This document shows positions 1-64,000 of a stretch of DNA of 64,000 bases, in pieces. The stretch's first letter is position 1; each line of letters starts with the position of its first letter. The DNA is from an uncultured Loktanella sp. (lineage in GTDB: Bacteria > Pseudomonadota > Alphaproteobacteria > Rhodobacterales > Rhodobacteraceae). Position numbers and translations under genes: made by a program. The stretch is from contig CAKZNT010000053.1 in assembly GCA_937132065.1 (NCBI GenBank), positions 1 through 64,000 of the forward strand. Direction: 5' to 3'. Below the pieces are notes generated by a model. It was not told where the DNA came from and did no database searches. It saw only the letters and a list, made by a program, of their open reading frames with translations.

Positions 1-1
1 T

Positions 2-790
2 CGAGACGAAATTACAAAAGATCCAATTAAAGGCATGACATTTGGAGATAATAGCTACATAAAGGTAGGTGCAAAGACGACGACCATATTTTACCAAGGC
101 GAAGATATAAACGGTGATGATGTTGAAGTACACATAAATATGTCCCACACTGAAACTGGCGCACAGTCTGGCGATAGTAATATATATCTAGAAAATAACA
201 AAGATCACTATTGGGGCCTTAAAATGATTGCGCCTCGCGGTGAAGTGACTGCAAAGCTTAAATCTGATGGTTCACTTAGCACTCTCAAGCTTAAGGGCTA
301 TCTAGACCATGGAAATGCAACCGCTAAAGTGCCTGATTTCTCTGATCATTGGTATCGGCTCATCTTCTTTTCAGACAAATGGACGATAGACCTGCATGAA
401 ATCACTCCCAAATTTATCTATGGTCTTAAAAAACCACAAATGCTTTATGTCGCAAAAAACAATCAGTCAATCGGAATGTTTGCAGATTGGGAGTATGTTG
501 ATGGAGGGTTTGTATCTCACCAACACTCCCCTTATGACCCGCCCAAGCGCTGGGAATTAAACCTTGAACGTGATGACCTGAAAATTAAAGGCACTGTAAC
601 GGTGGCAAAAGAAGTATTGGCGATTGATGTGCTTGGCTCAGTAAGCTGGGCCGTTCGAATGCTTGTAAAAGCATTTTACTCAAATGCATGGCAGCATTAT
701 TTTTTAGTCGATGTGGCGTTAACCATTGAGCATAACGGCATCACTGAACAGGTAAAGGGTACCGGCATGGCAACAGCTGAGTACTATTAA
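2..790 (+). CDS. hypothetical protein, 5' end outside window
   Basis: The frame is open to the left edge of the window: codons before the first ATG at 35 contain no stop, so the gene is probably cut by the window and the true start is unknown. The visible protein, about 260 residues, has no signal peptide or membrane span in view. It is rich in alternating hydrophobic and polar residues with many Trp and Tyr (WGLKMIAPRG, FADWEYVDGG), which suggests a beta-barrel or lipocalin/AttH-like fold. That is only an impression of composition. I do not recognise the family and assign no function. The next gene is convergent and ends 67 bases away. Confidence 0.6.
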   Translation, partial: RDEITKDPIKGMTFGDNSYIKVGAKTTTIFYQGEDINGDDVEVHINMSHTETGAQSGDSNIYLENNKDHYWGLKMIAPRGEVTAKLKSDGSLSTLKLKGYLDHGNATAKVPDFSDHWYRLIFFSDKWTIDLHEITPKFIYGLKKPQMLYVAKNNQSIGMFADWEYVDGGFVSHQHSPYDPPKRWELNLERDDLKIKGTVTVAKEVLAIDVLGSVSWAVRMLVKAFYSNAWQHYFLVDVALTIEHNGITEQVKGTGMATAEYY

Positions 791-857
791 TCGCTAACAG
801 CGCCCACCTTGGTCGAGGCCCTAACCCACCACATAGCGGTTAAGCATTACACCCTTA

Positions 858-1307
858 CTATGCTTCGCATAAAACAGCTTGAGTCACGCTTTTATAAGCT
901 GTCGGAGCTTGTATATTCGTTTGTTTTTTATCACAAAGTTCACTTTCGTTAAGTAGTTTGATTGCCCAGCTTTCATCTACACCATCCAAACCGATAGTCT
1001 TAAGCGGCTCAACTGTTGTAGACGTTCTATGCGTACTTTTAATATTCACGGAGCTGTCTAGCACTATTTCTGGGTCTTCTAAAGACGCTTCTAAATGCTT
1101 TTGGGCGACTAAAGTAGTGTTATTACTAAGTTCGTAGGTTTTATTAAACTCAGCGTATAGATCATTTGTTTCTTGGAGCGTTAATGACTCTTCACGCGCC
1201 TTGTTTGCAATATCAATAAGCATCTGTGTACGCTCAGCAAGCTTTCTGGACTGCTCATTACGGTAGCTTGATGTTGGGTACTCACTAAACGACTTGGCGA
1301 CTGACAT
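858..1307 (-). CDS. hypothetical protein, 149 aa
   Basis: The start ATG at 1307 is preceded on the minus strand by a good ribosome binding site (AAGGAGAG, about 6 bases upstream), which supports a real gene. The protein is polar and Ser/Thr/Glu-rich, with a probable helical N-terminal half (about residues 15-75). It has no transmembrane segment, signal peptide or recognisable motif. It stands alone, convergent with the preceding gene and with about 380 bases of empty sequence upstream. Function unknown. Confidence 0.6.
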   Translation of the reverse strand: MSVAKSFSEYPTSSYRNEQSRKLAERTQMLIDIANKAREESLTLQETNDLYAEFNKTYELSNNTTLVAQKHLEASLEDPEIVLDSSVNIKSTHRTSTTVEPLKTIGLDGVDESWAIKLLNESELCDKKQTNIQAPTAYKSVTQAVLCEA

Positions 1308-1690
1308 AATTCTCTCCTTGTAAATGCCTTCTTCGACTTCTATACGCAGGATTAACCTGCACAGCGTTCAAAGGTTTAATTTTCACATTAAAAACAGGGC
1401 AATTGAATCGATATGAGAGGAGGAAAACAAGGCTAGATGACACCTTATTCTTAAATATAAAACAGATACTTGCGTAAGCTGTTATGATTTATTCATCCCT
1501 GTTTATTATTGTAAATTTCGATAGCATCCTGACAGGACGCCATCATAAGGAGATCATCGCCAAGGGTCAATAGCCGTTTTCTTACATTTTAGTCTAAAAA
1601 ACAAACTATTTTTTGCTTGATCGGTGCGATGATAGTCATCAAATCGCTATTACTTCGTGACTTTTCATGCAGACGTGTAACCTCACATCT
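1308..1690. other. intergenic stretch, nothing recognised
   Basis: About 380 AT-rich bases between the start of the hypothetical gene at 1307 and the end of the HpcH/HpaI gene at 1691. It must hold the promoter of the 149-aa gene and the end of the upstream operon. I see no open frame, tRNA or strong hairpin with a T-run. Confidence 0.5.
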
Positions 1691-2572
1691 TCACGCCCCA
1701 AGTGCCTGAGCATTACGTAATAGCTCTTTAGCGCGCTCAACCACCGGTAAATCTATCATTTTACCCTTATACTCTACCGCACCTTTGCCTGCAGCAAGCC
1801 CCGCTTCAAAAGCTTGAATTAAGCCTTGCGCATTTTCAACTTCCATTGCAGTTGGTGTCAGTTCTTCATTGATGACAGCGACCTGTTTAGGGTGAATACA
1901 AAACGCCCCCACAAACCCTAGCTGCTTTGCAAATTGAATCGTTTTTCTAAACGCTTCCAAATCACTATAATCGGCAATCGAACCAGGAAACCCAAGCGGC
2001 ATAATATTTGCGCGGCGACAAGCCAGCGCAACCATTTGGTTCGGTAATAAGAGCGTTTGCGGCAAAGGCTGCATACCCGCTGTTGCAGAAAAGTCTTCTG
2101 ACCCCAATATCATCGCGACAACTCTTGGATCAGAACCCGCGAGAGCATCTAATTTTGGTAATGCGTCTACCGATTCAACCATTAGAATCAATGCGGTATG
2201 TCCCTCAGGTAAACCCTTGTCTTTTTCCAGCTGAGATATGCGTTGAGAAAAATCTCTTATTTGAGCCTCTGATTCTACTTTGGGCACCACGATTGCTTTA
2301 ACACTTTCATCTATAGAGGCTTCAATATCTAACAAAGCAAACCGAGCATCTAGATTAATACGTACCAAAGCATCCGCGCCCCCCTGACTCACAACCTTAG
2401 CGGCCGGAATAACACACTCTCTGGCTTCGGCTTTCTGAGCTAAAGGAACACTATCTTCTAAATCTAAAATATAAGCATCAGCACCCCGTGTATGGGCTTT
2501 TGCAACAAATTTTTCAATATGTACTGGAATAAAAAGCGCTGTACGCCAGCCTGGATAGCTTATTTTTTGCAT
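1691..2572 (-). CDS. HpcH/HpaI (CitE-like) CoA-ester lyase, probable citramalyl-CoA lyase
   Basis: A 293-residue TIM-barrel lyase. Visible family motifs are the metal-site block GADAYILDLEDSVP near the N-terminus, the VPKVES strand, the ILGSEDFSA block and CIHPKQV near the C-terminus. The family cleaves malyl-, beta-methylmalyl- or citramalyl-CoA to acetyl- or propionyl-CoA plus a keto acid. It looks closer to the compact CitE/Ccl type than to the longer Mcl1 of the ethylmalonyl-CoA pathway. Last gene of the minus-strand operon with the CoA-transferase and MaoC protein, which supports (S)-citramalyl-CoA cleavage to acetyl-CoA and pyruvate. I chose ATG 2572; a TTG at 2599 would add nine residues. 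Substrate is inferred from context. Confidence 0.8.
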   Translation of the reverse strand: MQKISYPGWRTALFIPVHIEKFVAKAHTRGADAYILDLEDSVPLAQKAEARECVIPAAKVVSQGGADALVRINLDARFALLDIEASIDESVKAIVVPKVESEAQIRDFSQRISQLEKDKGLPEGHTALILMVESVDALPKLDALAGSDPRVVAMILGSEDFSATAGMQPLPQTLLLPNQMVALACRRANIMPLGFPGSIADYSDLEAFRKTIQFAKQLGFVGAFCIHPKQVAVINEELTPTAMEVENAQGLIQAFEAGLAAGKGAVEYKGKMIDLPVVERAKELLRNAQALGA

Positions 2573-2611
2573 ATTTTTTCTCGATTTCAATATTACCAAG
2601 CAGTGCCTAGT

Positions 2612-3466
2612 TTACTCATCAGACAATTCGGCTTTCACAGTCATGCATAACGCATTATCTTGGTCTGCTGACCAAAGCGATAAAGCACTACCTTCTTGCT
2701 TACCCGAAACAGTAAAAGATTGATTGTCAAACGTCGGCCTGACAGCTCTAAATTTGAATTTCTTCAGCGTTTTATCTTTAATATTTTTTCGCTGTAACTC
2801 TAACAATAGCGTAACCAACAATGGGCCATGGACCACTAAAGCAGTATACAGCTCTTCTTCCGTCGCGTAGGTGCGGTCATAATGAATACGATGGCCATTA
2901 TAGGTTAGTGCTGAATATCGGAATAATAGCACGGGGTCAGGATTAACCATCTGTGAAAAATCATGCTCTTCAGGCGCATTTTTAGCCGGTGGAAGCCCTG
3001 CATCCGCAGCGGGTTGTTCACGATAAACAATATTCTGTATCTGACGAATACATAACACGCCATTCTGAGATATTTCATGCTTAACATTCACAAACACCAA
3101 TGTACCCGTACTACCCGCTTTCAGCTCTACCGATTCAATCGTCGATAGGCGTGTGGCTGCTTGGCCAATCACCAAAGCATTAAACAACTCCACTTCGCCT
3201 GCAGCCCACATTCTACGTGGTAACGGTACTGGCGGTAAAAACCCTCCTTTATCAGGATGGCCATCCAATCCTGTTGCCGAAGCTTTTGGTGTTGCCAAAA
3301 AGTACATCCACTCCCAAAAAGGAGGTAGTGCGTCACCCTTTTGAGGTATCACGTCATTGTCTAAAGCGGCAGCTAAAGCTTGTGCTTGAAATAAACTAAT
3401 ATCATCTTCTTTAGTTTCTTGCTTGCCGACCCACTCTTGTAAATAGGTAATATTAATATCGGTCAT
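2612..3466 (-). CDS. MaoC/FAS1-type dehydratase, mesaconyl-C4-CoA or itaconyl-CoA hydratase-like
   Basis: A 284-residue protein of the HTD2/FAS1-like dehydratase group, the family of mesaconyl-C4-CoA hydratase (Meh, 3-hydroxypropionate bicycle) and itaconyl-CoA hydratase (Ich, itaconate degradation). Visible marks are the PFWEWMYF segment, the LPPVPLPRRMWAAGEVE block typical of this subgroup, and a C-terminal hot-dog segment around LTYNGHRIHYDRTYAT with the His/Asp pair expected of the active site. Expected product is (S)-citramalyl-CoA. It sits between the CoA-transferase (86 bases upstream) and the lyase (ATG 39 bases downstream), all on one strand. The alternative is hydration of mesaconyl-C1-CoA, but that enzyme (Mch) is longer with two complete hot-dog domains. 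Confidence 0.8.
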   Translation of the reverse strand: MTDINITYLQEWVGKQETKEDDISLFQAQALAAALDNDVIPQKGDALPPFWEWMYFLATPKASATGLDGHPDKGGFLPPVPLPRRMWAAGEVELFNALVIGQAATRLSTIESVELKAGSTGTLVFVNVKHEISQNGVLCIRQIQNIVYREQPAADAGLPPAKNAPEEHDFSQMVNPDPVLLFRYSALTYNGHRIHYDRTYATEEELYTALVVHGPLLVTLLLELQRKNIKDKTLKKFKFRAVRPTFDNQSFTVSGKQEGSALSLWSADQDNALCMTVKAELSDE

Positions 3467-3552
3467 GTCTGTATCACTTGTTATTTTCAGGGTAATTGAG
3501 TGACTCGCGTACTGCCACTAACTTTCAGATTAATGAAGCCTTACCATTGTTA

Positions 3553-4773
3553 TCACGCCCCTTCAGGGCCGGCGATAATGCCATTATCATGTAATTTTCC
3601 AATTTCAGCCGAACTTAAACCCACCACATCAGCCAGTACTTCGTCTGTTTGCTCACCTAGTTTCGGCGCTGGTTTTGCTGGCATGCGCTCAAAAGCTGAA
3701 AAATCCCAAGGCGCTCCGGCTGCCATATAGGAACCAATACCTGGTTGCTTTATTTGAGTGAACATTGGGTTGTCTAAAGAACAATCAGGATTCGTTTCAA
3801 CCATTCCTTTCACCGTGTCATATTTACTCCAACACACACCGTTTTGATTAAATACCTTTTCAAGATCTGCGTAGGTTTGTTTTGAAATATACGCATGAAA
3901 ATACGCAGAGATTTCGTCTCGTGACTCAAAACGATCACCTTCTTTGGAAAAATCTCTACCTAATTTGACGGCTAAATCTTGCATGGCTTGTTCAGTGCCT
4001 GTCGCAATACAAAGTGATTTCCATTGGCGCTTTGTTAAGCCGATCACCATCACACGCGCATGATCTAAGGTCGTAAAGTCGCACCCATAGGCTCCGTAAA
4101 GATAATTTCCAAAGCGTTCACGTTCTTCACCCAATTGCGCTTCAGCAATAAAGCCTAAATGCCCCATCACGGCCATTGCCGCATCAGCCAAAGCAATTTT
4201 TGCATGCTGGCCTTCGCCCGTTCGGGTACGGTGTCGTTCTGCTGCGAGTAGCCCCAGCGCGGCCATTTGCCCTGTTACTAAGTCCCAAGCGGGTAATACA
4301 TGGTTAGCCGGTGTGTTACTGTCAGCAGGCCCTGTTAGGAATGGCAAACCAATAGAAGGGTTTACAGTATAATCAACGGCTGAACCACCATGACGATCGC
4401 CCTGCACCGTGAGTTGAATTAAGTCAGGACGCACTGCCGATAAGTCTTCGTAAGACAACCAACCCTTTGGAGGAAAATTGGTCAGCAACATCCCCGCTTC
4501 TTTCCCTGGCGCAGTGATTATTTGCTTAGCAAGCTCAGAGCCTTCAGGTGATCTAAAATTTATCGCGACAGAGCGTTTTGATTTATTAAGCCCTGCCCAA
4601 AATAAGCTAGCATTATCTTTGGTCACTGGCCAGCGCCGGTAGTCTAATCCACCACCGATGGCATCTATTCTTATCACATCAGCTCCTAACTGCGCTAATG
4701 TCATTCCGCCAAGCGGTGCGGCGACAAATGCTGACGCCTCGACAACACGCATACCTGATAATATAGCCTTCAT
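3553..4773 (-). CDS. CoA-transferase family III (mesaconyl/itaconate-type)
   Basis: A 406-residue family III (CaiB/BaiF/formyl-CoA transferase) enzyme. The N-terminal MRVVEASAFVAAPLGGMTLAQLGADVI block and the segment IALADAAMAVMGHLG are visible; the Asp in the latter aligns with the family's catalytic aspartate that carries the acyl-CoA anhydride. Length is normal. First gene of a three-gene minus-strand operon with a Meh/Ich-like hydratase and an HpcH lyase. That trio matches both the Mct-Meh-lyase branch of the 3-hydroxypropionate bicycle, where Mct moves CoA within mesaconyl-CoA from C1 to C4, and the Ict-Ich-Ccl itaconate pathway. The nearby mcd gene, which makes mesaconyl-C1-CoA, favours the first reading. 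Confidence 0.82.
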   Translation of the reverse strand: MKAILSGMRVVEASAFVAAPLGGMTLAQLGADVIRIDAIGGGLDYRRWPVTKDNASLFWAGLNKSKRSVAINFRSPEGSELAKQIITAPGKEAGMLLTNFPPKGWLSYEDLSAVRPDLIQLTVQGDRHGGSAVDYTVNPSIGLPFLTGPADSNTPANHVLPAWDLVTGQMAALGLLAAERHRTRTGEGQHAKIALADAAMAVMGHLGFIAEAQLGEERERFGNYLYGAYGCDFTTLDHARVMVIGLTKRQWKSLCIATGTEQAMQDLAVKLGRDFSKEGDRFESRDEISAYFHAYISKQTYADLEKVFNQNGVCWSKYDTVKGMVETNPDCSLDNPMFTQIKQPGIGSYMAAGAPWDFSAFERMPAKPAPKLGEQTDEVLADVVGLSSAEIGKLHDNGIIAGPEGA

Positions 4774-4942
4774 ATTTCTTTGCTCATTTTGATTAAATTT
4801 TGATCATCAATATTTACTAGCTAAACACTGTCCCTAATATTATAAATAGGATAAACCAGACATATTTTTAAATCTACCGATTGACCTTGGACGATGCGCT
4901 AAATTTGTTCTATTCTGCATAAAAAAATTGGTTTATTTTCCT
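4774..4942. promoter_or_regulatory. divergent promoter region
   Basis: 169 AT-rich bases between the divergent CoA-transferase operon and the oxidoreductase. It must contain both promoters. I see no clear regulator palindrome. Confidence 0.4.
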
Positions 4943-5965
4943 ATGCATGCACTCATTTTAACAGAAGCAAACAACCCAGATAGTTTAGTGTTAATGGACG
5001 TCCCCATGACGTCGCCTAAAGAGGGAGAGATACGTCTCAAATTAACTTCTGTTGGTTTAAACAGAGGGGATTTACTTTATACACAAAACCGCTACTTTAT
5101 AAAGCCTGATTCAGGCAGTCGACTAGGGTTTGAAGGCTCAGGTATTGTAGATGAAATCGGTCCCAATACGCACACCCAGCTAAAAATTGGTGATCGCGTT
5201 GGGTTGTCGCCTCTTGATTTTGACGTACAGACACAAGGCTGTCTTGCGGAGTATGGCTGCTACTCACTAAATGCCATTCTAAAAACCCCTTCCGAAATAC
5301 AAGATTCAGATAGTGGTGCGATCTGGATGGCATATTTTACCGCCTGGGGCGGGCTCGTTAATTCAGGCGAACTGGTTAAAGGAGAGGTCGTTGTCATTAC
5401 GGCCGCATCGAGCTCTGTTGGCATTGCTGCAATTCAAATTGCCAATATGATCGGGGCAATTCCTATCGCGACAACCACTTCAGAGGATAAAGCACGAGCA
5501 TTGCTTGAACTCGGCGCAAAGCATGTCATCGTCCTTCCGAATCACAAGACCGCAAATTTAAGTGACAATATTAATCATTATGTCAAAAGCATCATGTCGT
5601 TCACAGATAACCATGGAAGCGACTTAGTCTTTGATGCGGTTGCGGGTCCAATGAGCCATGCCTTAATAAAAGGTTCAAAGCGCGAAGGTAGACTCATCAT
5701 TCAAGGCATGCTAGACAGAATGCCGATGGATATTCATGCAGGCGTATTAATGAAACGCTTGTTAACGCTTAAAGGCTATACGGTTGATCAAACGCTCTCC
5801 CATAAACTAGAGAAAGCCCAAGCCGTCACAGCAATACAAAAAGGCTTTAATAACAATCAGTTAAAACCTGTCATTGCAAAGCATTTTAAATTGGATCACT
5901 TCAACCAAGCTTTTACTTACCTCAAATCAAACCAGCACCTAGGGAAAGTCGTGATAACACCCTAA
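4943..5965 (+). CDS. zinc-free MDR oxidoreductase, NADPH:quinone reductase-like
   Basis: A medium-chain dehydrogenase/reductase of 340 residues. The N-terminal GroES-like domain (LTSVGLNRGDLLYTQNRY) lacks the Cys/His ligands for catalytic or structural zinc. The Rossmann domain carries the nucleotide-binding stretch ITAASSSVGIAAIQIA. This is the quinone oxidoreductase/zeta-crystallin subgroup, which also holds enoyl-CoA reductases. It is too short to be crotonyl-CoA carboxylase/reductase (Ccr), which would fit the neighbouring pathway. I prefer ATG 4943 (MHALILTE) to the TTG at 4928. Divergent from the CoA-transferase operon. Substrate unknown. Confidence 0.75.
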   Translation: MHALILTEANNPDSLVLMDVPMTSPKEGEIRLKLTSVGLNRGDLLYTQNRYFIKPDSGSRLGFEGSGIVDEIGPNTHTQLKIGDRVGLSPLDFDVQTQGCLAEYGCYSLNAILKTPSEIQDSDSGAIWMAYFTAWGGLVNSGELVKGEVVVITAASSSVGIAAIQIANMIGAIPIATTTSEDKARALLELGAKHVIVLPNHKTANLSDNINHYVKSIMSFTDNHGSDLVFDAVAGPMSHALIKGSKREGRLIIQGMLDRMPMDIHAGVLMKRLLTLKGYTVDQTLSHKLEKAQAVTAIQKGFNNNQLKPVIAKHFKLDHFNQAFTYLKSNQHLGKVVITP

Positions 5966-6044
5966 CAATTGTATTTTTTTCATACAATGTATTTTTTAGA
6001 CTATACTTTTATAAACACCCATTATTAATAAGGTAAAATTCTGA

Positions 6045-7181
6045 ATGCACAGCTACAACGAACAACTTCTAGCACGTGCATTATTCGACCTTACTATGCG
6101 CGCTAAAAGCGGCATTTTAACTTATGCTTGTATTTGGCTCATTCTGGCTTTCAGTTATGAGATAAATACAAACCACCCTGCTTTTTTCATCATTAACTCC
6201 GCTACAATTTTCTTAATTTTTGTCTCGCGTGTCTGGCATTTTTTATTACTTAAGAAACAACCGCATAATAATGTATATAAAATGAGCTACTGGCTTGAAC
6301 TGACAATTCTTGCGGCTGCCGCTCACTGGGGAACCATGACCGCGTGGATCTTGTACAATGACAGTTTAAATGATTTACAAACAGTCATTCTAATTATTAC
6401 CCCCGCCATTGCACTAGGTGGCGCCTGTACACTCAGTATTTCATCAAAAATACGCATGCTTTACCCTACGCTTATGTTTATACCATTTATCGGCATACTG
6501 GTTTATCAAGCTGATACACAAAGTTTAAGTCTCGCTGCAATCACCAGTATTGGTCTGGTTTATATATTTACGGCAACCAAAGCAACACATGACGATTATT
6601 GGGCAGCTGTCACCAATCATATGGTCGCTGAAGAACGCGCTCAACTCATGGAAAAACTCAGCACAACAGACCCATTAACGCAGCTTAAAAACAGAATGTA
6701 TTTTGATAAAAAATTTGAAAAAGAATGGCTAAACTGCACCAACCTAAAACGTCCTATCAGCCTGGTCATGCTCGATTTAGATTTTTTTAAAAAAATTAAT
6801 GATAATTATGGGCATGTTTTCGGTGATGAATGTTTAAAAGCGGTGGCCTCAACCATTAGTCAAATTGCCACTCGGCCGACTGATTGCGTTGCACGTTATG
6901 GCGGAGAAGAATTCGTTATCCTACTCCCCAACACCGATGACGAAACAACAAAAATGCTCGCTTTAAGGATGATTAACGCAATTGCAAGCTTAGTACTTAA
7001 TTACCAAGGTGAAAAAATTAGTTTGACCTGCTCCATCGGTGGTTCCACTATTACGCCTCAAATTAAAGCTAACCAAACCTCTCTGCTGAAAGCTGCAGAC
7101 TCTGCGCTCTACCAAGCAAAAGATGCTGGCAGAAATTGTTACCGCTCAAATACAACCCACGCAATAGCAGAGCATTCATAA
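6045..7181 (+). CDS. membrane diguanylate cyclase (GGDEF)
   Basis: A 378-residue protein with a hydrophobic N-terminal half (about residues 20-185, five or six predicted membrane spans) and a C-terminal GGDEF domain that makes cyclic di-GMP from two GTP. The active-site loop reads YGGEEF, a functional variant. An RPTD motif lies exactly five residues before it and matches the RxxD inhibitory site, so product inhibition is expected. The DPLTQLKNR start of the domain and the DLDFFKKINDNYGH metal/substrate block are present. A short linker after the membrane part (around AAVTNHMVAEERAQLMEKL) probably forms the signalling helix. Start ATG 6045 has AAGGT upstream. The sensed signal is unknown. Confidence 0.9.
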   Translation: MHSYNEQLLARALFDLTMRAKSGILTYACIWLILAFSYEINTNHPAFFIINSATIFLIFVSRVWHFLLLKKQPHNNVYKMSYWLELTILAAAAHWGTMTAWILYNDSLNDLQTVILIITPAIALGGACTLSISSKIRMLYPTLMFIPFIGILVYQADTQSLSLAAITSIGLVYIFTATKATHDDYWAAVTNHMVAEERAQLMEKLSTTDPLTQLKNRMYFDKKFEKEWLNCTNLKRPISLVMLDLDFFKKINDNYGHVFGDECLKAVASTISQIATRPTDCVARYGGEEFVILLPNTDDETTKMLALRMINAIASLVLNYQGEKISLTCSIGGSTITPQIKANQTSLLKAADSALYQAKDAGRNCYRSNTTHAIAEHS

Positions 7182-7364
7182 AAGCCCAAGATATCGACTA
7201 AATATGCTGCTACTTTAACCTTTGGAATGGTCTCTAGGTCATTTTTCACGCTCTACATCACATCAAGTCTCTTTTTTTAAGATTTACTTTCCTATAACAT
7301 GCCTTGTTAATAACGTTAATATACCTTTTAACTCTAATGCATAAATTCGCTAGGAGAGACCACA

Positions 7365-9035
7365 TTGTCTCAAAATTCTTCAGATAGTATTTCGCAAGCA
7401 CGCACTGTTGTCGCACAAGCTCAAGGCGCTATTGATTCAGCTCTTAGTCACATTAAAAGTTTATGCATGAATGAGTCAGGGCGACTATCAGGTAGTAAAT
7501 TAGACGAGTATCAACTTGTGTCTTATGATTTAGCCTATTCTTCAGCTGAGTTGGCCGCAGCGCGCGTTTTTTGTGATTTTGCAGAGAATACAACGACAAC
7601 AGGTGAATTAGAAGAACAACTGGCACTGATGTTCTGTGCCGAAATGGTGCATAACACGAAAGGCCGTTTAGCAGCGCGTCGAAATGAATATGGACTTTCA
7701 CCAGAAGCCTTTACAACCGCTTTTGAAAGTCAAGCAACGCAAGATTTTGTTCAAACCTACCAACAAACATCCCAACTCGTTGACTTAGGTAAACTCATGC
7801 TTGAACAAGATGGGCATACGGTCGATGCTCAACTTGATGAAGATAAGCAAATTATGCGTGAGTCATTTCAACGCTTTGCAACCGACGTCGTCATGCCAAA
7901 AGCTGAGCACATTCACCGTGATGACTTAATGATTCCGGATGAAATACTAAAGCCTCTTGTTGAAATGGGCTGTTTTGGTTTATCGATCCCTGAAGAATAT
8001 GACGGCCTATTAGTCGACGGAAAAGAAGATAACCTTGGAATGATCGTTGTAACAGAAGAACTTTCTCGTGGTTCTCTAGCAGCAGCCGGGAGTTTGATTA
8101 CTCGACCTGAAATTTTATCTCGCGCACTTTTAGCCGGTGGCACCGCTGAACAAAAGCAACATTGGCTGCCTAAATTGGCATGGGCAGACCCCTTTTGCGC
8201 TGTCGCAATCACTGAACCTGATTTTGGTTCAGACGTTGCAGGCATGAAATTAAAAGCCGAAAAAGTCGACGGCGGTTGGGTGCTTAATGGTGCAAAAACA
8301 TGGTGTACCTTTGGCGGCAAAGCCGGTGTACTTCTAACGCTTGCAAGAACAAACCCTGAGCCCGGTTTAGGTCACAAAGGCTTAAGTATGTTTTTAGTCG
8401 AAAAGCCCTCGACTGACGGCCATGAGTTCAGCCATAAATTAGAAAATGGCGGCACTATATCGGGTAAAGCAATTCCGACAATCGGTTATCGAGGCATGCA
8501 TTCGTTTGATGTTTTCTTTGACAATGTATTTGTTCCCGACAGTCATTTACTAGGTGGTGAAGCAGGCTTAGGCAAAGGCTTTTACTACACAATGGCAGGC
8601 TTCTCAGGGGGACGTATCCAAACAGCGGCCCGCGCAAATGGCGTCATGCAGGCAGCTTTTGAGAAAGCGATCAGTTACTCAAAAGAGCGTAAAGTGTTTG
8701 GCGAGCCTTTGGGCAACTACCAACTTACACTTGTTAAACTCGCACGTATGGCAACACTTATGACCGCTTCTCGCCAGTTTACGTATGCTGTTGGGCGACT
8801 AATGGATGAAGGTAAAGGGCAAATGGAAGCGAGTTTAGTTAAACTTTTTGCGTGTAAATCATCAGAATGGCTAACACGTGAAGCAATGCAAATACATGGT
8901 GGCATGGGGTATGCTGAAGAGTCTGCCGTTAGTCGTTACTGGATTGATGCCCGAGTATTGTCAATATTTGAAGGTGCAGAAGAAACATTAGCCCTTAAAG
9001 TTATCGCTCGCTCATTGCTTGAAAATGCAGCATAA
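7365..9035 (+). CDS. mcd: methylsuccinyl-CoA dehydrogenase
   Basis: Flavin-dependent acyl-CoA dehydrogenase of 556 residues. It oxidises (2S)-methylsuccinyl-CoA to mesaconyl-C1-CoA in the ethylmalonyl-CoA pathway. The length and the extra N-terminal helical domain of about 150 residues are specific to Mcd; ordinary acyl-CoA dehydrogenases have about 380. Also present are the subfamily stretch ISGKAIPTIGYRGMHSFDV, the FAD/substrate block AITEPDFGSDVAGMKL, and the C-terminal ARVLSIFEGAEE with the expected catalytic glutamate in IFEG. The start is TTG 7365 behind a strong GGAGAG (7353-7358, six bases away); no nearby ATG fits as well. The ecm gene follows 33 bases later on the same strand, as pathway partners. 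Confidence 0.9.
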   Translation: MSQNSSDSISQARTVVAQAQGAIDSALSHIKSLCMNESGRLSGSKLDEYQLVSYDLAYSSAELAAARVFCDFAENTTTTGELEEQLALMFCAEMVHNTKGRLAARRNEYGLSPEAFTTAFESQATQDFVQTYQQTSQLVDLGKLMLEQDGHTVDAQLDEDKQIMRESFQRFATDVVMPKAEHIHRDDLMIPDEILKPLVEMGCFGLSIPEEYDGLLVDGKEDNLGMIVVTEELSRGSLAAAGSLITRPEILSRALLAGGTAEQKQHWLPKLAWADPFCAVAITEPDFGSDVAGMKLKAEKVDGGWVLNGAKTWCTFGGKAGVLLTLARTNPEPGLGHKGLSMFLVEKPSTDGHEFSHKLENGGTISGKAIPTIGYRGMHSFDVFFDNVFVPDSHLLGGEAGLGKGFYYTMAGFSGGRIQTAARANGVMQAAFEKAISYSKERKVFGEPLGNYQLTLVKLARMATLMTASRQFTYAVGRLMDEGKGQMEASLVKLFACKSSEWLTREAMQIHGGMGYAEESAVSRYWIDARVLSIFEGAEETLALKVIARSLLENAA

Positions 9036-9068
9036 ATCTAGCGTAAATAGTCACTTGGAGTCACCGGA

Positions 9069-10268
9069 ATGAGCGACAAGAAAAAAGCACACCACATATA
9101 TGATAAAGAAGGCGAAGTAGGTCAAGATCGTCCTTGGATTTTCCGAACTTATGCAGGGCATACCAATGTTTGGGCCTCCAATGAGCTTTATCGAAATAAC
9201 TTAGCCAAAGGCCAAACAGGGCTAAGTATTGCAATGGATTTACCCACTCAGTGTGGTTACAGTTCAGATCATGATATTGCAAAACCTGAGATTGGTAAGG
9301 TAGGCGTGCCCATTAACTCGCTTGATGACATGCTAGTGCTTTTCGACAACATTCCACTAGATGAAATGAACACATCTATGACCATTAATGGCACCTCAAT
9401 GTGGTTATTGTCGCTATATGTAGCGATGGCTGAAGAACGCGGTGTTGATATTAGTAAACTCAAAGGCACAACACAAAACGATTTAATTAAAGAGTATTTA
9501 GCACGCGGCACCTATATTTTTCCACCTGAAGACTCCATTCGCATTATCGTTGATATGTATGAATATTGTTTACATAATATTCCTTCATGGAATGCTTCAA
9601 ACATTTGTTCATATCACCTACAAGAAGCCGGTGCGACCCCTGTTCAAGAGCTTGCATTCGCGTTGACCACCGCAATAACTATTCTCGATGCCATCAAAGA
9701 ACGAGATTGTTTTAATGAAGAAGAGTTTGAACGCTGTGTCGGCCGTATTTCTTACTTTGTGAATGCAGGCATGCGCTTCGTAGAAGAGACCTGCAAGATG
9801 CGCGCATTTGGTGAAATGTGGGATGAAATCACTTCTGAGCGTTACGGTGTAAAAAATGCCAAGTACCGACGTTTCCGCTACGGCGTACAAGTAAATTCGC
9901 TGGGTTTAACAGAAGAACAGCCTGAAAATAATGCATGGCGAATATTGATCGAAACACTAGGGGTTACACTGAGCCGAAATGCACGCTGTCGCGCGCTTCA
10001 ATTACCCGCATGGAATGAAGCCTTATCACTCCCCCGCCCTTGGGACCAACAATGGTCATTGCGTTTACAACAAGTCATGGCTTACGAAACAGATTTACTT
10101 GAATACCCTGATTTGTTTGAAGGCTCACTTGTGATTGAGTCAAAAGTTAAAGACTTGAAAGAACAAGCTTTTGCTGAAATCACTAAAATATTAGAGATGG
10201 GCGGAGGTGTTGAAGCCATCAAAACCGGCTATATGAAGTCTTCGTTAGTTGCCTCACAAGGTGACCGT
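9069..10268 (+). pseudogene. ecm: ethylmalonyl-CoA mutase, N-terminal two-thirds only
   Basis: The first 400 residues match the substrate-binding TIM-barrel of methylmalonyl-CoA mutase relatives, most like ethylmalonyl-CoA mutase: WIFRTYAGHTNVWASNELYR, GLSIAMDLPTQCGYSSDHD, TMTINGTSMWLL, TTQNDLIKEYLARGTY, GVQVNSLGLTEEQPENN, and LPAWNEALSLPRPWDQQWS. Ecm converts (2R)-ethylmalonyl-CoA to (2S)-methylsuccinyl-CoA, the substrate of the upstream Mcd. The C-terminal part, including the whole cobalamin-binding domain with its DxHxxG motif, is absent. At 10269 the frame continues into unrelated, GC-richer sequence (EngB then YchF). Whatever its origin, the product could not bind B12. The start ATG has TTGGAG upstream. 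Confidence 0.88.
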
Positions 10269-10445
10269 ATGAGCAAGACCCTGCCCTTTCCGATTGCGGA
10301 CGGCTTTTCACCCGACGAACTGGAACAGGGACGTTTGCTTTTCGCAGGGCCGTGCACCTTTCTGAAGGGCGTTGTCGCTATGGACGGCCTGCCGCCTGCG
10401 GATCGGCTGGAAGTGTGTTTCGCGGGCCGCTCCAACGTTGGAAAA
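10269..10445 (+). pseudogene. engB: EngB (YihA) GTPase N-terminal fragment
   Basis: From the ATG at 10269 (in frame with the mutase upstream) about 59 codons match the N-terminus of the ribosome-biogenesis GTPase EngB of Rhodobacteraceae: LPFPIADGF, RLLFAGPCTFLKGVVAMDGL, PPADRLEVCFAGRSNVGKS. The last stretch includes the start of the Walker A loop. Right after it, where EngB should continue with SLINALTG, the sequence becomes YchF (TLFNALTQT). The rest of EngB is missing. Base composition is of the GC-rich alphaproteobacterial part. EngB is usually essential, so a complete copy should exist elsewhere if this is a real genome. Confidence 0.8.
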
Positions 10446-11498
10446 TCCACTCTGTTTAATGCATTGACCCAAACAGCCTCTGCAGAATCTGCAAACTACC
10501 CCTTTTGCACCATTGAACCCAATGTGGGCGATGTGGCTGTGCCCGATGCACGGCTCGATAAACTGGCGGCAATCGCTGGCTCCAAATCCATCATCCCGAC
10601 CCGCATGACATTCGTCGACATCGCGGGGCTTGTGAAGGGCGCTTCCAAAGGGGAAGGCCTCGGCAACCAGTTCCTTGCAAACATCCGCGAATGTGACGCC
10701 ATCGCCCATGTGGTGCGCTGCTTTGAAGACGACGACATCACCCACGTCGAGGGGCGCGTTGATCCTGTCGAGGATGCAGAAGTCATCGAAACCGAGCTGA
10801 TGCTTGCCGACATGGAATCCATTGAAAAGCGTCTGCAAGGTCTGCAACGCAAGGTGCGTGGCGGCGACAAAGAGGCGGGCGATCAGGAACGGCTCCTCAA
10901 GGCGGCTCTGGATGCGCTCAACAACGGCAAACCTGCGCGCACCGTGAGTGTCGATGCAGATGACGCAAAGCAATGGAAAATGCTGCAACTGTTGACATCC
11001 AAACCCGTGCTTTACGTCTGTAACGTCGAAGAAGACAGCGCAGGAGCAGGGAACGCCCAATCCAATCGCGTTGGCGAAATGGCCGCGACCCAAGGCAATT
11101 CGCACGTCGTGATCTCGGCGCGCATCGAAGAAGAAATCAGCCAGCTAGACGCGGAAGAAGCAGAAATGTTCCTTGGCGAGATGGGCCTCGAAGAGCCAGG
11201 TCTCGACCGGCTGATCCGCGCGGGCTACGAACTCCTGCACCTGCAAACCTATTTCACCGTCGGGCCAAAAGAGGCGCGCGCGTGGACGATCAAAGCAGGG
11301 ACATCGGCCCCGCAAGCCGCCGGCGTGATTCACGGCGACTTTGAACGCGGCTTCATCCGCGCCGAAACCATCGGCTACAACGACTTCGTGACGCTCGGCG
11401 GCGAAGGTCCGTCAAAAGAGGCGGGCAAAATGAAAGCCGAAGGCAAAGCCTATATCGTCAAAGACGGCGACGTGATGCACTTCTTGTTTAATACATAA
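10434..11498 (+). CDS. ychF: YchF/OLA1 family ATPase, extreme N-terminus replaced by EngB
   Basis: About 354 residues of the universally conserved Obg-family ATPase YchF, which binds ribosomes and is linked to stress responses. Visible: Walker A NVGKSTLFNALTQT, the ANYPFCTIEPNVG switch region, FVDIAGLVKGASKGEGLGNQFL (G3 and the family glycines), CNVEED in place of the GTP-specific NKxD (the mark of ATP preference), a coiled-coil insertion around MESIEKRLQGLQRKV, and a C-terminal TGS domain (FTVGPKEARAW to DGDVMHFLF). Only the first 10 or so residues are lost; they are replaced in frame by EngB sequence, and the crossover lies in the shared P-loop coding stretch, about 10434-10470. No normal YchF start remains, so the reading depends on the chimeric ORF that begins at 9069 or 10269. 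Confidence 0.85.
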   Translation, partial: NVGKSTLFNALTQTASAESANYPFCTIEPNVGDVAVPDARLDKLAAIAGSKSIIPTRMTFVDIAGLVKGASKGEGLGNQFLANIRECDAIAHVVRCFEDDDITHVEGRVDPVEDAEVIETELMLADMESIEKRLQGLQRKVRGGDKEAGDQERLLKAALDALNNGKPARTVSVDADDAKQWKMLQLLTSKPVLYVCNVEEDSAGAGNAQSNRVGEMAATQGNSHVVISARIEEEISQLDAEEAEMFLGEMGLEEPGLDRLIRAGYELLHLQTYFTVGPKEARAWTIKAGTSAPQAAGVIHGDFERGFIRAETIGYNDFVTLGGEGPSKEAGKMKAEGKAYIVKDGDVMHFLFNT

Positions 11499-11504
11499 GC
11501 TGGC

Positions 11505-11529
11505 GGCGGGCCTTGGTTTTTGGCCCGCC
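11505..11529 (+). terminator. hairpin after ychF
   Basis: A perfect 8-bp stem (GGCGGGCC at 11505-11512, GGCCCGCC at 11522-11529) with a T-rich loop starts a few bases after the ychF stop. There is no downstream T-run, so termination is likely but not classical. Confidence 0.5.
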
Positions 11530-11551
11530 AGTTCTAAAATTCGCCGCAAAA

Positions 11552-11584
11552 CCGGTGCACGTCCGGTGCACGCGCCGTGCACGC
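11552..11584. repeat. three 11-bp tandem units centred on GTGCAC
   Basis: The units CCGGTGCACGT, CCGGTGCACGC and GCCGTGCACGC follow each other without gaps. The palindrome GTGCAC therefore occurs at 11555, 11566 and 11577, one DNA helical turn apart. They lie about 70 bases before tRNA-Ser. They could be a protein-binding array or a chance low-complexity tract. Confidence 0.6.
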
Positions 11585-11653
11585 CGCGTGTATCGCACAT
11601 TTTCCACAAATTACGCCTTGCCCCTCCCAAAACCTGCCGCTAAACGGGTCAGC

Positions 11654-11743
11654 GGAGACGTGGCCGAGTGGTCGAAGGCGCTCCCCTGCTAAGGGAGTAA
11701 CGGGGTAACTCGTTCGAGGGTTCGAATCCCTTCGTCTCCGCCA
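11654..11743 (+). tRNA. tRNA-Ser(GCT)
   Basis: A class II tRNA of 90 bases with encoded CCA. The acceptor stem GGAGACG pairs with CGTCTCC, followed by the discriminator G and CCA. The D-arm begins TGGCCGAGTGG. The anticodon stem-loop CTCCC-CTGCTAA-GGGAG gives anticodon GCT (serine AGC/AGU). A long variable arm (around TAACGGGGTAACTC) and the T-arm GAGGGTTCGAATCCCTT are present. Serine tRNAs are common integration sites, but I found no repeated 3' end further on. Confidence 0.95.
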
Positions 11744-12059
11744 CCATACCTTTGATCTTTGTTCTCTGAGAGACACTGCAAAGCATGGTTTTGGCAACTT
11801 GCACGGCTATCGGAGTCTTGAAATCTGGCTGAAAGATTGGGCAGAGATCAATATGCCAGTCAATCAGATCAACCGCTCGGTCGCAGCCATCAATCTTCGC
11901 GAAACAGGATCACTGGCGGTTGTTGTAAGCTCCTCTCTAGGGCCGCAGAACAGACGAAGTTGGGCACGAGTAAAGGGCTGATGTCTATGCACTTCCCTGA
12001 AAGTTGAGCGCGGCGATAATCTGACGCGGAACCTCGCAGACTTTACGCCAGATCGTTGA
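11744..12059. other. stretch without intact gene
   Basis: About 315 bases after tRNA-Ser. A 60-codon frame exists here but resembles no protein family and has no convincing ribosome binding site. Probably degraded sequence at the head of the pseudogene-rich zone. Confidence 0.4.
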
Positions 12060-12407
12060 TTTATCATTGGGCGGACCCGAGACGCGAATAGCGAGGTCAC
12101 AATCCTCCTCAACGATGAGGGCGTCTATGATATGCCCGATCTTGCCAAGCGCACGGAATCGATGGCCGCGGTTCTTTCGGCGCACCGTGCGCAGCTTCCT
12201 GGTTCGCCAGTCTACGGTTTTGGCTATGCAAACGGCGCGAACATCCTTGCATCGGTTGTGCTGCAACACCCCGACCTGTTTGACCGCATCGGCCTGCTGC
12301 ACCCGTTGATCCCGTGGGCGCCCGCGGCTGTGCCTGCCCTTGCAGGCAAGCGTGTTTTGATCACTGCGGGCAAACGCGACCCGATTTGTCCATTCGTGCG
12401 CGCCTAG
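12060..12407 (+). pseudogene. alpha/beta hydrolase (phospholipase/carboxylesterase type) fragment
   Basis: The frame reads FIIGRTRDANSEVT, then EGVYDMPDLAKRTESMA, then GFGYANGANILASVVLQHPDLFD and GKRVLITAGKRDPICPF. The G-Y-A-N-G elbow replaces the usual nucleophile box GxSxG with asparagine; several relatives annotated this way also have GYSNGA, so Ser to Ala may mark decay. The catalytic Asp region (ITAGKRDPICP) is present, but the last segment with the catalytic His is missing, and a stop follows six codons after PICPF. An in-frame TGA precedes the fragment at 12054. Both ends are therefore lost. Confidence 0.7.
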
Positions 12408-12492
12408 GCGAAAAGCATAGCGCAGACTTTGCCGATGTAATTCAGTGATAGATTTCACCTAAAAACCTTCACTTGGCCTTTGGAGCCAATTC

Positions 12493-12930
12493 ATGAACTG
12501 GAACCCGACACAAGACCCAGAACGCCCCGCATCCGGCACCAATAGCATCGAGACACTGATTATCCCGCGCGCGCGTGACATTGGCGGATTTGATGTGGGC
12601 CGCGCCTTACCTTCGCCTGAACGGCAGATGGTTGGGCCGTTTATCGTCTTTGACCAGATGGTCTTTCGGCCCGGTGACAAGTTGACCATTAAAGCGGGGC
12701 CACGTGGCGCGCGATTGATGGCGCTTGGCGGGGCAACAATGAATGAGAGCCGCTATATCTGGTGGAATTTTGTTTCTTCCTCAAAGGATAGGATCGAGCA
12801 AGCCAAAGAAGATTGGAAGGCCGCTGATTGGCAAGACGGCCCCTTCAAGTTGCCCAAAGGCGACGATGCAGAATTCATCCCGATCACCCCTGAACTGGAC
12901 CGGACACGGCCACGCTTGAGGACGAAATGA
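12493..12930 (+). pseudogene. pirin family protein with large internal deletion
   Basis: Residues 1-55 match the start of a bacterial pirin (IETLIIPRARDIGGFDVGRALPS, RQMVGPFIVFDQM). Residues 56-145 match its C-terminus (VFRPGDKLTIKAGPRGARLMALGG, IWWNFVSSSKDRIEQAKEDW, GDDAEFIPI). About 140-150 residues are missing between them, including the HPHPH metal-binding motif and both complete cupin cores. A normal pirin has about 290-310 residues. The junction at 12658-12662 keeps the frame, so the ORF looks intact by length but cannot fold as a pirin. Confidence 0.85.
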
Positions 12931-13063
12931 GCGCGGCCATTGCGACCACCAATCAGGCACAAGAAGCACGACCGAGACGCATGAAGGTGTGACCACTATC
13001 GCATCCACTTATAGTTGCCGATAATTCGGGTGAATGCTTTACTCAGAGAAACCCGCGAGGGGA

Positions 13064-13561
13064 TTAACGATAACGGATCGCAATGATTTCGATCTCGACA
13101 CTACCCGCGGGTTTGCGCCACTCGACGATGCTGCCAAGCTGCGCGCCCATTATTGCGCGGCCAAGCGGCGAGTAAGGCGCGATCAATCCGCGTTTCGGGT
13201 CGGCTTCATCCTCACCGACAATCCGGAAGATCTGGCTATCGTCGTCATCGGTCAAGATTTCGACTTCTGCGCCAAAGGCCACCACGTCAGGCGCATGGTT
13301 TTTGGGATCAACAAGGACCGCACGTGCGAGACGCGCAGCGATATAGCGCAAATCCCGCTCGGCTACGGCGACGGCTTGCCTACCTTCCACGCTTTCGGCG
13401 CTGGTGCGAAGATCGGCAAGCTCGCGCATGAGACCTGACTGGCGGTTTTCCAAATCTGCAAGACCCTCAATCGTTACCAAATTCGGATGCAAACTTTGCG
13501 GTAGGTCATCTAACCGTAGCTTTGCGCTGTCGTCGTCTTCTTTTGTAAAAGCCTTGCTCAT
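13064..13561 (-). CDS. GreA/GreB-family transcription factor, GreB-like
   Basis: 165 residues. The N-terminal half (about 30-75) is helical and charged (LVTIEGLADLENRQSGLMRELADL), as expected of the GreA/GreB coiled coil, but the acidic tip that rescues stalled RNA polymerase is not clearly conserved. The C-terminal FKBP-like domain is recognisable: VEILTDDDDSQIFRIVGEDEADPKRGLIAPYSPLGRAIMGAQLGS. It may act on the secondary channel of RNA polymerase, either as a cleavage factor or as an inhibitor. A second protein with the same C-terminal fold (Rnk-like) lies about 400 bases away on the same strand. Start ATG 13561 has AGGAGAG upstream. Confidence 0.82.
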   Translation of the reverse strand: MSKAFTKEDDDSAKLRLDDLPQSLHPNLVTIEGLADLENRQSGLMRELADLRTSAESVEGRQAVAVAERDLRYIAARLARAVLVDPKNHAPDVVAFGAEVEILTDDDDSQIFRIVGEDEADPKRGLIAPYSPLGRAIMGAQLGSIVEWRKPAGSVEIEIIAIRYR

Positions 13562-13712
13562 ATGAACTCTCCTTTTGGATATATGCGGGTTGTGACGGCT
13601 GTCCCTGACGGTGCGGTTGGGGTGTTGCCAAAAGCTTCAAGTTGCCGAAAATTTGCCTTCATGCTATTCTCGAAGAGACAAATTTCCTGAAAACTGACGA
13701 TGGAGATAACAA

Positions 13713-13928
13713 GTGGCTTATCATGGTAAATACTCATCCCCTTCAGAACTGTTGAACGATGAAAGTCTTGATCGCGACGAAAAGCGCGAATTACTGAAAC
13801 AATGGCGAGACGACAAAAAAGCGCTCTTGCGCGCATCAAACGAAGGCATGGAGGGTGATGACCCGTCTGAGGTGCTTAGAAAGGTCAAAAAGGCACTCCT
13901 GGAGCTCGAAGAAACATCCGCCGAGTAG
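13713..13928 (+). CDS. small helical conserved-looking protein, 71 aa
   Basis: GTG start at 13713 with TGGAG (13701-13705) eight bases before it. The protein is charged and strongly helical (ESLDRDEKRELLKQWRDDKK, SEVLRKVKKALLELEE), with no Cys, membrane span or signal. It is transcribed divergently from the GreB-like gene and converges on the Rnk-like gene. I recognise the pattern as a small alphaproteobacterial hypothetical but cannot name a function. Confidence 0.65.
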   Translation: MAYHGKYSSPSELLNDESLDRDEKRELLKQWRDDKKALLRASNEGMEGDDPSEVLRKVKKALLELEETSAE

Positions 13929-13977
13929 CCTTTCTGCTCTCTGACGAGGACGCTTGATGTAGGCGACATGCCAATTC

Positions 13978-14415
13978 TCAGGCGTCCCCGTTCTCCTCTC
14001 GCTGTGCTACGTGAAGTATCGTAAGTGCGCGCCGCTGGTCCTCGCGGGTATCCCAGTAAAAACTGGCCCCTTCGCGCAGGCCCAGTAGGGCGACACCGAT
14101 CGGCGTCATGACAGAAATCCGAAGCTGGTTGATATCGGCCTCTTCTGGGTAAACCAAGCGCACAGATTTTTCATGTCCGGTGGTTTCATCGCGGTAAGTC
14201 ACGGTGCTGCCCATCGTTACGACATCTTTTGGCATTTTTGATGGTGCGACAATGCGCGCCCGCCCGATTTCGTCAAACAGGCGATCAGCGAGGGCAGGGT
14301 GACGCCGTAACATGCCGTCGCCCAAGCCCTCCAAATGGGCAAGATCGTCTGCGTTGATCAAAACTGTTGGATGACGTTTGGACTGTTTTTTGGCTGATGC
14401 GATAGTTGTCGACAT
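13978..14415 (-). CDS. rnk: Rnk-like nucleoside diphosphate kinase regulator
   Basis: 145 residues. A short N-terminal helical part (PTVLINADDLAHLEGLGDG, LADRLFDEIGRARIV) precedes a GreA-type C-terminal domain: VTMGSTVTYRDETTGHEKSVRLVYPEEADINQLRISVMTPIGVALLGLREG. This is the layout of Rnk, a secondary-channel protein of RNA polymerase named for its effect on nucleoside diphosphate kinase levels. It lacks the long Gre coiled coil. Start ATG 14415; a GGAGT motif lies about eight bases upstream. Confidence 0.85.
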   Translation of the reverse strand: MSTTIASAKKQSKRHPTVLINADDLAHLEGLGDGMLRRHPALADRLFDEIGRARIVAPSKMPKDVVTMGSTVTYRDETTGHEKSVRLVYPEEADINQLRISVMTPIGVALLGLREGASFYWDTREDQRRALTILHVAQREENGDA

Positions 14416-15174
14416 TTCGAGGACTCCTTGAATTGGATCGAAGTTTATAGGTTATCTTGTGGTTCGGATTGCGGTCATCGCAGGTTTGCGGATGCTGCCG
14501 TTTTCGCACTGCATTGACGTTTGCGGCCACGTAAATGGCAGGCTCACTGACGCGAAGATATGGCGGATTTCATGCTTCGGTTGGCTTCAACAAAATTGAG
14601 CATGATTTTAACTTGGCCAAAATGCGCCGTGTTCACGTTTCTAACAAGTGAGGAGACCCCGAGGGTAAGGCAGGCGCAGTCGCGTCTATACCACCCGGGG
14701 ACGCGGGCGGTTTAGCAGTGGAAATCGGAAAAGATCTGCAAATACCATCATGACAAAGAAGCTATGCATTGCCCTTGGACGTTCAATACGGCGGTAGGAA
14801 TATTTAACAGATTAGGCGCATTGTGCCCTTTATGGCCCACTATCGGAAGCGATCGACTAAATTGTTGATATCCGCATCTTCGAGGATTGAAAGCTCACGC
14901 TACACACCCCATCTCAAATGTATGATGTTAACAAGCTTTCATATGAGGACCCTGCATTTTGCAGGTCAGACACTGAACCGGGTATAGCCCCGGGCGGGGC
15001 GCGCCATTGTGCCGTTTCACGCCTCGGGGTCATTCGCAGATCGTAACGATCTGGATTAGGACAACGCCGTTTTTGCGCTGCCGCATTTGAATTTGCGAAC
15101 ACTTGCTCCCAAAGATCTTCTGCACCGCAGACACCGGCGTCACGTCTTCAGTAACCTTATGCTTGGAGGATGAC
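14416..15174. other. long intergenic stretch
   Basis: About 760 bases between the divergent Rnk-like gene and the DUF1127 gene. No frame in it resembles a protein. A small perfect hairpin (CCTGCA-TTT-TGCAGG, 14951-14965) is the only structure I can point to. A gene may have been lost here, or there may be a small RNA I cannot identify. Confidence 0.45.
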
Positions 15175-15486
15175 ATGCATCCCTTTTTGACACATCGAAA
15201 CTACCTCATCAAACTCGCGAACTTGGACACCATGAATGGCATTGCCAAGGCAGCAAATGACGGCCCTTTGCGGCGTGCAGCACGAGCAGTGATCAAGAGC
15301 TGGAAACGGCGCAGGATGGTCGCATCATTGGAAGCAATGGAAGACCGGCTCTTGAGGGACATCGGTATTTACCGCGGCGATATCAAGCGTGTCGTCTATG
15401 GTTATGACGCCTATGACCTGAGCATGGGCCCAGTTGCGCCCAGCAACGCAAGAACAAGCCTCGCAACACCGCAATTGGCATTCTGA
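15175..15486 (+). CDS. DUF1127 protein
   Basis: 103 residues from ATG 15175, which has GGAGGA seven bases upstream; a longer frame from 15103 lacks a binding site. The C-terminal half carries the DUF1127 (YjiS-like) signature LEAMEDRLLRDIGIYRGDIKRVVYG, preceded by a basic helix (AARAVIKSWKRRRMVAS). These small Arg-rich proteins are common in Rhodobacteraceae; studied ones affect RNA turnover or phosphate and carbon metabolism. No membrane segment. A second small ORF follows 92 bases later. Confidence 0.85.
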   Translation: MHPFLTHRNYLIKLANLDTMNGIAKAANDGPLRRAARAVIKSWKRRRMVASLEAMEDRLLRDIGIYRGDIKRVVYGYDAYDLSMGPVAPSNARTSLATPQLAF

Positions 15487-15578
15487 TAGCGATTTCGTCA
15501 TGTGGCGCGCGTGGTGCAATCCACCATGCGCGCCAAAGCAAACGCCAGAGTTCACATTTATCAGAAAGGACCAAATCA

Positions 15579-15767
15579 ATGATGATTTGTAAGGCTGATT
15601 TTGAAGAGTTGTTCCCAGACCTGTTTACCTCCGACAAGCATCGCAGAACCGAGGAGCCAAACGTGCAGATAGATCCTTGCATCGACCGTTGGAAGGATGA
15701 CGGCGGTAGCGTCTACCCGCAGCCGCCAACAAACCCCGGCTTGAGAATTCACAAGCAAATTACGTAA
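15579..15767 (+). CDS. small hypothetical protein, 62 aa
   Basis: ATG 15579 has AAAGGA about nine bases upstream. The peptide begins with an acidic helix (ADFEELFPDLFTSDKHRR), is otherwise Pro/Asp-rich and shows no known motif. It sits between the DUF1127 gene and mscS on the same strand and could be cotranscribed. A chance frame is possible. Confidence 0.4.
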   Translation: MMICKADFEELFPDLFTSDKHRRTEEPNVQIDPCIDRWKDDGGSVYPQPPTNPGLRIHKQIT

Positions 15768-15819
15768 ACAAGGGCGGTGTTTCTGCAATGGATCGCTCTT
15801 CAACAAAAGAGTTTTTCCC

Positions 15820-16761
15820 ATGCATATGAAGCAACACGCACGCCGCCTGATCCTTCCAATCCTTTTGTTTCTCACCGGTATCGGGGTTCAACAAACGCTA
15901 CCAGACCTTCCTGAATTCATCGCGCAAAACGAAACTTTTTCGTTGCTCAATACAGTTGTCCTCTATTTCTCTACCGCTTGGCTCGTTAGTCGCGGCATGG
16001 CGATGGTTTTGGACAAAGCTGGCGGCAATCGACCCTATCCAAGATTGCTAAAGGACTTGATTGCCGCAATCTTGTTCGTGATTGCATTTACCGCAACGTC
16101 GGCTCTTTTTATGGGGCAGGGCGCGATTGGTGCTTTGGCAGGGTCGGGTATTGTCCTTGCTGTGATCGGCTTTGCCATTCGCAACGTGGTGGCCGACACT
16201 TTGTCCGGGATTGCCCTTGCGGTAGAGGGGCCGTTTCGCATCGGTGACTGGATCGACATTGACACATTGGCGCAGGCAAAAGCCGTTGAGATCGGGTGGC
16301 GCACCACGCGCCTACAGACATTGGACGGAACCTATGTGATTTTGCCCAACAGTCAGATTTCGCGGCAGCGTATCACCAACTATTCCGCACCAAAGCGAGA
16401 ATTTCGCGCACAGATCAACATCACGCTTGACCATGTTTTGTCGATTGGAAAAGCCCGCGAAATTATGTTGGAGGCGCTTGGCAAAGCACAATTGATCCAA
16501 CAGGATCCAAAGCCGGATATTCGTGTGCGCTCCTATGAGGAGGGTGGCATCAGTTATACAATCCGCTATTGGGTTCCACGATTTGAACGCGCGGTTGATT
16601 GCCGCGATGAGGTTTATAGTCTGATCGACGACGCACTTCGCAGTGCAGGCAGCATTGCACCTTATCGGCGCATACAACTGATCAATGCGGGGGCTGACAC
16701 GATGCCTGACGGCAGTGGGGGAGATGGCAGTAAGCCACTCCCGCTGGACCAATTGTCATAG
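15820..16761 (+). CDS. MscS-family small-conductance mechanosensitive channel
   Basis: 313 residues. The first 120 or so contain hydrophobic spans (LILPILLFLTGIGVQ, LNTVVLYFSTAWLVS, LIAAILFVIAFTATSALF). The pore helix is Gly/Ala-rich (GAIGALAGSGIVLAVIGFAIRNVVADTLSGIALAVEGPFRIGDWI), the classic MscS TM3 and beta-domain entry. The cytoplasmic beta/alpha-beta domains follow (RTTRLQTLDGTYVILPNSQI). It releases solutes under hypo-osmotic shock from the inner membrane. Length is at the short end, like E. coli MscS. It converges with the MFS gene downstream. Confidence 0.92.
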   Translation: MHMKQHARRLILPILLFLTGIGVQQTLPDLPEFIAQNETFSLLNTVVLYFSTAWLVSRGMAMVLDKAGGNRPYPRLLKDLIAAILFVIAFTATSALFMGQGAIGALAGSGIVLAVIGFAIRNVVADTLSGIALAVEGPFRIGDWIDIDTLAQAKAVEIGWRTTRLQTLDGTYVILPNSQISRQRITNYSAPKREFRAQINITLDHVLSIGKAREIMLEALGKAQLIQQDPKPDIRVRSYEEGGISYTIRYWVPRFERAVDCRDEVYSLIDDALRSAGSIAPYRRIQLINAGADTMPDGSGGDGSKPLPLDQLS

Positions 16762-16857
16762 GGTGATCCACCATCGTAAAACATCCGCCCATCAGGATGA
16801 CGAAATGAAACCGAAGGCGTTTACCGCGGCAAAATTTACGATCCCCGCTATTGATGG

Positions 16858-18129
16858 TCACTTGCCTGCGTGCGGTTCCGATGTATTAGGTTCAGTGCGC
16901 GGATCAAGCCTCATTGCAACAGGCGAAATATCAGGAAGCGGCACGAATTTTTCGCGCCCTTCCACAGGTAGTTTTGGCCCGATCCTCACAGCAATCAAGA
17001 CAAAGACAGCGTAGCCGACCGCTATTGTGGATTCGAATAGAAAGAACGATCGTGGGCCATGAACGGACATCAACGATGACGCGAGCAGCGGGCCAATAGT
17101 CGCGCCGATAGAATAAACCATCAGCAGGCGCCCTGACGCTGCAACATAATATTTCCGGTCCAAGCGGTCGAATGTCTGTGCGACGCAAAGTGGATAAACA
17201 CTGCTAATCGCCCCGCCAAACGCTATCGCCATAGCCATCAGCAAACCCAAGTGGATGTCGCTTGAAATCGAATGGGACAATAACCCCCATGACACGCCAA
17301 CCGCGATAAGCATGCACGACATTACAATCCGACGATCAAATCTGTCCGCCAACATGCCAACGGGCACTTGAGCCGCAAGACCACCAATCACAACGGTGCT
17401 CATGAACATTGCAGCTTCCGTTATGCTCAGCCCGATTTGGCGCGCAAAGACCACACCAAGGGCGTAAAATGAACCTATAAGAATACCCGCTACACCCGCT
17501 CCGATCACGCCTACGCGCGACGCCTGATATAGTTGCTTAACACCCAGAACGCGGAGTTCGCTCAGGTTGGGTTCTCCGAGGCGGGTTAACGCAATGGGGA
17601 TCAACGATAGTCCAATCAAGGCCGCAGAGATCATCAATAAGTCACTGCCTTCGACAGGCGCGACATTCACGAGCGTCTGGCCAAGCGCAATAGCGACATA
17701 GAAGACCAACATGTAATACCCAAGCACACGACCGCGTGTCTTGTTACTGCTGCGATCATTCAGCCAGCTTTCAATCGAGGTGGTCATGCCTGCAATACAG
17801 AAGCCGTTTATAACGCGCAAAACGATCCAGGCGGCCGGATTGAAAAAGAACGTATAGGCAAGACAAACCGCCGCAGTCAGTGCCGCAAATGTGGAAAACG
17901 CGCGGATATGACCGATCCTGAGAATGACGTGCTTGGCTTTGAAACCGCCAAATGCCAGCCCCAGATAATACGCGGCCATAACTAAACCGGTTAATGCAAT
18001 TGGATAGCCAGCCGCCTCCATGCGCAGGGGCAACACCACGCCAAGCAAGCTATTGCCCGCCATAAAGGCCGCCGTGCCGCCAAGAAGGGATTTGACGGGG
18101 GTAAGAAGCGTCCGCAGAGATTGAGCCAT
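16858..18129 (-). CDS. MFS transporter, YcaD/UMF-like
   Basis: 423 residues with about twelve hydrophobic segments. Motif A-like sequences occur between TM2 and TM3 (FGGFKAKHVILRIGHIRAF) and between TM8 and TM9 (GMLADRFDRRIVM). ESWLNDRSSNKTRGRVLGYYM after TM4 is typical of the YcaD-like drug/metabolite exporter group. C-terminal tail of about 40 residues is polar. Substrate unknown. It is convergent with mscS, and its start is divergent from nothing obvious: the next gene upstream is another MFS on the same strand. Confidence 0.88.
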   Translation of the reverse strand: MAQSLRTLLTPVKSLLGGTAAFMAGNSLLGVVLPLRMEAAGYPIALTGLVMAAYYLGLAFGGFKAKHVILRIGHIRAFSTFAALTAAVCLAYTFFFNPAAWIVLRVINGFCIAGMTTSIESWLNDRSSNKTRGRVLGYYMLVFYVAIALGQTLVNVAPVEGSDLLMISAALIGLSLIPIALTRLGEPNLSELRVLGVKQLYQASRVGVIGAGVAGILIGSFYALGVVFARQIGLSITEAAMFMSTVVIGGLAAQVPVGMLADRFDRRIVMSCMLIAVGVSWGLLSHSISSDIHLGLLMAMAIAFGGAISSVYPLCVAQTFDRLDRKYYVAASGRLLMVYSIGATIGPLLASSLMSVHGPRSFFLFESTIAVGYAVFVLIAVRIGPKLPVEGREKFVPLPDISPVAMRLDPRTEPNTSEPHAGK

Positions 18130-18233
18130 CGCTTATTTCCGGTGATGTGCCCTGTGAAGGGACAAGTGACGTTGAGTAATATCCAGTTTAACAGAGGATG
18201 GCGAGAACATGAACACCAGACCGAAAGCGATCC

Positions 18234-19517
18234 TTAGTGGTGGACATCATCTAGCCCTTTGGTGACAAAAACCGAGCCGAGCGCCATACAGGCAAAGATT
18301 GCAAGCGCGGTTTTTGCACCAGCCATTGACGCCACCGCGCCAAATATTCCCGACCCCAAAAGGACAATCCCGATCACCGTATTCGACACAGCTGTATAGG
18401 TTGCGCGGTTCCGTTTCGGGGCCATGTCTACCAAATATATCACCCGCCCTTGCCGCACCCCGTGATATGCAATCATCAATGTGAACAGCACCACGGGTAG
18501 CGCCCAAATGGACGCCGACGCCCCGATAGAATCCAGCGCGATTGCCGCGAGCAGTGCCAACCCGCCGAACACCCCCGAAAACATCAACACCTGTCGGCTT
18601 GATCTGTCGGCCAAGCGGCCCCACACCCACGAGCTGATAAATGATGCGATGGACGAGGCTAAAACCAACGCGCCCAGCCGGTCAAACGTGCTTTGTCCCG
18701 CCTGAGCGCCCAATAGCACGATGTATGGCGGCGCAAGTGCCGTGGAGGTCAAAAGCCCCCGCGCCCAGATAAATCGCCGTAATTGCGGATCGCTGCGCAA
18801 AATTGACAATTGGCCAAGCGTGGCGTCGCGCCTCTCTCCGGGGGCAGGCTCTTCCCAGAGTGTCGAGAACACAAATCCTGCGCCCAACCACATCAGCGCT
18901 GCAAGCGCGATTGCGACGATGACAAGTGTCGCGCGGTCAAATACACCCGACATCAGCAGTAGCGCAAAGACGACAACCGCACCCGCCCCCAGTGATGTCG
19001 CCGTTCCGGTCGCAGCACCGCGCCGCGATTGCCCAACCGTTTTGCCCAACACATCGCTGTAGCTAACAGAACACACGGAGCGCGCCACCGCCAGCACGGC
19101 CAGCAGCGCGCAAATAACGCCCCCTGCCACAGCGCCCGATAATGTCAAAGCCGCCAGCACAATCCCCGCCGCCGCCGCACCTTGTCCGATACTGCCCGCG
19201 ACCCAAGCCCATTTGCGGCGCGCCATCGCCTGCACGCGTGGCGCGGTAAACAATTGTGGCAGCAACGCGCCCGCTTCGCGGATTGGAACAAGCAGGCCGA
19301 CAAAAAATGACGATGCGCCCAAATGCGCGAGCAGCCATGACAAGATGAGCTTGGGGTCTATCAACCCGTCGGCAACCTTGCTCATGGACAGCGAAACGGC
19401 ATGTCGCAAGAAATTCGCAGGCTCACGTTCTGCCTGTAAGTCAGAAAGGCCACCTGTCCCATCGGTGTCACCCACCAAGGCGTCATGTAATTTCTTTTCC
19501 AGCTTGGTCACAGGCAT
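18234..19517 (-). CDS. MFS transporter
   Basis: A major facilitator permease. I prefer ATG 19517 (MPVTKLEKKL), which has AAGGAAGG upstream, giving 427 residues; the frame stays open to 19610. An unusual soluble N-terminus of about 60 residues (EKKLHDALVGDTDGTGG...ANFLRH) precedes the first span (ILSWLLAHLGASSFFVGLLVPI). A motif A-like loop GRLADRSSRQVLMFSG is visible between later spans. Twelve spans are plausible. Substrate unknown; the sequence gives no hint beyond family. Confidence 0.85.
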   Translation of the reverse strand: MPVTKLEKKLHDALVGDTDGTGGLSDLQAEREPANFLRHAVSLSMSKVADGLIDPKLILSWLLAHLGASSFFVGLLVPIREAGALLPQLFTAPRVQAMARRKWAWVAGSIGQGAAAAGIVLAALTLSGAVAGGVICALLAVLAVARSVCSVSYSDVLGKTVGQSRRGAATGTATSLGAGAVVVFALLLMSGVFDRATLVIVAIALAALMWLGAGFVFSTLWEEPAPGERRDATLGQLSILRSDPQLRRFIWARGLLTSTALAPPYIVLLGAQAGQSTFDRLGALVLASSIASFISSWVWGRLADRSSRQVLMFSGVFGGLALLAAIALDSIGASASIWALPVVLFTLMIAYHGVRQGRVIYLVDMAPKRNRATYTAVSNTVIGIVLLGSGIFGAVASMAGAKTALAIFACMALGSVFVTKGLDDVHH

Positions 19518-19832
19518 ACTGCCAACCTTCCTTAAATTCAGAGATGTCTGAAATGCCTCGCAATGATTAGCTAAAACGTCGCCTTTCGCCACCTTCAAAA
19601 GTGACAACATGATCCCGGCGCCAGAACCGTTACTAAAATCATACTCCTATCCGCGCGATATCGCATTGCCGCGGGTTTGCGCCAAAGCGCGGCACAGTCA
19701 ACGGAATGCCAAGATCATGACTCCTGACGCGTTTAACATGGGTGATCAGCTTCCTAACAAAGTCCGAAACCCTAGCGGTAATGCGCTACTCGTTGGTCGC
19801 TGTCGGGTCGTGAAATGATGGCGGCTGTTGAA
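19518..19832. other. stretch without intact gene
   Basis: About 315 bases upstream of the MFS gene and before the first recognisable CoA-transferase codons. Short frames only. It may hold the MFS promoter and the lost beginning of the CoA-transferase gene. Confidence 0.4.
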
Positions 19833-21156
19833 GTAAGATTTCTGGAGGCAAGCCATCCGCGAGACTTGTCGCTTGTCTTTGCCGCGGGGCAAGGGGATGG
19901 AAAGGATAGCGGCCCTAACTGATGGGGCCATGACGGGCTGCTGAAACGGGTGATCGGAGGTCATTGGGGTCTAATTCCCAAAGTGGCTCAGTTGGCGATT
20001 GCGGGGAAAATCGGAGGCTGGAATTTGCCTCAAGGTGTGATTAGCCAGCTTTACCGCGATATCGCAGCGGGCAAACCGGGGATGCTGTCCAAAGTGGGGC
20101 TAGAGACTTTTGTTGACCCCCGTCAGGGTGGCGCGTGCGGGGACGCTACCTGCGCGTGATGTGCATAGTTCCGGGGTTCTTGTGGATGCGATCGTTGTCG
20201 CGAAACCTGAAAACCATGTGCAAACATATAGCACCGCCTTCAGTCAGGCGTTTGCAAACCGCATCCGCCCGCCTGCGGGTGAAATTCCGGCGCTGCCACT
20301 GGATGCGCGCAAGGTCATCGCACGGCGTTGCGTGTTCGAGTTGCCAGTCAACGGTGTGGCGAACCTTGGGATTGGCATGCCCGAAGGCGTTGCGGCTATT
20401 GCGGCAGAGGAAGGGCTTTTGGATCATTTGACCCCGACCGCGAAACCCGGTGTCATTGGCGGACAGCCGGCATCGGGACTTGATTTCGGGGCTGCTATGA
20501 ACACGCACGCGGTTATTCCGCAGAGCAACCAGTTTGATTTTTATGATGGTGGCGGTCTGGATCTGGCGCGGCTTGGCCAGCCAGTGTTATACGTGACCGA
20601 ACGCTGTGTGTTCCAGTTGACGTCTAGGGGGCTGCAGTTGATCGAAATTGCACCAGGCGTTGATCTACAGCGCGATATTCTGGATCAGATGGAAGTCCAA
20701 CCGATTGTGGATGAAGTGACCCAGATGGACGCCCGCATTTTCCGAAGCGGGGAGATGGGCTTGCGCACTGATCTGCTACATCTTGATCTGCCCGACCGTA
20801 TTGCGCTTGATCCAGACAAGGGGCAATTGTTTCTGAACTTTGAGAAAATGCGGATACGGACGCAGGTGGAAATTGATCTTGTCAGGCGGTTGGTGGACGC
20901 GACCTGCACGGCCTACGGGAAGCCTGTCGATGTTGTTGTGAACTACGATGGCTTTCGCATCGACGAAGCGATTGAGCCGCGATGGGCGGAAATGGTAAAC
21001 GCACTGACCGAAATGCATTATCGCAACGTGTCCCGCTATGCGGGGTCGGCATTCATGCGCATGAAACTTGGTGAGGTTTTCCCGCAGGCACGCAAACATA
21101 TTTTCGAGTCAAGCGCGCAGGCGCAGGCGTTTGTGGGCGCAGGTCAGATATCCTGA
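19833..21156 (+). pseudogene. acetate/3-ketoacid CoA-transferase remnant
   Basis: Homology to fused two-domain family I CoA-transferases (about 520-650 residues in full) runs through three breaks. Frame one gives FLEASHPRDLSLVFAAGQGD, an in-frame TGA at 19920-19922, then [19 protein letters not shown] and [20 protein letters not shown] to FVDPRQGG. After about 20115 the frame changes and resumes at VLVDAIVVAKPENHVQTY, with about 80-100 residues gone. It continues through NLGIGMPEGVAAIAAEEG, GVIGGQPASGLDFGAAMNT and FYDGGGLDLARLG. At about 20580 it jumps in frame to PVLYVTERCVFQL, losing about 70-80 residues. The catalytic glutamate segment (EEGLLD or the EVG-like site) cannot compensate; the gene is dead. 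The tail from 20110 forms a misleading 348-aa ORF. Confidence 0.88.
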
Positions 21157-21455
21157 GGACAGTTCAGCGCATTGCCAATGGTCTGTGCGGTGAGCGTCAG
21201 TTGCACAAGGTGTGCGGAGGCAACTTCCGCCATGGTTTGTTTTTCTGCCAGCCACACGAGGTTAACCGCACCAACGACCTTATCGCCCGCATGAATGGCC
21301 ACGCTTATAGCGCTTGGGATACCCCCATAGTCCACTGCGCGACCCCAATAACTGTCTTCCCGAGAGGCAAAACCGTTTGCCCTGATGTCTATAAGTCTTT
21401 TGGGAAAGTCCAACGCGGCTTCATGATCTTTATCACGAAAATTTGGCGCTAACTT
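21144..21455 (-). pseudogene. IclR-family regulator, C-terminal fragment
   Basis: The minus-strand frame encodes RDKDHEAALDFPKRLIDIRANGFASRED, then GGIPSAISVAIHAGDKVVGAVNLVWLAEKQTMAEVASAHLVQLTLTAQTIGNAL. This is the end of the IclR effector-binding domain. The N-terminal winged helix-turn-helix is not found upstream; a 62-codon minus-strand frame at 21480-21668 does not match it. It overlaps the end of the CoA-transferase remnant by a few bases in convergent orientation. Possibly the former regulator of that gene. Confidence 0.75.
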
Positions 21456-21717
21456 TGCGATGTAGCCTGCGCTGTTGCATTATGCAGGATTGTTTATGGC
21501 GATTTCCAGCGCTGCGCGCGATATGGACATCGATGAAGCCGCGCCGCAAAAGATGAATTTCGCATGGCGTGAAGTTGCGCAGATCATTGTCTTCATGATT
21601 TCGCGCATCGCTTGTCGCAAGCTACGCTGATGGTCAGTTAGTGATTTCTGCATGTCTTCCCCGATCATTCACGCCTTAATGCGCAGAAAAGCAGCGATGT
21701 TTGAATAGATCGACCAA

Positions 21718-22348
21718 GCGCCCGAGTTGGTGGAGAAGTTGCGCACTGTCCTTAACTTCCCGATGGGTGTGTTTCACATTGCGGGTTATGAATCCTCTGG
21801 CATCACGTCGATCGATCAGATCCGTGGCAGGTCTTGAGGGAGGCACTGACTATGAGGCTATGGCGCTAGTTTGGGATGTTGCGGCAGCGGCGTTTCAGGG
21901 CGGCAACCTTGATGTTTATTGCAACCCGACAAACGCACCCAGCCCTGCCTTGACCCAAATTGCGGTGACAAACGAAATCCGGTTCTTGGGTATTCCTGCT
22001 GAAAAGCTTGAGAGCGAAGGCGTTCAAGCACTTGTCGGGCGCCCAGGTTTTGACGCAGGAATTCTGGCTGCGGGCACATATGGCGAGAACCAGAAGAATG
22101 AAGAGGACGTCACCACATTGAGCGTAACCGTGGGCATCGTTTGCAACGAAAGCGCAAACGAAGACATGATCTATGAGATGACCAAAGCGTTCTATGCCGG
22201 CGTGGTGGACGCGGGTGATAGCTCGCCTTGGCTCAACGCCATCACACCGCAAGGTGCGGTGCAGGATATCAGCCTTGCACTTCACGCCGGTTCACTGCGG
22301 GCATTGACAGAACTTGGTGTCGATATTCCCGAGGCCGCACAAGGATAA
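21718..22348 (+). pseudogene. TAXI-type TRAP transporter binding protein remnant
   Basis: One frame from 21718 reads APELVEKLRTVLNFPMGVFHIAGYESSGITSIDQIRG and stops at about 21834. A different frame then continues GGTDYEAMALVWDVAAAAFQGGNLDVYCNPTNAPSPALTQIAVTNEIRFLGIP to the C-terminus ALTELGVDIPEAAQG. This is the TAXI family of TRAP solute-binding proteins. The signal peptide and first domain are missing, and a frameshift plus a deletion removes the GPPSGA ligand loop. No DctQM-type membrane gene follows. An ORF called from 21701 would hide the break. Confidence 0.82.
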
Positions 22349-22418
22349 CTAAATTGGTCGGGGCCTTGTTGGCTCCGACCAATCCCGTTTCAAGCGCTTG
22401 CAAAATCTAAGGACCGAC

Positions 22419-24047
22419 ATGCCCAAAAATGTGCTTTTCATTATGTGTGATCAATTGCGGTGGGACTATCTTTCTTGTGCTGGACACCCGCACTTAGAGA
22501 CACCTCATATCGATGCACTGGCCGCGCGGGGCGTGCGGTTTGATCGCGCTTATGTGCAATCCACGATCTGTGGCCCATCGCGGATGTCGTTTTACACAGG
22601 GCGCTATGTCAGCTCTCATGGATCGACATGGAATGGCATTCCCCTAAAGGTTGGCGAGATGACATTGGGTGATCATCTGCGCCCTTTGGGTGTGCGCACA
22701 GCGTTATGCGGCAAAACCCATATGGCGGCGGATGTCGAGGGTATGAAGCGTCTGGGCCTTGCCCCAGATAGCCAGATCGGCGCGCTGGTGTCCGAATGCG
22801 GGTTCGAGCCTTATGAGCGTGATGACGGCCTGCATCCCAATACTAATTACGGCAAACGTAACAAAGCCTATGACGCCTTCATGAAGCAGCGTGGCTGGGA
22901 GGAAGAAAACCCGTGGGACTCTGTTGCCAATAGCGGGGAAGACGCAGACGGCAATATCCTGAGCGGTTGGTTTCTTGACAACTCTGACATCGCCGCGCGC
23001 GCTGCTGATGAGGAAAGCGAGACGCCCTATATCACCCGTCGCGCCATGGATTTTATCGAGGAGGCTGGTGACACCCCGTGGTGCCTACACCTTAGCTATA
23101 TCAAGCCGCATTGGCCCTATATCGTCCCTGCGCCTTATCACGATATGTATCCCCCTGAAACGCATGCGCCCGTTGTGCGCAGTGACGCGGAACAGGACGA
23201 TCCGCATCCTGTGTTTGGCGCGTTTATGGAGGAACGTGTTTCCAAAGCCTTTTCAAACGACACAACCCGCACAAAAGTTATCGGGGCCTATATGGGCCTG
23301 ATAAAGCAGATCGACGACCAGATGGGCGAATTGATGGCCTTTCTTGACGCAAAAGGCCTGACTGACGATACGATGATCGTGTTTACGTCAGACCATGGCG
23401 ACTATCTGGGCGATCACTGGATGGGCGAAAAGGAACTGTTCCACGACCAATCCGCTCGCATTCCATTGATTGTCGTTGACCCGCGCCGTGCGGCGGATGC
23501 CACACGCGGCACTGTCTCGGATGCTCTGATCGAGGCCATTGATGTGGTCCCGACGATCCTTGATTATTTCGGCGGCGAAGCGGTGGATCACATCATCGAA
23601 GGCCGTTCGCTTTTGCCGATGATGCACGGCACAGTCAGTTCCGTCAGGGACTTTGCGATTTCGGAATACGACTATTCGTTTCGCCAGGTTCGTCAGCGCC
23701 TTGGCGTCAGCGTGCGAGACGCGAAGCTGACCATGCTCTTTGACGGGCGCTGGAAATACATCTTTGCCGAAGGGTTTCGCCCGCTGTTGTATGACATTGA
23801 AAATGACCCGTTTGAGTTAACCGATCTTGGCGCAAACCCTGATTACGCCAGTGAATGTGATCGCCTGAAAACGCTGGTATTTCAATGGGCGCGCCGCACC
23901 AGTCAGCGCACAACTATGTCTGATGCGCGGATTGAAGCACGCGGGATTGACATGGCAGAGGCGAAGGCAGGCATTGTTATCGGTTTCGCCAACCAAGAAG
24001 ACCTCGATGCGGCCTTGGCTGGCGCAAATCCACAGGTAGACAAATAG
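22419..24047 (+). CDS. sulfatase/phosphonate monoester hydrolase family
   Basis: 542 residues of the alkaline-phosphatase superfamily. Metal residues are visible in LFIMCDQLRWDYL (Asp) and FTSDHGDYLGDH (Asp, His). The nucleophile site ICGPSRMSFYTGR matches the CxPSR sulfatase signature, whose Cys is converted to formylglycine. KTHMAADVEG and MGEKELFHDQSARIPLIV are further family blocks. It hydrolyses sulfate esters or phosphonate/phosphodiester monoesters. No signal peptide, so it is probably cytoplasmic, like the PMH group. I chose ATG 22419 with AAGGA upstream rather than TTG 22398. It is the only intact gene among four wrecked neighbours. A formylglycine-generating enzyme is not in the window. 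Confidence 0.9.
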   Translation: MPKNVLFIMCDQLRWDYLSCAGHPHLETPHIDALAARGVRFDRAYVQSTICGPSRMSFYTGRYVSSHGSTWNGIPLKVGEMTLGDHLRPLGVRTALCGKTHMAADVEGMKRLGLAPDSQIGALVSECGFEPYERDDGLHPNTNYGKRNKAYDAFMKQRGWEEENPWDSVANSGEDADGNILSGWFLDNSDIAARAADEESETPYITRRAMDFIEEAGDTPWCLHLSYIKPHWPYIVPAPYHDMYPPETHAPVVRSDAEQDDPHPVFGAFMEERVSKAFSNDTTRTKVIGAYMGLIKQIDDQMGELMAFLDAKGLTDDTMIVFTSDHGDYLGDHWMGEKELFHDQSARIPLIVVDPRRAADATRGTVSDALIEAIDVVPTILDYFGGEAVDHIIEGRSLLPMMHGTVSSVRDFAISEYDYSFRQVRQRLGVSVRDAKLTMLFDGRWKYIFAEGFRPLLYDIENDPFELTDLGANPDYASECDRLKTLVFQWARRTSQRTTMSDARIEARGIDMAEAKAGIVIGFANQEDLDAALAGANPQVDK

Positions 24048-24130
24048 AGTCCCAGACAAATATGTGCCCCTCTTGCGGCCACCGATTTAGGGTAACCCCA
24101 AGCGCGGGATTGTAACATGCATCATAGATT

Positions 24131-25086
24131 GACCGCACTGCTGTCCTCGCTCAACCCGATCCGCCTGTAGTTCAAACAGGTGATTGCGGGCGTTTTCAGG
24201 TTGGGCGGGCTGATCTCGTTCATTTCGCATTCCGTGCTGATCGGGTTTACGGCCGCCGCCGCATTCCTCATTGCGGCAAGCCAACTTTCATTCCCGCCAT
24301 TGGCGCGCCTGACATGTCGTTCACAGTGATCGTCGAACTTTTGCCTGTTGCCGCAACCGTTGCATTCGTTGGTTTGCTCGAAGCGATTTCGATTGGGCGC
24401 TCTTTCGCGTTGCGCCGCGACGAGCCTTACGATCCCAGTGAGAAGATGTTCGGGCAAGGCCTGTCGAATGCTGTCGGGTCGGTCTTTCAATATTATGCGG
24501 GTTCGTTTGCACGGTCTGGCCTAAACGCGGATTCAGGCGCTCAAACGCCATTCTCGACTATTTTTGCTGCGGCTTTTCTGGTTGTCTTGCTGCTGCTATA
24601 GGCGCCATATCTGTAATATGTGCCTGTGCCCGCAATGACTGGCGTCATTACATCGCTTTTGTGTTTTTCTGTATTCGAGCGCACATCCTATGATCGCGGT
24701 CGGGACGCCCTCGGTCATGATCTGCCTGAATGCCCTCAGATTTCCATCATTCGCGTGGACGGGCCATTGTTATTTGCTTCGGTTGATGGGGTTGAATGGG
24801 TTGTGGAAAATTGACCTGTCGGGCGCGAGCTTGTTGCTAAAAGAGATCAGGCGGGCACACTAGGCAGGCGCTGATTTTCATATCTTCACGACAAACGCGG
24901 CCAGCTTCTCGGTCTTGCGACGCCTAAATGTTTTTGCCGAACTTGGAGAAAGCAATCTGCACAACAACAAAGCAGAGGCTATTGCCGCCGCAGTTGCGAA
25001 TGCTGACGATAACATTTGCAGGCAATGTGAATTGCATGTTTTTGTGGAGTGTGCGGGTAAACCATCCGAGGCTGGACCATGGGAAT
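24131..25086 (+). pseudogene. SulP-family anion permease remnant
   Basis: Fragments in several frames match SulP permeases. FKQVIAGVFRLGGLISFISHSVLIGFTAAAAFLIAASQ begins just after an in-frame TAG near 24169. Then AIGAPDMSFTVIVELLPVAATVAFVGLLEAISIGRSFALRRDE and ADSGAQTPFSTIFAAAFLVVLLLL, ending at a TAG near 24599. Then a STAS-like piece CPQISIIRVDGPLLFASVDGVEW. Last, NNKAEAIAAAVANADDNICRQCELHVFVECAG, the Cys-containing tail of some SulP proteins. Multiple stops and deletions make it non-functional. The intact protein would be a sulfate/bicarbonate-type transporter with a STAS domain. Confidence 0.82.
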
Positions 25087-25209
25087 AAGGATTTCCGGAC
25101 AAAGCATTGCATTTAATCGAGATATAACTCCGAGGGTTGGCATCGGGCCGCTGTGCGTTCGCGTGCTTTGCGCTTTGCGGATCGCGTAACACCTGCCACA
25201 ATTGTGGGC

Positions 25210-26118
25210 ATGGATATTACACTTCTCAAAACATTCCTCGAAGTCGCGTCAACAGGATCGTTTGTTGCCGCGTCTGATCGGCTTTTTGTGACGCAATCGG
25301 CGGTGTCTTTGCGGGTGCAACGCCTTGAGGACACCCTTGGCAAGCCATTGTTCACACGCTCCAAAGCTGGGGCAGAGCTGACTGGTGCGGGCCGCGAGTT
25401 CGAGGGCTATGCGCAATCCATGATCCGCATTTGGGAAGAGGCGCGCCAGCAGGTCGCTATTCCCGATGGCTTTACCCGCAGTATGACAATTGGCGCGCAG
25501 TATTCGCTTTGGCCGCGGTTGGGGTTTCGGCTTCTTGACGGGTTGCAAGCAAGGATGCCCGATCTGAACCTGCGCGCAGAACTTGGTATGCCCGATAGGT
25601 TAACGCGATTTCTAATTGATGGGACGATACAATTGGGGCTGCTCTACATGCCGCAACTGCGGCCAGGGCTCGCGATTGAGGAGCTGATGGAAGAGGAACT
25701 CGTGCTTGTTGCCTCATGGCCAAACCCGACGATGGATATGGCGGGAAAATACGTCTTTGTCGATTGGGGGCCAGAGTTTGTGCAGGCCCACGCTGCGGTG
25801 TTACCAGAACTGACCAATCCGGGCATGACGTTTTCGCTCGGGGCGATGGTGGCGGAGTATATCGTCAATCGGCAAGCGGCCGCTTACCTGCCAGCGCGCT
25901 ATGTCAAAAAGTATCTCGATAGTGGACAACTGCATTTGATCCCGGGTGCGCCCAGCTTTCCTTACCCCGTCTGGGCTGTGTGGAGGGAAGATCTGGATCC
26001 CGAAGTGCGCGCTGCTGCAACGGCTGTTTTGCGCGGGGTCGGGGATGCGGCCGAGTTGGCGGGCGACGCAGTGGTTGGTTCGCTACGGGCAATTAGCGAA
26101 GACAATTCACATTCTTGA
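25210..26118 (+). CDS. LysR-family transcriptional regulator
   Basis: 302 residues from ATG 25210. The N-terminal winged helix-turn-helix is clear: LLKTFLEVASTGSFVAASDRLFVTQSAVSLRVQRLEDTLGKPLFTR. The substrate-binding domain follows from about residue 85. Neighbouring SulP remnants upstream are on the same strand, and the outer-membrane protein follows 157 bases later. The effector and target are not evident. The frame could extend to 25153, but that adds a basic tail not seen in LysR proteins. Confidence 0.9.
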   Translation: MDITLLKTFLEVASTGSFVAASDRLFVTQSAVSLRVQRLEDTLGKPLFTRSKAGAELTGAGREFEGYAQSMIRIWEEARQQVAIPDGFTRSMTIGAQYSLWPRLGFRLLDGLQARMPDLNLRAELGMPDRLTRFLIDGTIQLGLLYMPQLRPGLAIEELMEEELVLVASWPNPTMDMAGKYVFVDWGPEFVQAHAAVLPELTNPGMTFSLGAMVAEYIVNRQAAAYLPARYVKKYLDSGQLHLIPGAPSFPYPVWAVWREDLDPEVRAAATAVLRGVGDAAELAGDAVVGSLRAISEDNSHS

Positions 26119-26275
26119 GATCGGCCAGATATGGCCCATCCATAAGTAAAACTCCGCTCAAGCATGATTATTTTGAATTTTACTAATGTATGGCTGAGGC
26201 GTAAATCGGGCTTAGCAGAAATGCTCCCGTGCTTATAACAAGTTCGGGTCACCTTCTTTGGGAGAGGAATGACCC

Positions 26276-27112
26276 ATGAAGACTAATGTATTCATTATCG
26301 CTGCAATCAGCGGTTTCGTAGCTGCTGGCGCAAACGCGCAGACATCTACTTTCAACAATGACGGCGCAACAGACACTGCTGTTGAGGCAATCGAAGATTC
26401 GATTTCTGACGCAGCTGAGCGTGATATTGGCCGTTTCGGCAATGAAGGCCGCACAGTCGGTTCTTACGGCTCGCTTTCCTTGCGCGGCACATCCACATCT
26501 AACGATGGCGCGACGTCTTCTGACGTTGGTGTTGGCCTGCGCTACGGCACATTCGATGGCACAAACGGCATCGACGTAACTGCAGCATTTGTTTACGGCG
26601 TTGATGACGGCGTTGAGACAGAAAACCGTCTTCAGGCTGGCATCGACTACCGTCGTGACTTCAACGACACACTGTTCGCATATGCAAAAGCTGACGCGTC
26701 TTTCGACAAGCTGTCCACAACAGCTGGCGAATACAAGCAAGACATCTTTGTTGGTGCTGGCCTTGGCTACCGCATCTTCAACGACGCTGACACACAGTGG
26801 TCTGTTCAGGCTGGTCCTGGCTACCGTGCAGCACAAGTTGTTGGCGGCGGTGAAGTGTCTGAAGCTGCGGCATCTGTTTCTTCAAACTTCTACAAGAGCC
26901 TGACAGAAACATCTTACGTCACCAATGACACAGATGTGATCTATTCCGAGTTCGCAACAACAGTGAACAACGAATTGGCTTTGAACGTTGCTTTGACAGA
27001 CACGCTGACAATGCGCACATCTTACGCGACAAACTTCAACGACCAAACAGACGCAACATTCTCTGACGCAGAGAACACATTTGGCGTATCGGTCGTTTAC
27101 AACTTCAACTAA
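26276..27112 (+). CDS. DUF481 outer-membrane protein (YdiY-like)
   Basis: 278 residues with a signal peptide (MKTNVFIIAAISGFVAAGANA, cleavage likely after ANA). The mature part is a series of amphipathic beta-strands with many Tyr, Thr and Asp (GLRYGTFDGTNGIDVTAAFVYG, LQAGIDYRRDFNDTLFAYAKADAS, GAGLGYRIFN) ending in VVYNFN with a C-terminal aromatic-rich strand, as expected for BAM insertion. DUF481 proteins are induced by salt or acid stress in some bacteria. Codon use is strongly biased (GCA, ACA, GGC), which suggests high expression. GGAGAGG precedes the ATG and an intrinsic terminator follows. Confidence 0.85.
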   Translation: MKTNVFIIAAISGFVAAGANAQTSTFNNDGATDTAVEAIEDSISDAAERDIGRFGNEGRTVGSYGSLSLRGTSTSNDGATSSDVGVGLRYGTFDGTNGIDVTAAFVYGVDDGVETENRLQAGIDYRRDFNDTLFAYAKADASFDKLSTTAGEYKQDIFVGAGLGYRIFNDADTQWSVQAGPGYRAAQVVGGGEVSEAAASVSSNFYKSLTETSYVTNDTDVIYSEFATTVNNELALNVALTDTLTMRTSYATNFNDQTDATFSDAENTFGVSVVYNFN

Positions 27113-27165
27113 TCGGGCGTGCATTCCCAAGTGGGCATGCCCTCGCATGCCCTGATTAGTGAACG

Positions 27166-27194
27166 AAGGAGGCAGAGCAATCTGCCTCCTTTTT
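27166..27194 (+). terminator. intrinsic terminator
   Basis: An 11-bp perfect stem (AAGGAGGCAGA / TCTGCCTCCTT) with a GCAA tetraloop followed by T's, 54 bases after the DUF481 gene. It also separates that gene from the convergent ccoS. Confidence 0.9.
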
Positions 27195-27210
27195 GCGTTT
27201 CGGGGATCGG

Positions 27211-27363
27211 TTAGTCGTCGATCTTGTCGTCTTCGACCAAAATCCGCCACGCGTCGCCATCGAGGTCTTCATATTGTTTGGCCCGCAGTGTCCACAAGAA
27301 GGCCACGAGCCCGAGCACAGCGAGGATCAACGACACAGGAATAAGGATCATCAAGACATTCAT
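27211..27363 (-). CDS. ccoS: cbb3 oxidase assembly protein CcoS
   Basis: A 50-residue protein: MNVLMILIPVSLILAVLGLV, then AFLWTLRAKQYEDLDGDAWR and an acidic end. This is the CcoS signature: one N-terminal span followed by F-W-[AST]-x-[KR]-x-x-Q[YF]-[DE]-D-L-[DE]. CcoS is needed to insert haem and copper into CcoN. Its ATG lies four bases past the ccoI stop, so it is the last gene of ccoGHIS. Small enough to be missed by length filters. Confidence 0.95.
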   Translation of the reverse strand: MNVLMILIPVSLILAVLGLVAFLWTLRAKQYEDLDGDAWRILVEDDKIDD

Positions 27364-27367
27364 AGTG

Positions 27368-29512
27368 TTACCTTACCCGCAACGCATTCAGCAAAACAGT
27401 GATGGAAGACGCCGACATCGCAATCGCGGCCGACAGGGGCGATGCATAGCCCAGAATCGCGACAGGCACAGCAACACAGTTGTAGGCTGCTGCAATCGAG
27501 AAGTTCTCTAAAACGCGCAGCCTTGCTGATTTCGCAGTTGCAATTGCATCGGGGATCTCTGCCATACTGCGGCTGAGAAGAACAATATCAGAGGCTGCAC
27601 GTGACGCATCCAGCGCGGACGCAGGCGAGATGGACGCATAAGCCTGCGCGAGTGCCGCGGTATCATTTAGCCCGTCCCCGACCATCAATACCTTCGCGCC
27701 GTTCTCTGACATATCCCTGATCATCTGCATCTTTTGTTCTGGCAGCAGTTGCGAGTGTGCAGATGTTACGCCAAGGCGGTCGGCAAGACCGTTTACGGCC
27801 TCTGGGGTGTCGCCAGAGAAGATATGGACGGGAATGCCTTGGGCTTGCAATGTTGCAATGGCTTCTGTTGCGCCAGCGCGCAGGGTCTCTGTGATATGAA
27901 GCTCGATTGCGTCGCTTGATCCGATTTTGAGGGCAGGGGACGACCCTGCGCCGACCCAGCTCCCTTTTCCAAGGCGAACCTGTGTGCCCTGCCACATCGC
28001 GGATATGCCTTGGCCCGGGTGCTCGGTGATGTCGGTCAGGTCCGCAGCCGTAAGGTCAGCGGGCAGTGCTGCCGCGATAGCGCGCGAAACAGGGTGTTCA
28101 GAGCCACGTGCCATTGCTGCCAGAACGGCAAGGCTGTCTGGCGCGATTGTCGCTGTGTCGATACGGGCGTAGCCCTCGGTGAGCGTGCCCGTCTTGTCAA
28201 ACACGACCGTGTCGATTTGGGAAAGTCTCTCAAGCGCGGTTCCGTTTTTCACCAGAAGCCCGCGCCGGAACAGGCGCCCTGTTGCCGTTGTCATCACCGC
28301 AGGCACGGCAAGGCCAAGCGCGCAGGGGCATGTAATAATCAGCACTGAAATCGCGATATTGAGCGCCAGTGCGACATCGGCAGACAAGACCATCCAGCCG
28401 ATAAATGTAACAAGCGCCAGCAGGTGCACGGCAGGGGCGTAGATTTGCGCGGCACGGTCCGCCAATGCGGTATACTTGTTGCGCGCACCTTCGGCGGTTT
28501 CGACCAGTGCGGCCATGCGGGCAAGTGTCGTATCTGCGCCAACAGCCGTCACAACCAACGTGATCGGCCCTGTGAGGTTCACCTCACCCGCTGCAATCTG
28601 GTCGCCAACCTTTACATTTACAGGCAGGCTCTCGCCCGTCAGGAAGGATCGATCCATGTCCGAGCCGCCGCTGGTGATTTTGCCGTCAACGGGGACGCGC
28701 ATCCCGACCATCACACGGATTGTGTCGCCCAAGGCAAGTGTGGTCACTGGAACGGTGCGGGCAATGCCGTCTTGAATACGCACTGCATTCGGGCTGGCAA
28801 GCGCGCTCAATTCTTGCGCGGCAGAGCGGGCGGCGATCCTTGTGCGATGGTCAAGGTAGCGCCCGATCAGAAGGAAGAACGTGAGCGACAGGGCCGCGTC
28901 AAAGTAGACACTTTCGCCGCCAGTCGCCGTTTCAAAGACCGATAGTCCCGCCGCAAGGATGATCGCCAAGGAAATTGGCACATCCATGTTCATCGACCAA
29001 ACGCGCAGGGCTTGCCATGCGTTGCGAAAGAAAACCTGCGCAGAGAATGCCAGAGCGGGCACAGCAATAAGAGCTGACAGCCAGTGGAACATCTGCTGGG
29101 TTGCGTGGGCTGCGCCCGACCAGACCGCTACCGAGAACAGCATGACGTTCATCATCGCAAACCCGGCAACCGCCAGGCGGATTAAAAGCCTGCGACCCTC
29201 TGCGTCCGTCTCGACAGAGGCCATCATTGGCGCGTCGAGAATGTGCGCTTCATAGCCTGCGTCCGCGAGGGTGTTGACCATGGTTTCGGGGTCGATGTCT
29301 TTGGCTGCGATTGTGACACGCTTGCGGCTTAGGTTGACGCGGGCATCTGTGACGCCTTCAACCGCGAGCAAGGCCCGTTCCACCGTGCCGATACAACCAG
29401 CACAATGGATTGTCGGCAGCGACAGAACGATATCGCTGTCACTGATTGCACGTGCGGCGACGTCTTGCGCCAGCGGCGTGACAGAGCAGGCAGGGCAGGC
29501 GGCAACGCTCAT
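27368..29512 (-). CDS. ccoI: copper-translocating P-type ATPase CcoI (FixI)
   Basis: 714 residues. The N-terminus has a short Cys motif (CPAC) and an HMA domain with CAGC. The membrane metal site is CPC (IITCPCALGLAVP), the phosphorylation site DKTGTLTEG, the nucleotide domain HP motif SEHPVSRAI, and the hinge MVGDGLNDTAALA. It exports copper to the periplasmic side for cbb3 oxidase assembly rather than for resistance. Its ATG overlaps the ccoH stop in an ATGA arrangement. Confidence 0.96.
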   Translation of the reverse strand: MSVAACPACSVTPLAQDVAARAISDSDIVLSLPTIHCAGCIGTVERALLAVEGVTDARVNLSRKRVTIAAKDIDPETMVNTLADAGYEAHILDAPMMASVETDAEGRRLLIRLAVAGFAMMNVMLFSVAVWSGAAHATQQMFHWLSALIAVPALAFSAQVFFRNAWQALRVWSMNMDVPISLAIILAAGLSVFETATGGESVYFDAALSLTFFLLIGRYLDHRTRIAARSAAQELSALASPNAVRIQDGIARTVPVTTLALGDTIRVMVGMRVPVDGKITSGGSDMDRSFLTGESLPVNVKVGDQIAAGEVNLTGPITLVVTAVGADTTLARMAALVETAEGARNKYTALADRAAQIYAPAVHLLALVTFIGWMVLSADVALALNIAISVLIITCPCALGLAVPAVMTTATGRLFRRGLLVKNGTALERLSQIDTVVFDKTGTLTEGYARIDTATIAPDSLAVLAAMARGSEHPVSRAIAAALPADLTAADLTDITEHPGQGISAMWQGTQVRLGKGSWVGAGSSPALKIGSSDAIELHITETLRAGATEAIATLQAQGIPVHIFSGDTPEAVNGLADRLGVTSAHSQLLPEQKMQMIRDMSENGAKVLMVGDGLNDTAALAQAYASISPASALDASRAASDIVLLSRSMAEIPDAIATAKSARLRVLENFSIAAAYNCVAVPVAILGYASPLSAAIAMSASSITVLLNALRVR

Positions 29513-29973
29513 CTGTTCATCTCAACGATAATGCGTTGCTTGAACTCTGTGCCATCCTCCGCCTTTGCCACCAGCCGCAGGTTCCAGTTGCCTGTCGCCA
29601 AATCAACAGGCGCGGTAAAGTCGCTTCCGTCGAATACCAAAATGGGGGTCTCGTCGGAGGCCACGTTTGTCGCACGCCCTAGCACAGCAGACACGATTTC
29701 GGGTTCAACGGGTGCGCCGTCCTTGCGGAAGCTCAGGCGCAATTGGCCCGCCTCTACTTTCGCGCCGACATCCCAGCCAAGTGCGAGCTGCGCGGCCCGA
29801 TCATCGTCAAATGTCTGGCTTGCGACATAGGTATTTTTCACCTCGAGGCCGGGGAAGGTCGCGACCGCGTTAAAGGCTAAAAACAGGTTCACACCGATGA
29901 TGACCGCAAATGCGCTGACCATGATTGCCAAGAACTTCTTGCCCGTCATCTTGCCTGCCGTTGTTTGGGTCAT
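29509..29973 (-). CDS. ccoH: cbb3 assembly protein CcoH (FixH)
   Basis: 154 residues. One N-terminal transmembrane anchor (FLAIMVSAFAVIIGVNLFLAF) precedes a periplasmic beta-rich FixH domain (FPGLEVKNTYVASQTFDDDRAAQLALGWDV, LVAKAEDGTEFKQRIIVEM). It interacts with CcoI and oxidase subunits during assembly. Its start shares TAATG with the ccoG stop. Confidence 0.92.
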   Translation of the reverse strand: MTQTTAGKMTGKKFLAIMVSAFAVIIGVNLFLAFNAVATFPGLEVKNTYVASQTFDDDRAAQLALGWDVGAKVEAGQLRLSFRKDGAPVEPEIVSAVLGRATNVASDETPILVFDGSDFTAPVDLATGNWNLRLVAKAEDGTEFKQRIIVEMNR

Positions 29974-31385
29974 TATCGCGCCTTTCCGTTAAAGATATTG
30001 TCGCGGTGAGCACGCTCGCCGTTTTGAACATCTTCTACCCAGAACCGAAGCGGAGTTACATCAGTTGTTGCAGCAGGATCACCCGCTGGCGCTGTGACAT
30101 ATACGCGCTGGATCGACGAGGTATCAGCAGGCACAACGACCAGATTGCTGTCACGCCCCTCAAGCGTCAGGACAAGCCCCGCTTCGGTGGTGATAGACAG
30201 CGCAAACTCGCGGGGTTCACCGTGTTTGTTGCGCAGGCGCAGGTTGTAAGTGTTGCGCACCGCACCATCAGAAAGCGTGATATAAGTCGGGTTGCGCACG
30301 GCTTCTGCTGTCATGTCGATATCGGCACGAATAAACAGCGCAAAGATCAAGCCAACGCCGATAAGCGACCATAGGGTTGTGTAAATGATCGTGCGAGGGC
30401 GCAAAATGTGCTGCCAGATCGGGCGAGGGGTCGCGCCTGCACGCTCCGCAGGTTCATCCGAGAGTGCGAGATAGTCGATCAGCCCGCGCGGCTTGCCGAT
30501 GCGTTCCATGACGTCGTCACAAGCGTCAATGCACAGAGCACAGGTGATGCACTCCATCTGCTGCCCTTCACGAATGTCGATCCCCATCGGGCAGACGTTC
30601 ACGCAAGCCATGCAGTCGATACAATCGCCCGCGCCTTCAACCCGCTTTTTGCCGCGTGGTTCGCCGCGCCATTCGCGGTAGGCCACTGTCAGCGTGTCAT
30701 TGTCCATCATCGCGCCTTGAATGCGCGGCCATGGGCACATGTAGATGCAGACCTGTTCACGCATGAAGCCGCCAAACAGAAATGTAGTTGCGGTTAAAAC
30801 GGCGATGGTCGAATAGGCAACAGGGTGCGCAATGCCAGCGGACAAATCACGCAAGAGGCTTGGTGCATCCGTAAAGTAGAAGACCCATGCGCCGCCTGTC
30901 GCAACGGCGATCAGCAACCAAACGGCCCATTTTGTCAGCCGTAGGCGCCACTTTTTCATGTCCCATTTAGACTTCCAAAGGCGGACCCGCGCGTTGCGGT
31001 CACCTTCAATCCAGCGCTCGACGAGGATGAAGAGATCCGTCCAAACGGTTTGCGGACAGGCGTAGCCACACCAGACGCGCCCTAAGGCAGATGTGAACAG
31101 AAACAGGCCAAGCCCTGCCATAATCAAGAGGCCCGCGACAAAGTAAAACTCGTGCGGCCAGATTTCGATCCAGAAGAAATAGAATCGGCGATGCGCCAGA
31201 TCAATCAGGACAGCCTGATCGGGTAGCGCAGGGCCACGGTCCCAGCGAATCCACGGCGTTAAGTAGTAAATTCCTAGCGTAAACGCCATAATCCACCACT
31301 TAAACGTGCGGAAAAATCCTGTGACACGGCGCGGAAAGATAGGCTCTTGCGCCGCAAATAACTTTGGGGGGGGGGTCGTATTCAT
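29973..31385 (-). CDS. ccoG: cbb3 assembly ferredoxin-like protein CcoG (FixG)
   Basis: 470 residues with about five membrane spans and a dicluster ferredoxin segment: CIDCMACVNVCPMGIDIREG and CITCALCIDACDDVMERIGKP. Upstream membrane cysteines (WCGYACPQTVW, CIYMCPW) are also conserved. The C-terminal periplasmic IgG-like domain (YNLRLRNKHGEPREFALSI) is complete. CcoG is a copper reductase that supplies Cu(I) for cbb3 assembly. A poly-G run of nine lies in codons 7-9 near the start (31370-31378), a possible slippage point. An FNR-type box lies 56 bases upstream of the ATG. Confidence 0.95.
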   Translation of the reverse strand: MNTTPPPKLFAAQEPIFPRRVTGFFRTFKWWIMAFTLGIYYLTPWIRWDRGPALPDQAVLIDLAHRRFYFFWIEIWPHEFYFVAGLLIMAGLGLFLFTSALGRVWCGYACPQTVWTDLFILVERWIEGDRNARVRLWKSKWDMKKWRLRLTKWAVWLLIAVATGGAWVFYFTDAPSLLRDLSAGIAHPVAYSTIAVLTATTFLFGGFMREQVCIYMCPWPRIQGAMMDNDTLTVAYREWRGEPRGKKRVEGAGDCIDCMACVNVCPMGIDIREGQQMECITCALCIDACDDVMERIGKPRGLIDYLALSDEPAERAGATPRPIWQHILRPRTIIYTTLWSLIGVGLIFALFIRADIDMTAEAVRNPTYITLSDGAVRNTYNLRLRNKHGEPREFALSITTEAGLVLTLEGRDSNLVVVPADTSSIQRVYVTAPAGDPAATTDVTPLRFWVEDVQNGERAHRDNIFNGKAR

Positions 31386-31440
31386 AATGTGTCCAGACCT
31401 GTTCGCAAGGCTTGCATAAGCCTAGCACAGGTAGGGGGCA

Positions 31441-31454
31441 TTGATGTAGGTCAA
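31441..31454. promoter_or_regulatory. FNR/FixK-type box upstream of ccoG
   Basis: TTGATGTAGGTCAA matches the TTGAT-N4-ATCAA consensus at nine of ten fixed positions. It is 56 bases from the ccoG start and lies between the ccoNOQP terminator and ccoG. This gives ccoGHIS its own oxygen-controlled promoter, presumably served by FnrL. Confidence 0.8.
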
Positions 31455-31460
31455 GCCAAC

Positions 31461-31502
31461 AAAAAACCCGCCCCCAGAATGCGCGAACAGGCTGGGAGCG
31501 GG
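31461..31502 (-). terminator. intrinsic terminator of ccoNOQP
   Basis: Read on the minus strand, an 11-bp stem with one G-U pair (CCCGCTCCCAG / CTGGGGGCGGG) is followed by six T's. The stem arms lie at 31492-31502 and 31467-31477. Confidence 0.88.
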
Positions 31503-31505
31503 CTT

Positions 31506-31529
31506 GCTCTGCGCGAGGTGGCGCAGAGC
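31506..31529 (-). other. second hairpin downstream of ccoP
   Basis: A perfect 9-bp stem (GCTCTGCGC / GCGCAGAGC) with a 6-base loop sits between the ccoP stop and the terminator. It may protect the 3' end of the ccoNOQP mRNA or act as a backup terminator. Confidence 0.6.
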
Positions 31530-31556
31530 GTCCTCCTGTTGGACAGGGGATTGTGT

Positions 31557-32426
31557 TTATTCACCGCCACCGAGTTGGTGAACGTAGGCGGCAACTGCAT
31601 TGACGTCAGAAACGCTAAGGCGTGGACCCCAAGCCGGCATGACGCCAAACCGCGCATATTTGACAGAGTCGGTCAGTGTTTCAATATCACCGCCATAGAG
31701 CCAGATCGCATCGGCAAGGTTTGGTGCGCCAAGATCGCGCTCGCCTTTGCCTTCAACGCCGTGACAGGCACTACATTGCTCGTCAAAGATGACAGCGCCT
31801 TGTTCTGCTTTCGCCGCGTCAAACTCTGTTGAAGACAGTGAAATGACGTGCTGCACAACATTGTCGATCTCGTCGGATTCCAGAATTTCGCCATAAGCGG
31901 GCATCTGGGACCAACGGGCGTCAAGGTCTGTTTCGTTGCGGATACCGTGATTGATCGTATAAGCGATTTCCTCGAGGGTTCCGCCCCAAAGCCAGTCATC
32001 GTCCAGCAAGTTGGGATAGCCCTTTGCCCCAGCCGCACCAGAGCCGTGGCACTGGGAGCAGTTGGTGCGGAAAACCGCAGCCCCACCCGCAATCGCGAAA
32101 CGGTTCAGGTCTTCGTTGGCTTCAAGTTCTGCAAGGTCGACCTCTGCAAGCGCGGCACGCAGATCGGCGTTCTTGTCGTTAAACGCGGTGATGTCGGCTG
32201 CAACATTGGCACGGGTAGAATACCCGAGGTAGCCCTCTGTTGCCCCTTTGATCATCGGCCAAGCAGGGTAGGCGATCACATACCAGATGCCCCAAACGAT
32301 GCAGAGGTAGAATGACCAGAGCCACCAACGCGGCAAGGGGTTGTTCAGCTCTTTGATGCCGTCCCACTCGTGGCCTGTTGTTTCGACACCTGTTTCTGTG
32401 TCGATATCTTTTTCATGTTCGCTCAT
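31557..32426 (-). CDS. ccoP: cbb3 oxidase subunit III, dihaem cytochrome CcoP
   Basis: 289 residues. An N-terminal span (WWLWSFYLCIVWGIWYVIAYPAW) anchors two periplasmic cytochrome c domains with haem sites CSQCH and CSACH. Distal Met ligands are plausible in SQMPAYGE and GVMPAWGP. The start overlaps the ccoQ stop by four bases (ATGA). CcoP receives electrons from cytochrome c and passes them to CcoO. Confidence 0.96.
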   Translation of the reverse strand: MSEHEKDIDTETGVETTGHEWDGIKELNNPLPRWWLWSFYLCIVWGIWYVIAYPAWPMIKGATEGYLGYSTRANVAADITAFNDKNADLRAALAEVDLAELEANEDLNRFAIAGGAAVFRTNCSQCHGSGAAGAKGYPNLLDDDWLWGGTLEEIAYTINHGIRNETDLDARWSQMPAYGEILESDEIDNVVQHVISLSSTEFDAAKAEQGAVIFDEQCSACHGVEGKGERDLGAPNLADAIWLYGGDIETLTDSVKYARFGVMPAWGPRLSVSDVNAVAAYVHQLGGGE

Positions 32427-32617
32427 TTGTTTGCCTCCGCTTGTGGGTGGTCATTGTCCGCCGTGGTCTCATTGCGGAAAACAACATTGGCGGTGTCATT
32501 GTGCTCTTTGCGACTGCCGGGGCGAAACGCCCAGACAACCGTGCCGAGGAAAAACAGCGTCATCAGGATTAAAAACCAGCTGTCCGCGAATTCGCGCAGA
32601 ATGGAGTATTTATCCAT
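32423..32617 (-). CDS. ccoQ: cbb3 oxidase subunit IV CcoQ (FixQ)
   Basis: 64 residues with one span (WFLILMTLFFLGTVVWAFRPGS) and a polar tail; WAFRPGSRKEH is the CcoQ signature. It stabilises the association of CcoP with the CcoNO core. Lies 14 bases after ccoO. Confidence 0.93.
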   Translation of the reverse strand: MDKYSILREFADSWFLILMTLFFLGTVVWAFRPGSRKEHNDTANVVFRNETTADNDHPQAEANK

Positions 32618-32630
32618 TGCTCATGTCCTC

Positions 32631-33356
32631 CTAGCGGCTTGCTTCGGGGGTGAAGGTCGAGAAATCAACCAACGTTCCGAGCATTTGCAAGTAAGCGATC
32701 AAGGCATCCATTTCGGTCAACTCGGACTGTGCGTCAAAGTTGCTGACAACCGCATTCGGGTAGCGTTCCAACAGCCCGTCAAAGTCGCTGTCGGGATCAG
32801 CCTGTGCCAAGAAATCGGCCGGCCCCTGTTCGATCATTTCATCCGTGTAAGGCACGCCGACAAAGCGGTGTGTTTTCATCAGATCCTGAATGTATTCACC
32901 TTCGATCTCGACATCGGACAAAAACGCATACTTGGGCATGATTGATTCAGGCACAACAGACTGTGGGTCTGACATGTGATCTACGTGCCAAGCATCCGAA
33001 TAGCGGCCTCCAACGCGGGCCACGTCAGGCCCGGTTCGCTTTGATCCCCATTGGAACGGGTGGTCATACATGCTTTCTGCGGCAAGTGAATAGTGACCAT
33101 AGCGTTCGACTTCGTCGCGCATCGGGCGGATCATCTGGCTGTGGCAGTTGTAGCAACCTTCACGGATATAGATGTCGCGTCCCGTCAGTTCGAGCGGCGA
33201 GTAGGGGCGCATGCCCTCTACCTCTTCGATTGTGTTCTCGAGGTAGAAGAGCGGTGCGATTTCGACTATTCCGCCGATTGAAACGACAATCAGGGAGCCG
33301 ACCAAGAGCAAAGTTGGACTACGCTCAAGGATTTGGTGTTTATTGAGAAAACCCAT
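32631..33356 (-). CDS. ccoO: cbb3 oxidase subunit II, monohaem cytochrome CcoO
   Basis: 241 residues from ATG 33356 ([14 protein letters not shown]); a longer frame to 33416 runs into the end of ccoN and is not needed. An N-terminal span ([23 protein letters not shown]) precedes a periplasmic haem domain with [11 protein letters not shown] and [10 protein letters not shown] (Met ligand region). Thirteen bases separate it from the ccoN stop. Confidence 0.96.
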
Positions 33357-33369
33357 ATTTTCAGGCTCC

Positions 33370-34968
33370 TTATTGTGTCGGAACGCCGACCGGCGCAGTG
33401 ACAACTTTGCCAGCACGGATCGTCATCCACATGTTCCAGACCATGATGCCAGCACCAGTGAGATAAAGAACCCCACCAAGGCCACGCACCACAAGCATCG
33501 GGTATTTCGCAACAACGGTGTCAGCGAAACTGTTGACCAAGAAACCTTGGGCGTCGACTTCACGCCACATCAGGCCTTCCATGATCCCGGAAACCCACAT
33601 TGAGGATGCGTAAAGAACGATCCCGACAGTGGCCAACCAGAAGTGCCAGTTGATCGCAGCCATCGAATGCATCTGTGCACGACCCCAAAGACGTGGCGTG
33701 AGGAAGTAAAGTGCACCAAAGGTGATCATCCCGTTCCAGCCAAGAGCGCCAGAGTGCACGTGACCAATTGTCCAGTCAGTGTAGTGCGACAGCGAGTTCA
33801 CAGCGCGGATCGACATCATCGGACCCTCGAATGTGGACATGCCGTAGAACGCGAGCGACGTGACCATCATACGGATGATCGGGTCAGTGCGCAGCTTGTC
33901 CCACGCGCCTTGCAGCGTCATCAGACCGTTGATCATACCACCCCAGCTCGGCATCCACAGGATGATCGAGAAGACCATGCCAAGTGTGCCAGCCCAGTCG
34001 GGCAAAGCGGTGTAGTGCAGGTGGTGTGGACCCGCCCAGATGTAGAGGAAGATCAGCGCCCAGAAGTGGATGATTGACAGTTTATACGAGAAAACCGGAC
34101 GACCCGCCTGCTTTGGCACGAAGTAATACATCATCCCGAGGAAGCCCGCAGTAAGGAAGAAGCCAACCGCGTTATGCCCATACCACCACTGGGTCATCGC
34201 ATCTTGAACGCCCGAGAAAACCTGAACCGATTTGCTGCCCCAGATGGAGACAGGGATCGACAGGTTGTTGACGATATGAAGCATCGCGATTGTCACGATG
34301 AATGCGAGGTAGAACCAGTTGGCAACGTAGATGTGGCGTTCTTTACGGGTAAAGATCGTTCCCATAAACGCCACGAGATAAGCCACCCAGACGATTGTCA
34401 GCCAGATATCTGCGACCCACTCCGGTTCGGCGTATTCTTTGGCTTGTGTGGCGCCAAGAACGTAGCCTGTCGCGGCCATGACGATAAAGAGGTTGTAGCC
34501 CCAGAACACAAACCAGCCAAGGTTTCCGCCCCAAAGGCGTGCGCCGCTCGTGCGCTGGACCACGTAGAACGAGGTCATGATCAATGCGTTTCCGCCAAAT
34601 GCGAAAATCACCGCACTGGTGTGCAGCGGGCGCAGGCGACCAAAGTTTGCAAAAGGTTGTGCCCATTCGACGTTCAATGACGGAAACGCCAGTTGAAAGG
34701 CGATGATGACGCCGACGGTAAAACCGACGATACCCCAAAACGCCGTTGCAATGACGCCAGCACGCACAACGCCGTCCATATATCCGTTCTTATCAACGTG
34801 AACCGGCTTTTCGTCGGTATTACGCAATACCCAGACAAATGTGCCAAATGAAGCCAACAATATCAGGATAGCGTGCACCTGATATGCCAGATCGCGGGCA
34901 AAATTCGCCGCGATTGCAGCAATGAGCATAACTATGCCCAAAGCCACGAGTTTAAAATAATTGAGCAT
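33370..34968 (-). CDS. ccoN: cbb3 cytochrome c oxidase catalytic subunit CcoN
   Basis: 532 residues, about twelve spans. Conserved segments include [17 protein letters not shown] (haem-ligand His), [26 protein letters not shown] (His of CuB/haem site), [15 protein letters not shown] (CuB His pair), and [18 protein letters not shown]. It reduces oxygen to water with high affinity at haem b3-CuB in the inner membrane and pumps protons. First gene of ccoNOQP. An FNR-type box lies about 86 bases upstream of its ATG. Confidence 0.97.
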
Positions 34969-35053
34969 AGGAACCCCTCGTTCTTACGACGCAGCAGTAA
35001 GCCACGACAACCTGTTCGCTTGGCACATGTGACGGATGCGGGTTACGGAAACC

Positions 35054-35067
35054 TTGATCTGAGTCAA
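35054..35067. promoter_or_regulatory. FNR/FixK-type box between ccoN and usp
   Basis: TTGATCTGAGTCAA matches TTGAT-N4-ATCAA at nine of ten fixed positions, with the same G for A variant as the ccoG box. It lies 86 bases from the ccoN start and 93 from the usp start, so it could serve both divergent genes. Confidence 0.85.
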
Positions 35068-35159
35068 ACAACGATGTTTTCAGACCTTGCGATAGATCAA
35101 AGACGGCCCGCCCATCTGTGCCGATGTTGGCCTCTATAATGGTCTTTCGGGAGGCGTCC

Positions 35160-35999
35160 ATGAGTTATAAATCGATCGCGACAATTTTGCATGATCCAAC
35201 CTGTCACCGCGCGGCGTTGGAAATGGCGATTTCGTTTGCGCGCAAGACGGGCGCGCATCTGCATATTCTGTGTGTTGGTGTGGATCACACTGACCCCGGG
35301 TATTATTATGCCGGCGCACAGGCGATTGCCGTTCAGCAAAATATCGAGGTGGCGCAAGGGGTTGCGAGCGAACTTGAGGCAATAGCGCGGGCGCGGCTGG
35401 CAGCCGAGGACATTACGTGGGACGTCGAGAATGTCACCACAATGCCCGGGGGCTTGGACCCGTTCATCGCTGATAGCATGCGGTTTTTCGACTTGGTTGT
35501 TGTCGCGGCGCCCTATCAAGACGCGGGTTCGCGCACTGATGCGCTCGTCTTTGAGGCATGCCTGTTTGGTGCGTCCCGCCCTGTTCTCGTCGTGCCCGAA
35601 GGCGCAAAAACGGATGCGATGTTTGAAAAACTTATGGTTGCTTGGGACGATGGCATGCCCGCAATGACCGCGGCACGTGAAGCTATTCCATTGATTACCG
35701 CCGCAGCGAATGCCGAAATCACCATCATTGACCCCCCCGTTCACGGGCGGGATCGCTCTGATCCTGGTGGTCGGCTTGCGTCGTATCTTGTGCGATTTGG
35801 AGCGCGGGCAAATGTTGTTGTGCTGGCGCGGTCACAGCCGTCCGTTGCCAACCAGTTGTTGATGCGGGCGAAAGAAAGCGGTGTCGATCTGCTGGTGATG
35901 GGGGCTTACGGGCACTCACCGATGCGCGAAGCCATACTGGGCGGGGCGACCCGCGACATGCTGCGCGTCACCCATATGCCTGTGTTCATGTCCCACTAG
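35160..35999 (+). CDS. universal stress protein, two Usp domains
   Basis: 279 residues from ATG 35160 (MSYKSIATIL) with GGGAGG upstream. It has two tandem UspA-like domains: the first at about 1-135, the second about 150-279. The second ends with the ATP-binding type motif LVMGAYGHSPMREAILGGATRDML (G-x2-G-x9-G-S/T). The position between fnrL and ccoNOQP is typical for Rhodobacteraceae and suggests a role under low oxygen. Its TAG stop overlaps that of fnrL, converging in CTAG. Confidence 0.9.
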   Translation: MSYKSIATILHDPTCHRAALEMAISFARKTGAHLHILCVGVDHTDPGYYYAGAQAIAVQQNIEVAQGVASELEAIARARLAAEDITWDVENVTTMPGGLDPFIADSMRFFDLVVVAAPYQDAGSRTDALVFEACLFGASRPVLVVPEGAKTDAMFEKLMVAWDDGMPAMTAAREAIPLITAAANAEITIIDPPVHGRDRSDPGGRLASYLVRFGARANVVVLARSQPSVANQLLMRAKESGVDLLVMGAYGHSPMREAILGGATRDMLRVTHMPVFMSH

Positions 36000-36709
36000 G
36001 GGGCGTCTGAACCCGCTTCCGCTTGGAGGGCATCGATATCGGGGATGCTGACGCCGCGCTTGTCCTCAAGCACGATAAGTTTGTCTTTGCGCAACGCCGA
36101 AAAATTGCGGCTGACAGTTTCGATTGTCAGCCCAAGAAAGTCGGCCATTGCTTCGCGCGTCAGCGGCAATTCAAATCGGGTTGCAACAGTGTCGTCGATC
36201 GAGGTGCGTCGCGCGACCATCATCAAGAACGTTGCGATTTTCTCACGCGCAGTTTTGCGACCAAGAAGAAGCATCCAGTCGCGGGCTGCATCCAGTTCAT
36301 CGAGCGCCATTTCCAGCATGCGCTGCGAAATATGCGGTGTCTCGGCAACCATTTTTTCAAAGCTCTCGCGGCGGAAACAACACAGTGTCACATCCGTTAC
36401 CGCAGTTACGTCAAAGACGGCCGTGTTACGTCCAGGGCGCCCGATAAAATCGGAGGGCAACAAAAGACCCATAGTCTGCTTGCGCCCGTCCTCCATCAAT
36501 CGCTCGATTGTAGCTGTGCCTGACACGACGGACCCGACAAATTCCATGCGGTCGCCACTCCACATGATTGGCTGCCCTGCCTCGAAAGTGCGATAAAACT
36601 TGATCTTATCAAGCGCCAGAATTTCTTCGTCGTCACAGGTCGCACATACCGCACGGTGGCGGATCGGGCACTGTGAACAGTTTCGATCAAGGATAAGAGC
36701 TTGAATCAT
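35996..36709 (-). CDS. fnrL: oxygen-sensing regulator FnrL
   Basis: 237 residues of the Crp/Fnr family. The N-terminus carries four cysteines in CSQCPIRHRAVCATC, the ligand set for an oxygen-labile [4Fe-4S] cluster. A cyclic-nucleotide-like beta-roll (to about residue 120), a dimer helix (EMALDELDAARDWMLLLGR) and a C-terminal helix-turn-helix (TREAMADFLGLTIETVSRNFSALRKDKLI) follow. The recognition helix E-T-V-S-R is the FNR type and reads TTGAT half-sites. Both boxes in the window are its likely targets. Convergent with usp. Confidence 0.95.
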   Translation of the reverse strand: MIQALILDRNCSQCPIRHRAVCATCDDEEILALDKIKFYRTFEAGQPIMWSGDRMEFVGSVVSGTATIERLMEDGRKQTMGLLLPSDFIGRPGRNTAVFDVTAVTDVTLCCFRRESFEKMVAETPHISQRMLEMALDELDAARDWMLLLGRKTAREKIATFLMMVARRTSIDDTVATRFELPLTREAMADFLGLTIETVSRNFSALRKDKLIVLEDKRGVSIPDIDALQAEAGSDAP

Positions 36710-36850
36710 ATCGAGGGCTTTCGTGCGAATAGCTCGGGATTATTCCAAAGCGTCAATCAGGGGCACAACCATAATCATCAAATTGCGGACAAAGTTCAAC
36801 CGCTGACCTCGTGGCATATTGATGCATGTGCCCGCGCGCTGTGGTCGCGT

Positions 36851-37564
36851 CTAGTTTCGTTGAATATCGGACACGAAAATATAACCCGCCCCGTAGATCG
36901 TCTTGATGATTTCGGGGTTTTTAGACGAGTCCTTGAGCTTGGCGCGTAATCTGGAGACACGGACGTCTATCGCGCGATCAAACGAGACGCTGTCACTGCG
37001 ATCATCAAGTTCGGTTTGTAGCTGTGCGCGGGTGATCAGGCGGTCGGGGCGCGCGAGAAATATCTGCAAAAGCGCAGCCTCGCTTGCCGAAAGCCGCTGA
37101 GATGTCCCATCACTATCGGTCAATGTGAACTTTGCGAAGTCGGCCGTCCAACCCGAAAAGTTGAATACGCTCTCAAGTGCGGGGGTTGGCGTGAACACGC
37201 GTCGGCGAAGGAGGGCGCGCACCCGTGCAACGACTTCACGAATTTCGAAAGGCTTTGCCAGATAGTCATCCGCGCCCAGTTCAAGCCCTACGATACGATC
37301 TTGTAGCCCCGACCGCCCCGAGATGACCAATATCGCGGCATTGGTCGAGGTAGAGATGAGATTAAGTAGACTTAGCCCGTCTTTGTCGGGCAGGCCCAAG
37401 TCAACGATGCAGAGATCCAGTTCAGACCGCGCAATTGCGCGCTCGAAATCAGCGGCGCGCGAATAAGTGTCAATTTCGTAGCCTGCTTCCTGCAAAGCCG
37501 TCGAGAGCATTTGCAGAATTTCCAGCGAGTCTTCGACAATGGCGATGCGCGGTGGTTTTGCCAT
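36851..37564 (-). CDS. OmpR-family response regulator
   Basis: 237 residues. The receiver domain has the acidic pair in IAIVEDSLEILQML, the phospho-Asp in LCIVDLGLPDKDG and the Lys in YLAKPF. The C-terminal winged-helix domain (LSASEAALLQIFLARPDRLITRAQL, FDRAIDVRVSRLRAKLKD, IKTIYGAGYIF) is complete. Its ATG overlaps the kinase stop as TAATG, so the two are translationally coupled. Likely target is the divergent acyl-CoA ligase/LIV operon, in whose promoter repeated GTTAG sites occur. Confidence 0.93.
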   Translation of the reverse strand: MAKPPRIAIVEDSLEILQMLSTALQEAGYEIDTYSRAADFERAIARSELDLCIVDLGLPDKDGLSLLNLISTSTNAAILVISGRSGLQDRIVGLELGADDYLAKPFEIREVVARVRALLRRRVFTPTPALESVFNFSGWTADFAKFTLTDSDGTSQRLSASEAALLQIFLARPDRLITRAQLQTELDDRSDSVSFDRAIDVRVSRLRAKLKDSSKNPEIIKTIYGAGYIFVSDIQRN

Positions 37565-39480
37565 TATAACGGCCCTCCCAGAAGCGCGCTCTCTAACGCA
37601 TCAAAGTCAAATGGTTTGGTCAGCACTGGATAGTCCTTTTCCGCCGCCTGCCGCAAGGCATCCGACTTTGGCAGGCCCGTGACGATCAGAACGGGTATCC
37701 CCTCGGGCACACTGCGCGCCACCTCCAGCCCCGTGCCGCTTTCGCCAATAGCAAGATCGGACACAACATGGGTCAGCCCGTCGATATTGACGAGCTTGGC
37801 CGCTTCGGTGACAGAGACGGCTTCGATGACCGAATGCCCCGCACGGCGCAGAAAATTACGCACGGTGATGCGCACTTCGTCGTCATCGTCCACAAGTAAG
37901 ACCAAACCCGACACTGTCGTTTTTACAGGGGTATAAGGGATACGCAGGCTAACGGATGCGCCGCCCTCTGGTCTGTTGCGCAGGCGGAGTGTGCCGCCGC
38001 AGGTTTTGGCAAAGTCAAAGACGGCAGACAGCCCCAAACCCCGTCCGATCTTTCCGCGTTTGGTTGAATAGAACGGTGCAAGCGCGTTGCTCAGGGCTTC
38101 GGTGGTGAACCCCGGACCATCATCAAGCACGCGGATTTCAAGCATCTGGTCTTGGAGTTGCGACAATTGAATGGCGACATTTCCTGTCCCGTCCATCGCT
38201 TCGGAGGCGTTAAGAACGAGATTGAGCAGCGCATCTTGCGCAAATCCCGGATCAAAAACCACCCTATCATCGGGCAACTTGTTGGATACGCTGAGGTGCA
38301 CGCCAGAGGGCACGGCAGCGCGGGCCAGTTGTTGCACATTTTCCAGAAATGAGGACACAACCACGCTGATGGGCTCTAAAGTGCGTGTGCTTTCGATGCG
38401 GCTAAGGCTTTCGATGAGTTCACCGCCCCGCTTTGCCGCCGATTTGATCATTGCGCTGGCCTGCGCGATCGTAGGATCGGAAAGACCCGCGCTTTCAAGC
38501 TGTGCCTGCTGGCCAAGAATAATGGTCAGCAAGTTGGAGAAGTCATGCGCCATGCCGCTTGTTAGCTGGGTCGCCAGTTCTCTGCGGCGGGCGTGGGTGA
38601 GGGTGGTGCGCGCAGAGACCTCGCCCGTGACATCCATCGACAAGATATACGTCCCCTGAACGTCACCCTCGCCGTCAAAGTCTGGCGTCATCGCAAGGCG
38701 GATAAACCGCCCTGACTCGTCGTCATAAAACTCTGATATGGAAGGCTCGCCCTGCATGACGTTCTGGAACCGCGGCCCCACATGATCCCAGATTTGCGCA
38801 CCAAGCACGTCCTTGAATGGACGGCCAATGATGCTTTTTGCGGGCATGGGGAGGATCGTATGCAGCTTGCCGTTGGAGTGGGTATAGATGCCTTGTGCAT
38901 TCACATGGGCGATATGGGCGGGCGTCATTGCGTTCACCAGAGCAAGGTTCTCGCGACTGTCGGTGAGCTCCTGCTTGGCGGCTTCAAGCGCGGTAACGGT
39001 GGCCGCCATCTCGCGGTTCGCTTGCGCCAATGCCTCCGAGTGGCGCACTAGGTCATCTGACAGGCTCTCTGCGTGGGTGCGAAAGAATGCTTCCTGTCGC
39101 TTGGCGTCCGTGATGTCCGTATAAACCGAAATCCAGCCGCCTTGGCTTAGCGGGTTGCCCTCGACTGAAATGGATGTGCCGTTTGCGCGTGTGCGCTCGA
39201 AGTAATGCGGTTGAAAGGCACGGGCGAGCTTGATTTTCTCGTCAACAAAGACGCCGACATCATCAATTGGCCCGTAATCGCCCCGTTCCGAAAGGTAGAG
39301 CAGAATATCGCGAAATGCCGCACCAGACTGCACCAACGCATCAGGCAGGTTAAACATTTTCTGAAACCTGCGATTGGCCACAACAAGATTAAGGTCTTGA
39401 TCATGAATGGAAATCGCTTGCTTGATCAAATTCAAGCCAGAGAGCGTCATTTCATAAAGTTGGTCAGGCGAGGTTTTCAT
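37564..39480 (-). CDS. hybrid sensor histidine kinase, PAS-HK-receiver
   Basis: About 638 residues from ATG 39480 (MKTSPDQLYEM); TTG 39513 would add eleven. An N-terminal PAS-like domain (IKQAISIHDQDLNLVVANRRFQKMF), a coiled coil (ALAQANREMAATVTALEAAKQEL), a second PAS (AIYTH...IIGRPFKDVLG), the H-box RELATQLTSGMAHDFSNLLTIILG, the ATPase with N-box NLVLNASEAMDG and G-boxes (DDGPGF, GRGLGLSAV), and a C-terminal receiver (LLVDDDDEV, phospho-Asp in VVSDLAIGE, LTKPF). There are no membrane spans, so it senses a cytoplasmic signal, perhaps a CoA ester or redox state. Confidence 0.92.
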   Translation of the reverse strand: MKTSPDQLYEMTLSGLNLIKQAISIHDQDLNLVVANRRFQKMFNLPDALVQSGAAFRDILLYLSERGDYGPIDDVGVFVDEKIKLARAFQPHYFERTRANGTSISVEGNPLSQGGWISVYTDITDAKRQEAFFRTHAESLSDDLVRHSEALAQANREMAATVTALEAAKQELTDSRENLALVNAMTPAHIAHVNAQGIYTHSNGKLHTILPMPAKSIIGRPFKDVLGAQIWDHVGPRFQNVMQGEPSISEFYDDESGRFIRLAMTPDFDGEGDVQGTYILSMDVTGEVSARTTLTHARRRELATQLTSGMAHDFSNLLTIILGQQAQLESAGLSDPTIAQASAMIKSAAKRGGELIESLSRIESTRTLEPISVVVSSFLENVQQLARAAVPSGVHLSVSNKLPDDRVVFDPGFAQDALLNLVLNASEAMDGTGNVAIQLSQLQDQMLEIRVLDDGPGFTTEALSNALAPFYSTKRGKIGRGLGLSAVFDFAKTCGGTLRLRNRPEGGASVSLRIPYTPVKTTVSGLVLLVDDDDEVRITVRNFLRRAGHSVIEAVSVTEAAKLVNIDGLTHVVSDLAIGESGTGLEVARSVPEGIPVLIVTGLPKSDALRQAAEKDYPVLTKPFDFDALESALLGGPL

Positions 39481-39531
39481 ACCCCATGTGTTATCAGCAA
39501 ATTCCAGTTCCAAACCACCAATATCTGGCTT

Positions 39532-39595
39532 GTTAGAATTGGTTAGAATTCAGAAAGACTCCCGTTAGGATGGGAATACAGACTAACATTGTTAG
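39532..39595. promoter_or_regulatory. repeated GTTAG sites, likely response-regulator operator
   Basis: GTTAGAATT occurs at 39532 and 39542, exactly ten bases apart. Further GTTAG copies lie at 39564 and 39591, and the inverse CTAAC at 39583 forms CTAAC-ATT-GTTAG. The cluster lies between the divergent kinase gene and acyl-CoA ligase operon. Direct repeats at one helical turn are typical of OmpR-type regulators. Confidence 0.6.
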
Positions 39596-39630
39596 CATTG
39601 CAAAATGCCTGCTAGCAGGGGAGGGGACTT

Positions 39631-41598
39631 TTGATGAACGATGCTGCGCCTATGGGCGAACTCGTCTCTGTGCCAATGCTTTTGGCGCGTAATGCTGCCA
39701 CGCGGGGCGATCATGCGGCCTATCGTGAAAAAGAGTTTGGTATCTGGCAAAGCTGGACATGGGCCGAAGCCGCACAAGAGATCGAGGCACTTGCGCTTGG
39801 CTTGATCAACTTGGGTGTGTCGGCTGGTGATCACATTGCTATTATTGGTCGCAACCGCCCTTCGCTTTACTGGTCGATGGTTGCTGTGCAAATGACCGGC
39901 TGTGTGCCCGTGCCGCTCTATCAAGATGCCGCTGCCGAAGAAATCGCCTATGCAATTGGGAATAGCGGAGCACGCTTTGCCATTGTCGGGGATCAGGAGC
40001 AGGTCGACAAGATCACAGATGTGCGTGAGGACATTCCTGCGCTTGAGTATCTTATCTACGTCGATGGGCAGGGGCTTCGCAAATACGACCACACCAAGAT
40101 GAGCGCGTTTGCCGCAGTGCAAGCCGATGGCCGCGAAAACGGTGACAAGGCAGAACTGGCTGCGCGGATTGCGTCGCTCACTTATGATAGCACCTGTGTC
40201 ATGCTTTACACGTCAGGGACGACAGGGCGACCCAAGGGCGTTGTGTTGTCGAACCGTAATGTCATTGAAACGGCCCGCAACACATCCGAGTTTGACACGC
40301 TAAGCGCGGGCGAGGAAACGCTTGCTTACCTGCCTATGGCTTGGGTTGGCGACTTTATCTTTTCTGTCGGGCAGGCCTATTGGGCAGGCTTTTGTGTGAA
40401 CTGCCCCGAGAGCGCGGAAACAATGAACACGGACTTGCGCGAAATCGGTCCAACATATTTCTTTGCGCCGCCTGCAATTTTTGAATCTTATCTGACGCAT
40501 GTGATGATCCGTATGGAAGATGCCGGACGTTTTAAGCGTTCGATGTTCAAATACTTCATGGATCACGCGAAAACTGTCGGCCCCGCAATTCTTGATGGCG
40601 AGAAAGTTGGCGGTATGGATCGCCTCAAGTATTTCCTTGGCAACCTTTTCGTCTATGGCCCACTGCGTAACCGTCTTGGCATGAGCCGCGTGCGGATCGG
40701 CTATACAGCTGGCGAGGCGATTGGCCCCGAGTTATTCGATTTCTACCGGTCACTTGGGATCAACCTCAAGCAGCTCTATGGGCAAACCGAAGCCACGGTG
40801 TTCATCACGCAGCAACCTGATGGACAGGTGCGCTCGGATACGGTTGGCGTGCCGAGCCCGGGTGTCGAGTTGAAAATCACTGATGACGGCGAGGTGCTTT
40901 ACCGCTCTCCTGGCACGTTTGTTGAATACTTTCAGAACCCTGAAAGCACGGCATCAACCAAGGATGCAGAGGGCTGGGTCGCGACAGGTGATGCAGGGTT
41001 CATTGACAAAAAGTCGGGCCATTTGCGGATTATCGACCGGATCAAGGACGTCGCCAAGATGTCGGACGGGGCCATGTTCGCGCCGAAATACGTTGAGAAC
41101 AAGTTGAAGTTCTATCCGAACATTCTGGAGGCTGTTGTGTTCGGCGCTGGGCGGGACCGTTGCTGTGCCTTTATCAATATTGACCTGACTGCTGTCGGGA
41201 ACTGGGCCGAGCGCAACAACATCGCTTACTCTTCCTATCAAGAGATTTCCCAACATCCGCTGGTTCTTGATATGATTCAGGACCACGTTGATGCAGTCAA
41301 TCAAAGTGTTGCCCAAGACGAGTTGCTTGCGGGTTGCCAGATCCATCGTTTCTTGGTGCTGCACAAAGAACTTGATGCGGATGACGGTGAAATGACGCGC
41401 ACCCGCAAAGTGCGGCGCGCGGTTGTTGGCGAGAAGTTCAAAGACCTTGTTGATGCTCTCTATGACGGTTCCGAAAGCATCTACACCGAAACCGAAGTCA
41501 CCTATGAAGATGGCCGCAAAGGCAAGATCGCCGCCACCCTCAAGATCAGGGATGCAAAGGTCACTGCCCAATCCTCGCAACAGGTGGCTGCTCAATGA
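39631..41598 (+). CDS. AMP-forming acyl-CoA synthetase (long-chain type)
   Basis: 655 residues. The ATP-binding P-loop YTSGTTGRPKGVVLSNRNV, the YGQTEATVFI adenylation block, the GWVATGDAGFID hinge and the RIKDVAKMSDG lysine-loop region are present. The family activates carboxylic acids to acyl-CoA through acyl-AMP. The N-terminus resembles long-chain ligases. It heads an operon with a complete LIV-type ABC transporter, a pattern that suggests activation of the imported acid. The ATG has a weak GGGGA upstream. Substrate unknown. Confidence 0.9.
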   Translation: MMNDAAPMGELVSVPMLLARNAATRGDHAAYREKEFGIWQSWTWAEAAQEIEALALGLINLGVSAGDHIAIIGRNRPSLYWSMVAVQMTGCVPVPLYQDAAAEEIAYAIGNSGARFAIVGDQEQVDKITDVREDIPALEYLIYVDGQGLRKYDHTKMSAFAAVQADGRENGDKAELAARIASLTYDSTCVMLYTSGTTGRPKGVVLSNRNVIETARNTSEFDTLSAGEETLAYLPMAWVGDFIFSVGQAYWAGFCVNCPESAETMNTDLREIGPTYFFAPPAIFESYLTHVMIRMEDAGRFKRSMFKYFMDHAKTVGPAILDGEKVGGMDRLKYFLGNLFVYGPLRNRLGMSRVRIGYTAGEAIGPELFDFYRSLGINLKQLYGQTEATVFITQQPDGQVRSDTVGVPSPGVELKITDDGEVLYRSPGTFVEYFQNPESTASTKDAEGWVATGDAGFIDKKSGHLRIIDRIKDVAKMSDGAMFAPKYVENKLKFYPNILEAVVFGAGRDRCCAFINIDLTAVGNWAERNNIAYSSYQEISQHPLVLDMIQDHVDAVNQSVAQDELLAGCQIHRFLVLHKELDADDGEMTRTRKVRRAVVGEKFKDLVDALYDGSESIYTETEVTYEDGRKGKIAATLKIRDAKVTAQSSQQVAAQ

Positions 41599-41641
41599 TG
41601 TGTTTCACTCCTTACCAACCCTTTGACCGCGCGGAGGTCGT

Positions 41642-42460
41642 ATGAACGCCACGGCAGATTCTTATGTAACCGAAGATGGTCGCACGATTGGCGGCGTCTT
41701 GATGGATATGCGCAATATCACCCTGCGATTTGGTGGTGTCGAAGCGATCAAGAACATCTCGTTTGACATCCGCGAAGGTGAAATCCGCGCGATCATTGGC
41801 CCCAACGGTGCTGGCAAATCGTCAATGCTGAATGTCATTTCGGGGTTTTATAACCCGCAGGAAGGCGAGGTCTTCTTTCGGGGGGAGCGCCGTCCCCAAA
41901 TGAAGCCTTACCAAGTCGCCCGAATGGGCATTGCGCGGACGTTCCAGAATATTGCGTTATTCGAGGGCATGACTGTTCTTGATAACATTATGACGGGCCG
42001 TTTGAACCATATGAAGGCAGGCCTTTTCCGGCAGGCGATCTGGAAGGGCGCAGCCGAGCGCGAAGAAATTGAAAACCGCGCGCACGTCGAGCGGGTTATC
42101 GACTTTCTCGAAATTCAGGCGATCCGCAAAACGCCTGTCGGGCGTTTGCCATATGGTTTGAAAAAGCGGGTTGAATTGGCGCGCGCTTTGGCCGCTGACC
42201 CAAAGCTGTTGCTGCTGGATGAGCCAATGGCGGGCATGAACGTCGAAGAAAAAGAGGACATGAGCCGCTTTATTCTCGATGTGAATGACCAGTTCGGCAC
42301 AACAATCGCCTTGATCGAGCATGACATGGGGGTCGTCATGGACCTGAGTGATCGTGTTGTCGTGATGGATTACGGGCGCAAAATTGGCGATGGATCGCCT
42401 GATGAGGTCCGCACGAACCAAGAGGTTATTGATGCCTACCTCGGTGTGGCCCATGATTAA
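41642..42460 (+). CDS. LIV-type ABC transporter ATPase (LivG-like)
   Basis: 272 residues. Walker A GPNGAGKSS, signature LPYGLKKRVELA (a variant of LSGGQ, common for LivG), Walker B LLLLDEPMAGM, and H-loop IEHDMGVVM. It pairs with the LivF-like gene at 46040. The first 22 residues are a polar extension. Upstream ligase ends 44 bases earlier. Confidence 0.92.
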   Translation: MNATADSYVTEDGRTIGGVLMDMRNITLRFGGVEAIKNISFDIREGEIRAIIGPNGAGKSSMLNVISGFYNPQEGEVFFRGERRPQMKPYQVARMGIARTFQNIALFEGMTVLDNIMTGRLNHMKAGLFRQAIWKGAAEREEIENRAHVERVIDFLEIQAIRKTPVGRLPYGLKKRVELARALAADPKLLLLDEPMAGMNVEEKEDMSRFILDVNDQFGTTIALIEHDMGVVMDLSDRVVVMDYGRKIGDGSPDEVRTNQEVIDAYLGVAHD

Positions 42461-42471
42461 GGAATTGCGCA

Positions 42472-43467
42472 ATGTCTACTGATTTTCTGTATCTCGTCGA
42501 GGTTCTTATCAACGGCTTAATGGCGGGCGTGATGTATTCGCTTGTCGCCCTCGGGTTCGTCCTGATCTTTAAGGCATCGGGTATTTTTAACTATGCTCAA
42601 GGGGTTATGGCGCTTTTCGCGGCCTTGACGCTTGCGGGTGTGATGGAAGGGCAAGTGCCGTTCGCGCATTTGATCAACGCTGTGTTTGGAACCGAGATCC
42701 ATCACTTTGGCTGGCACGTTCCTGCATTACTCGCGATTTTGCTAACTGTTGGGGTCATGGTGATATTCGCATGGGCAGTGCAGCGGTTTGTGTTTCGCCA
42801 TTTGGTCGGGCAAGAGCCGATCATCCTGTTTATGGCCACCATCGGCCTTGCCTATTTCCTTGAAGGCGTTGGCGATTTGATGTGGGGGTCCGATATCAAG
42901 ACCCTTGCGCTTGGCCTGCCACAAGGCGGATCACGATGGATCGAAGATATGACCGCTGGCATGGGGGGCGACGACTTCTACGGGTTCTTCATCGACAAGC
43001 TTGATATGGTCGCGACCGTTGTGGCTATCATTCTCGTGGCCTCGCTGATCGCCTTTTCACAATACACCAAACACGGGCGGGCGATGCGCGCAGTTGCCGA
43101 TGACCACCAGGCGGCCTTGTCGGTTGGTATCTCGCTCAACTTTATCTGGATTTTGGTTTGGTCGCTTGCCGGTTTTGTCGCTCTTGTTGCGGGGATCATG
43201 TGGGGCGCGAAGTCGGGTGTTCAGTTTTCGCTATCCCTGATCGCTCTTAAGGCGTTGCCAGTTTTGATGCTCGGTGGATTTACATCGATCCCGGGTGCAA
43301 TTGTTGGCGGCTTGATCATTGGGGTCGGCGAGAAGCTCTTTGAGTTTTCAGTTGGTCCGTTGATCGGCGGCGCGACAGAGAACTGGTTTGCTTACGTTCT
43401 TGCGCTGGTTGTCTTGGTGTTCCGCCCACAAGGGCTATTCGGGGAGAAAATCATTGAACGTGTGTGA
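42472..43467 (+). CDS. LIV-type ABC permease (LivH-like)
   Basis: 331 residues with about eight spans. The N-terminal block LVEVLINGLMAGVMYSLVALGFVLIFKASGIFNYAQG is the hallmark of LivH. The EAA-like loop RAVADDHQAALSVGIS is present. Insertion around residues 55-75 and 140-170 is longer than in E. coli LivH. Follows LivG-like by 11 bases. Confidence 0.92.
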   Translation: MSTDFLYLVEVLINGLMAGVMYSLVALGFVLIFKASGIFNYAQGVMALFAALTLAGVMEGQVPFAHLINAVFGTEIHHFGWHVPALLAILLTVGVMVIFAWAVQRFVFRHLVGQEPIILFMATIGLAYFLEGVGDLMWGSDIKTLALGLPQGGSRWIEDMTAGMGGDDFYGFFIDKLDMVATVVAIILVASLIAFSQYTKHGRAMRAVADDHQAALSVGISLNFIWILVWSLAGFVALVAGIMWGAKSGVQFSLSLIALKALPVLMLGGFTSIPGAIVGGLIIGVGEKLFEFSVGPLIGGATENWFAYVLALVVLVFRPQGLFGEKIIERV

Positions 43468-43527
43468 TCTTTCCAAGGTGGCAATGCGCTGCTTTCAAAC
43501 AACGCTTTTTGATCGTGAGGTGGGCTA

Positions 43528-44604
43528 ATGCTATATCGTGAAGCTGGTGACTTTAAGACGTCATACGCCGAAGACAACCAAACCTTTCCGATCAAGTTTG
43601 ATCGCTGGCGGTATTGGTTTGTGCTGGCTGTCGCTTACTTGGTCATTCCTTTTATGATCAACGACTACTGGGCAAATGCGATTTTCGTGCCGTTTCTGAT
43701 CTATGCGATTGCGGCGATTGGGTTGAATATCCTGACGGGATATTGCGGACAGGTTAGTTTGGGCACGGGCGGGTTTATGGCTGTTGGAGCCTATGCTTGC
43801 TATAAACTGATGACGGCGTTTCCCGAAGTGAACATCATTGTGCATGTCATCTTGTCGGGCGGGATCACGGCCGCAGTCGGGGCTGCGTTTGGCCTGCCAT
43901 CCTTGCGGATCAAAGGGTTTTACCTCGCGGTTGCGACACTTGCTGCGCAGTTCTTTCTCGTGTGGCTGTTTAACAAGGTGGCGTGGTTCTACAACTATTC
44001 CGCATCCGGGCAAATCTCTGCGCCAGAGCGGTTCGTGGGCGGTGTTGCCGTGACAGGCCCGAACACAGAAGCATGGGCGAAGTATATGATCTGCCTCGTT
44101 TTCGTGACGATTTGCGCGATAATCGCACGCAACCTGACACGTGGCACAATCGGGCGCACATGGATGGCGATCCGCGACATGGATATCGCTGCCGAGATTA
44201 TTGGCGTGAACCCGTTAAAAGCCAAATTGCTGGCCTTTGCTGTATCCTCGTTCTTTATCGGCATCGCTGGGGCACTGTTTTTCGCGGTCTACCTTGGTGC
44301 GGTTGAAGTGGGCGAGGCATTTGGCATCCAGAAATCATTCCTTGTGCTGTTTATGGTCATCATCGGCGGGCTAGGTTCTGTGTTCGGCAGCTTTGCAGGG
44401 GCCGCGTTCCTTGTGGTGTTGCCTGTTGCGCTCAAGCTGATTGGCGTCGACCTTCTGGGGTGGCCGACTGATCTTGTTAGTCATTTCCAACTTGTGATTA
44501 TTGGCGCTCTGATCATGTTCTTCTTGATCAAAGAGCCTCACGGGCTTGCGCAGCTTTGGCGGCTTGCCAAAGAGAAATTACGGCTCTGGCCGTTTCCTTA
44601 CTAA
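43528..44604 (+). CDS. LIV-type ABC permease (LivM-like)
   Basis: 358 residues with about ten spans. GLNILTGYCGQVSLGTGGFMAVGAYA is the LivM signature and IRDMDIAAEIIGVNPLKAKLLAFAVS the coupling loop. It forms the second half of the membrane channel with the LivH-like protein. The last 25 residues are basic and cytoplasmic. Confidence 0.92.
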   Translation: MLYREAGDFKTSYAEDNQTFPIKFDRWRYWFVLAVAYLVIPFMINDYWANAIFVPFLIYAIAAIGLNILTGYCGQVSLGTGGFMAVGAYACYKLMTAFPEVNIIVHVILSGGITAAVGAAFGLPSLRIKGFYLAVATLAAQFFLVWLFNKVAWFYNYSASGQISAPERFVGGVAVTGPNTEAWAKYMICLVFVTICAIIARNLTRGTIGRTWMAIRDMDIAAEIIGVNPLKAKLLAFAVSSFFIGIAGALFFAVYLGAVEVGEAFGIQKSFLVLFMVIIGGLGSVFGSFAGAAFLVVLPVALKLIGVDLLGWPTDLVSHFQLVIIGALIMFFLIKEPHGLAQLWRLAKEKLRLWPFPY

Positions 44605-44606
44605 AC

Positions 44607-44630
44607 TTTCGGCGGATGAAATCGCCGAAA
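44607..44630 (+). other. hairpin between permease and binding-protein genes
   Basis: TTTCGGCG (44607-44614) pairs with CGCCGAAA (44623-44630) across an 8-base loop, without a T-run. It lies before the binding-protein gene and may shield or separate that mRNA segment, which is normally needed in excess. Confidence 0.5.
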
Positions 44631-44677
44631 CCGCAACGACGGTAAAACTATCGGATAAACCAAGGGAGGAGACCCCG

Positions 44678-45964
44678 ATGACGATGAAGAAACTGGCCGC
44701 ACTGGCCGTAACTGCGACAATCGCTGCCGCGCCTGTAATGGCCGAGCTTGTTATTCCTGATCTGAGCTATCGCACAGGCCCATATGCGGCTGGCGGCACA
44801 CCGTTCTCTGACGGCTATCAGGACTATTTCAACATGCTGAATGCGCGTGATGGCGGTATCGGCGGTGAAATGTTGCGCGTTCTGGAATGCGAAACGGGCT
44901 ATAACACCGAGAAGGGTGTTGAGTGCTACGAGTCCACAAAGGGCGAAGGCGCGCTTGTGTATCAACCGCTCTCGACGGGCATCACATACCAGCTCATTCC
45001 AAAGGCAACCGCTGACGGAATTCCGCTTCATACGATGGGCTATGGCCGCACGTCTGCTGCAAACGGCGAAGTGTTCAACTGGGTGTTCAACTACCCTGCG
45101 AACTACTGGGATGCAGCCTCCGTGATGGTGAACTACCTTCTGGCCGAGAATGGCGACTCTCTTGAAGGTAAGAAGATCGCGCTGGTTTATCACAATTCCG
45201 CATACGGCAAAGAGCCGATCCGCACGTTGGAAAACCTGTCTGCGCAGCATGGCTTCGAGTTGACGCAACTGGCTGTCGACCACCCAGGGCAAGAGCAGAA
45301 ATCGCAGTGGCTGCAAATCCGCCGTGAGCGGCCTGACTATGTCCTGATGTGGGGCTGGGGCGTGATGAACCAGGTTGCGGTGCAAGAAGCTGCAAACATC
45401 GGTTTCCCGATGGAAAACTTCATCGGTAACTGGTGGTCGGGCGCAGAGCACGATGTGACGCCCGCGGGCGCCGGTGCAAACGGCTACAAGTCTTTGAACA
45501 TGAACCGCATCGACGCCAACTTGCCTGTTTTTGATGACATCAAGACACATGTGCATGAAGCAGGGAACGCGGCTGGCGACGGCACAAACGTTGGCAAGGT
45601 GCTTTATACGCGCGGCATGTATGCGGCGATGTTGGCCTCCGAGGCGATTGCCAAGGCGCAAGAAATCCACGGCGTTGCGGACATTACACCAGCAATGATG
45701 CGCGACGGTATGGAGGCTCTTGAGCTGACGGCCGCGCGGATGGAAGAGCTTGGTATGGCCGGTGTTGGACCAGAGTTCTCTGTCTCCTGTCAGGATCACG
45801 GCGGCACGGGCCTCGGCATTGTGCAGCAGTGGGACGCGGACGCGGGCCAGTGGAACGCTCTGACCGACTACATTGCACCTGATGACGCGGTCACATTGCC
45901 ATTGGTGATGGAAGACAGTGCCGCTTTCGCTGCCGAGAACGGCATCGAAGCAGGCTGCATGTAA
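44678..45964 (+). CDS. LIV-type periplasmic substrate-binding protein
   Basis: 428 residues from ATG 44678, with AAGGGAGGAG upstream. A signal peptide MTMKKLAALAVTATIAAAPVMA ends in AxA. The mature protein has the type I binding-protein fold: SYRTGPYAAGGTPFSDGYQDYFNMLNARDGGIGG and GKKIALVYHNSAYGKEP. A Cys pair (ECETGYNTEKGVEC) may form a disulfide. Longer than the amino acid-binding members, closer to those found beside acyl-CoA ligases. The ligand is probably an acid, but this is inference. Confidence 0.92.
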   Translation: MTMKKLAALAVTATIAAAPVMAELVIPDLSYRTGPYAAGGTPFSDGYQDYFNMLNARDGGIGGEMLRVLECETGYNTEKGVECYESTKGEGALVYQPLSTGITYQLIPKATADGIPLHTMGYGRTSAANGEVFNWVFNYPANYWDAASVMVNYLLAENGDSLEGKKIALVYHNSAYGKEPIRTLENLSAQHGFELTQLAVDHPGQEQKSQWLQIRRERPDYVLMWGWGVMNQVAVQEAANIGFPMENFIGNWWSGAEHDVTPAGAGANGYKSLNMNRIDANLPVFDDIKTHVHEAGNAAGDGTNVGKVLYTRGMYAAMLASEAIAKAQEIHGVADITPAMMRDGMEALELTAARMEELGMAGVGPEFSVSCQDHGGTGLGIVQQWDADAGQWNALTDYIAPDDAVTLPLVMEDSAAFAAENGIEAGCM

Positions 45965-45973
45965 TACCTTTTA

Positions 45974-45997
45974 GGGCGGCCCAAACACGGGCCGCCC
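45974..45997 (+). other. hairpin after the binding-protein gene
   Basis: A perfect 9-bp GC-rich stem (GGGCGGCCC / GGGCCGCCC) with a 6-base loop ten bases after the stop, followed by only TT. Likely a partial terminator or mRNA stabiliser before the LivF-like gene. Confidence 0.65.
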
Positions 45998-46039
45998 TTC
46001 GATACTAACATTCGACATAGTCGGGAAGGGTGGCCGCAA

Positions 46040-46861
46040 ATGCTAGACGACACAAAAGTTGAGACCCTACTCGAGGTCAACAATATCGAGGTGATTTATA
46101 ACCACGTCATTCTGGTGCTGAAGGGCGTCTCGCTCTCGGTTCCGCGTGGCGGCATTACGGCCCTTTTGGGCGGGAACGGCGCAGGAAAAACGACAACCTT
46201 GAAGGCCATTTCCAACCTGCTGCATTCCGAGCGCGGTGAGGTGACCAAAGGACGGATCGAATATCGTGGTCGGCCCGTGGAAAACCTATCGCCCGAGGCG
46301 CTTGTGAAGCGGGGCGTGGTGCAGGTGATGGAAGGGCGTCACTGCTTTGAACACCTGACCATCGAAGAGAATTTAATGACGGGTGCGTATACCCGTTCGG
46401 ACGGTGCGGCGAATGTGAAGGCAGACCTTGAAATGGTCTATGATTACTTCCCCCGCCTCAAGGAACGCCGCAAAAGCCAAGCGGGTTTTACCTCTGGTGG
46501 CGAGCAACAGATGTGCGCTATCGGCCGCGCGATGATGTCCCGACCCGAGACGATCTTGCTTGATGAGCCGTCAATGGGGCTTGCCCCGCAGCTTGTCGAA
46601 GAGATCTTCCGCATTGTGAAGAACCTGAATGAAAAAGAGGGCGTTTCGTTCCTTTTGGCCGAGCAGAACACGAACGTGGCGCTTCGGTTTGCACACCACG
46701 GGTATATTCTGGAAAGTGGCCGCGTTGTCATGGAAGGCCCGGCTGCGGAACTGCGCGAAAATCCGGACGTAAAAGAGTTTTACCTTGGCGTGTCCGACGA
46801 CGGGCGCAAATCGTTCCGCGATGTGCGCAGTTATCGTCGGCGTAAGCGGTGGTTGAGTTAA
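46040..46861 (+). CDS. LIV-type ABC transporter ATPase (LivF-like)
   Basis: 273 residues. Walker A GGNGAGKTT, signature TSGGEQQMCAIGRAMM, Walker B TILLDEPSMGLAPQ, and LLAEQN in the position of the H-loop, usual for LivF. A basic tail (RSYRRRKRWLS) follows. Its TAA overlaps the ATG of the next gene as TAATG. Confidence 0.92.
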   Translation: MLDDTKVETLLEVNNIEVIYNHVILVLKGVSLSVPRGGITALLGGNGAGKTTTLKAISNLLHSERGEVTKGRIEYRGRPVENLSPEALVKRGVVQVMEGRHCFEHLTIEENLMTGAYTRSDGAANVKADLEMVYDYFPRLKERRKSQAGFTSGGEQQMCAIGRAMMSRPETILLDEPSMGLAPQLVEEIFRIVKNLNEKEGVSFLLAEQNTNVALRFAHHGYILESGRVVMEGPAAELRENPDVKEFYLGVSDDGRKSFRDVRSYRRRKRWLS

Positions 46862-48021
46862 TGAGTGGAGGGCCGTTTCAAATGAAGTCACAAGATCAAC
46901 GTGAATCCGAGCAACTTAGCGCCCTTCAGCGCCTCGTTCCCACAGAGTTTAAGCTAAGTTGTTTGGCTGATCTGCAAATGCTGCCCGTTTTGCGCAAGGG
47001 CGAATTGCACGACCAACAGCAAAGCGCTCTGCCGTTTGGCCGTATTGCGACCAAGAATGTGGCGCATATCTTTCAGTCTCCGGGTCCGATTTACGAGCCG
47101 GGCGGGATGGCGCCAGATTGGTGGCGTTTCGGGCGGTTCTTGCGCGCGATTGGTTTGACGCAAGATGATGTCGTGCAAAACACATTTGCCTACCACTTTA
47201 CCCCTGCGGGTGCGATGTTCGAGAGCGCTGCAAAATCTATCGGCGCGCCTGTTTTTCCAGCGGGCCCGGGGCAGACCCATCAACAAGCCGAAGTCGCTGC
47301 CGCCATTGGCACGACGACATATGCAGGAACGCCCGACTACCTCGCGGCTATCTTGGCAAAGGGCGACGAGCTTGGCCTCGATTTGAGCCGGATCAACAAG
47401 GCTGCGGTTTCGGCGGGGCCGTTGTTCCCGCAATTGCGCCAAGGGTATCAGGATCGCGGGATCATGTGTCGTCAGTGTTATGGCACTGCCGATGTGGGCT
47501 TGATTGCCTATGAAACGGACGAGATGGCCGACGGCATGTTTGTTGACGACGATGTCATTGTCGAGATCGTGACGCCGGGCACTGGCACAGCGGTGGCACA
47601 AGGTGAAATCGGCGAAGTCCTCGTGACGGTGCTAAACCCTGATTATCCGCTGTTGCGGTTCTCTGTTGGCGATTTAAGCGCGCTGATGCCCCAAGAAGCC
47701 GATACGCCGCCGCGCATTGTTGGCTGGCGTGGCCGTGCAGATCAGGCGGCAAAGGTGAAGGGGATGTTTATTCGCCCCGAGCAGGTTGCAAGCCTTCTGA
47801 CCCGCCATCCTGAAATCGCACGTGCCCGCGTTGAGGTGCAGTTTGACGGGAAAACCGACAAGCTCGAGGTTCAACTGGAATCCGAGAATGATAACGTGCC
47901 GCTCTATGCGGCCTCGGTTGCCGAGATTTTGAAATTGCGGGCAGAGGTTTCGGTCGTTCCCAAGGGCTCGTTGCCCCGTGACGGGTTGGTGATCTCTGAC
48001 TTAAGGCCAATGGCGGGGTAA
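46861..48021 (+). CDS. PaaK-like phenylacetate-CoA ligase family protein
   Basis: 386 residues. It resembles the adenylate-forming PaaK family: HIFQSPGPIYEPGG at the position of the substrate/P-loop region (the usual SSGTTG P-loop is not recognisable), CRQCYGTADVGLIAYE (the Y-G-T/S adenylation motif), GEIGEVLVTVLNPDYPLLRFSVGDLS, and a C-terminal KVKGMFIRPEQV hinge and lysine-containing domain (PKGSLPRDG). The short N-terminus makes it shorter than PaaK (about 435). It is a second CoA ligase in the operon. ATG 46861 is translationally coupled to the ATPase gene. Confidence 0.85.
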   Translation: MSGGPFQMKSQDQRESEQLSALQRLVPTEFKLSCLADLQMLPVLRKGELHDQQQSALPFGRIATKNVAHIFQSPGPIYEPGGMAPDWWRFGRFLRAIGLTQDDVVQNTFAYHFTPAGAMFESAAKSIGAPVFPAGPGQTHQQAEVAAAIGTTTYAGTPDYLAAILAKGDELGLDLSRINKAAVSAGPLFPQLRQGYQDRGIMCRQCYGTADVGLIAYETDEMADGMFVDDDVIVEIVTPGTGTAVAQGEIGEVLVTVLNPDYPLLRFSVGDLSALMPQEADTPPRIVGWRGRADQAAKVKGMFIRPEQVASLLTRHPEIARARVEVQFDGKTDKLEVQLESENDNVPLYAASVAEILKLRAEVSVVPKGSLPRDGLVISDLRPMAG

Positions 48022-48025
48022 TGAC

Positions 48026-48787
48026 ATGAAGCTTGGCAAGGACACTTCGGCGGTTGTTACTGGCGGTGCGTCAGGGCTTGGCAGTGCTGTCGCGCAGGCC
48101 TTGGTGGCGCAGGGCGTTAAAGTGACGCTGATTGATCGTGACGCGGACAAGGGGAACGCACGTGCGCGTGCCCTTGGTGCGGTCTTTGCGCAAGCGGACG
48201 TGACGGATGCACAAAGTGTGGCGGACGCGCTTTGTGTTGCACGGGCGGCAAACGGCCAGGAGCGGATTTGCATCAATTGCGCTGGCATTGCCCCTGCTGC
48301 CAAGACGGTTGGCCGTGACGGTGCACATGATCTGGCGCTGTTTCAGGCGGTGATCAACGTCAATCTGATCGGGTCATTCAACGTATCGTCGCAATCGGCG
48401 GCGGGAATGGTTGCAGCAGGCTTTGACGCAGATTGCGCGGGTGTGATCATCAACACAGCGTCGATAGCAGCCTATGAGGGGCAGATTGGCCAAGTCGCTT
48501 ATGCGGCTTCCAAGGGCGGGGTCGTGGGGCTGACTTTGCCGATGGCGCGCGATCTGGCCCGCAACAAGATCAGGGTGATGGCGATTGCGCCAGGTATCTT
48601 TGGCACGCCGATGGTCACATCAATGCCGCAAGAGTTGCAGGACGCATTGGCAGCAGGCATTCCTAATCCTGCCCGCTTGGGTGACCCGCAAGAGTTCGCA
48701 TCGCTTGCGCTCCATATCATCGAAAACGACTTCCTCAATGGCAGTGTCATTCGACTTGACGGCGCGGCGCGGCTTGCGCCGAAGTAG
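48026..48787 (+). CDS. SDR dehydrogenase, 3-hydroxyacyl-CoA dehydrogenase type 2-like
   Basis: 253 residues. The NAD-binding motif TGGASGLGSAVA, the NCAGIA strand, the catalytic Ser in NTASIAAYEG and YAASKGG (Tyr and Lys) are in place. The sequence NVNLIGSFNVSSQSAAGMV and IAPGIFGTPMV looks like the HSD17B10/2-methyl-3-hydroxybutyryl-CoA dehydrogenase group. It ends the operon that starts with the acyl-CoA synthetase, and suggests beta-oxidation of a branched or short acyl-CoA made by the ligases. Confidence 0.88.
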   Translation: MKLGKDTSAVVTGGASGLGSAVAQALVAQGVKVTLIDRDADKGNARARALGAVFAQADVTDAQSVADALCVARAANGQERICINCAGIAPAAKTVGRDGAHDLALFQAVINVNLIGSFNVSSQSAAGMVAAGFDADCAGVIINTASIAAYEGQIGQVAYAASKGGVVGLTLPMARDLARNKIRVMAIAPGIFGTPMVTSMPQELQDALAAGIPNPARLGDPQEFASLALHIIENDFLNGSVIRLDGAARLAPK

Positions 48788-48872
48788 GCTGGGCGCGCCC
48801 CGCGGGGTGTGCGACTTGCAGCTTTCTTCGCGGGCATCTATCCAGTGATCATAATGCCGATTTGAAGGACTG

Positions 48873-49862
48873 ATGATGACCGAAGTGACTTTGCGCCGCT
48901 ATTTGACCGAAAGCGGTCTTGATCCAAACCTGATTTTCTTGCTGGAAGATATCGCAAGCAGTTGCCGGAATGTAGCGAACCAAGTGCGTAACGGCGCATT
49001 TGAGGGGAACCTCGGTTCGGCCAATGTCACAAATGTGCAAGGCGAGACCCAAAAAACGCTGGATATCATCGCCAACGACGAATTCGAGCGGATTTGTGCC
49101 AATAGTCCACGTCTTGCCGCGTTGGTTTCGGAAGAGGTCGAGGACGTCACATGGCTGAAAGAGCCAGAGGCCGAAGACTATCTACTCTACTTTGATCCGT
49201 TGGACGGGTCATCCAATCTGGACGTAAACCTTTCTGTCGGTTCGATTTTTGCGGTTATGCAGGTGCAGGCTGATGGGGATCGCAATGTGCTGCATAGCGG
49301 ACGTAACCAGCTGTGTGCTGGCTATGCGCTTTATGGGCCGTCCACGATGTTTGTCGTCACTGTGGGCACAAAGGTTGCGGGCTTTACCTGTCAGCACGGC
49401 ACAGGTGATTTCCGCTTGACGCATCCCGATATGAAGGTTCCCGAAGAGACATCCGAATACGCGATTAATACGTCGCGGTATCGGTATTGGGACGCGCCTG
49501 TGCGCCGCTATGTTGATGAATGTGTCGCGGGGTCGCAGGGCGTGCGCGAGCGGTCGTTCAACATGCGCTGGACCGCCTCTATGGTTGCTGAAATCCACCG
49601 TATTCTGACGCGGGGCGGGGTGTTCTTGTATCCTGCTGATAGCAACAACAGGGCGGCTGGCGGTAAGTTGCGCCTGATGTATGAGGCGAACCCGATGGCG
49701 ATGGTCATCGAGCTTGCAGGCGGGGCCGCGTCGACTGGAACAGAGGCAATCATGGATATTCAGCCTGATGGCCACCACCAGCGTGTGCCTGTTATCCTTG
49801 GCTCGCGGGCCGAGGTCGAACGGCTCGATGCCTATCACGCTGCCGAGGCAAAAATAGACTGA
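48873..49862 (+). CDS. fbp: fructose-1,6-bisphosphatase class I
   Basis: 329 residues. The metal and active-site motifs VSEEVED (first Glu pair), YLLYFDPLDGSSNLDVNLSVGSIFAV and GGKLRLMYEANPMAMVIELAGG are present. It hydrolyses fructose-1,6-bisphosphate in gluconeogenesis and, where present, the Calvin cycle. No other Calvin cycle gene accompanies it. ATG 48873 has GAAGGA upstream; ATG 48876 is an equally good alternative. Confidence 0.95.
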   Translation: MMTEVTLRRYLTESGLDPNLIFLLEDIASSCRNVANQVRNGAFEGNLGSANVTNVQGETQKTLDIIANDEFERICANSPRLAALVSEEVEDVTWLKEPEAEDYLLYFDPLDGSSNLDVNLSVGSIFAVMQVQADGDRNVLHSGRNQLCAGYALYGPSTMFVVTVGTKVAGFTCQHGTGDFRLTHPDMKVPEETSEYAINTSRYRYWDAPVRRYVDECVAGSQGVRERSFNMRWTASMVAEIHRILTRGGVFLYPADSNNRAAGGKLRLMYEANPMAMVIELAGGAASTGTEAIMDIQPDGHHQRVPVILGSRAEVERLDAYHAAEAKID

Positions 49863-49993
49863 CAACCACGTCTGGTTTCTAATCAGGTGACACAATCTGG
49901 ACGGGGCAGGGCGCCTCGCCCGGTGTCGTGCGCGCCTGTGATAAGGACCGATAATGGTGACGCATTGTTTGACGATACCTTAATTCCAAAGTA

Positions 49994-50008
49994 GAACAAA
50001 AAGAGAAC
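49994..50008. promoter_or_regulatory. alphaproteobacterial LexA (SOS) box
   Basis: GAAC-AAAAAGA-GAAC is the reverse complement form of GTTC-N7-GTTC, the LexA site of alphaproteobacteria. It lies 25 bases before the imuA ATG, so LexA bound there would block transcription of imuA-imuB-dnaE2. Confidence 0.9.
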
Positions 50009-50032
50009 ACTTTGGGAATCGGTGCACCGTGT

Positions 50033-50710
50033 ATGGGATATTTACATGCTCAGAAAAGACAATCACGGCAGGCAGACCAGCTTGGCTCGAGAGTGCATAC
50101 ACTGTCAGAGGTTTTTACCGAAACAGCCACAGATGCCGCTGGCGTAGGGTATATGCTCGCGCGGTTGCCGCGGGGGGACGCGCCTGTGCTATGGGTGCAG
50201 GATCGTTTGTCGCGGCTCGAAACGGGGCGTCCGTATTTGGCGGGGCTGGGCGTGACGCGGCCTCTTGTGATGGTCAATTTATCGCGTGCGGTAGACGTGC
50301 TTTGGGCGATGGAAGACGGGCTGCGATGTCGCGCGCTTGGGGCTGTCGTGGGCGAGATTTGGGGGGACCCTGCCGCGCTGGATTTTACGGCGACCAAGCG
50401 GTTGGCCTTGCGCTCGGAAACCGCAGGCGTGCCATGCTGGCTAATGCGGCGGGCGGCTGCGCCCAATCTAAGCGCGGCACGCGATCGCTGGCGGATCAAC
50501 TCGCTTCCTTCTGCACGGCATCCATACGACCCGCAATCCCCCGGAAGGCCGCGCTGGTCACTCGATCTTTTCCGGTCCCGCCTGTCAAAGACAGGGCAAT
50601 GGGTGGTGGAACATGACCGGGCGACGGATCGTCTCTATCAACCTGCCCCAGTTCGCGATGGAGCGCTGGCATCGGGTGATGGAGAGACAAGGCAACGCAC
50701 CGCAGGATGA
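50033..50710 (+). CDS. imuA: ImuA, SOS mutasome protein
   Basis: 225 residues from ATG 50033 (MGYLHAQKRQSRQ). It is RecA/SulA-like; GVGYMLARLPRGDAPVLWVQDRLSRLETGRPYLAGL and LGAVVGEIWGDPAALDFTATKRLALRSE match the ImuA family. The Walker A loop of RecA is not preserved. ImuA works with ImuB and DnaE2 in DNA damage-induced mutagenesis. Its last 98 bases overlap the imuB start in another frame. TTG 50012 would place the start within five bases of the LexA box. Confidence 0.9.
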   Translation: MGYLHAQKRQSRQADQLGSRVHTLSEVFTETATDAAGVGYMLARLPRGDAPVLWVQDRLSRLETGRPYLAGLGVTRPLVMVNLSRAVDVLWAMEDGLRCRALGAVVGEIWGDPAALDFTATKRLALRSETAGVPCWLMRRAAAPNLSAARDRWRINSLPSARHPYDPQSPGRPRWSLDLFRSRLSKTGQWVVEHDRATDRLYQPAPVRDGALASGDGETRQRTAG

Positions 50711-52145
50711 TATCCCCCTCGTGCTTGCGCGCGAAGGTCAGCACGGGCCTGTGATCCATGCGGCCAACCGCGCGGCGCGTCTTATCGGGATTAACCCTCA
50801 AGCGCGGGTTGTTGATATGCGTGCAATCTGTCCCGCGCTAAAGGTGGAATATGCGGATGTCGCAGGGGATCGTGTCGCGCTTGAGCGGCTGGTGCTTTGG
50901 GTGCGGCGGTGGTGTCCGTGGAGCGTGCGCGATGGGGATGACGGGCTGATACTTGACACGACAGGCTCTGATCACTTGCTGGGGGGCGAGGCTGCAATGC
51001 TGATCGAGATGGAGACACAGCTTTCGCTGCTTGGCCTAACATCACGGCTCGCGGTTGCGCCGACATGGGGGGCGGCGTGGGCGTTGGCGCGGTTTGGGCC
51101 AGTGCGCACGATCTCTGGGCCAGATGAACCCGCAGCCAAGCTAAGGCCACTCCCTGTGGCGGGGCTGCGTTTGAACGGTGAAACGCAACTGCTTTTGCAG
51201 CGGTTGGGGCTAAAGACAATTGGCGCAGTGATGGATGTGCCCCGCTTGTCGCTGACCCGTCGGTTTGTGAAGGCGGGCCTTTCGGCCAACCCGCTATTGC
51301 GCCTTGATCAGGTGCTGGGCAAGCTGGCGGAACCTGTGGCGAGCGTTGACGTCAAGCCGCAGCTATGGGTGCAAAGCCGCTTGCCTGAACCCATATCCGA
51401 CCCGACACCATATCTGCCCGAGCTTTGCGAAAACTTGTGCGAGGCGCTGCGGCATGCGGGCATGGGTTGCCGCCAGTTGCATCTGACGGTCTATCGTACA
51501 GATGGTGATGTGAGCCGTGTCGACGTGGCCACATCGGCCAGCACACGGGATCCGCGCCATTTGCTTGGCCTGTTTCGAGATAAGGTTGAACGGATAAATC
51601 CAGGCTTTGGGTTTGATCTGATCACACTTGCGGCGGGTGGCGTGGAGAAGATGCAGATCATTCAGGACCGCCTTGATGGGGGCTCTGATGATGACTTGCA
51701 TCTTACTCTGCTGGTGGATCGGCTTAGTGCGAAGTTTGGAGCGCGCGCCGTATCGCGACCTGTTTTGCGCGAAAGTCACCTGCCAGAGCGGGCAGAGGGG
51801 CGGGTGGCTGCCCTTGCAGGCGTGGTGCAAACCGGGGGTTGCGTGACAAAGGAACGGCCCATTCGGCTGCTTGATCACCCCGAGGAGGTGCGCGTTTTAT
51901 ACGCCGTGCCCGAAGGTCCGCCTGCACAGTTTGTCTGGCGGCAGCTAACCCATCGGGTGGTGCGCTACGCGGGGCCGGAACGGATCGCGCCCGAGTGGTG
52001 GAAAGATCGCCCTGGCACACGCTTGCGCGATTATTTCAAGGTCGAGGACCAATCCGGGCGGCGGCTCTGGCTTTACCGTGAGGGTCTGCACGGCGATGGC
52101 CGTGGGGGTGACCCGCGATGGTTCGTGCATGGGATGTTTGCGTGA
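50613..52145 (+). CDS. imuB: ImuB, inactive Y-family polymerase-like protein
   Basis: 510 residues, Y-family fold (IVSINLPQFAMERW at the start; LILDTTGSDHLLGGE for the palm; LLLQRLGLKTIGAVMDVPRLSLTRRF for the HhH region). The catalytic acidic residues of Y-family polymerases are replaced: the first motif reads NLPQFA where DxD would be. That is normal for ImuB, which serves as a clamp-binding hub for DnaE2. Its ATG lies inside imuA. Confidence 0.93.
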   Translation: MTGRRIVSINLPQFAMERWHRVMERQGNAPQDDIPLVLAREGQHGPVIHAANRAARLIGINPQARVVDMRAICPALKVEYADVAGDRVALERLVLWVRRWCPWSVRDGDDGLILDTTGSDHLLGGEAAMLIEMETQLSLLGLTSRLAVAPTWGAAWALARFGPVRTISGPDEPAAKLRPLPVAGLRLNGETQLLLQRLGLKTIGAVMDVPRLSLTRRFVKAGLSANPLLRLDQVLGKLAEPVASVDVKPQLWVQSRLPEPISDPTPYLPELCENLCEALRHAGMGCRQLHLTVYRTDGDVSRVDVATSASTRDPRHLLGLFRDKVERINPGFGFDLITLAAGGVEKMQIIQDRLDGGSDDDLHLTLLVDRLSAKFGARAVSRPVLRESHLPERAEGRVAALAGVVQTGGCVTKERPIRLLDHPEEVRVLYAVPEGPPAQFVWRQLTHRVVRYAGPERIAPEWWKDRPGTRLRDYFKVEDQSGRRLWLYREGLHGDGRGGDPRWFVHGMFA

Positions 52146-52157
52146 TGGGGTGGTTTC

Positions 52158-55100
52158 ATGCCTGAAATGCACGACACGCATCCAGCACGGGACTTGGCGC
52201 AAGAGGGGTTTACGCCCAACGCGCCAGCGGATTTCGTTGAACTGGGGGTGACCACCTGCTTTTCGTTCTTGCGTGGTGCGTCTGAAGCGGCTGATCTGGC
52301 CGCCACAGCCAATGCCTTGGGGTATGATAGGCTCGGATGCGCAGACCTCAATACGATGGGCGGCGTGGTGCGCCTGCACGCGGCGGCGCTAGAGGCATGC
52401 TTGCGGCCCGTCATTGGCTGTCGGGTGCAGTTGGTCACGGGAGAGGCATTTCTGGCCTACCCCCGAAACAGAGCGGCCTATGGGCGACTTTGTGCGCTGC
52501 TTTCAAAGGGAAAGATGCATGGGGTTGACGGCGCGTGGCAAGACAAAGGCGCCTGTGACATCACACTGGATGATCTGGCTGGTCATAGCAAGGATGTGCA
52601 ACTGATCGTTCTGCCCGAGACAAACCTTGATCATTTTAGCGCAGGGCTGGGGCGGCTCAAACGCGCCTTACCGACCCTGAAACATATCGCGGCCAGCTAT
52701 CTTTATCGCGGGGATGATACGATGCGGATCAACAGGCTTGATATGCTGGCCAAGGCGCAAGGCATGTCGATCCTCGCGACGAATGACGTGCATTATCATA
52801 TCGCCGCGCGGCGGCCCTTACAGGATGTGATGACCTGTATTCTGCATAAGACAACAATCGCTAAAGCGGGCTTCCTGCTTGATGCAAATGCAGAGCGCTA
52901 TCTTAAGTCACCTGCGCAGATGAAGACGCTCTTTGCAAAATGGCCGCATGCCATTCAGGCAACCCGTGATGTCGCGGATGCCTGCGATTTTGATTTGCGA
53001 GAGCTGTCGTATGAATATCCAAAAGAAACAGTGCCAGAAGGGCGCGCACCGCAGGAGTATCTTGAGGAACTCACATGGAAGGGCGCCGCGTGGCGCTATC
53101 CGCAGGGCGTGCCCGACCAGATCAGATCGACCTTGAACAAGGAGTTGTCCTTGATCGGCAAGCTCAAGATTGCACAGTATTTTCTGACGATCCATCACAT
53201 CGTGATCTATGCCCGCCATGACTGCACGCCTGCGATTTTGTGTCAGGGGCGCGGGTCTGCTGCGAATTCGGCGGTCTGTTATGTGCTTGGGATCACGGCC
53301 GTAGACCCGAACACCAACGATCTGTTGTTCGAACGGTTCATCAGCGAAGAACGCAAGGAGCCCCCCGATATCGACGTCGATTTCGAACACGAGCGGCGCG
53401 AAGAGGTGATCCAGCATATCTACACGAAATACGGACGCCATCGTGCGGCCTTGTGTGCCACGGTCATCCACTATCGCCCGCGCATGGCTGTGCGCGAAGT
53501 GGGCAAGGTCATGGGCTTGTCCGAGGATATCACCAAGGCATTATCCAAGACCATTTGGGGGTCATGGGGGCGTGAGGTCGGGGCAAAAGAGGCGGCAGAA
53601 GCTGGGATCGATCTGAACGACCCGCTGATGGCACGGACCATCAAACTGGCGGATCAGATGATCGGTATGCCGCGCCATCTGGGGCAGCATGTTGGCGGGT
53701 TTGTCCTGACCCAGACACCGCTGACCGAGACAGTGCCCATTGGGAATGGCGCGATGCCCGACCGCAGTTTCATCGAATGGGACAAGGATGATATCAATGC
53801 CCTGCGCATCCTTAAGGTCGATATTCTTGCCCTTGGAATGCTAACATGTATTCGCAAGGCGTTTGATTTGATTGCGGCACACCACGGGCGGACGCTGACG
53901 CTTGCCACCACGCCACGCGAAGACCCGAAAGTATATGATATGCTCTGTAAGGGGGACAGCTTGGGTGTGTTTCAGGTCGAAAGCCGCGCACAAATGAACA
54001 TGCTCCCGAGGCTGCAACCGCGCGAATTTTACGACCTCGTCATTCAGGTTGCGATTGTGCGGCCCGGCCCGATCCAAGGGGATATGGTGCATCCCTATTT
54101 GCGGCGGCGTGCGGGCAAGGAGTTGGAGGAATATCCATCGCCCGGACCAGAGCACGATCCTGACGAGCTTAGGAAAGTGCTGCATCGCACAAAGGGCGTT
54201 CCGATTTTTCAGGAGCAGGCGATGAAGGTCGCGATGGTCGCCGCAGAGTTTTCACCAGAAGAGGCGAATGATTTGCGCAAGGCAATGGCCACATTCAGAT
54301 CGCGCGGCACGATTGGCAATCTGGAAGAAAAGATGGTGGGGCGGATGATCCGCCGTGGCTATGATCCTGCCTTTGCAATGCGCTGCTTTAACCAGATCAA
54401 GGGCTTTGGCGATTACGGATTTCCCGAAAGCCATGCAGCCAGTTTTGCGCATTTGGTCTACATTTCGAGTTGGATCAAACTGCATTACCCCGATGTGTTC
54501 TGTGCGGCGCTGCTGAATGCGCAGCCGATGGGGTTTTATGCGCCCGCGCAGATTGTGCGGGATGCAAGAGAACACGACATTATCGTGCGCGCGCCAGACG
54601 TGAACTACAGCGAATGGGACAATACGCTTGAGCCAATGACGCAAAATGTCTTTGCTGTGCGCCTCGGGCTGCGGCAGGTGGATGGCGTGCGACAGGAGAT
54701 GGCGCAACGGATTATGGCCGCGCGCGCATCACGGTTTACCGATCTGGTTGACTTGAAGACCCGTGCGCGCCTGACCGCGACAACGATGCAAAAACTGGCC
54801 GCGGCGGATGCATTCCGGTCAATGAATTTGGATCGGCGGCAGGCGCTTTGGGATGCGCGGGCGCTACGGGATGCACCCGATTTACCCCTGTTTCAGGAGG
54901 ATCGGGATGAGGGACACGAGACACAGTTTGACCTTCCCAAGATGCCCGTTTGCGAGCATGTCGTTGCGGATTATCAGACAACGCGGCTTTCGTTAAAGGC
55001 GCACCCGATGTCATTTTTGCGCAGCAGCATGGCGCGGCAAGGTTTTGTGACCACCAAGGATCTCAAACACATCCGCAACGGGCAATCGGTCAGGCTGGCG

Positions 55101-55460
55101 GGTATCGTGTTGATCCGACAGCGACCAGGTAGCGCCAAGGGGGTCTGCTTTATTACTATCGAAGACGAAACGGGTGTCGCCAATCTTGTTGTCTGGAGCA
55201 AAACGATGGAGGCCTACCGTAAGGTGATCATGCGCGCTCGGATCATTGATGTGCGCGGCGTCATCCAAAGCGGAGAGGGCGTCATCCATGTGGTTGCCCA
55301 CGATTTGATTGACCGCAGCGATGCGCTCGCGCGGTTATCCAACGATGCCTTGATGCCCCACTTGGCACGCGCTGACGAGGTCACAAAGGCGCTTCCAAGT
55401 GGCAGCCAACGCCATCCGCGCGATGTGCGGGTGATCCCGAAATCGCGTGATTTTCATTAG
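52158..55460 (+). CDS. dnaE2: error-prone DNA polymerase DnaE2
   Basis: 1100 residues, C-family polymerase alpha subunit. An N-terminal PHP domain (FVELGVTTCFSFLRGASEAADLAATANALGY), the polymerase core with the catalytic aspartates in PPDIDVDFEHERREEV, AIVRPGPIQGDMVHPYLRRR, GFPESHAASFAHLVYISSWIKLHYP, and a C-terminal OB fold (VRLAGIVLIRQRPGSAKGVCFITIEDETG). It lacks the long C-terminal tail of replicative DnaE. Third gene of the SOS-controlled imuA-imuB-dnaE2 cassette; 12 bases after imuB. Confidence 0.96.
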   Translation: MPEMHDTHPARDLAQEGFTPNAPADFVELGVTTCFSFLRGASEAADLAATANALGYDRLGCADLNTMGGVVRLHAAALEACLRPVIGCRVQLVTGEAFLAYPRNRAAYGRLCALLSKGKMHGVDGAWQDKGACDITLDDLAGHSKDVQLIVLPETNLDHFSAGLGRLKRALPTLKHIAASYLYRGDDTMRINRLDMLAKAQGMSILATNDVHYHIAARRPLQDVMTCILHKTTIAKAGFLLDANAERYLKSPAQMKTLFAKWPHAIQATRDVADACDFDLRELSYEYPKETVPEGRAPQEYLEELTWKGAAWRYPQGVPDQIRSTLNKELSLIGKLKIAQYFLTIHHIVIYARHDCTPAILCQGRGSAANSAVCYVLGITAVDPNTNDLLFERFISEERKEPPDIDVDFEHERREEVIQHIYTKYGRHRAALCATVIHYRPRMAVREVGKVMGLSEDITKALSKTIWGSWGREVGAKEAAEAGIDLNDPLMARTIKLADQMIGMPRHLGQHVGGFVLTQTPLTETVPIGNGAMPDRSFIEWDKDDINALRILKVDILALGMLTCIRKAFDLIAAHHGRTLTLATTPREDPKVYDMLCKGDSLGVFQVESRAQMNMLPRLQPREFYDLVIQVAIVRPGPIQGDMVHPYLRRRAGKELEEYPSPGPEHDPDELRKVLHRTKGVPIFQEQAMKVAMVAAEFSPEEANDLRKAMATFRSRGTIGNLEEKMVGRMIRRGYDPAFAMRCFNQIKGFGDYGFPESHAASFAHLVYISSWIKLHYPDVFCAALLNAQPMGFYAPAQIVRDAREHDIIVRAPDVNYSEWDNTLEPMTQNVFAVRLGLRQVDGVRQEMAQRIMAARASRFTDLVDLKTRARLTATTMQKLAAADAFRSMNLDRRQALWDARALRDAPDLPLFQEDRDEGHETQFDLPKMPVCEHVVADYQTTRLSLKAHPMSFLRSSMARQGFVTTKDLKHIRNGQSVRLAGIVLIRQRPGSAKGVCFITIEDETGVANLVVWSKTMEAYRKVIMRARIIDVRGVIQSGEGVIHVVAHDLIDRSDALARLSNDALMPHLARADEVTKALPSGSQRHPRDVRVIPKSRDFH

Positions 55461-55487
55461 CCGTGCCACGTTTGCAAACGGGAGTGA

Positions 55488-58400
55488 TCAGGTCGATGTT
55501 TCGTGCCTACGCTCACTCAAGAGCCGCTTGGATGCCATGCCGGGTTCTGTGCCCCAACGGGCAAACAAGCGATAGAAAATGGGGGTAAGGAATAGGGTAA
55601 AGACCGTCGCAAACCCCAGTCCGCCAACAATCACCCACCCAACGGCAATGCGCGCTTCCGCACCCGCGCCAGTCGTCAAAACAAGCGGCAGCCCGCCAAA
55701 GACAGTAGAAACCATCGTCATCATTACAGGACGGATACGCAGGCGCAGCGCATCACGAATAGCGCTATCAACGTCTTGCCCAGCTTCGCGCAACTGGTTT
55801 GCGAACTCAACGATCAGGATACCATTCTTGGCCATCACGCCAATCAACATAACCAGCCCGATCTGGCTATAGTAATTTAGCGACCCACCTGACAGCTTGA
55901 TCGCAAATAGCGCGGCAGCAAGGCCAAAAGGCACAGTCAACATGATGACCACAGCACTCGCTATGCTTTCAAATTGCGCAGCCAGAACGAGAAATACGAC
56001 CAACAGGGCCACGCCAAAGACCGTGACAATGGCGGATTGCCCGTCACTCAGCGAGGCGGCCTCGCCAGTGTAAATAATGCCCATTCCCTCAGGCAGCGTT
56101 TCAGCGGCAATTGCATTGAGCCGCTCCATTGCTATGCCCAGATCGACACCTTCGCCAAGATTGGCACGCGCTGACACGGCCAAGGCTCCACCCTGACGTG
56201 AAATCTGCGAGTGGCTCACAGAAGGGGTGAGGGTGGCCGCCGAGGACAACGGCACAAACGCCCCGTCAGGTAAGCGCAAAAAGATCGAACTGATGTCCGT
56301 GGGGTCATCTATCGGCGGGCCACCAGTAACGACCCTTACGCTGGTTTCGGTATCATTCTCAAAGACCGAAACCGCGACACTGCCTTGGATCATCGCGCTT
56401 ACTGTGCGGGTGATCTCGGCTTCGGACAATCCGAAAACACGCGCCATTTCAGGATCAACAGTCACCTCATACTGGGCCTGCACGCTGTCTCCTGACAGTT
56501 GCGGATTAACAAAAGCATCGTCACTGGACATCGCAGCAACAAGATCATCTGCCGCCAGTGTCATTGCGCTTACATCCTTGCCCGTCACAGCAAAGCTGAG
56601 ACCCTGACCCGCGCCGCGAATGTTCAAGCTGTTGGTTGCGCGCGCGCTGACCTGCACCCCTGGAACCGCGCCGAGTTTGGTGCTGATGTCGGCAATGAGC
56701 GAAGATTGTGACCAATCACGTTCTGACCAATCGGGTAGGCGCACGATAATAAATGCGCTCGTTCCCCCACCAATCCCGATGATGCTTTGCACAACTTCGA
56801 TCTGCTCGCTTTCGCGGTAAGAGGTCAATATTTCCTCGATCATTGTCACTTGGGTTTCGAGGTAGTCGACAGTGGTATCCGAAGCGCCACGAGCAAAAAT
56901 CAGGAAGAAGCCACGATCTTCATCGGGAGTAATGCTGGAAGACAGCGTTTGCGCGGCCCCGGCCGCAACAATACCAAAGCCGACAGCAACCGTCAGCACA
57001 GCAATAGGCGCGCGAATGGCGCGGTCCATGATGGTATCAAATAGGCGGGACAAACGGCTAATCCGGGTGGGGACAGTTTCTTGCGGCTTTGGTTTTCCAG
57101 GGTCAAGGAAGGCGGCCATAACGGGCGTAAGGGTGAGCGCAGTGAGGGAGGACAATGTAACCGCAAAAGCGAGCACAAACCCGAATTCGCTAAAGACACC
57201 GCCCGCCTGGCCGGGCAAGAACGAGATCGGAATGAACACCGCAGCAAGGGTCGCCGTGGTTGAGATGACGGCAAAGAAGACCTCGTTTGTGCCTGCCGCC
57301 GCTGCCGCAAACGCACCCATTCCTTGTTTGCGCTTTCTGACAATGTTTTCGATCACGACGATGGCATCATCCACAACCATGCCTGTAGCAAGCACCAATG
57401 CCAGCAAGCTGATCGCGTTGATGGAAAACCCCGTCAACCATATCGCGGCGATCGTGCCGACGAGCGAAATCGGAATGGTGATCGCAGGAATGATCGTTGC
57501 GCGGGGCGATCGTAGAAAAGCAAAAATGACCGCAATGACAATGATCGTAGCGAGACCGATTGATTTGATAACCTCGTTTATCGAGCCTTCGATAAATACA
57601 CCGTCATCTGATCCAATCAGTAATTCGACCCCGTCAGGCAGTGTTTTTCGCAGGTCCAGCACCGCTTCACGCACCGCCTTTGAGATCGTCAGCGTGTTGC
57701 CGACCGATTGGCGGGTAATATCGAGCCCAACGGCGGCTTGTCCATTAACGCGCGCGGTGACGCCGCTGTCCTCTGGCACAATCTGCACAAACGCCACATC
57801 AGAGACCCGCGTTGTCGCGTTTACCGATACTTGCCCGATTGTGTCGACACTGACCTGAGCGTTGCCTACACGCAGAGCCAGCGTTTGCGTCTCTGTGGTC
57901 AGGGTTCCAAGAGGCGTGTCATCGCGCAGTGACGACAGAGCATTCGAGACGTCAAATATGGTCAGGCCGCGACTTAACAATGCGCGCATATCAAGGGTCA
58001 CGCGGAACTCGTTAGCGCGATTGCCTCGCACAGATACCTCCGCAATACCGTCAATGACGGAAAGGCGGTCATAAATCGGCCCCTCTGCAATTGCAGTTAA
58101 GGTGTCAAAAGAGGCGTCACCAAGTAGAGCAAGGCGAATGATGGCGTCCGCGTTGCTATCGCTTTTGGAGACCGTTGGATCATCGTCTAGATCACTGGGC
58201 AGTTGGCGCAAGGTCGCGGATACAATTTCGCGCGCTTCATTCGCGGCGACATCAACGTCAGTGCCTTCCGACAGGTCAATGGTAATGCGGCTTGATCCGG
58301 TAGAGGAGCTTGATTCCATATAGGACAGTCCCTCCAACGCACTTAACGCATCCTCAAGAACTTGGGTCACCTCTTGGTCAACGACCGCAGGCACGGCCCC

Positions 58401-58580
58401 CTCATAACTGGTGCGCACCGATAGAACAGGGCGATCCACATCAGGCATCTCGCGCACGTCAACAGCCGAGAGAGCGGCCAAACCCGCAATCAGGATCAAC
58501 AGGTTGAGGACAACACCAAGGAGCGGGCGCGCCACAAAAAGATCAGCAATGCTGTGTCTGATCGGCTTAGGCGCGCTCAT
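55488..58580 (-). CDS. RND-family efflux transporter (AcrB/MexF-like)
   Basis: 1030 residues, twelve spans with two large periplasmic loops. The proton-relay aspartates in TM4 appear in LVLATGMVVDDAIVVIEN, and TM10 has LIGVMAKNGILIVEFANQLREAG. Other family blocks are RPVLSVRTSYEGAVPAVVDQEVTQVLE and FVNPQLSGDSVQAQYEVTVDP. It exports drugs or hydrophobic compounds from the periplasm. The adaptor gene is directly upstream and overlaps by four bases. No TolC-type gene in the window. It converges with dnaE2, 27 bases apart. Confidence 0.94.
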   Translation of the reverse strand: MSAPKPIRHSIADLFVARPLLGVVLNLLILIAGLAALSAVDVREMPDVDRPVLSVRTSYEGAVPAVVDQEVTQVLEDALSALEGLSYMESSSSTGSSRITIDLSEGTDVDVAANEAREIVSATLRQLPSDLDDDPTVSKSDSNADAIIRLALLGDASFDTLTAIAEGPIYDRLSVIDGIAEVSVRGNRANEFRVTLDMRALLSRGLTIFDVSNALSSLRDDTPLGTLTTETQTLALRVGNAQVSVDTIGQVSVNATTRVSDVAFVQIVPEDSGVTARVNGQAAVGLDITRQSVGNTLTISKAVREAVLDLRKTLPDGVELLIGSDDGVFIEGSINEVIKSIGLATIIVIAVIFAFLRSPRATIIPAITIPISLVGTIAAIWLTGFSINAISLLALVLATGMVVDDAIVVIENIVRKRKQGMGAFAAAAAGTNEVFFAVISTTATLAAVFIPISFLPGQAGGVFSEFGFVLAFAVTLSSLTALTLTPVMAAFLDPGKPKPQETVPTRISRLSRLFDTIMDRAIRAPIAVLTVAVGFGIVAAGAAQTLSSSITPDEDRGFFLIFARGASDTTVDYLETQVTMIEEILTSYRESEQIEVVQSIIGIGGGTSAFIIVRLPDWSERDWSQSSLIADISTKLGAVPGVQVSARATNSLNIRGAGQGLSFAVTGKDVSAMTLAADDLVAAMSSDDAFVNPQLSGDSVQAQYEVTVDPEMARVFGLSEAEITRTVSAMIQGSVAVSVFENDTETSVRVVTGGPPIDDPTDISSIFLRLPDGAFVPLSSAATLTPSVSHSQISRQGGALAVSARANLGEGVDLGIAMERLNAIAAETLPEGMGIIYTGEAASLSDGQSAIVTVFGVALLVVFLVLAAQFESIASAVVIMLTVPFGLAAALFAIKLSGGSLNYYSQIGLVMLIGVMAKNGILIVEFANQLREAGQDVDSAIRDALRLRIRPVMMTMVSTVFGGLPLVLTTGAGAEARIAVGWVIVGGLGFATVFTLFLTPIFYRLFARWGTEPGMASKRLLSERRHETST

Positions 58581-59860
58581 GTCGGGGCCTCGGCTTGCGC
58601 GGGTTTGCGCGGGGTTTCTGCGCCGCTCGGGGCGCGTGGCGCGGGGGCGTCGGTTTGTGAGCGAGGGGTGCGAATGGCGGCCCCCTCGCGCAATTTTTGC
58701 GCGCCTTCGCTGACAACGAAAGTGCCTGTCTCAATGTCTGCATCGATCCATGCCGTCGTGCCGCGTCTGTATAGGATCGTAACGGGGGTTTGTTTTGCAA
58801 CGCCGTCAACGTCGACCCAGATGCTCGCGCCATCACGTGACCACGTCAAGGCGGAGGTCGGAATTGACGGCAGCGGTTCACCCGCGTCGACCATACGGAC
58901 AGCAAATGTCATGCCGGGCCAAAGCTCGCGATCCTCGTTATCAATACGCGCTTTTACGGTGACGCTGCGGGTCACGCTATCAAGTCGGCTATCAAACGAA
59001 ATGATGTCTCCGACAAAGTTACGCCCCGTAAATGTCGGGGTGCTGGCCTGAATAGTTGTGACATTCGCCAGAATACCAATCGCCCGCTCGGGCAGCTCGA
59101 AGGTTACCAACAAAGCGGCATCGTCATCTATCGTGACGATTGGATCATTGGCGCGCAGCATATCGCCCACTTCGATATCGCTCAGGCCAAGCTTGCCTGC
59201 GATCGGCGCGCGAATTGTGCGATCATCTAGGGCGACCTGCGCCAGACCCAGATTGGCTTGGGCCAAACGCGCGGCAATACGGGCATCTGACAATGACACG
59301 TCGGTCACGGTCGCGTTCCCGCCTGCGCGCAGTCGCTCAAAACGAGCGACCGTTTCAACGGCCTGATCCAGCTGGGCTTGCGCAATTTCGAGGCGGAGCG
59401 TTTCGGCCCTCGGGTCCAGTTGCACCAAGATAGCGCCAGCCTCAACGATGGTGTTAGCTGCCATGTTGACCGCGATGACCTCGCCAGCAGCATCCGCAAC
59501 CACATCCGCATGATGAAGCGCAGTTGCCGTGCCGATTGCATTCAAAACAGTTTCAAATGGCTGCAAGGTCACAGGTGATGTCACCACGGTTGTCGACCGT
59601 GCGCCCCCGCCTCCGGGGCGGCGGCCAGTGCCGCGCGTGGGACTGCCTTGCGTGGCATCAACGGCAGTGGGGGCGGGGCAATTTATCATAGACGCAACCT
59701 GATCAGGCAGGCCAAAAACCACGGAGTAGACGCCAAATAGAACCACACCGGCGAGGAGCAAGGATAAGATATTACGCACGTAGAACGGCCCTTTTGAAAG
59801 CTGACTTACCTTTAACGCACACCACGCAGATTTACGGCGAAATTTTCTGAGGGTGACCAA
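58577..59860 (-). CDS. RND efflux periplasmic adaptor (HlyD/AcrA-like)
   Basis: 427 residues as an open frame from TTG 59860. A single span (NILSLLLAGVVLFGVYSVVFGL) anchors a periplasmic adaptor with lipoyl halves (ADVVADAAGEVIAVNMAANTIVEAGAILVQLDP, TIRAPIAGKLGLSDIEVGDML), a helical hairpin between them and a beta-barrel (VTFELPERAIGILANVTTI). The real start may be a GTG near 59780 (VRNILSLL), which has AAAGGG upstream and gives about 400 residues. The C-terminus is Pro/Ala/Arg-rich and low complexity. Start uncertain; function clear. Confidence 0.9.
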   Translation of the reverse strand: MVTLRKFRRKSAWCALKVSQLSKGPFYVRNILSLLLAGVVLFGVYSVVFGLPDQVASMINCPAPTAVDATQGSPTRGTGRRPGGGGARSTTVVTSPVTLQPFETVLNAIGTATALHHADVVADAAGEVIAVNMAANTIVEAGAILVQLDPRAETLRLEIAQAQLDQAVETVARFERLRAGGNATVTDVSLSDARIAARLAQANLGLAQVALDDRTIRAPIAGKLGLSDIEVGDMLRANDPIVTIDDDAALLVTFELPERAIGILANVTTIQASTPTFTGRNFVGDIISFDSRLDSVTRSVTVKARIDNEDRELWPGMTFAVRMVDAGEPLPSIPTSALTWSRDGASIWVDVDGVAKQTPVTILYRRGTTAWIDADIETGTFVVSEGAQKLREGAAIRTPRSQTDAPAPRAPSGAETPRKPAQAEAPT

Positions 59861-59899
59861 AGAATAATTTTCGCTTGGTGTCTGGCGTTGAAAATTACG

Positions 59900-60928
59900 C
59901 TACTTAACGGCCTTTGGACCAGCAAGCGTTTTGCGAAACACGGGCGTAGCAGGGAGCGCGATTGACTGAAGCGGAATGCCGCTTTGCAATGTATCAATGA
60001 GAGCAAGCGCGGCGCGATGACCCATTTCAGCGTGAGGGACATGGACGGTAGTCAGCGGCGGATAGGCGACTTGGGCCAGTTCGATATCGTCGAAACCGAT
60101 AATCGACACATCCTCGGGGACAGAAAGCCCCATTTCTCGGGCCTGCCGCAACGCGCCAACAGCAAGAACGTCATTGCCACAAAACACAGCCGTCGGCGGT
60201 TTTTTGGCGGACATTACCTCCGCGAACGCAGCTGCGCCGTTTTCGATCCCGTAGGTGGTTTGGATGACTTGCAGCAATTCGGGGTCTTGGCCTGCTGCCT
60301 CCATAGCAGCGCGCAGACCGACGAGCCGCGCGCGCGCGCGGTCGTTTCCTGCGCATCGCGCGGTGATCAGTGCGAGATTTTCGTGGCCCAATGCAATAAC
60401 GCTCGCGGCCATTTCGCGCATTGCCGCGTGATTGTCGAACCCCACAGATGGCTGTTCAGCGTGCGGATCAAATGCCCATGTCACAAGCGCAGGAACGCCT
60501 TGGGTCTCTAGGAATGTGTAAATCTGCGCGTCGCGGTCGTGACCAATCAGGAGCAAAGCATCCGCGCCCCGCGCAACCAATGAACGTATCTGCTCTTCTT
60601 CAATGTCAGCGCGATAAGCCGTGCTCGCCACTAACATCGTATATCCGTAACCGCGCAAGGTCTCTTGAAACGCTTGCAAACCACGCGCAAAAATCGCGTT
60701 TTCCATTGTTGGGATTATAGCACCGATGGTTTTCGTGCGGCGCGCCGCCATCGCACTGGCGCCAAAATTCGGAGAATATCCCAAAAGATTGATGGCCGTC
60801 ATAACCTTATCGCGAGTGCGTTGACTAACGCGGTCGGGAAAATTCAGGCAACGCGATACCGTTGCAGTCGAGACGCCCGCCTCTGTCGCAACATCATTAA
60901 GCGTTGGGGTGGGGCGCTTGCTGTTCAT
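59900..60928 (-). CDS. LacI-family transcriptional regulator
   Basis: 342 residues from ATG 60928 (MNSKRPTPTL); ATG 60943 would add five. The N-terminal HTH TLNDVATEAGVSTATVSRCLNFPDRVSQRTRDKV and hinge GYSPNFGASAMAARRTKTIGAIIPTMENAIFARGLQ are typical. The periplasmic-binding-protein-like domain follows. It is divergent from hpsN, and two LacI-type operators lie between. It is therefore a probable local repressor or activator of hpsN-comDE, with the sulfonate or a breakdown product as effector. The RND operon lies just downstream on the same strand. Confidence 0.92.
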   Translation of the reverse strand: MNSKRPTPTLNDVATEAGVSTATVSRCLNFPDRVSQRTRDKVMTAINLLGYSPNFGASAMAARRTKTIGAIIPTMENAIFARGLQAFQETLRGYGYTMLVASTAYRADIEEEQIRSLVARGADALLLIGHDRDAQIYTFLETQGVPALVTWAFDPHAEQPSVGFDNHAAMREMAASVIALGHENLALITARCAGNDRARARLVGLRAAMEAAGQDPELLQVIQTTYGIENGAAAFAEVMSAKKPPTAVFCGNDVLAVGALRQAREMGLSVPEDVSIIGFDDIELAQVAYPPLTTVHVPHAEMGHRAALALIDTLQSGIPLQSIALPATPVFRKTLAGPKAVK

Positions 60929-61001
60929 CTGGGTCCGTCTCAATGGCTCCGCCTAAATTAACCGCGCAAAGGTGAAAGGGCAAAGGCTTAACGTCAGGGA
61001 A

Positions 61002-61040
61002 ATGTAATCGCTTGCATTTTGCAAATGTAATGGCTTACAT
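61002..61040. promoter_or_regulatory. two LacI-type operators upstream of hpsN
   Basis: ATGTAATCGCTTGCAT (61002-61017, one mismatch in the inverted repeat) and ATGTAATGGCTTACAT (61025-61040, perfect ATGTAA/TTACAT arms) have centres 23 bases apart. The TGTAA-N4-TTACA pattern is typical of LacI-family sites. They lie 74 and 97 bases from the two divergent starts. Confidence 0.85.
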
Positions 61041-61111
61041 GATCCTCATGCAATCGGCACTCTCATCGTGTCGGCTGCAAAAGAGGCATCAATATATGGG
61101 GTTTGACTTAT

Positions 61112-62419
61112 ATGGCGCGTGACTATCTCAAGAAAGCAACGCTTACGGCGCAGTCAGGCGCCGCAGACGTCCATGACATCGTGCAAGGCATATTGTCCGA
61201 TATCGAGGCGGGTGGCGATGATACCGCACGCGACTACGCGCAGAAGTTTGATAACTACGCTGGCAACATTATCCTGACCTCTGACGAGATTTCCGCGGCC
61301 TGCGCTCTGGTCCCCCAAGCATTGAAAGACGACATCCAGTTCGCTCATGACAACGTCGAACGGTTCGCCCAAGCGCAAAAAGCGACAGTCAGCGACATCG
61401 CATACGAAGTTGTGCCCGGTATGATCGCAGGTCAAAAGGCGATCCCTGTTGATGCAGCGGGCTGCTATATCCCCGGAGGGCGCTATAGCCATATCGCAAG
61501 CGCAATTATGACAGTGACCACAGCCAAGGTTGCAGGCTGCAAGCATATCACAGCAACCTCCCCGCCACGCCCCGACATCGGTATCGCCCCTGCGATTATC
61601 TATGCGGCGCATATTTCGGGGGCTGACACAATTATGGCCCTTGGCGGGGTGCAGGGGATTGCAGCCATGACCTTTGGACTGTTCGGATTGCCTAAGGCCA
61701 ACATCCTTGTCGGGCCAGGCAACCAATACGTTGCAGAGGCCAAGCGCATCCTGTTTGGACGTGTGGGCATTGATATGGTCGCAGGACCGACCGATAGCTT
61801 GATTATCGCAGATGCGACCGCTGATCCCCATATTATTGCCACCGACTTGGTGTCACAGGCAGAGCACGGCTATAATTCGCCAGTTTGGCTCGTCACCGAT
61901 AATCATGAACTGGCGCAAGACGTCATCGCGCGTGTGCCTGCGCTGATTGCCGCTCTGCCCGAATTGAACCGCGTCAATGCGCAAGCGGCTTGGCGTGACT
62001 ACGCCGAAGTCATCGTTTGCGCCGACCGTGAAGACATGGCGGCTTGCTCGGATGACTACGCGCCAGAACACCTTACCGTGCAAGCAGAGGACTTGGATTG
62101 GTGGCTAAGCCGCTTATCATGCTACGGTTCATTGTTCTTGGGCGAAGAAACGACCGTTTCATATGGAGACAAGGCCTCGGGGACAAACCATGTGCTGCCC
62201 ACCTCTGGGGCGGCTGGGTATACTGGGGGGCTATCGGTTCACAAGTATATGAAAATCGTGACTTGGCAGAAATCTACACGCGAAGGGTCCAAGCGGATTG
62301 CACAAGCCACCGCCCGTATTTCCCGACTGGAAGGGATGGAAGGGCACGCGCGTTCGGCTGATGTGCGCCTTGCCAAATACTTTCCGAACGAAGAATTTGA
62401 CCTCGACCCCGCGTCTTAA
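61112..62419 (+). CDS. hpsN: sulfopropanediol 3-dehydrogenase HpsN
   Basis: 435 residues of the histidinol dehydrogenase fold. IPVDAAGCYIPGGRYSHIASAIMTVTTAKVAGC, ANILVGPGNQYVAEAKRILFGRVGIDMVAGPTDSLII, YDSPVWLVT-like TDLVSQAEHGYNSPVWLV, DDYAPEHLTVQ and TSGAAGYTGGLSVHKYMK carry the Zn and NAD residues. HpsN oxidises (R)-2,3-dihydroxypropane-1-sulfonate to (R)-sulfolactate with two NAD+. The missing hisG-like neighbours and the presence of comDE right after support this over histidine biosynthesis. ATG 61112 chosen; TTG 61103 adds three residues. Confidence 0.92.
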   Translation: MARDYLKKATLTAQSGAADVHDIVQGILSDIEAGGDDTARDYAQKFDNYAGNIILTSDEISAACALVPQALKDDIQFAHDNVERFAQAQKATVSDIAYEVVPGMIAGQKAIPVDAAGCYIPGGRYSHIASAIMTVTTAKVAGCKHITATSPPRPDIGIAPAIIYAAHISGADTIMALGGVQGIAAMTFGLFGLPKANILVGPGNQYVAEAKRILFGRVGIDMVAGPTDSLIIADATADPHIIATDLVSQAEHGYNSPVWLVTDNHELAQDVIARVPALIAALPELNRVNAQAAWRDYAEVIVCADREDMAACSDDYAPEHLTVQAEDLDWWLSRLSCYGSLFLGEETTVSYGDKASGTNHVLPTSGAAGYTGGLSVHKYMKIVTWQKSTREGSKRIAQATARISRLEGMEGHARSADVRLAKYFPNEEFDLDPAS

Positions 62420-62458
62420 AGAATACCTAACTACCGATATCAAATAAAGGAGCGACCC

Positions 62459-62965
62459 TTGAGCATCGACAAACGAATAGTGGACGACCTTGTTGCGAAT
62501 GACGTGTCGTTCGTCACCACGGTTCCCTGCAAGCAACTGGCTGGCGTCATCGAAGAAGTCGAGGCGCGCCCTGAGATTTTCCACATCCCGTCGAATAAAG
62601 AAGACGAAGGAATGGGGCTGTGCGCAGGGGCATGGATGGGCGGAAAGCGTCCTGCCATCATTATGCAGAACACTGCGATCGGCGTCACGATCAACACCTT
62701 GGCGACCTTGACGCAGTATTACCGCATGCCGCTGCCAATGATCATCTCTTATCGGGGTGAGCTGCGCGAGCCGGTGGCCTGTCAGGTCGAAATGGCCGTG
62801 CATACAAAGGCGCTTTTGAACCAACTCAATATCCCGACCTACCACTTCCACAAAGAAAGCGACGCAGATGAACTCGACGCGATCTTGAAATACACATTCA
62901 TGTGCAACAAACCTGTGGCCATCCTGACGGATGCGTCCTTCTGGGGAGGCTACGGCGACCAATGA
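62459..62965 (+). CDS. comD: sulfopyruvate decarboxylase alpha subunit
   Basis: 168 residues. The pyrimidine-binding half of a ThDP enzyme: FVTTVPCKQLAGVIEE, FHIPSNKEDEGMGLCAGAWMGGKRPAIIMQNTAIGVTINTLATL, and MPMIISYRGELREPVACQVEM. ThDP glutamate is in NKEDEG. With ComE it decarboxylates 3-sulfopyruvate to sulfoacetaldehyde. The TTG start at 62459 has AAAGGAG ten bases upstream. Stop overlaps the comE start as ATGA. Confidence 0.9.
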   Translation: MSIDKRIVDDLVANDVSFVTTVPCKQLAGVIEEVEARPEIFHIPSNKEDEGMGLCAGAWMGGKRPAIIMQNTAIGVTINTLATLTQYYRMPLPMIISYRGELREPVACQVEMAVHTKALLNQLNIPTYHFHKESDADELDAILKYTFMCNKPVAILTDASFWGGYGDQ

Positions 62966-63516
62966 TCCGTTCAGAAATCCTGCGCGAAATCGCGCCAATC
63001 CTTCGTGACCAACTGGTCGTTTGTAACATCGGGCTGCCGTCCCAAGAACTGCACATGATCGATGACCAGCCCACCAACTTCTATATGCTCGGGACGATGG
63101 GACTATCCTCGTCGATTGGCTTGGGGTTGGCACTGGCACAAGACAAGACCGTCATCTCCATTGACGGTGACGGCTCGGTGCTCACCAATCTGGGAACCTT
63201 GCCAACAATCGCCAACAACGTGGCAGATAACTATATCCTGTTGATTATCGACAACGGGTCTTATGGCTCCACGGGGGACCAGCCGACCTATGCAGGCAAG
63301 AAGACCTCGCTCACAGCCGTGGCCAAGGCTTGCGGTTGCGATAACGTGATCGAAGTGCAGGACAAAGACCTCGGTCCAGTTCTTCAGGGCGCGATCGATG
63401 GCAAAAAGCAGACAGTGATTGTTTGCAAATGCGACAGCGGCAATATCAAGCTGCCCGTCATCACCATGGATCCTGTTGTGATCCGCGACCGGTTTATGAA
63501 GGCGGTCGCCAGTTAG
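62962..63516 (+). CDS. comE: sulfopyruvate decarboxylase beta subunit
   Basis: 184 residues from ATG 62962. The diphosphate/Mg half of the ThDP fold: VVCNIGLPSQELHMIDD, GTMGLSSSIGLGLALAQDKTVISIDGDGSVLTNLGTLPTIANN, then IIDNGSYGSTGDQPTY. The GDGS...N motif binds Mg-ThDP. Translationally coupled to comD. Together with HpsN and a sulfolactate dehydrogenase (not in the window) this would send sulfopropanediol to sulfoacetaldehyde. Confidence 0.9.
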   Translation: MIRSEILREIAPILRDQLVVCNIGLPSQELHMIDDQPTNFYMLGTMGLSSSIGLGLALAQDKTVISIDGDGSVLTNLGTLPTIANNVADNYILLIIDNGSYGSTGDQPTYAGKKTSLTAVAKACGCDNVIEVQDKDLGPVLQGAIDGKKQTVIVCKCDSGNIKLPVITMDPVVIRDRFMKAVAS

Positions 63517-63540
63517 AATGACCACACAGTCATGTGGTAG

Positions 63541-63572
63541 ATGGTGGCGCAATATTTGCGCCGCCATTTTTT
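63541..63572 (+). terminator. intrinsic terminator after comE
   Basis: A 12-bp stem with one T-G wobble (ATGGTGGCGCAA / TTGCGCCGCCAT) and a three-base loop, followed by a run of T's. It ends the hpsN-comDE transcript 24 bases after the comE stop. Confidence 0.92.
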
Positions 63573-63715
63573 GTGTCTTGCCGCCTGTCTCTAGCATTCG
63601 GAATTGCTGCGCTTGTAAAAAATATGCAGGCGAATTTATTTCCATACGTAAAAATATATCGACAACGCTGGCGAGAGGGGTATGGTGACTTTACCAAAAA
63701 CAAAAGGACGTCGTC

Positions 63716-64000
63716 ATGAGTAAGCCGCGCATCAACACAATGGAAGAATTGTCAGTCGCGATTGGCGTCTCTCGCCCGACCTTGTCGCGCTATTTTCAGG
63801 ATCCGACACGCATCAAGGCGACAACCGTGGCGCGGATCGAGGCGGGGCTGGCGCAGGTGGAATACGTCCCCAACTTCTTCGCAACACGGCTTAATCGCAA
63901 GTCGACAGGGATCATCGGGGTCATCATCCCATACCTAAATGATTTGTTTTTTACCAAGCTGTTAGAGCAGATCGAGATGGCGGCGATGGCGGCGGGCTAT
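63716..64000 (+). CDS. LacI-family transcriptional regulator, 3' end outside window
   Basis: 95 codons are visible from ATG 63716, with AAAGGA upstream. The HTH TMEELSVAIGVSRPTLSRYFQDPTRIKATTVARIEAGLAQVEYVPN and the hinge FFATRLNRKSTGIIGVIIPYLNDLFF are typical LacI-family. The gene runs off the window. It is the second LacI-type regulator around hpsN-comDE and may start another transport or catabolic unit. Confidence 0.9.
   Translation, partial: MSKPRINTMEELSVAIGVSRPTLSRYFQDPTRIKATTVARIEAGLAQVEYVPNFFATRLNRKSTGIIGVIIPYLNDLFFTKLLEQIEMAAMAAGY

What the first reader, a model, noticed from the sequence alone, without database searches (positions are those of the whole stretch)
1691..10268. Possible hybrid ethylmalonyl-CoA / citramalyl-CoA route
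Mcd and Ecm make mesaconyl-C1-CoA from ethylmalonyl-CoA. The adjacent operon encodes a family III CoA-transferase, a Meh/Ich-type hydratase and a CitE-like lyase, which as in the 3-hydroxypropionate bicycle would turn mesaconyl-C1-CoA into mesaconyl-C4-CoA, citramalyl-CoA, then pyruvate plus acetyl-CoA. This avoids the usual products glyoxylate and propionyl-CoA of the ethylmalonyl-CoA pathway and would make it an acetyl-CoA to pyruvate assimilation route. The combination next to one another in a gammaproteobacterial background is unusual as far as I know.
Basis: inference. Interest (0 to 1): 0.75.

Follow-up and report, generated by a model that had tools for sequence, protein, structure and literature searches.

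The report
Hybrid acetyl-CoA-to-pyruvate gene cluster
Marine bacteria related to the oil-eater Oleiphilus carry one gene cluster that appears to join two known pathways into a route from acetyl-CoA and carbon dioxide to pyruvate; the copy in this window is a cut-off fragment stuck by mis-assembly onto DNA of another bacterium.

Summary
The genes are real, but the window is a chimeric contig. Bases 1 to about 10,277 are Oleiphilus-like DNA (GC 0.427). They run into a piece of engB and then ychF of a Rhodobacteraceae-like organism (GC 0.555), so ecm is cut after about 400 of 673 codons.

Relatives show the intact locus. In 9 of 61 sampled genomes of the family, ccl-meh-mct lies divergent to qor-mcd-ecm-meaB-ccr; a tenth has parts of it on two contigs. 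All 10 ccr genomes carry mct, and 0 of 49 without mct carry ccr. G013, whose length equals that of the cultured type strain O. messinensis ME102, also has an epimerase gene directly after ccr. A mesaconyl-C1-CoA hydratase (PF19315) hit is missing in 9 of the 10. In 8 of 10 the cluster's Ccl is the only strong CitE-like hit. The normal exit to glyoxylate plus propionyl-CoA therefore looks closed, and Mct-Meh-Ccl to pyruvate plus acetyl-CoA is the best reading.

Against it as the sole acetate route: isocitrate lyase is also present (full length in 9 of 10). No enzyme was assayed. In the papers I could search, this route appears only as an artificial design (PMC10521678).

The parts
1691..2572 (-). 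ccl: CitE-like (S)-citramalyl-CoA lyase candidate, 293 aa
   Evidence: PF03328 112.7 bits; TIGR01588 citE 180 and RipC_Ccl 143 bits, both below cut-off; best PDB sequence 4l9y malyl-CoA lyase 127 bits. The seven Mg/catalytic residues named in PMC3832036 line up (counted by hand; motifs found).
2612..3466 (-). meh: mesaconyl-C4-CoA hydratase candidate, 284 aa
   Evidence: 8huc/8khg 213/212 bits; PF13452 23 bits; no NCBIfam family; follows mct in all 10 ccr+mct loci
3553..4773 (-). [quoted passage not shown]
   Evidence: TIGR04253 575 bits; 8apq/7xkg 555/554 bits; Arg47 and the catalytic Asp conserved
4928..5965 (+). qor-like medium-chain reductase, role unknown, present in all 10 relatives' loci
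   Evidence: TIGR02824 184 bits, below cut-off; 45-68% identity in 10 of 10 ccr+mct loci
6045..7181 (+). GGDEF diguanylate cyclase; an insertion in the locus in some species only
   Evidence: PF00990; found between qor and mcd in 3 of the 9 full loci (G002, G003, G021)
7365..9035 (+). mcd: (2S)-methylsuccinyl-CoA dehydrogenase, 556 aa
   Evidence: 8ciw 625 bits
9069..10277 (+). ecm, first ~400 codons of ethylmalonyl-CoA mutase; cut by the contig join
   Evidence: 96% identity to residues 1-400 of the 673-aa Ecm of L005; alignment to L005 ends at 10277
10269..10277 (.). join 1, ATGAGCAAG, shared by ecm and the engB start
10269..10466 (+). EngB N-terminal fragment of another organism, running into YchF at the shared P-loop stretch (about 10422-10466, join 2)
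   Evidence: residues ~404-491 hit separate 217-223 aa EngB frames in the same-genus genomes of G000; residue-level alignment
10422..11498 (+). YchF of the Rhodobacteraceae-like organism, lacking its own first codons
   Evidence: TIGR00092 476 bits; 83-88% to separate YchF genes in 5 same-genus genomes

Best explanation
The first ~10.3 kb is part of a conserved Oleiphilaceae locus for a hybrid route. Crotonyl-CoA (from two acetyl-CoA, or from beta-oxidation) is reductively carboxylated by Ccr to ethylmalonyl-CoA. Epimerase and Ecm (helped by MeaB) give methylsuccinyl-C1-CoA, and Mcd gives mesaconyl-C1-CoA. Mct moves CoA from C1 to C4, Meh hydrates mesaconyl-C4-CoA to (S)-citramalyl-CoA, and Ccl splits this to pyruvate and acetyl-CoA. 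Net: acetyl-CoA + CO2 + 2 NADPH + oxidised ETF gives pyruvate + CoA + 2 NADP + reduced ETF. Shown: the genes, their linkage and co-occurrence, and the lack of Mch hits in 9 of 10 genomes. Inferred: each enzyme's substrate, flux direction and physiological use (probably growth on fatty acids and alkanes, beside the glyoxylate shunt).
For: Full order ccl-meh-mct / qor-mcd-ecm-meaB-ccr in 9 of the 12 mct genomes found among 61. ccr over cut-off in 10 of 61, all 10 among the 12 mct genomes (Fisher p 7e-10, not corrected for kinship). PF19315: no hit in 9 of 10. Epimerase TIGR03081 142.7 bits (cut-off 114.95) directly after ccr in G013. Mct of the 11 ccr-linked loci is one clade, 100/99. Identities of Mct and Ccr run together across 9 loci (r 0.85; Mct-Ecm 0.93). 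Stoichiometry balances and equals that printed for the designed pathway in PMC10521678. The regiochemistry needs exactly an Mct between Mcd and Meh: the C1 ester must become a C4 ester before a citramalyl-CoA split (established chemistry, recalled).
Against: No activity data. Mct scores under the curated TIGR04253 cut-off (725), as did every other hit seen, and Arg314' of the R. castenholzii enzyme is Gly here. Meh and Ccl could be itaconate-type enzymes. Isocitrate lyase coexists: full length in 9 of the 10 genomes, a 199-aa frame in G003. G003 has a possible split Mch beside a second lyase; G045 has a second strong lyase hit. Thiolase, acetoacetyl-CoA reductase and dehydratase were not looked for, and the epimerase was seen only in G013. 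Genomes G001-G003 were found through meh, so the family count is not a blind sample.
Confidence: 0.78

Rival explanations
1. Two unrelated modules that are merely neighbours: a canonical ethylmalonyl-CoA pathway, and an itaconate or methylsuccinate degradation operon (transferase, hydratase, lyase).
For: The best solved relatives of the hydratase include itaconyl-CoA hydratase, and Ccl scores on RipC. On a Paraburkholderia plasmid an mcd-like and a mct-like gene sit with a MaoC, a CoA ester lyase, ETF and a further CoA-transferase gene and no ccr, as expected for a methylsuccinate operon.
Against: Without a PF19315 hit in 9 of 10 genomes the canonical pathway has no mesaconyl-C1-CoA hydratase. 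No intermolecular CoA-transferase lies in the locus to activate free itaconate or methylsuccinate. ccr never occurs without mct in the 61 genomes.
Confidence: 0.1
2. The canonical ethylmalonyl-CoA pathway with an unrecognised Mch: Ccl cleaves beta-methylmalyl-CoA, and Mct/Meh only interconvert or salvage mesaconyl-CoA.
For: CitE-like lyases are promiscuous: the R. sphaeroides malyl-CoA lyase also forms citramalyl-CoA (passages of PMC3832036). G003 has a split PF19315 pair beside a second lyase.
Against: The pair was found in 1 of the 10 genomes only. The control works: PF19315 finds a hit in G000, which has its own ecm and ccr. Mct-Meh-Ccl is kept in all 10.
Confidence: 0.08
3. The gene combination in the window is itself an assembly artefact.
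For: The contig is chimeric at 10.27-10.47 kb, and its far end also looks chimeric.
Against: The join lies downstream of every gene of the finding except the end of ecm. The same order occurs in 9 other genomes, four of them on contigs over 4 Mb.
Confidence: 0.02

Closest known systems
Ethylmalonyl-CoA pathway (e.g. Cereibacter/Rhodobacter sphaeroides)
   Same: ccr, epi, ecm, mcd: crotonyl-CoA to mesaconyl-C1-CoA
   Different: Mesaconyl-C1-CoA is hydrated by Mch and split to glyoxylate + propionyl-CoA there; here a PF19315 hit is missing in 9 of 10 genomes and Mct-Meh-Ccl is kept
3-hydroxypropionate bicycle, second half (Chloroflexus/Roseiflexus Mct, Meh, Mcl)
   Same: Mct, and the hydration and cleavage of mesaconyl-C4-CoA to acetyl-CoA + pyruvate
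   Different: There mesaconyl-C1-CoA comes from glyoxylate + propionyl-CoA; here from Ccr-Ecm-Mcd. Gammaproteobacterial 'partial bicycles' such as Kentron are reported without an ethylmalonyl-CoA pathway (passages of PMC6593406)
Reductive citramalyl/ethylmalonyl-CoA pathway (PMC10521678, artificial design)
   Same: Same reactions and net equation, printed with -39+/-9 (unit header not seen)
   Different: Designed on paper from parts of several pathways; here the genes for most steps lie together in natural genomes
Itaconate/methylsuccinate degradation clusters (Ict-Ich-Ccl; PMC12290011)
   Same: Hydratase and lyase families, end products acetyl-CoA + pyruvate
   Different: They start from free acids with an intermolecular CoA-transferase, and the dehydrogenase of PMC12290011 works on the C4 ester; here the transferase is of the C1-C4 intramolecular kind
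THETA cycle (synthetic; recalled, not found in the library)
   Same: As recalled, uses Ccr-Ecm-Mcd-Mct-Meh-Ccl
   Different: Synthetic; nothing read

Membership tests
[quoted passage not shown]
   555/554 bits against 99 for the next
[quoted passage not shown]
   575 bits. No hit reached it; the highest of those was 620.6
[quoted passage not shown] castenholzii numbering) | tested here: inconclusive
   Asp and Arg47 conserved, Arg314' replaced by Gly (hand-counted)
[quoted passage not shown]
   needs an assay
Ethylmalonyl-CoA pathway, upper part | ccr, ecm, mcd present | tested here: met
   Nine relatives have all three in the locus; in the window ccr is missing and ecm is cut
Ethylmalonyl-CoA pathway, canonical lower part | Mch (PF19315) | tested here: not met
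   0 hits in 9 of 10 ccr+mct genomes; split pair in G003
Ethylmalonyl-CoA pathway, canonical lower part | Separate Mcl1 | tested here: inconclusive
   8 of 10 have one strong PF03328 hit only, the cluster's Ccl. Six of these 8 also have weak hits of 20-28 bits in frames of 765-782 aa; G003 and G045 have a second strong hit
[quoted passage not shown]
   not searched
Itaconate degradation cluster | Intermolecular itaconate CoA-transferase in the operon | tested here: not met
   The only CoA-transferase of the locus is Mct-like; genomes were not searched for others
Itaconate degradation cluster | RipC_Ccl equivalog (NF038242) | tested here: not met
   143 bits, cut-off 375
CitE-like lyase with full active site | Mg/catalytic residues incl. 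C-terminal Asp (Glu in the thioesterase group) | tested here: met
   All seven residues line up with 4l9y (hand-counted; motifs)

The most novel reading that the evidence does not exclude
A natural, operon-encoded and oxygen-tolerant equivalent of pyruvate synthase: Oleiphilaceae turn acetyl-CoA + CO2 into pyruvate through ethylmalonyl-CoA and citramalyl-CoA. This is a third fate of mesaconyl-CoA in acetate assimilation, running beside the glyoxylate shunt as a CO2-fixing, NADPH-consuming way to use highly reduced alkane carbon. It would be the natural form of a pathway published as artificial.
Probability: 0.6. Interest if true: 0.82.

Novelty: new variant of a known kind. Interest (0 to 1): 0.7.

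Why it matters
If true, a hybrid that synthetic biologists designed on paper (PMC10521678) already exists in nature, in a cultured strain where it can be tested. It would give an acetyl-CoA carboxylation to pyruvate without oxygen-sensitive ferredoxin enzymes, supply co-evolved enzymes for synthetic CO2 fixation, and revise the carbon budget of marine alkane degraders. It also warns that ccr + ecm + mcd in a genome does not prove the glyoxylate + propionyl-CoA exit.

Tried and rejected
Rejected: an Ecm-GTPase fusion protein at 9069-11498 (the three parts are separate genes in the five same-genus genomes of G000). Rejected: a sole replacement of the glyoxylate shunt (isocitrate lyase in 12 of 12 mct genomes, partial in G003; the earlier PF00463 search had missed it in G003 and hit only weakly in G001 and G002). 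Led nowhere: near DNA search of window 1-10270 in plasmids, no match; the search for the THETA cycle, 0 papers. Arg314' of Mct proved not diagnostic. Mcd tree: the ccr-linked group has weak support (75/99, 72% of bootstrap trees), and the Azospirillum row is a long branch. Outside the family: of the six other class-level mct genomes (7 of 369 with G003), none has ecm or ccr in the 16.6-19.9 kb fetched; their whole genomes were not searched for ccr. Of 23 plasmid records with a Mct homologue, the flanks of six were viewed. Not done: structure prediction; searches for thiolase, reductase, dehydratase, malate synthase, or the epimerase beyond two loci's flanks.

Papers. Passages only: PMC8307300, PMC12290011, PMC6593406, PMC3832036, PMC8956781, PMC5847120. 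Passages and section 13: PMC10521678. Outline with abstract and section 14: PMC9196870. All others: listings only. Zarzycki 2009 PNAS is not held and is cited from recall.

Full report
What is in the window. The CoA-transferase is Mct-like, the hydratase Ich/Meh-like, the lyase CitE-like with its active-site residues in place, and the dehydrogenase matches (2S)-methylsuccinyl-CoA dehydrogenase. Purifying selection acts on six of the genes.

The contig is chimeric. ORF 9069-11498 reads Ecm 1-400, then EngB, then YchF. In all five same-genus genomes of G000, Ecm, EngB and YchF are separate frames in different places. The Ecm homology to L005 ends at 10277, on a 9-base stretch that also begins the EngB piece, and EngB passes into YchF at the shared P-loop. 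GC changes from 0.427 to 0.555. The bin holds a second ychF at C79. The part after the join resembles Paracoccus, Sulfitobacter and similar alphaproteobacteria, and the bin's own Ecm is 77-80% identical to Paracoccus and Ruegeria homologues.

The intact locus. A scan of one genome per species with the hydratase gave three loci, named Hahellaceae (L003) and uncultured Oleiphilus (L004, L005). L005 shares 84-96% protein identity with the window's pathway genes and continues with full ecm, meaB-like and ccr. In a draw of 61 genomes of that family (G003 is its centre and G001, G002 are in it), Mct falls into two clear classes: 12 genomes at 552-575 bits, all other hits at 124 or less. Nine of the 12 have the whole divergent locus. 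G005 has mct-meh-ccl and qor at a contig start and ccr on another contig; its mcd and ecm were not looked for. G015 and G061 have mct with an mcd-like gene in a different cluster and no ccr. ccr occurs in 10 of 61, all among the 12 (Fisher p 7e-10 without correction for kinship).

The exit. PF19315 (mesaconyl-CoA hydratase) has no hit in 9 of the 10 ccr+mct genomes, nor in G015 and G061. It does hit G000, which has its own ecm and ccr, so the search works on a genome of the canonical kind. The tenth, G003, has two adjacent halves at 72 and 70 bits beside a second lyase, an acyl-CoA ligase and an acyl-CoA dehydrogenase: a result against the simple picture in the window's nearest relative. PF03328 has one strong hit, the cluster's Ccl, in 8 of 10; weak second hits of 20-28 bits in frames of 765-782 aa occur in six of these 8; G003 and G045 have a second strong hit.

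A cultured carrier. G013's single contig is 6,379,281 bases, the genome size printed for Oleiphilus messinensis ME102 (PMC5847120). It carries the full locus and, directly after ccr, an epimerase over the curated cut-off. In that paper the words glyoxylate, acetyl-CoA, crotonyl and mesaconyl have 0 occurrences.

How it most likely works. Ccr, epimerase, Ecm/MeaB, Mcd, Mct, Meh, Ccl in that order; net acetyl-CoA + CO2 + 2 NADPH + ETF to pyruvate + CoA + 2 NADP + ETFH2, or crotonyl-CoA + CO2 + NADPH + ETF to acetyl-CoA + pyruvate + NADP + ETFH2 when beta-oxidation supplies crotonyl-CoA. The same net equation, with ubiquinone for ETF and bicarbonate for CO2, is printed for a designed module in PMC10521678 with -39+/-9. 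Gene linkage is shown; substrates and direction are inferred. Because isocitrate lyase is also present, I place the route beside the glyoxylate shunt, perhaps as a CO2-fixing electron sink on reduced substrates.

Where the module came from. Mct and Mcd homologues also sit together without ccr in other proteobacteria: a Paraburkholderia plasmid with MaoC and CoA ester lyase, Variovorax, pAKD34 and Azospirillum, and three class-level genomes, G206, G274 and G375. The ccr-linked Mct proteins form one clade, 100/99. A methylsuccinyl-CoA-degrading module joined once to Ccr-Ecm fits this, but the tree does not prove it.

Known or new. Ten paper searches over open-licence PMC papers gave no report, in the listings and passages I saw, of this combination in nature. 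'Oleiphilus' with 'ethylmalonyl-CoA' gave 0 papers. Subscription papers and preprints were out of reach, so prior mention (for example in Zarzycki 2009, not held) cannot be excluded. I call it a new variant of a known kind: known enzymes, new natural combination.

Noticed in passing
window 10269-10466; G000:C79:65-1141: Two-step contig join (ecm/engB/ychF) at short shared stretches, and a second ychF in the same bin: a mis-assembled or contaminated contig.
   Followed up: yes
L138 4518-5686 (G000:C53 about 114.5-115.7 kb): Near the other end of the contig a LysRS-like ORF stops early and overlaps an unrelated ORF on the other strand; this may be another join.
   Followed up: no
window 4928-5965: A qor-like reductase heads the mcd-ecm operon or faces mct in all 10 ccr+mct loci; its role in the route is unexplained.
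   Followed up: partly
window 6045-7181: A diguanylate cyclase gene sits inside the locus in the window and 3 of 9 full relatives only.
   Followed up: partly
L067, L070 (G061, G015); L111, L113, L114: mct-like plus mcd-like genes without ccr, in G061 beside a LysR gene, TRAP-type binding protein, thiolase-like and other CoA-transferase genes: perhaps intramolecular CoA transfer in another diacid pathway.
   Followed up: partly
L115 (Paraburkholderia sp. D15 plasmid) 2581-12535: MaoC, CoA ester lyase, ETF, mcd-like, mct-like and acetyl-CoA hydrolase/transferase genes with a LysR gene nearby: probable C1-type methylsuccinate degradation.
   Followed up: no
L058 7949-10061 (G003): Split mesaconyl-CoA-hydratase-like pair beside a lyase, acyl-CoA ligase and acyl-CoA dehydrogenase.
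   Followed up: partly
L074 15523-18622 (G013): An AMP-binding enzyme gene lies in two pieces around a transposase gene right after the epimerase.
   Followed up: no
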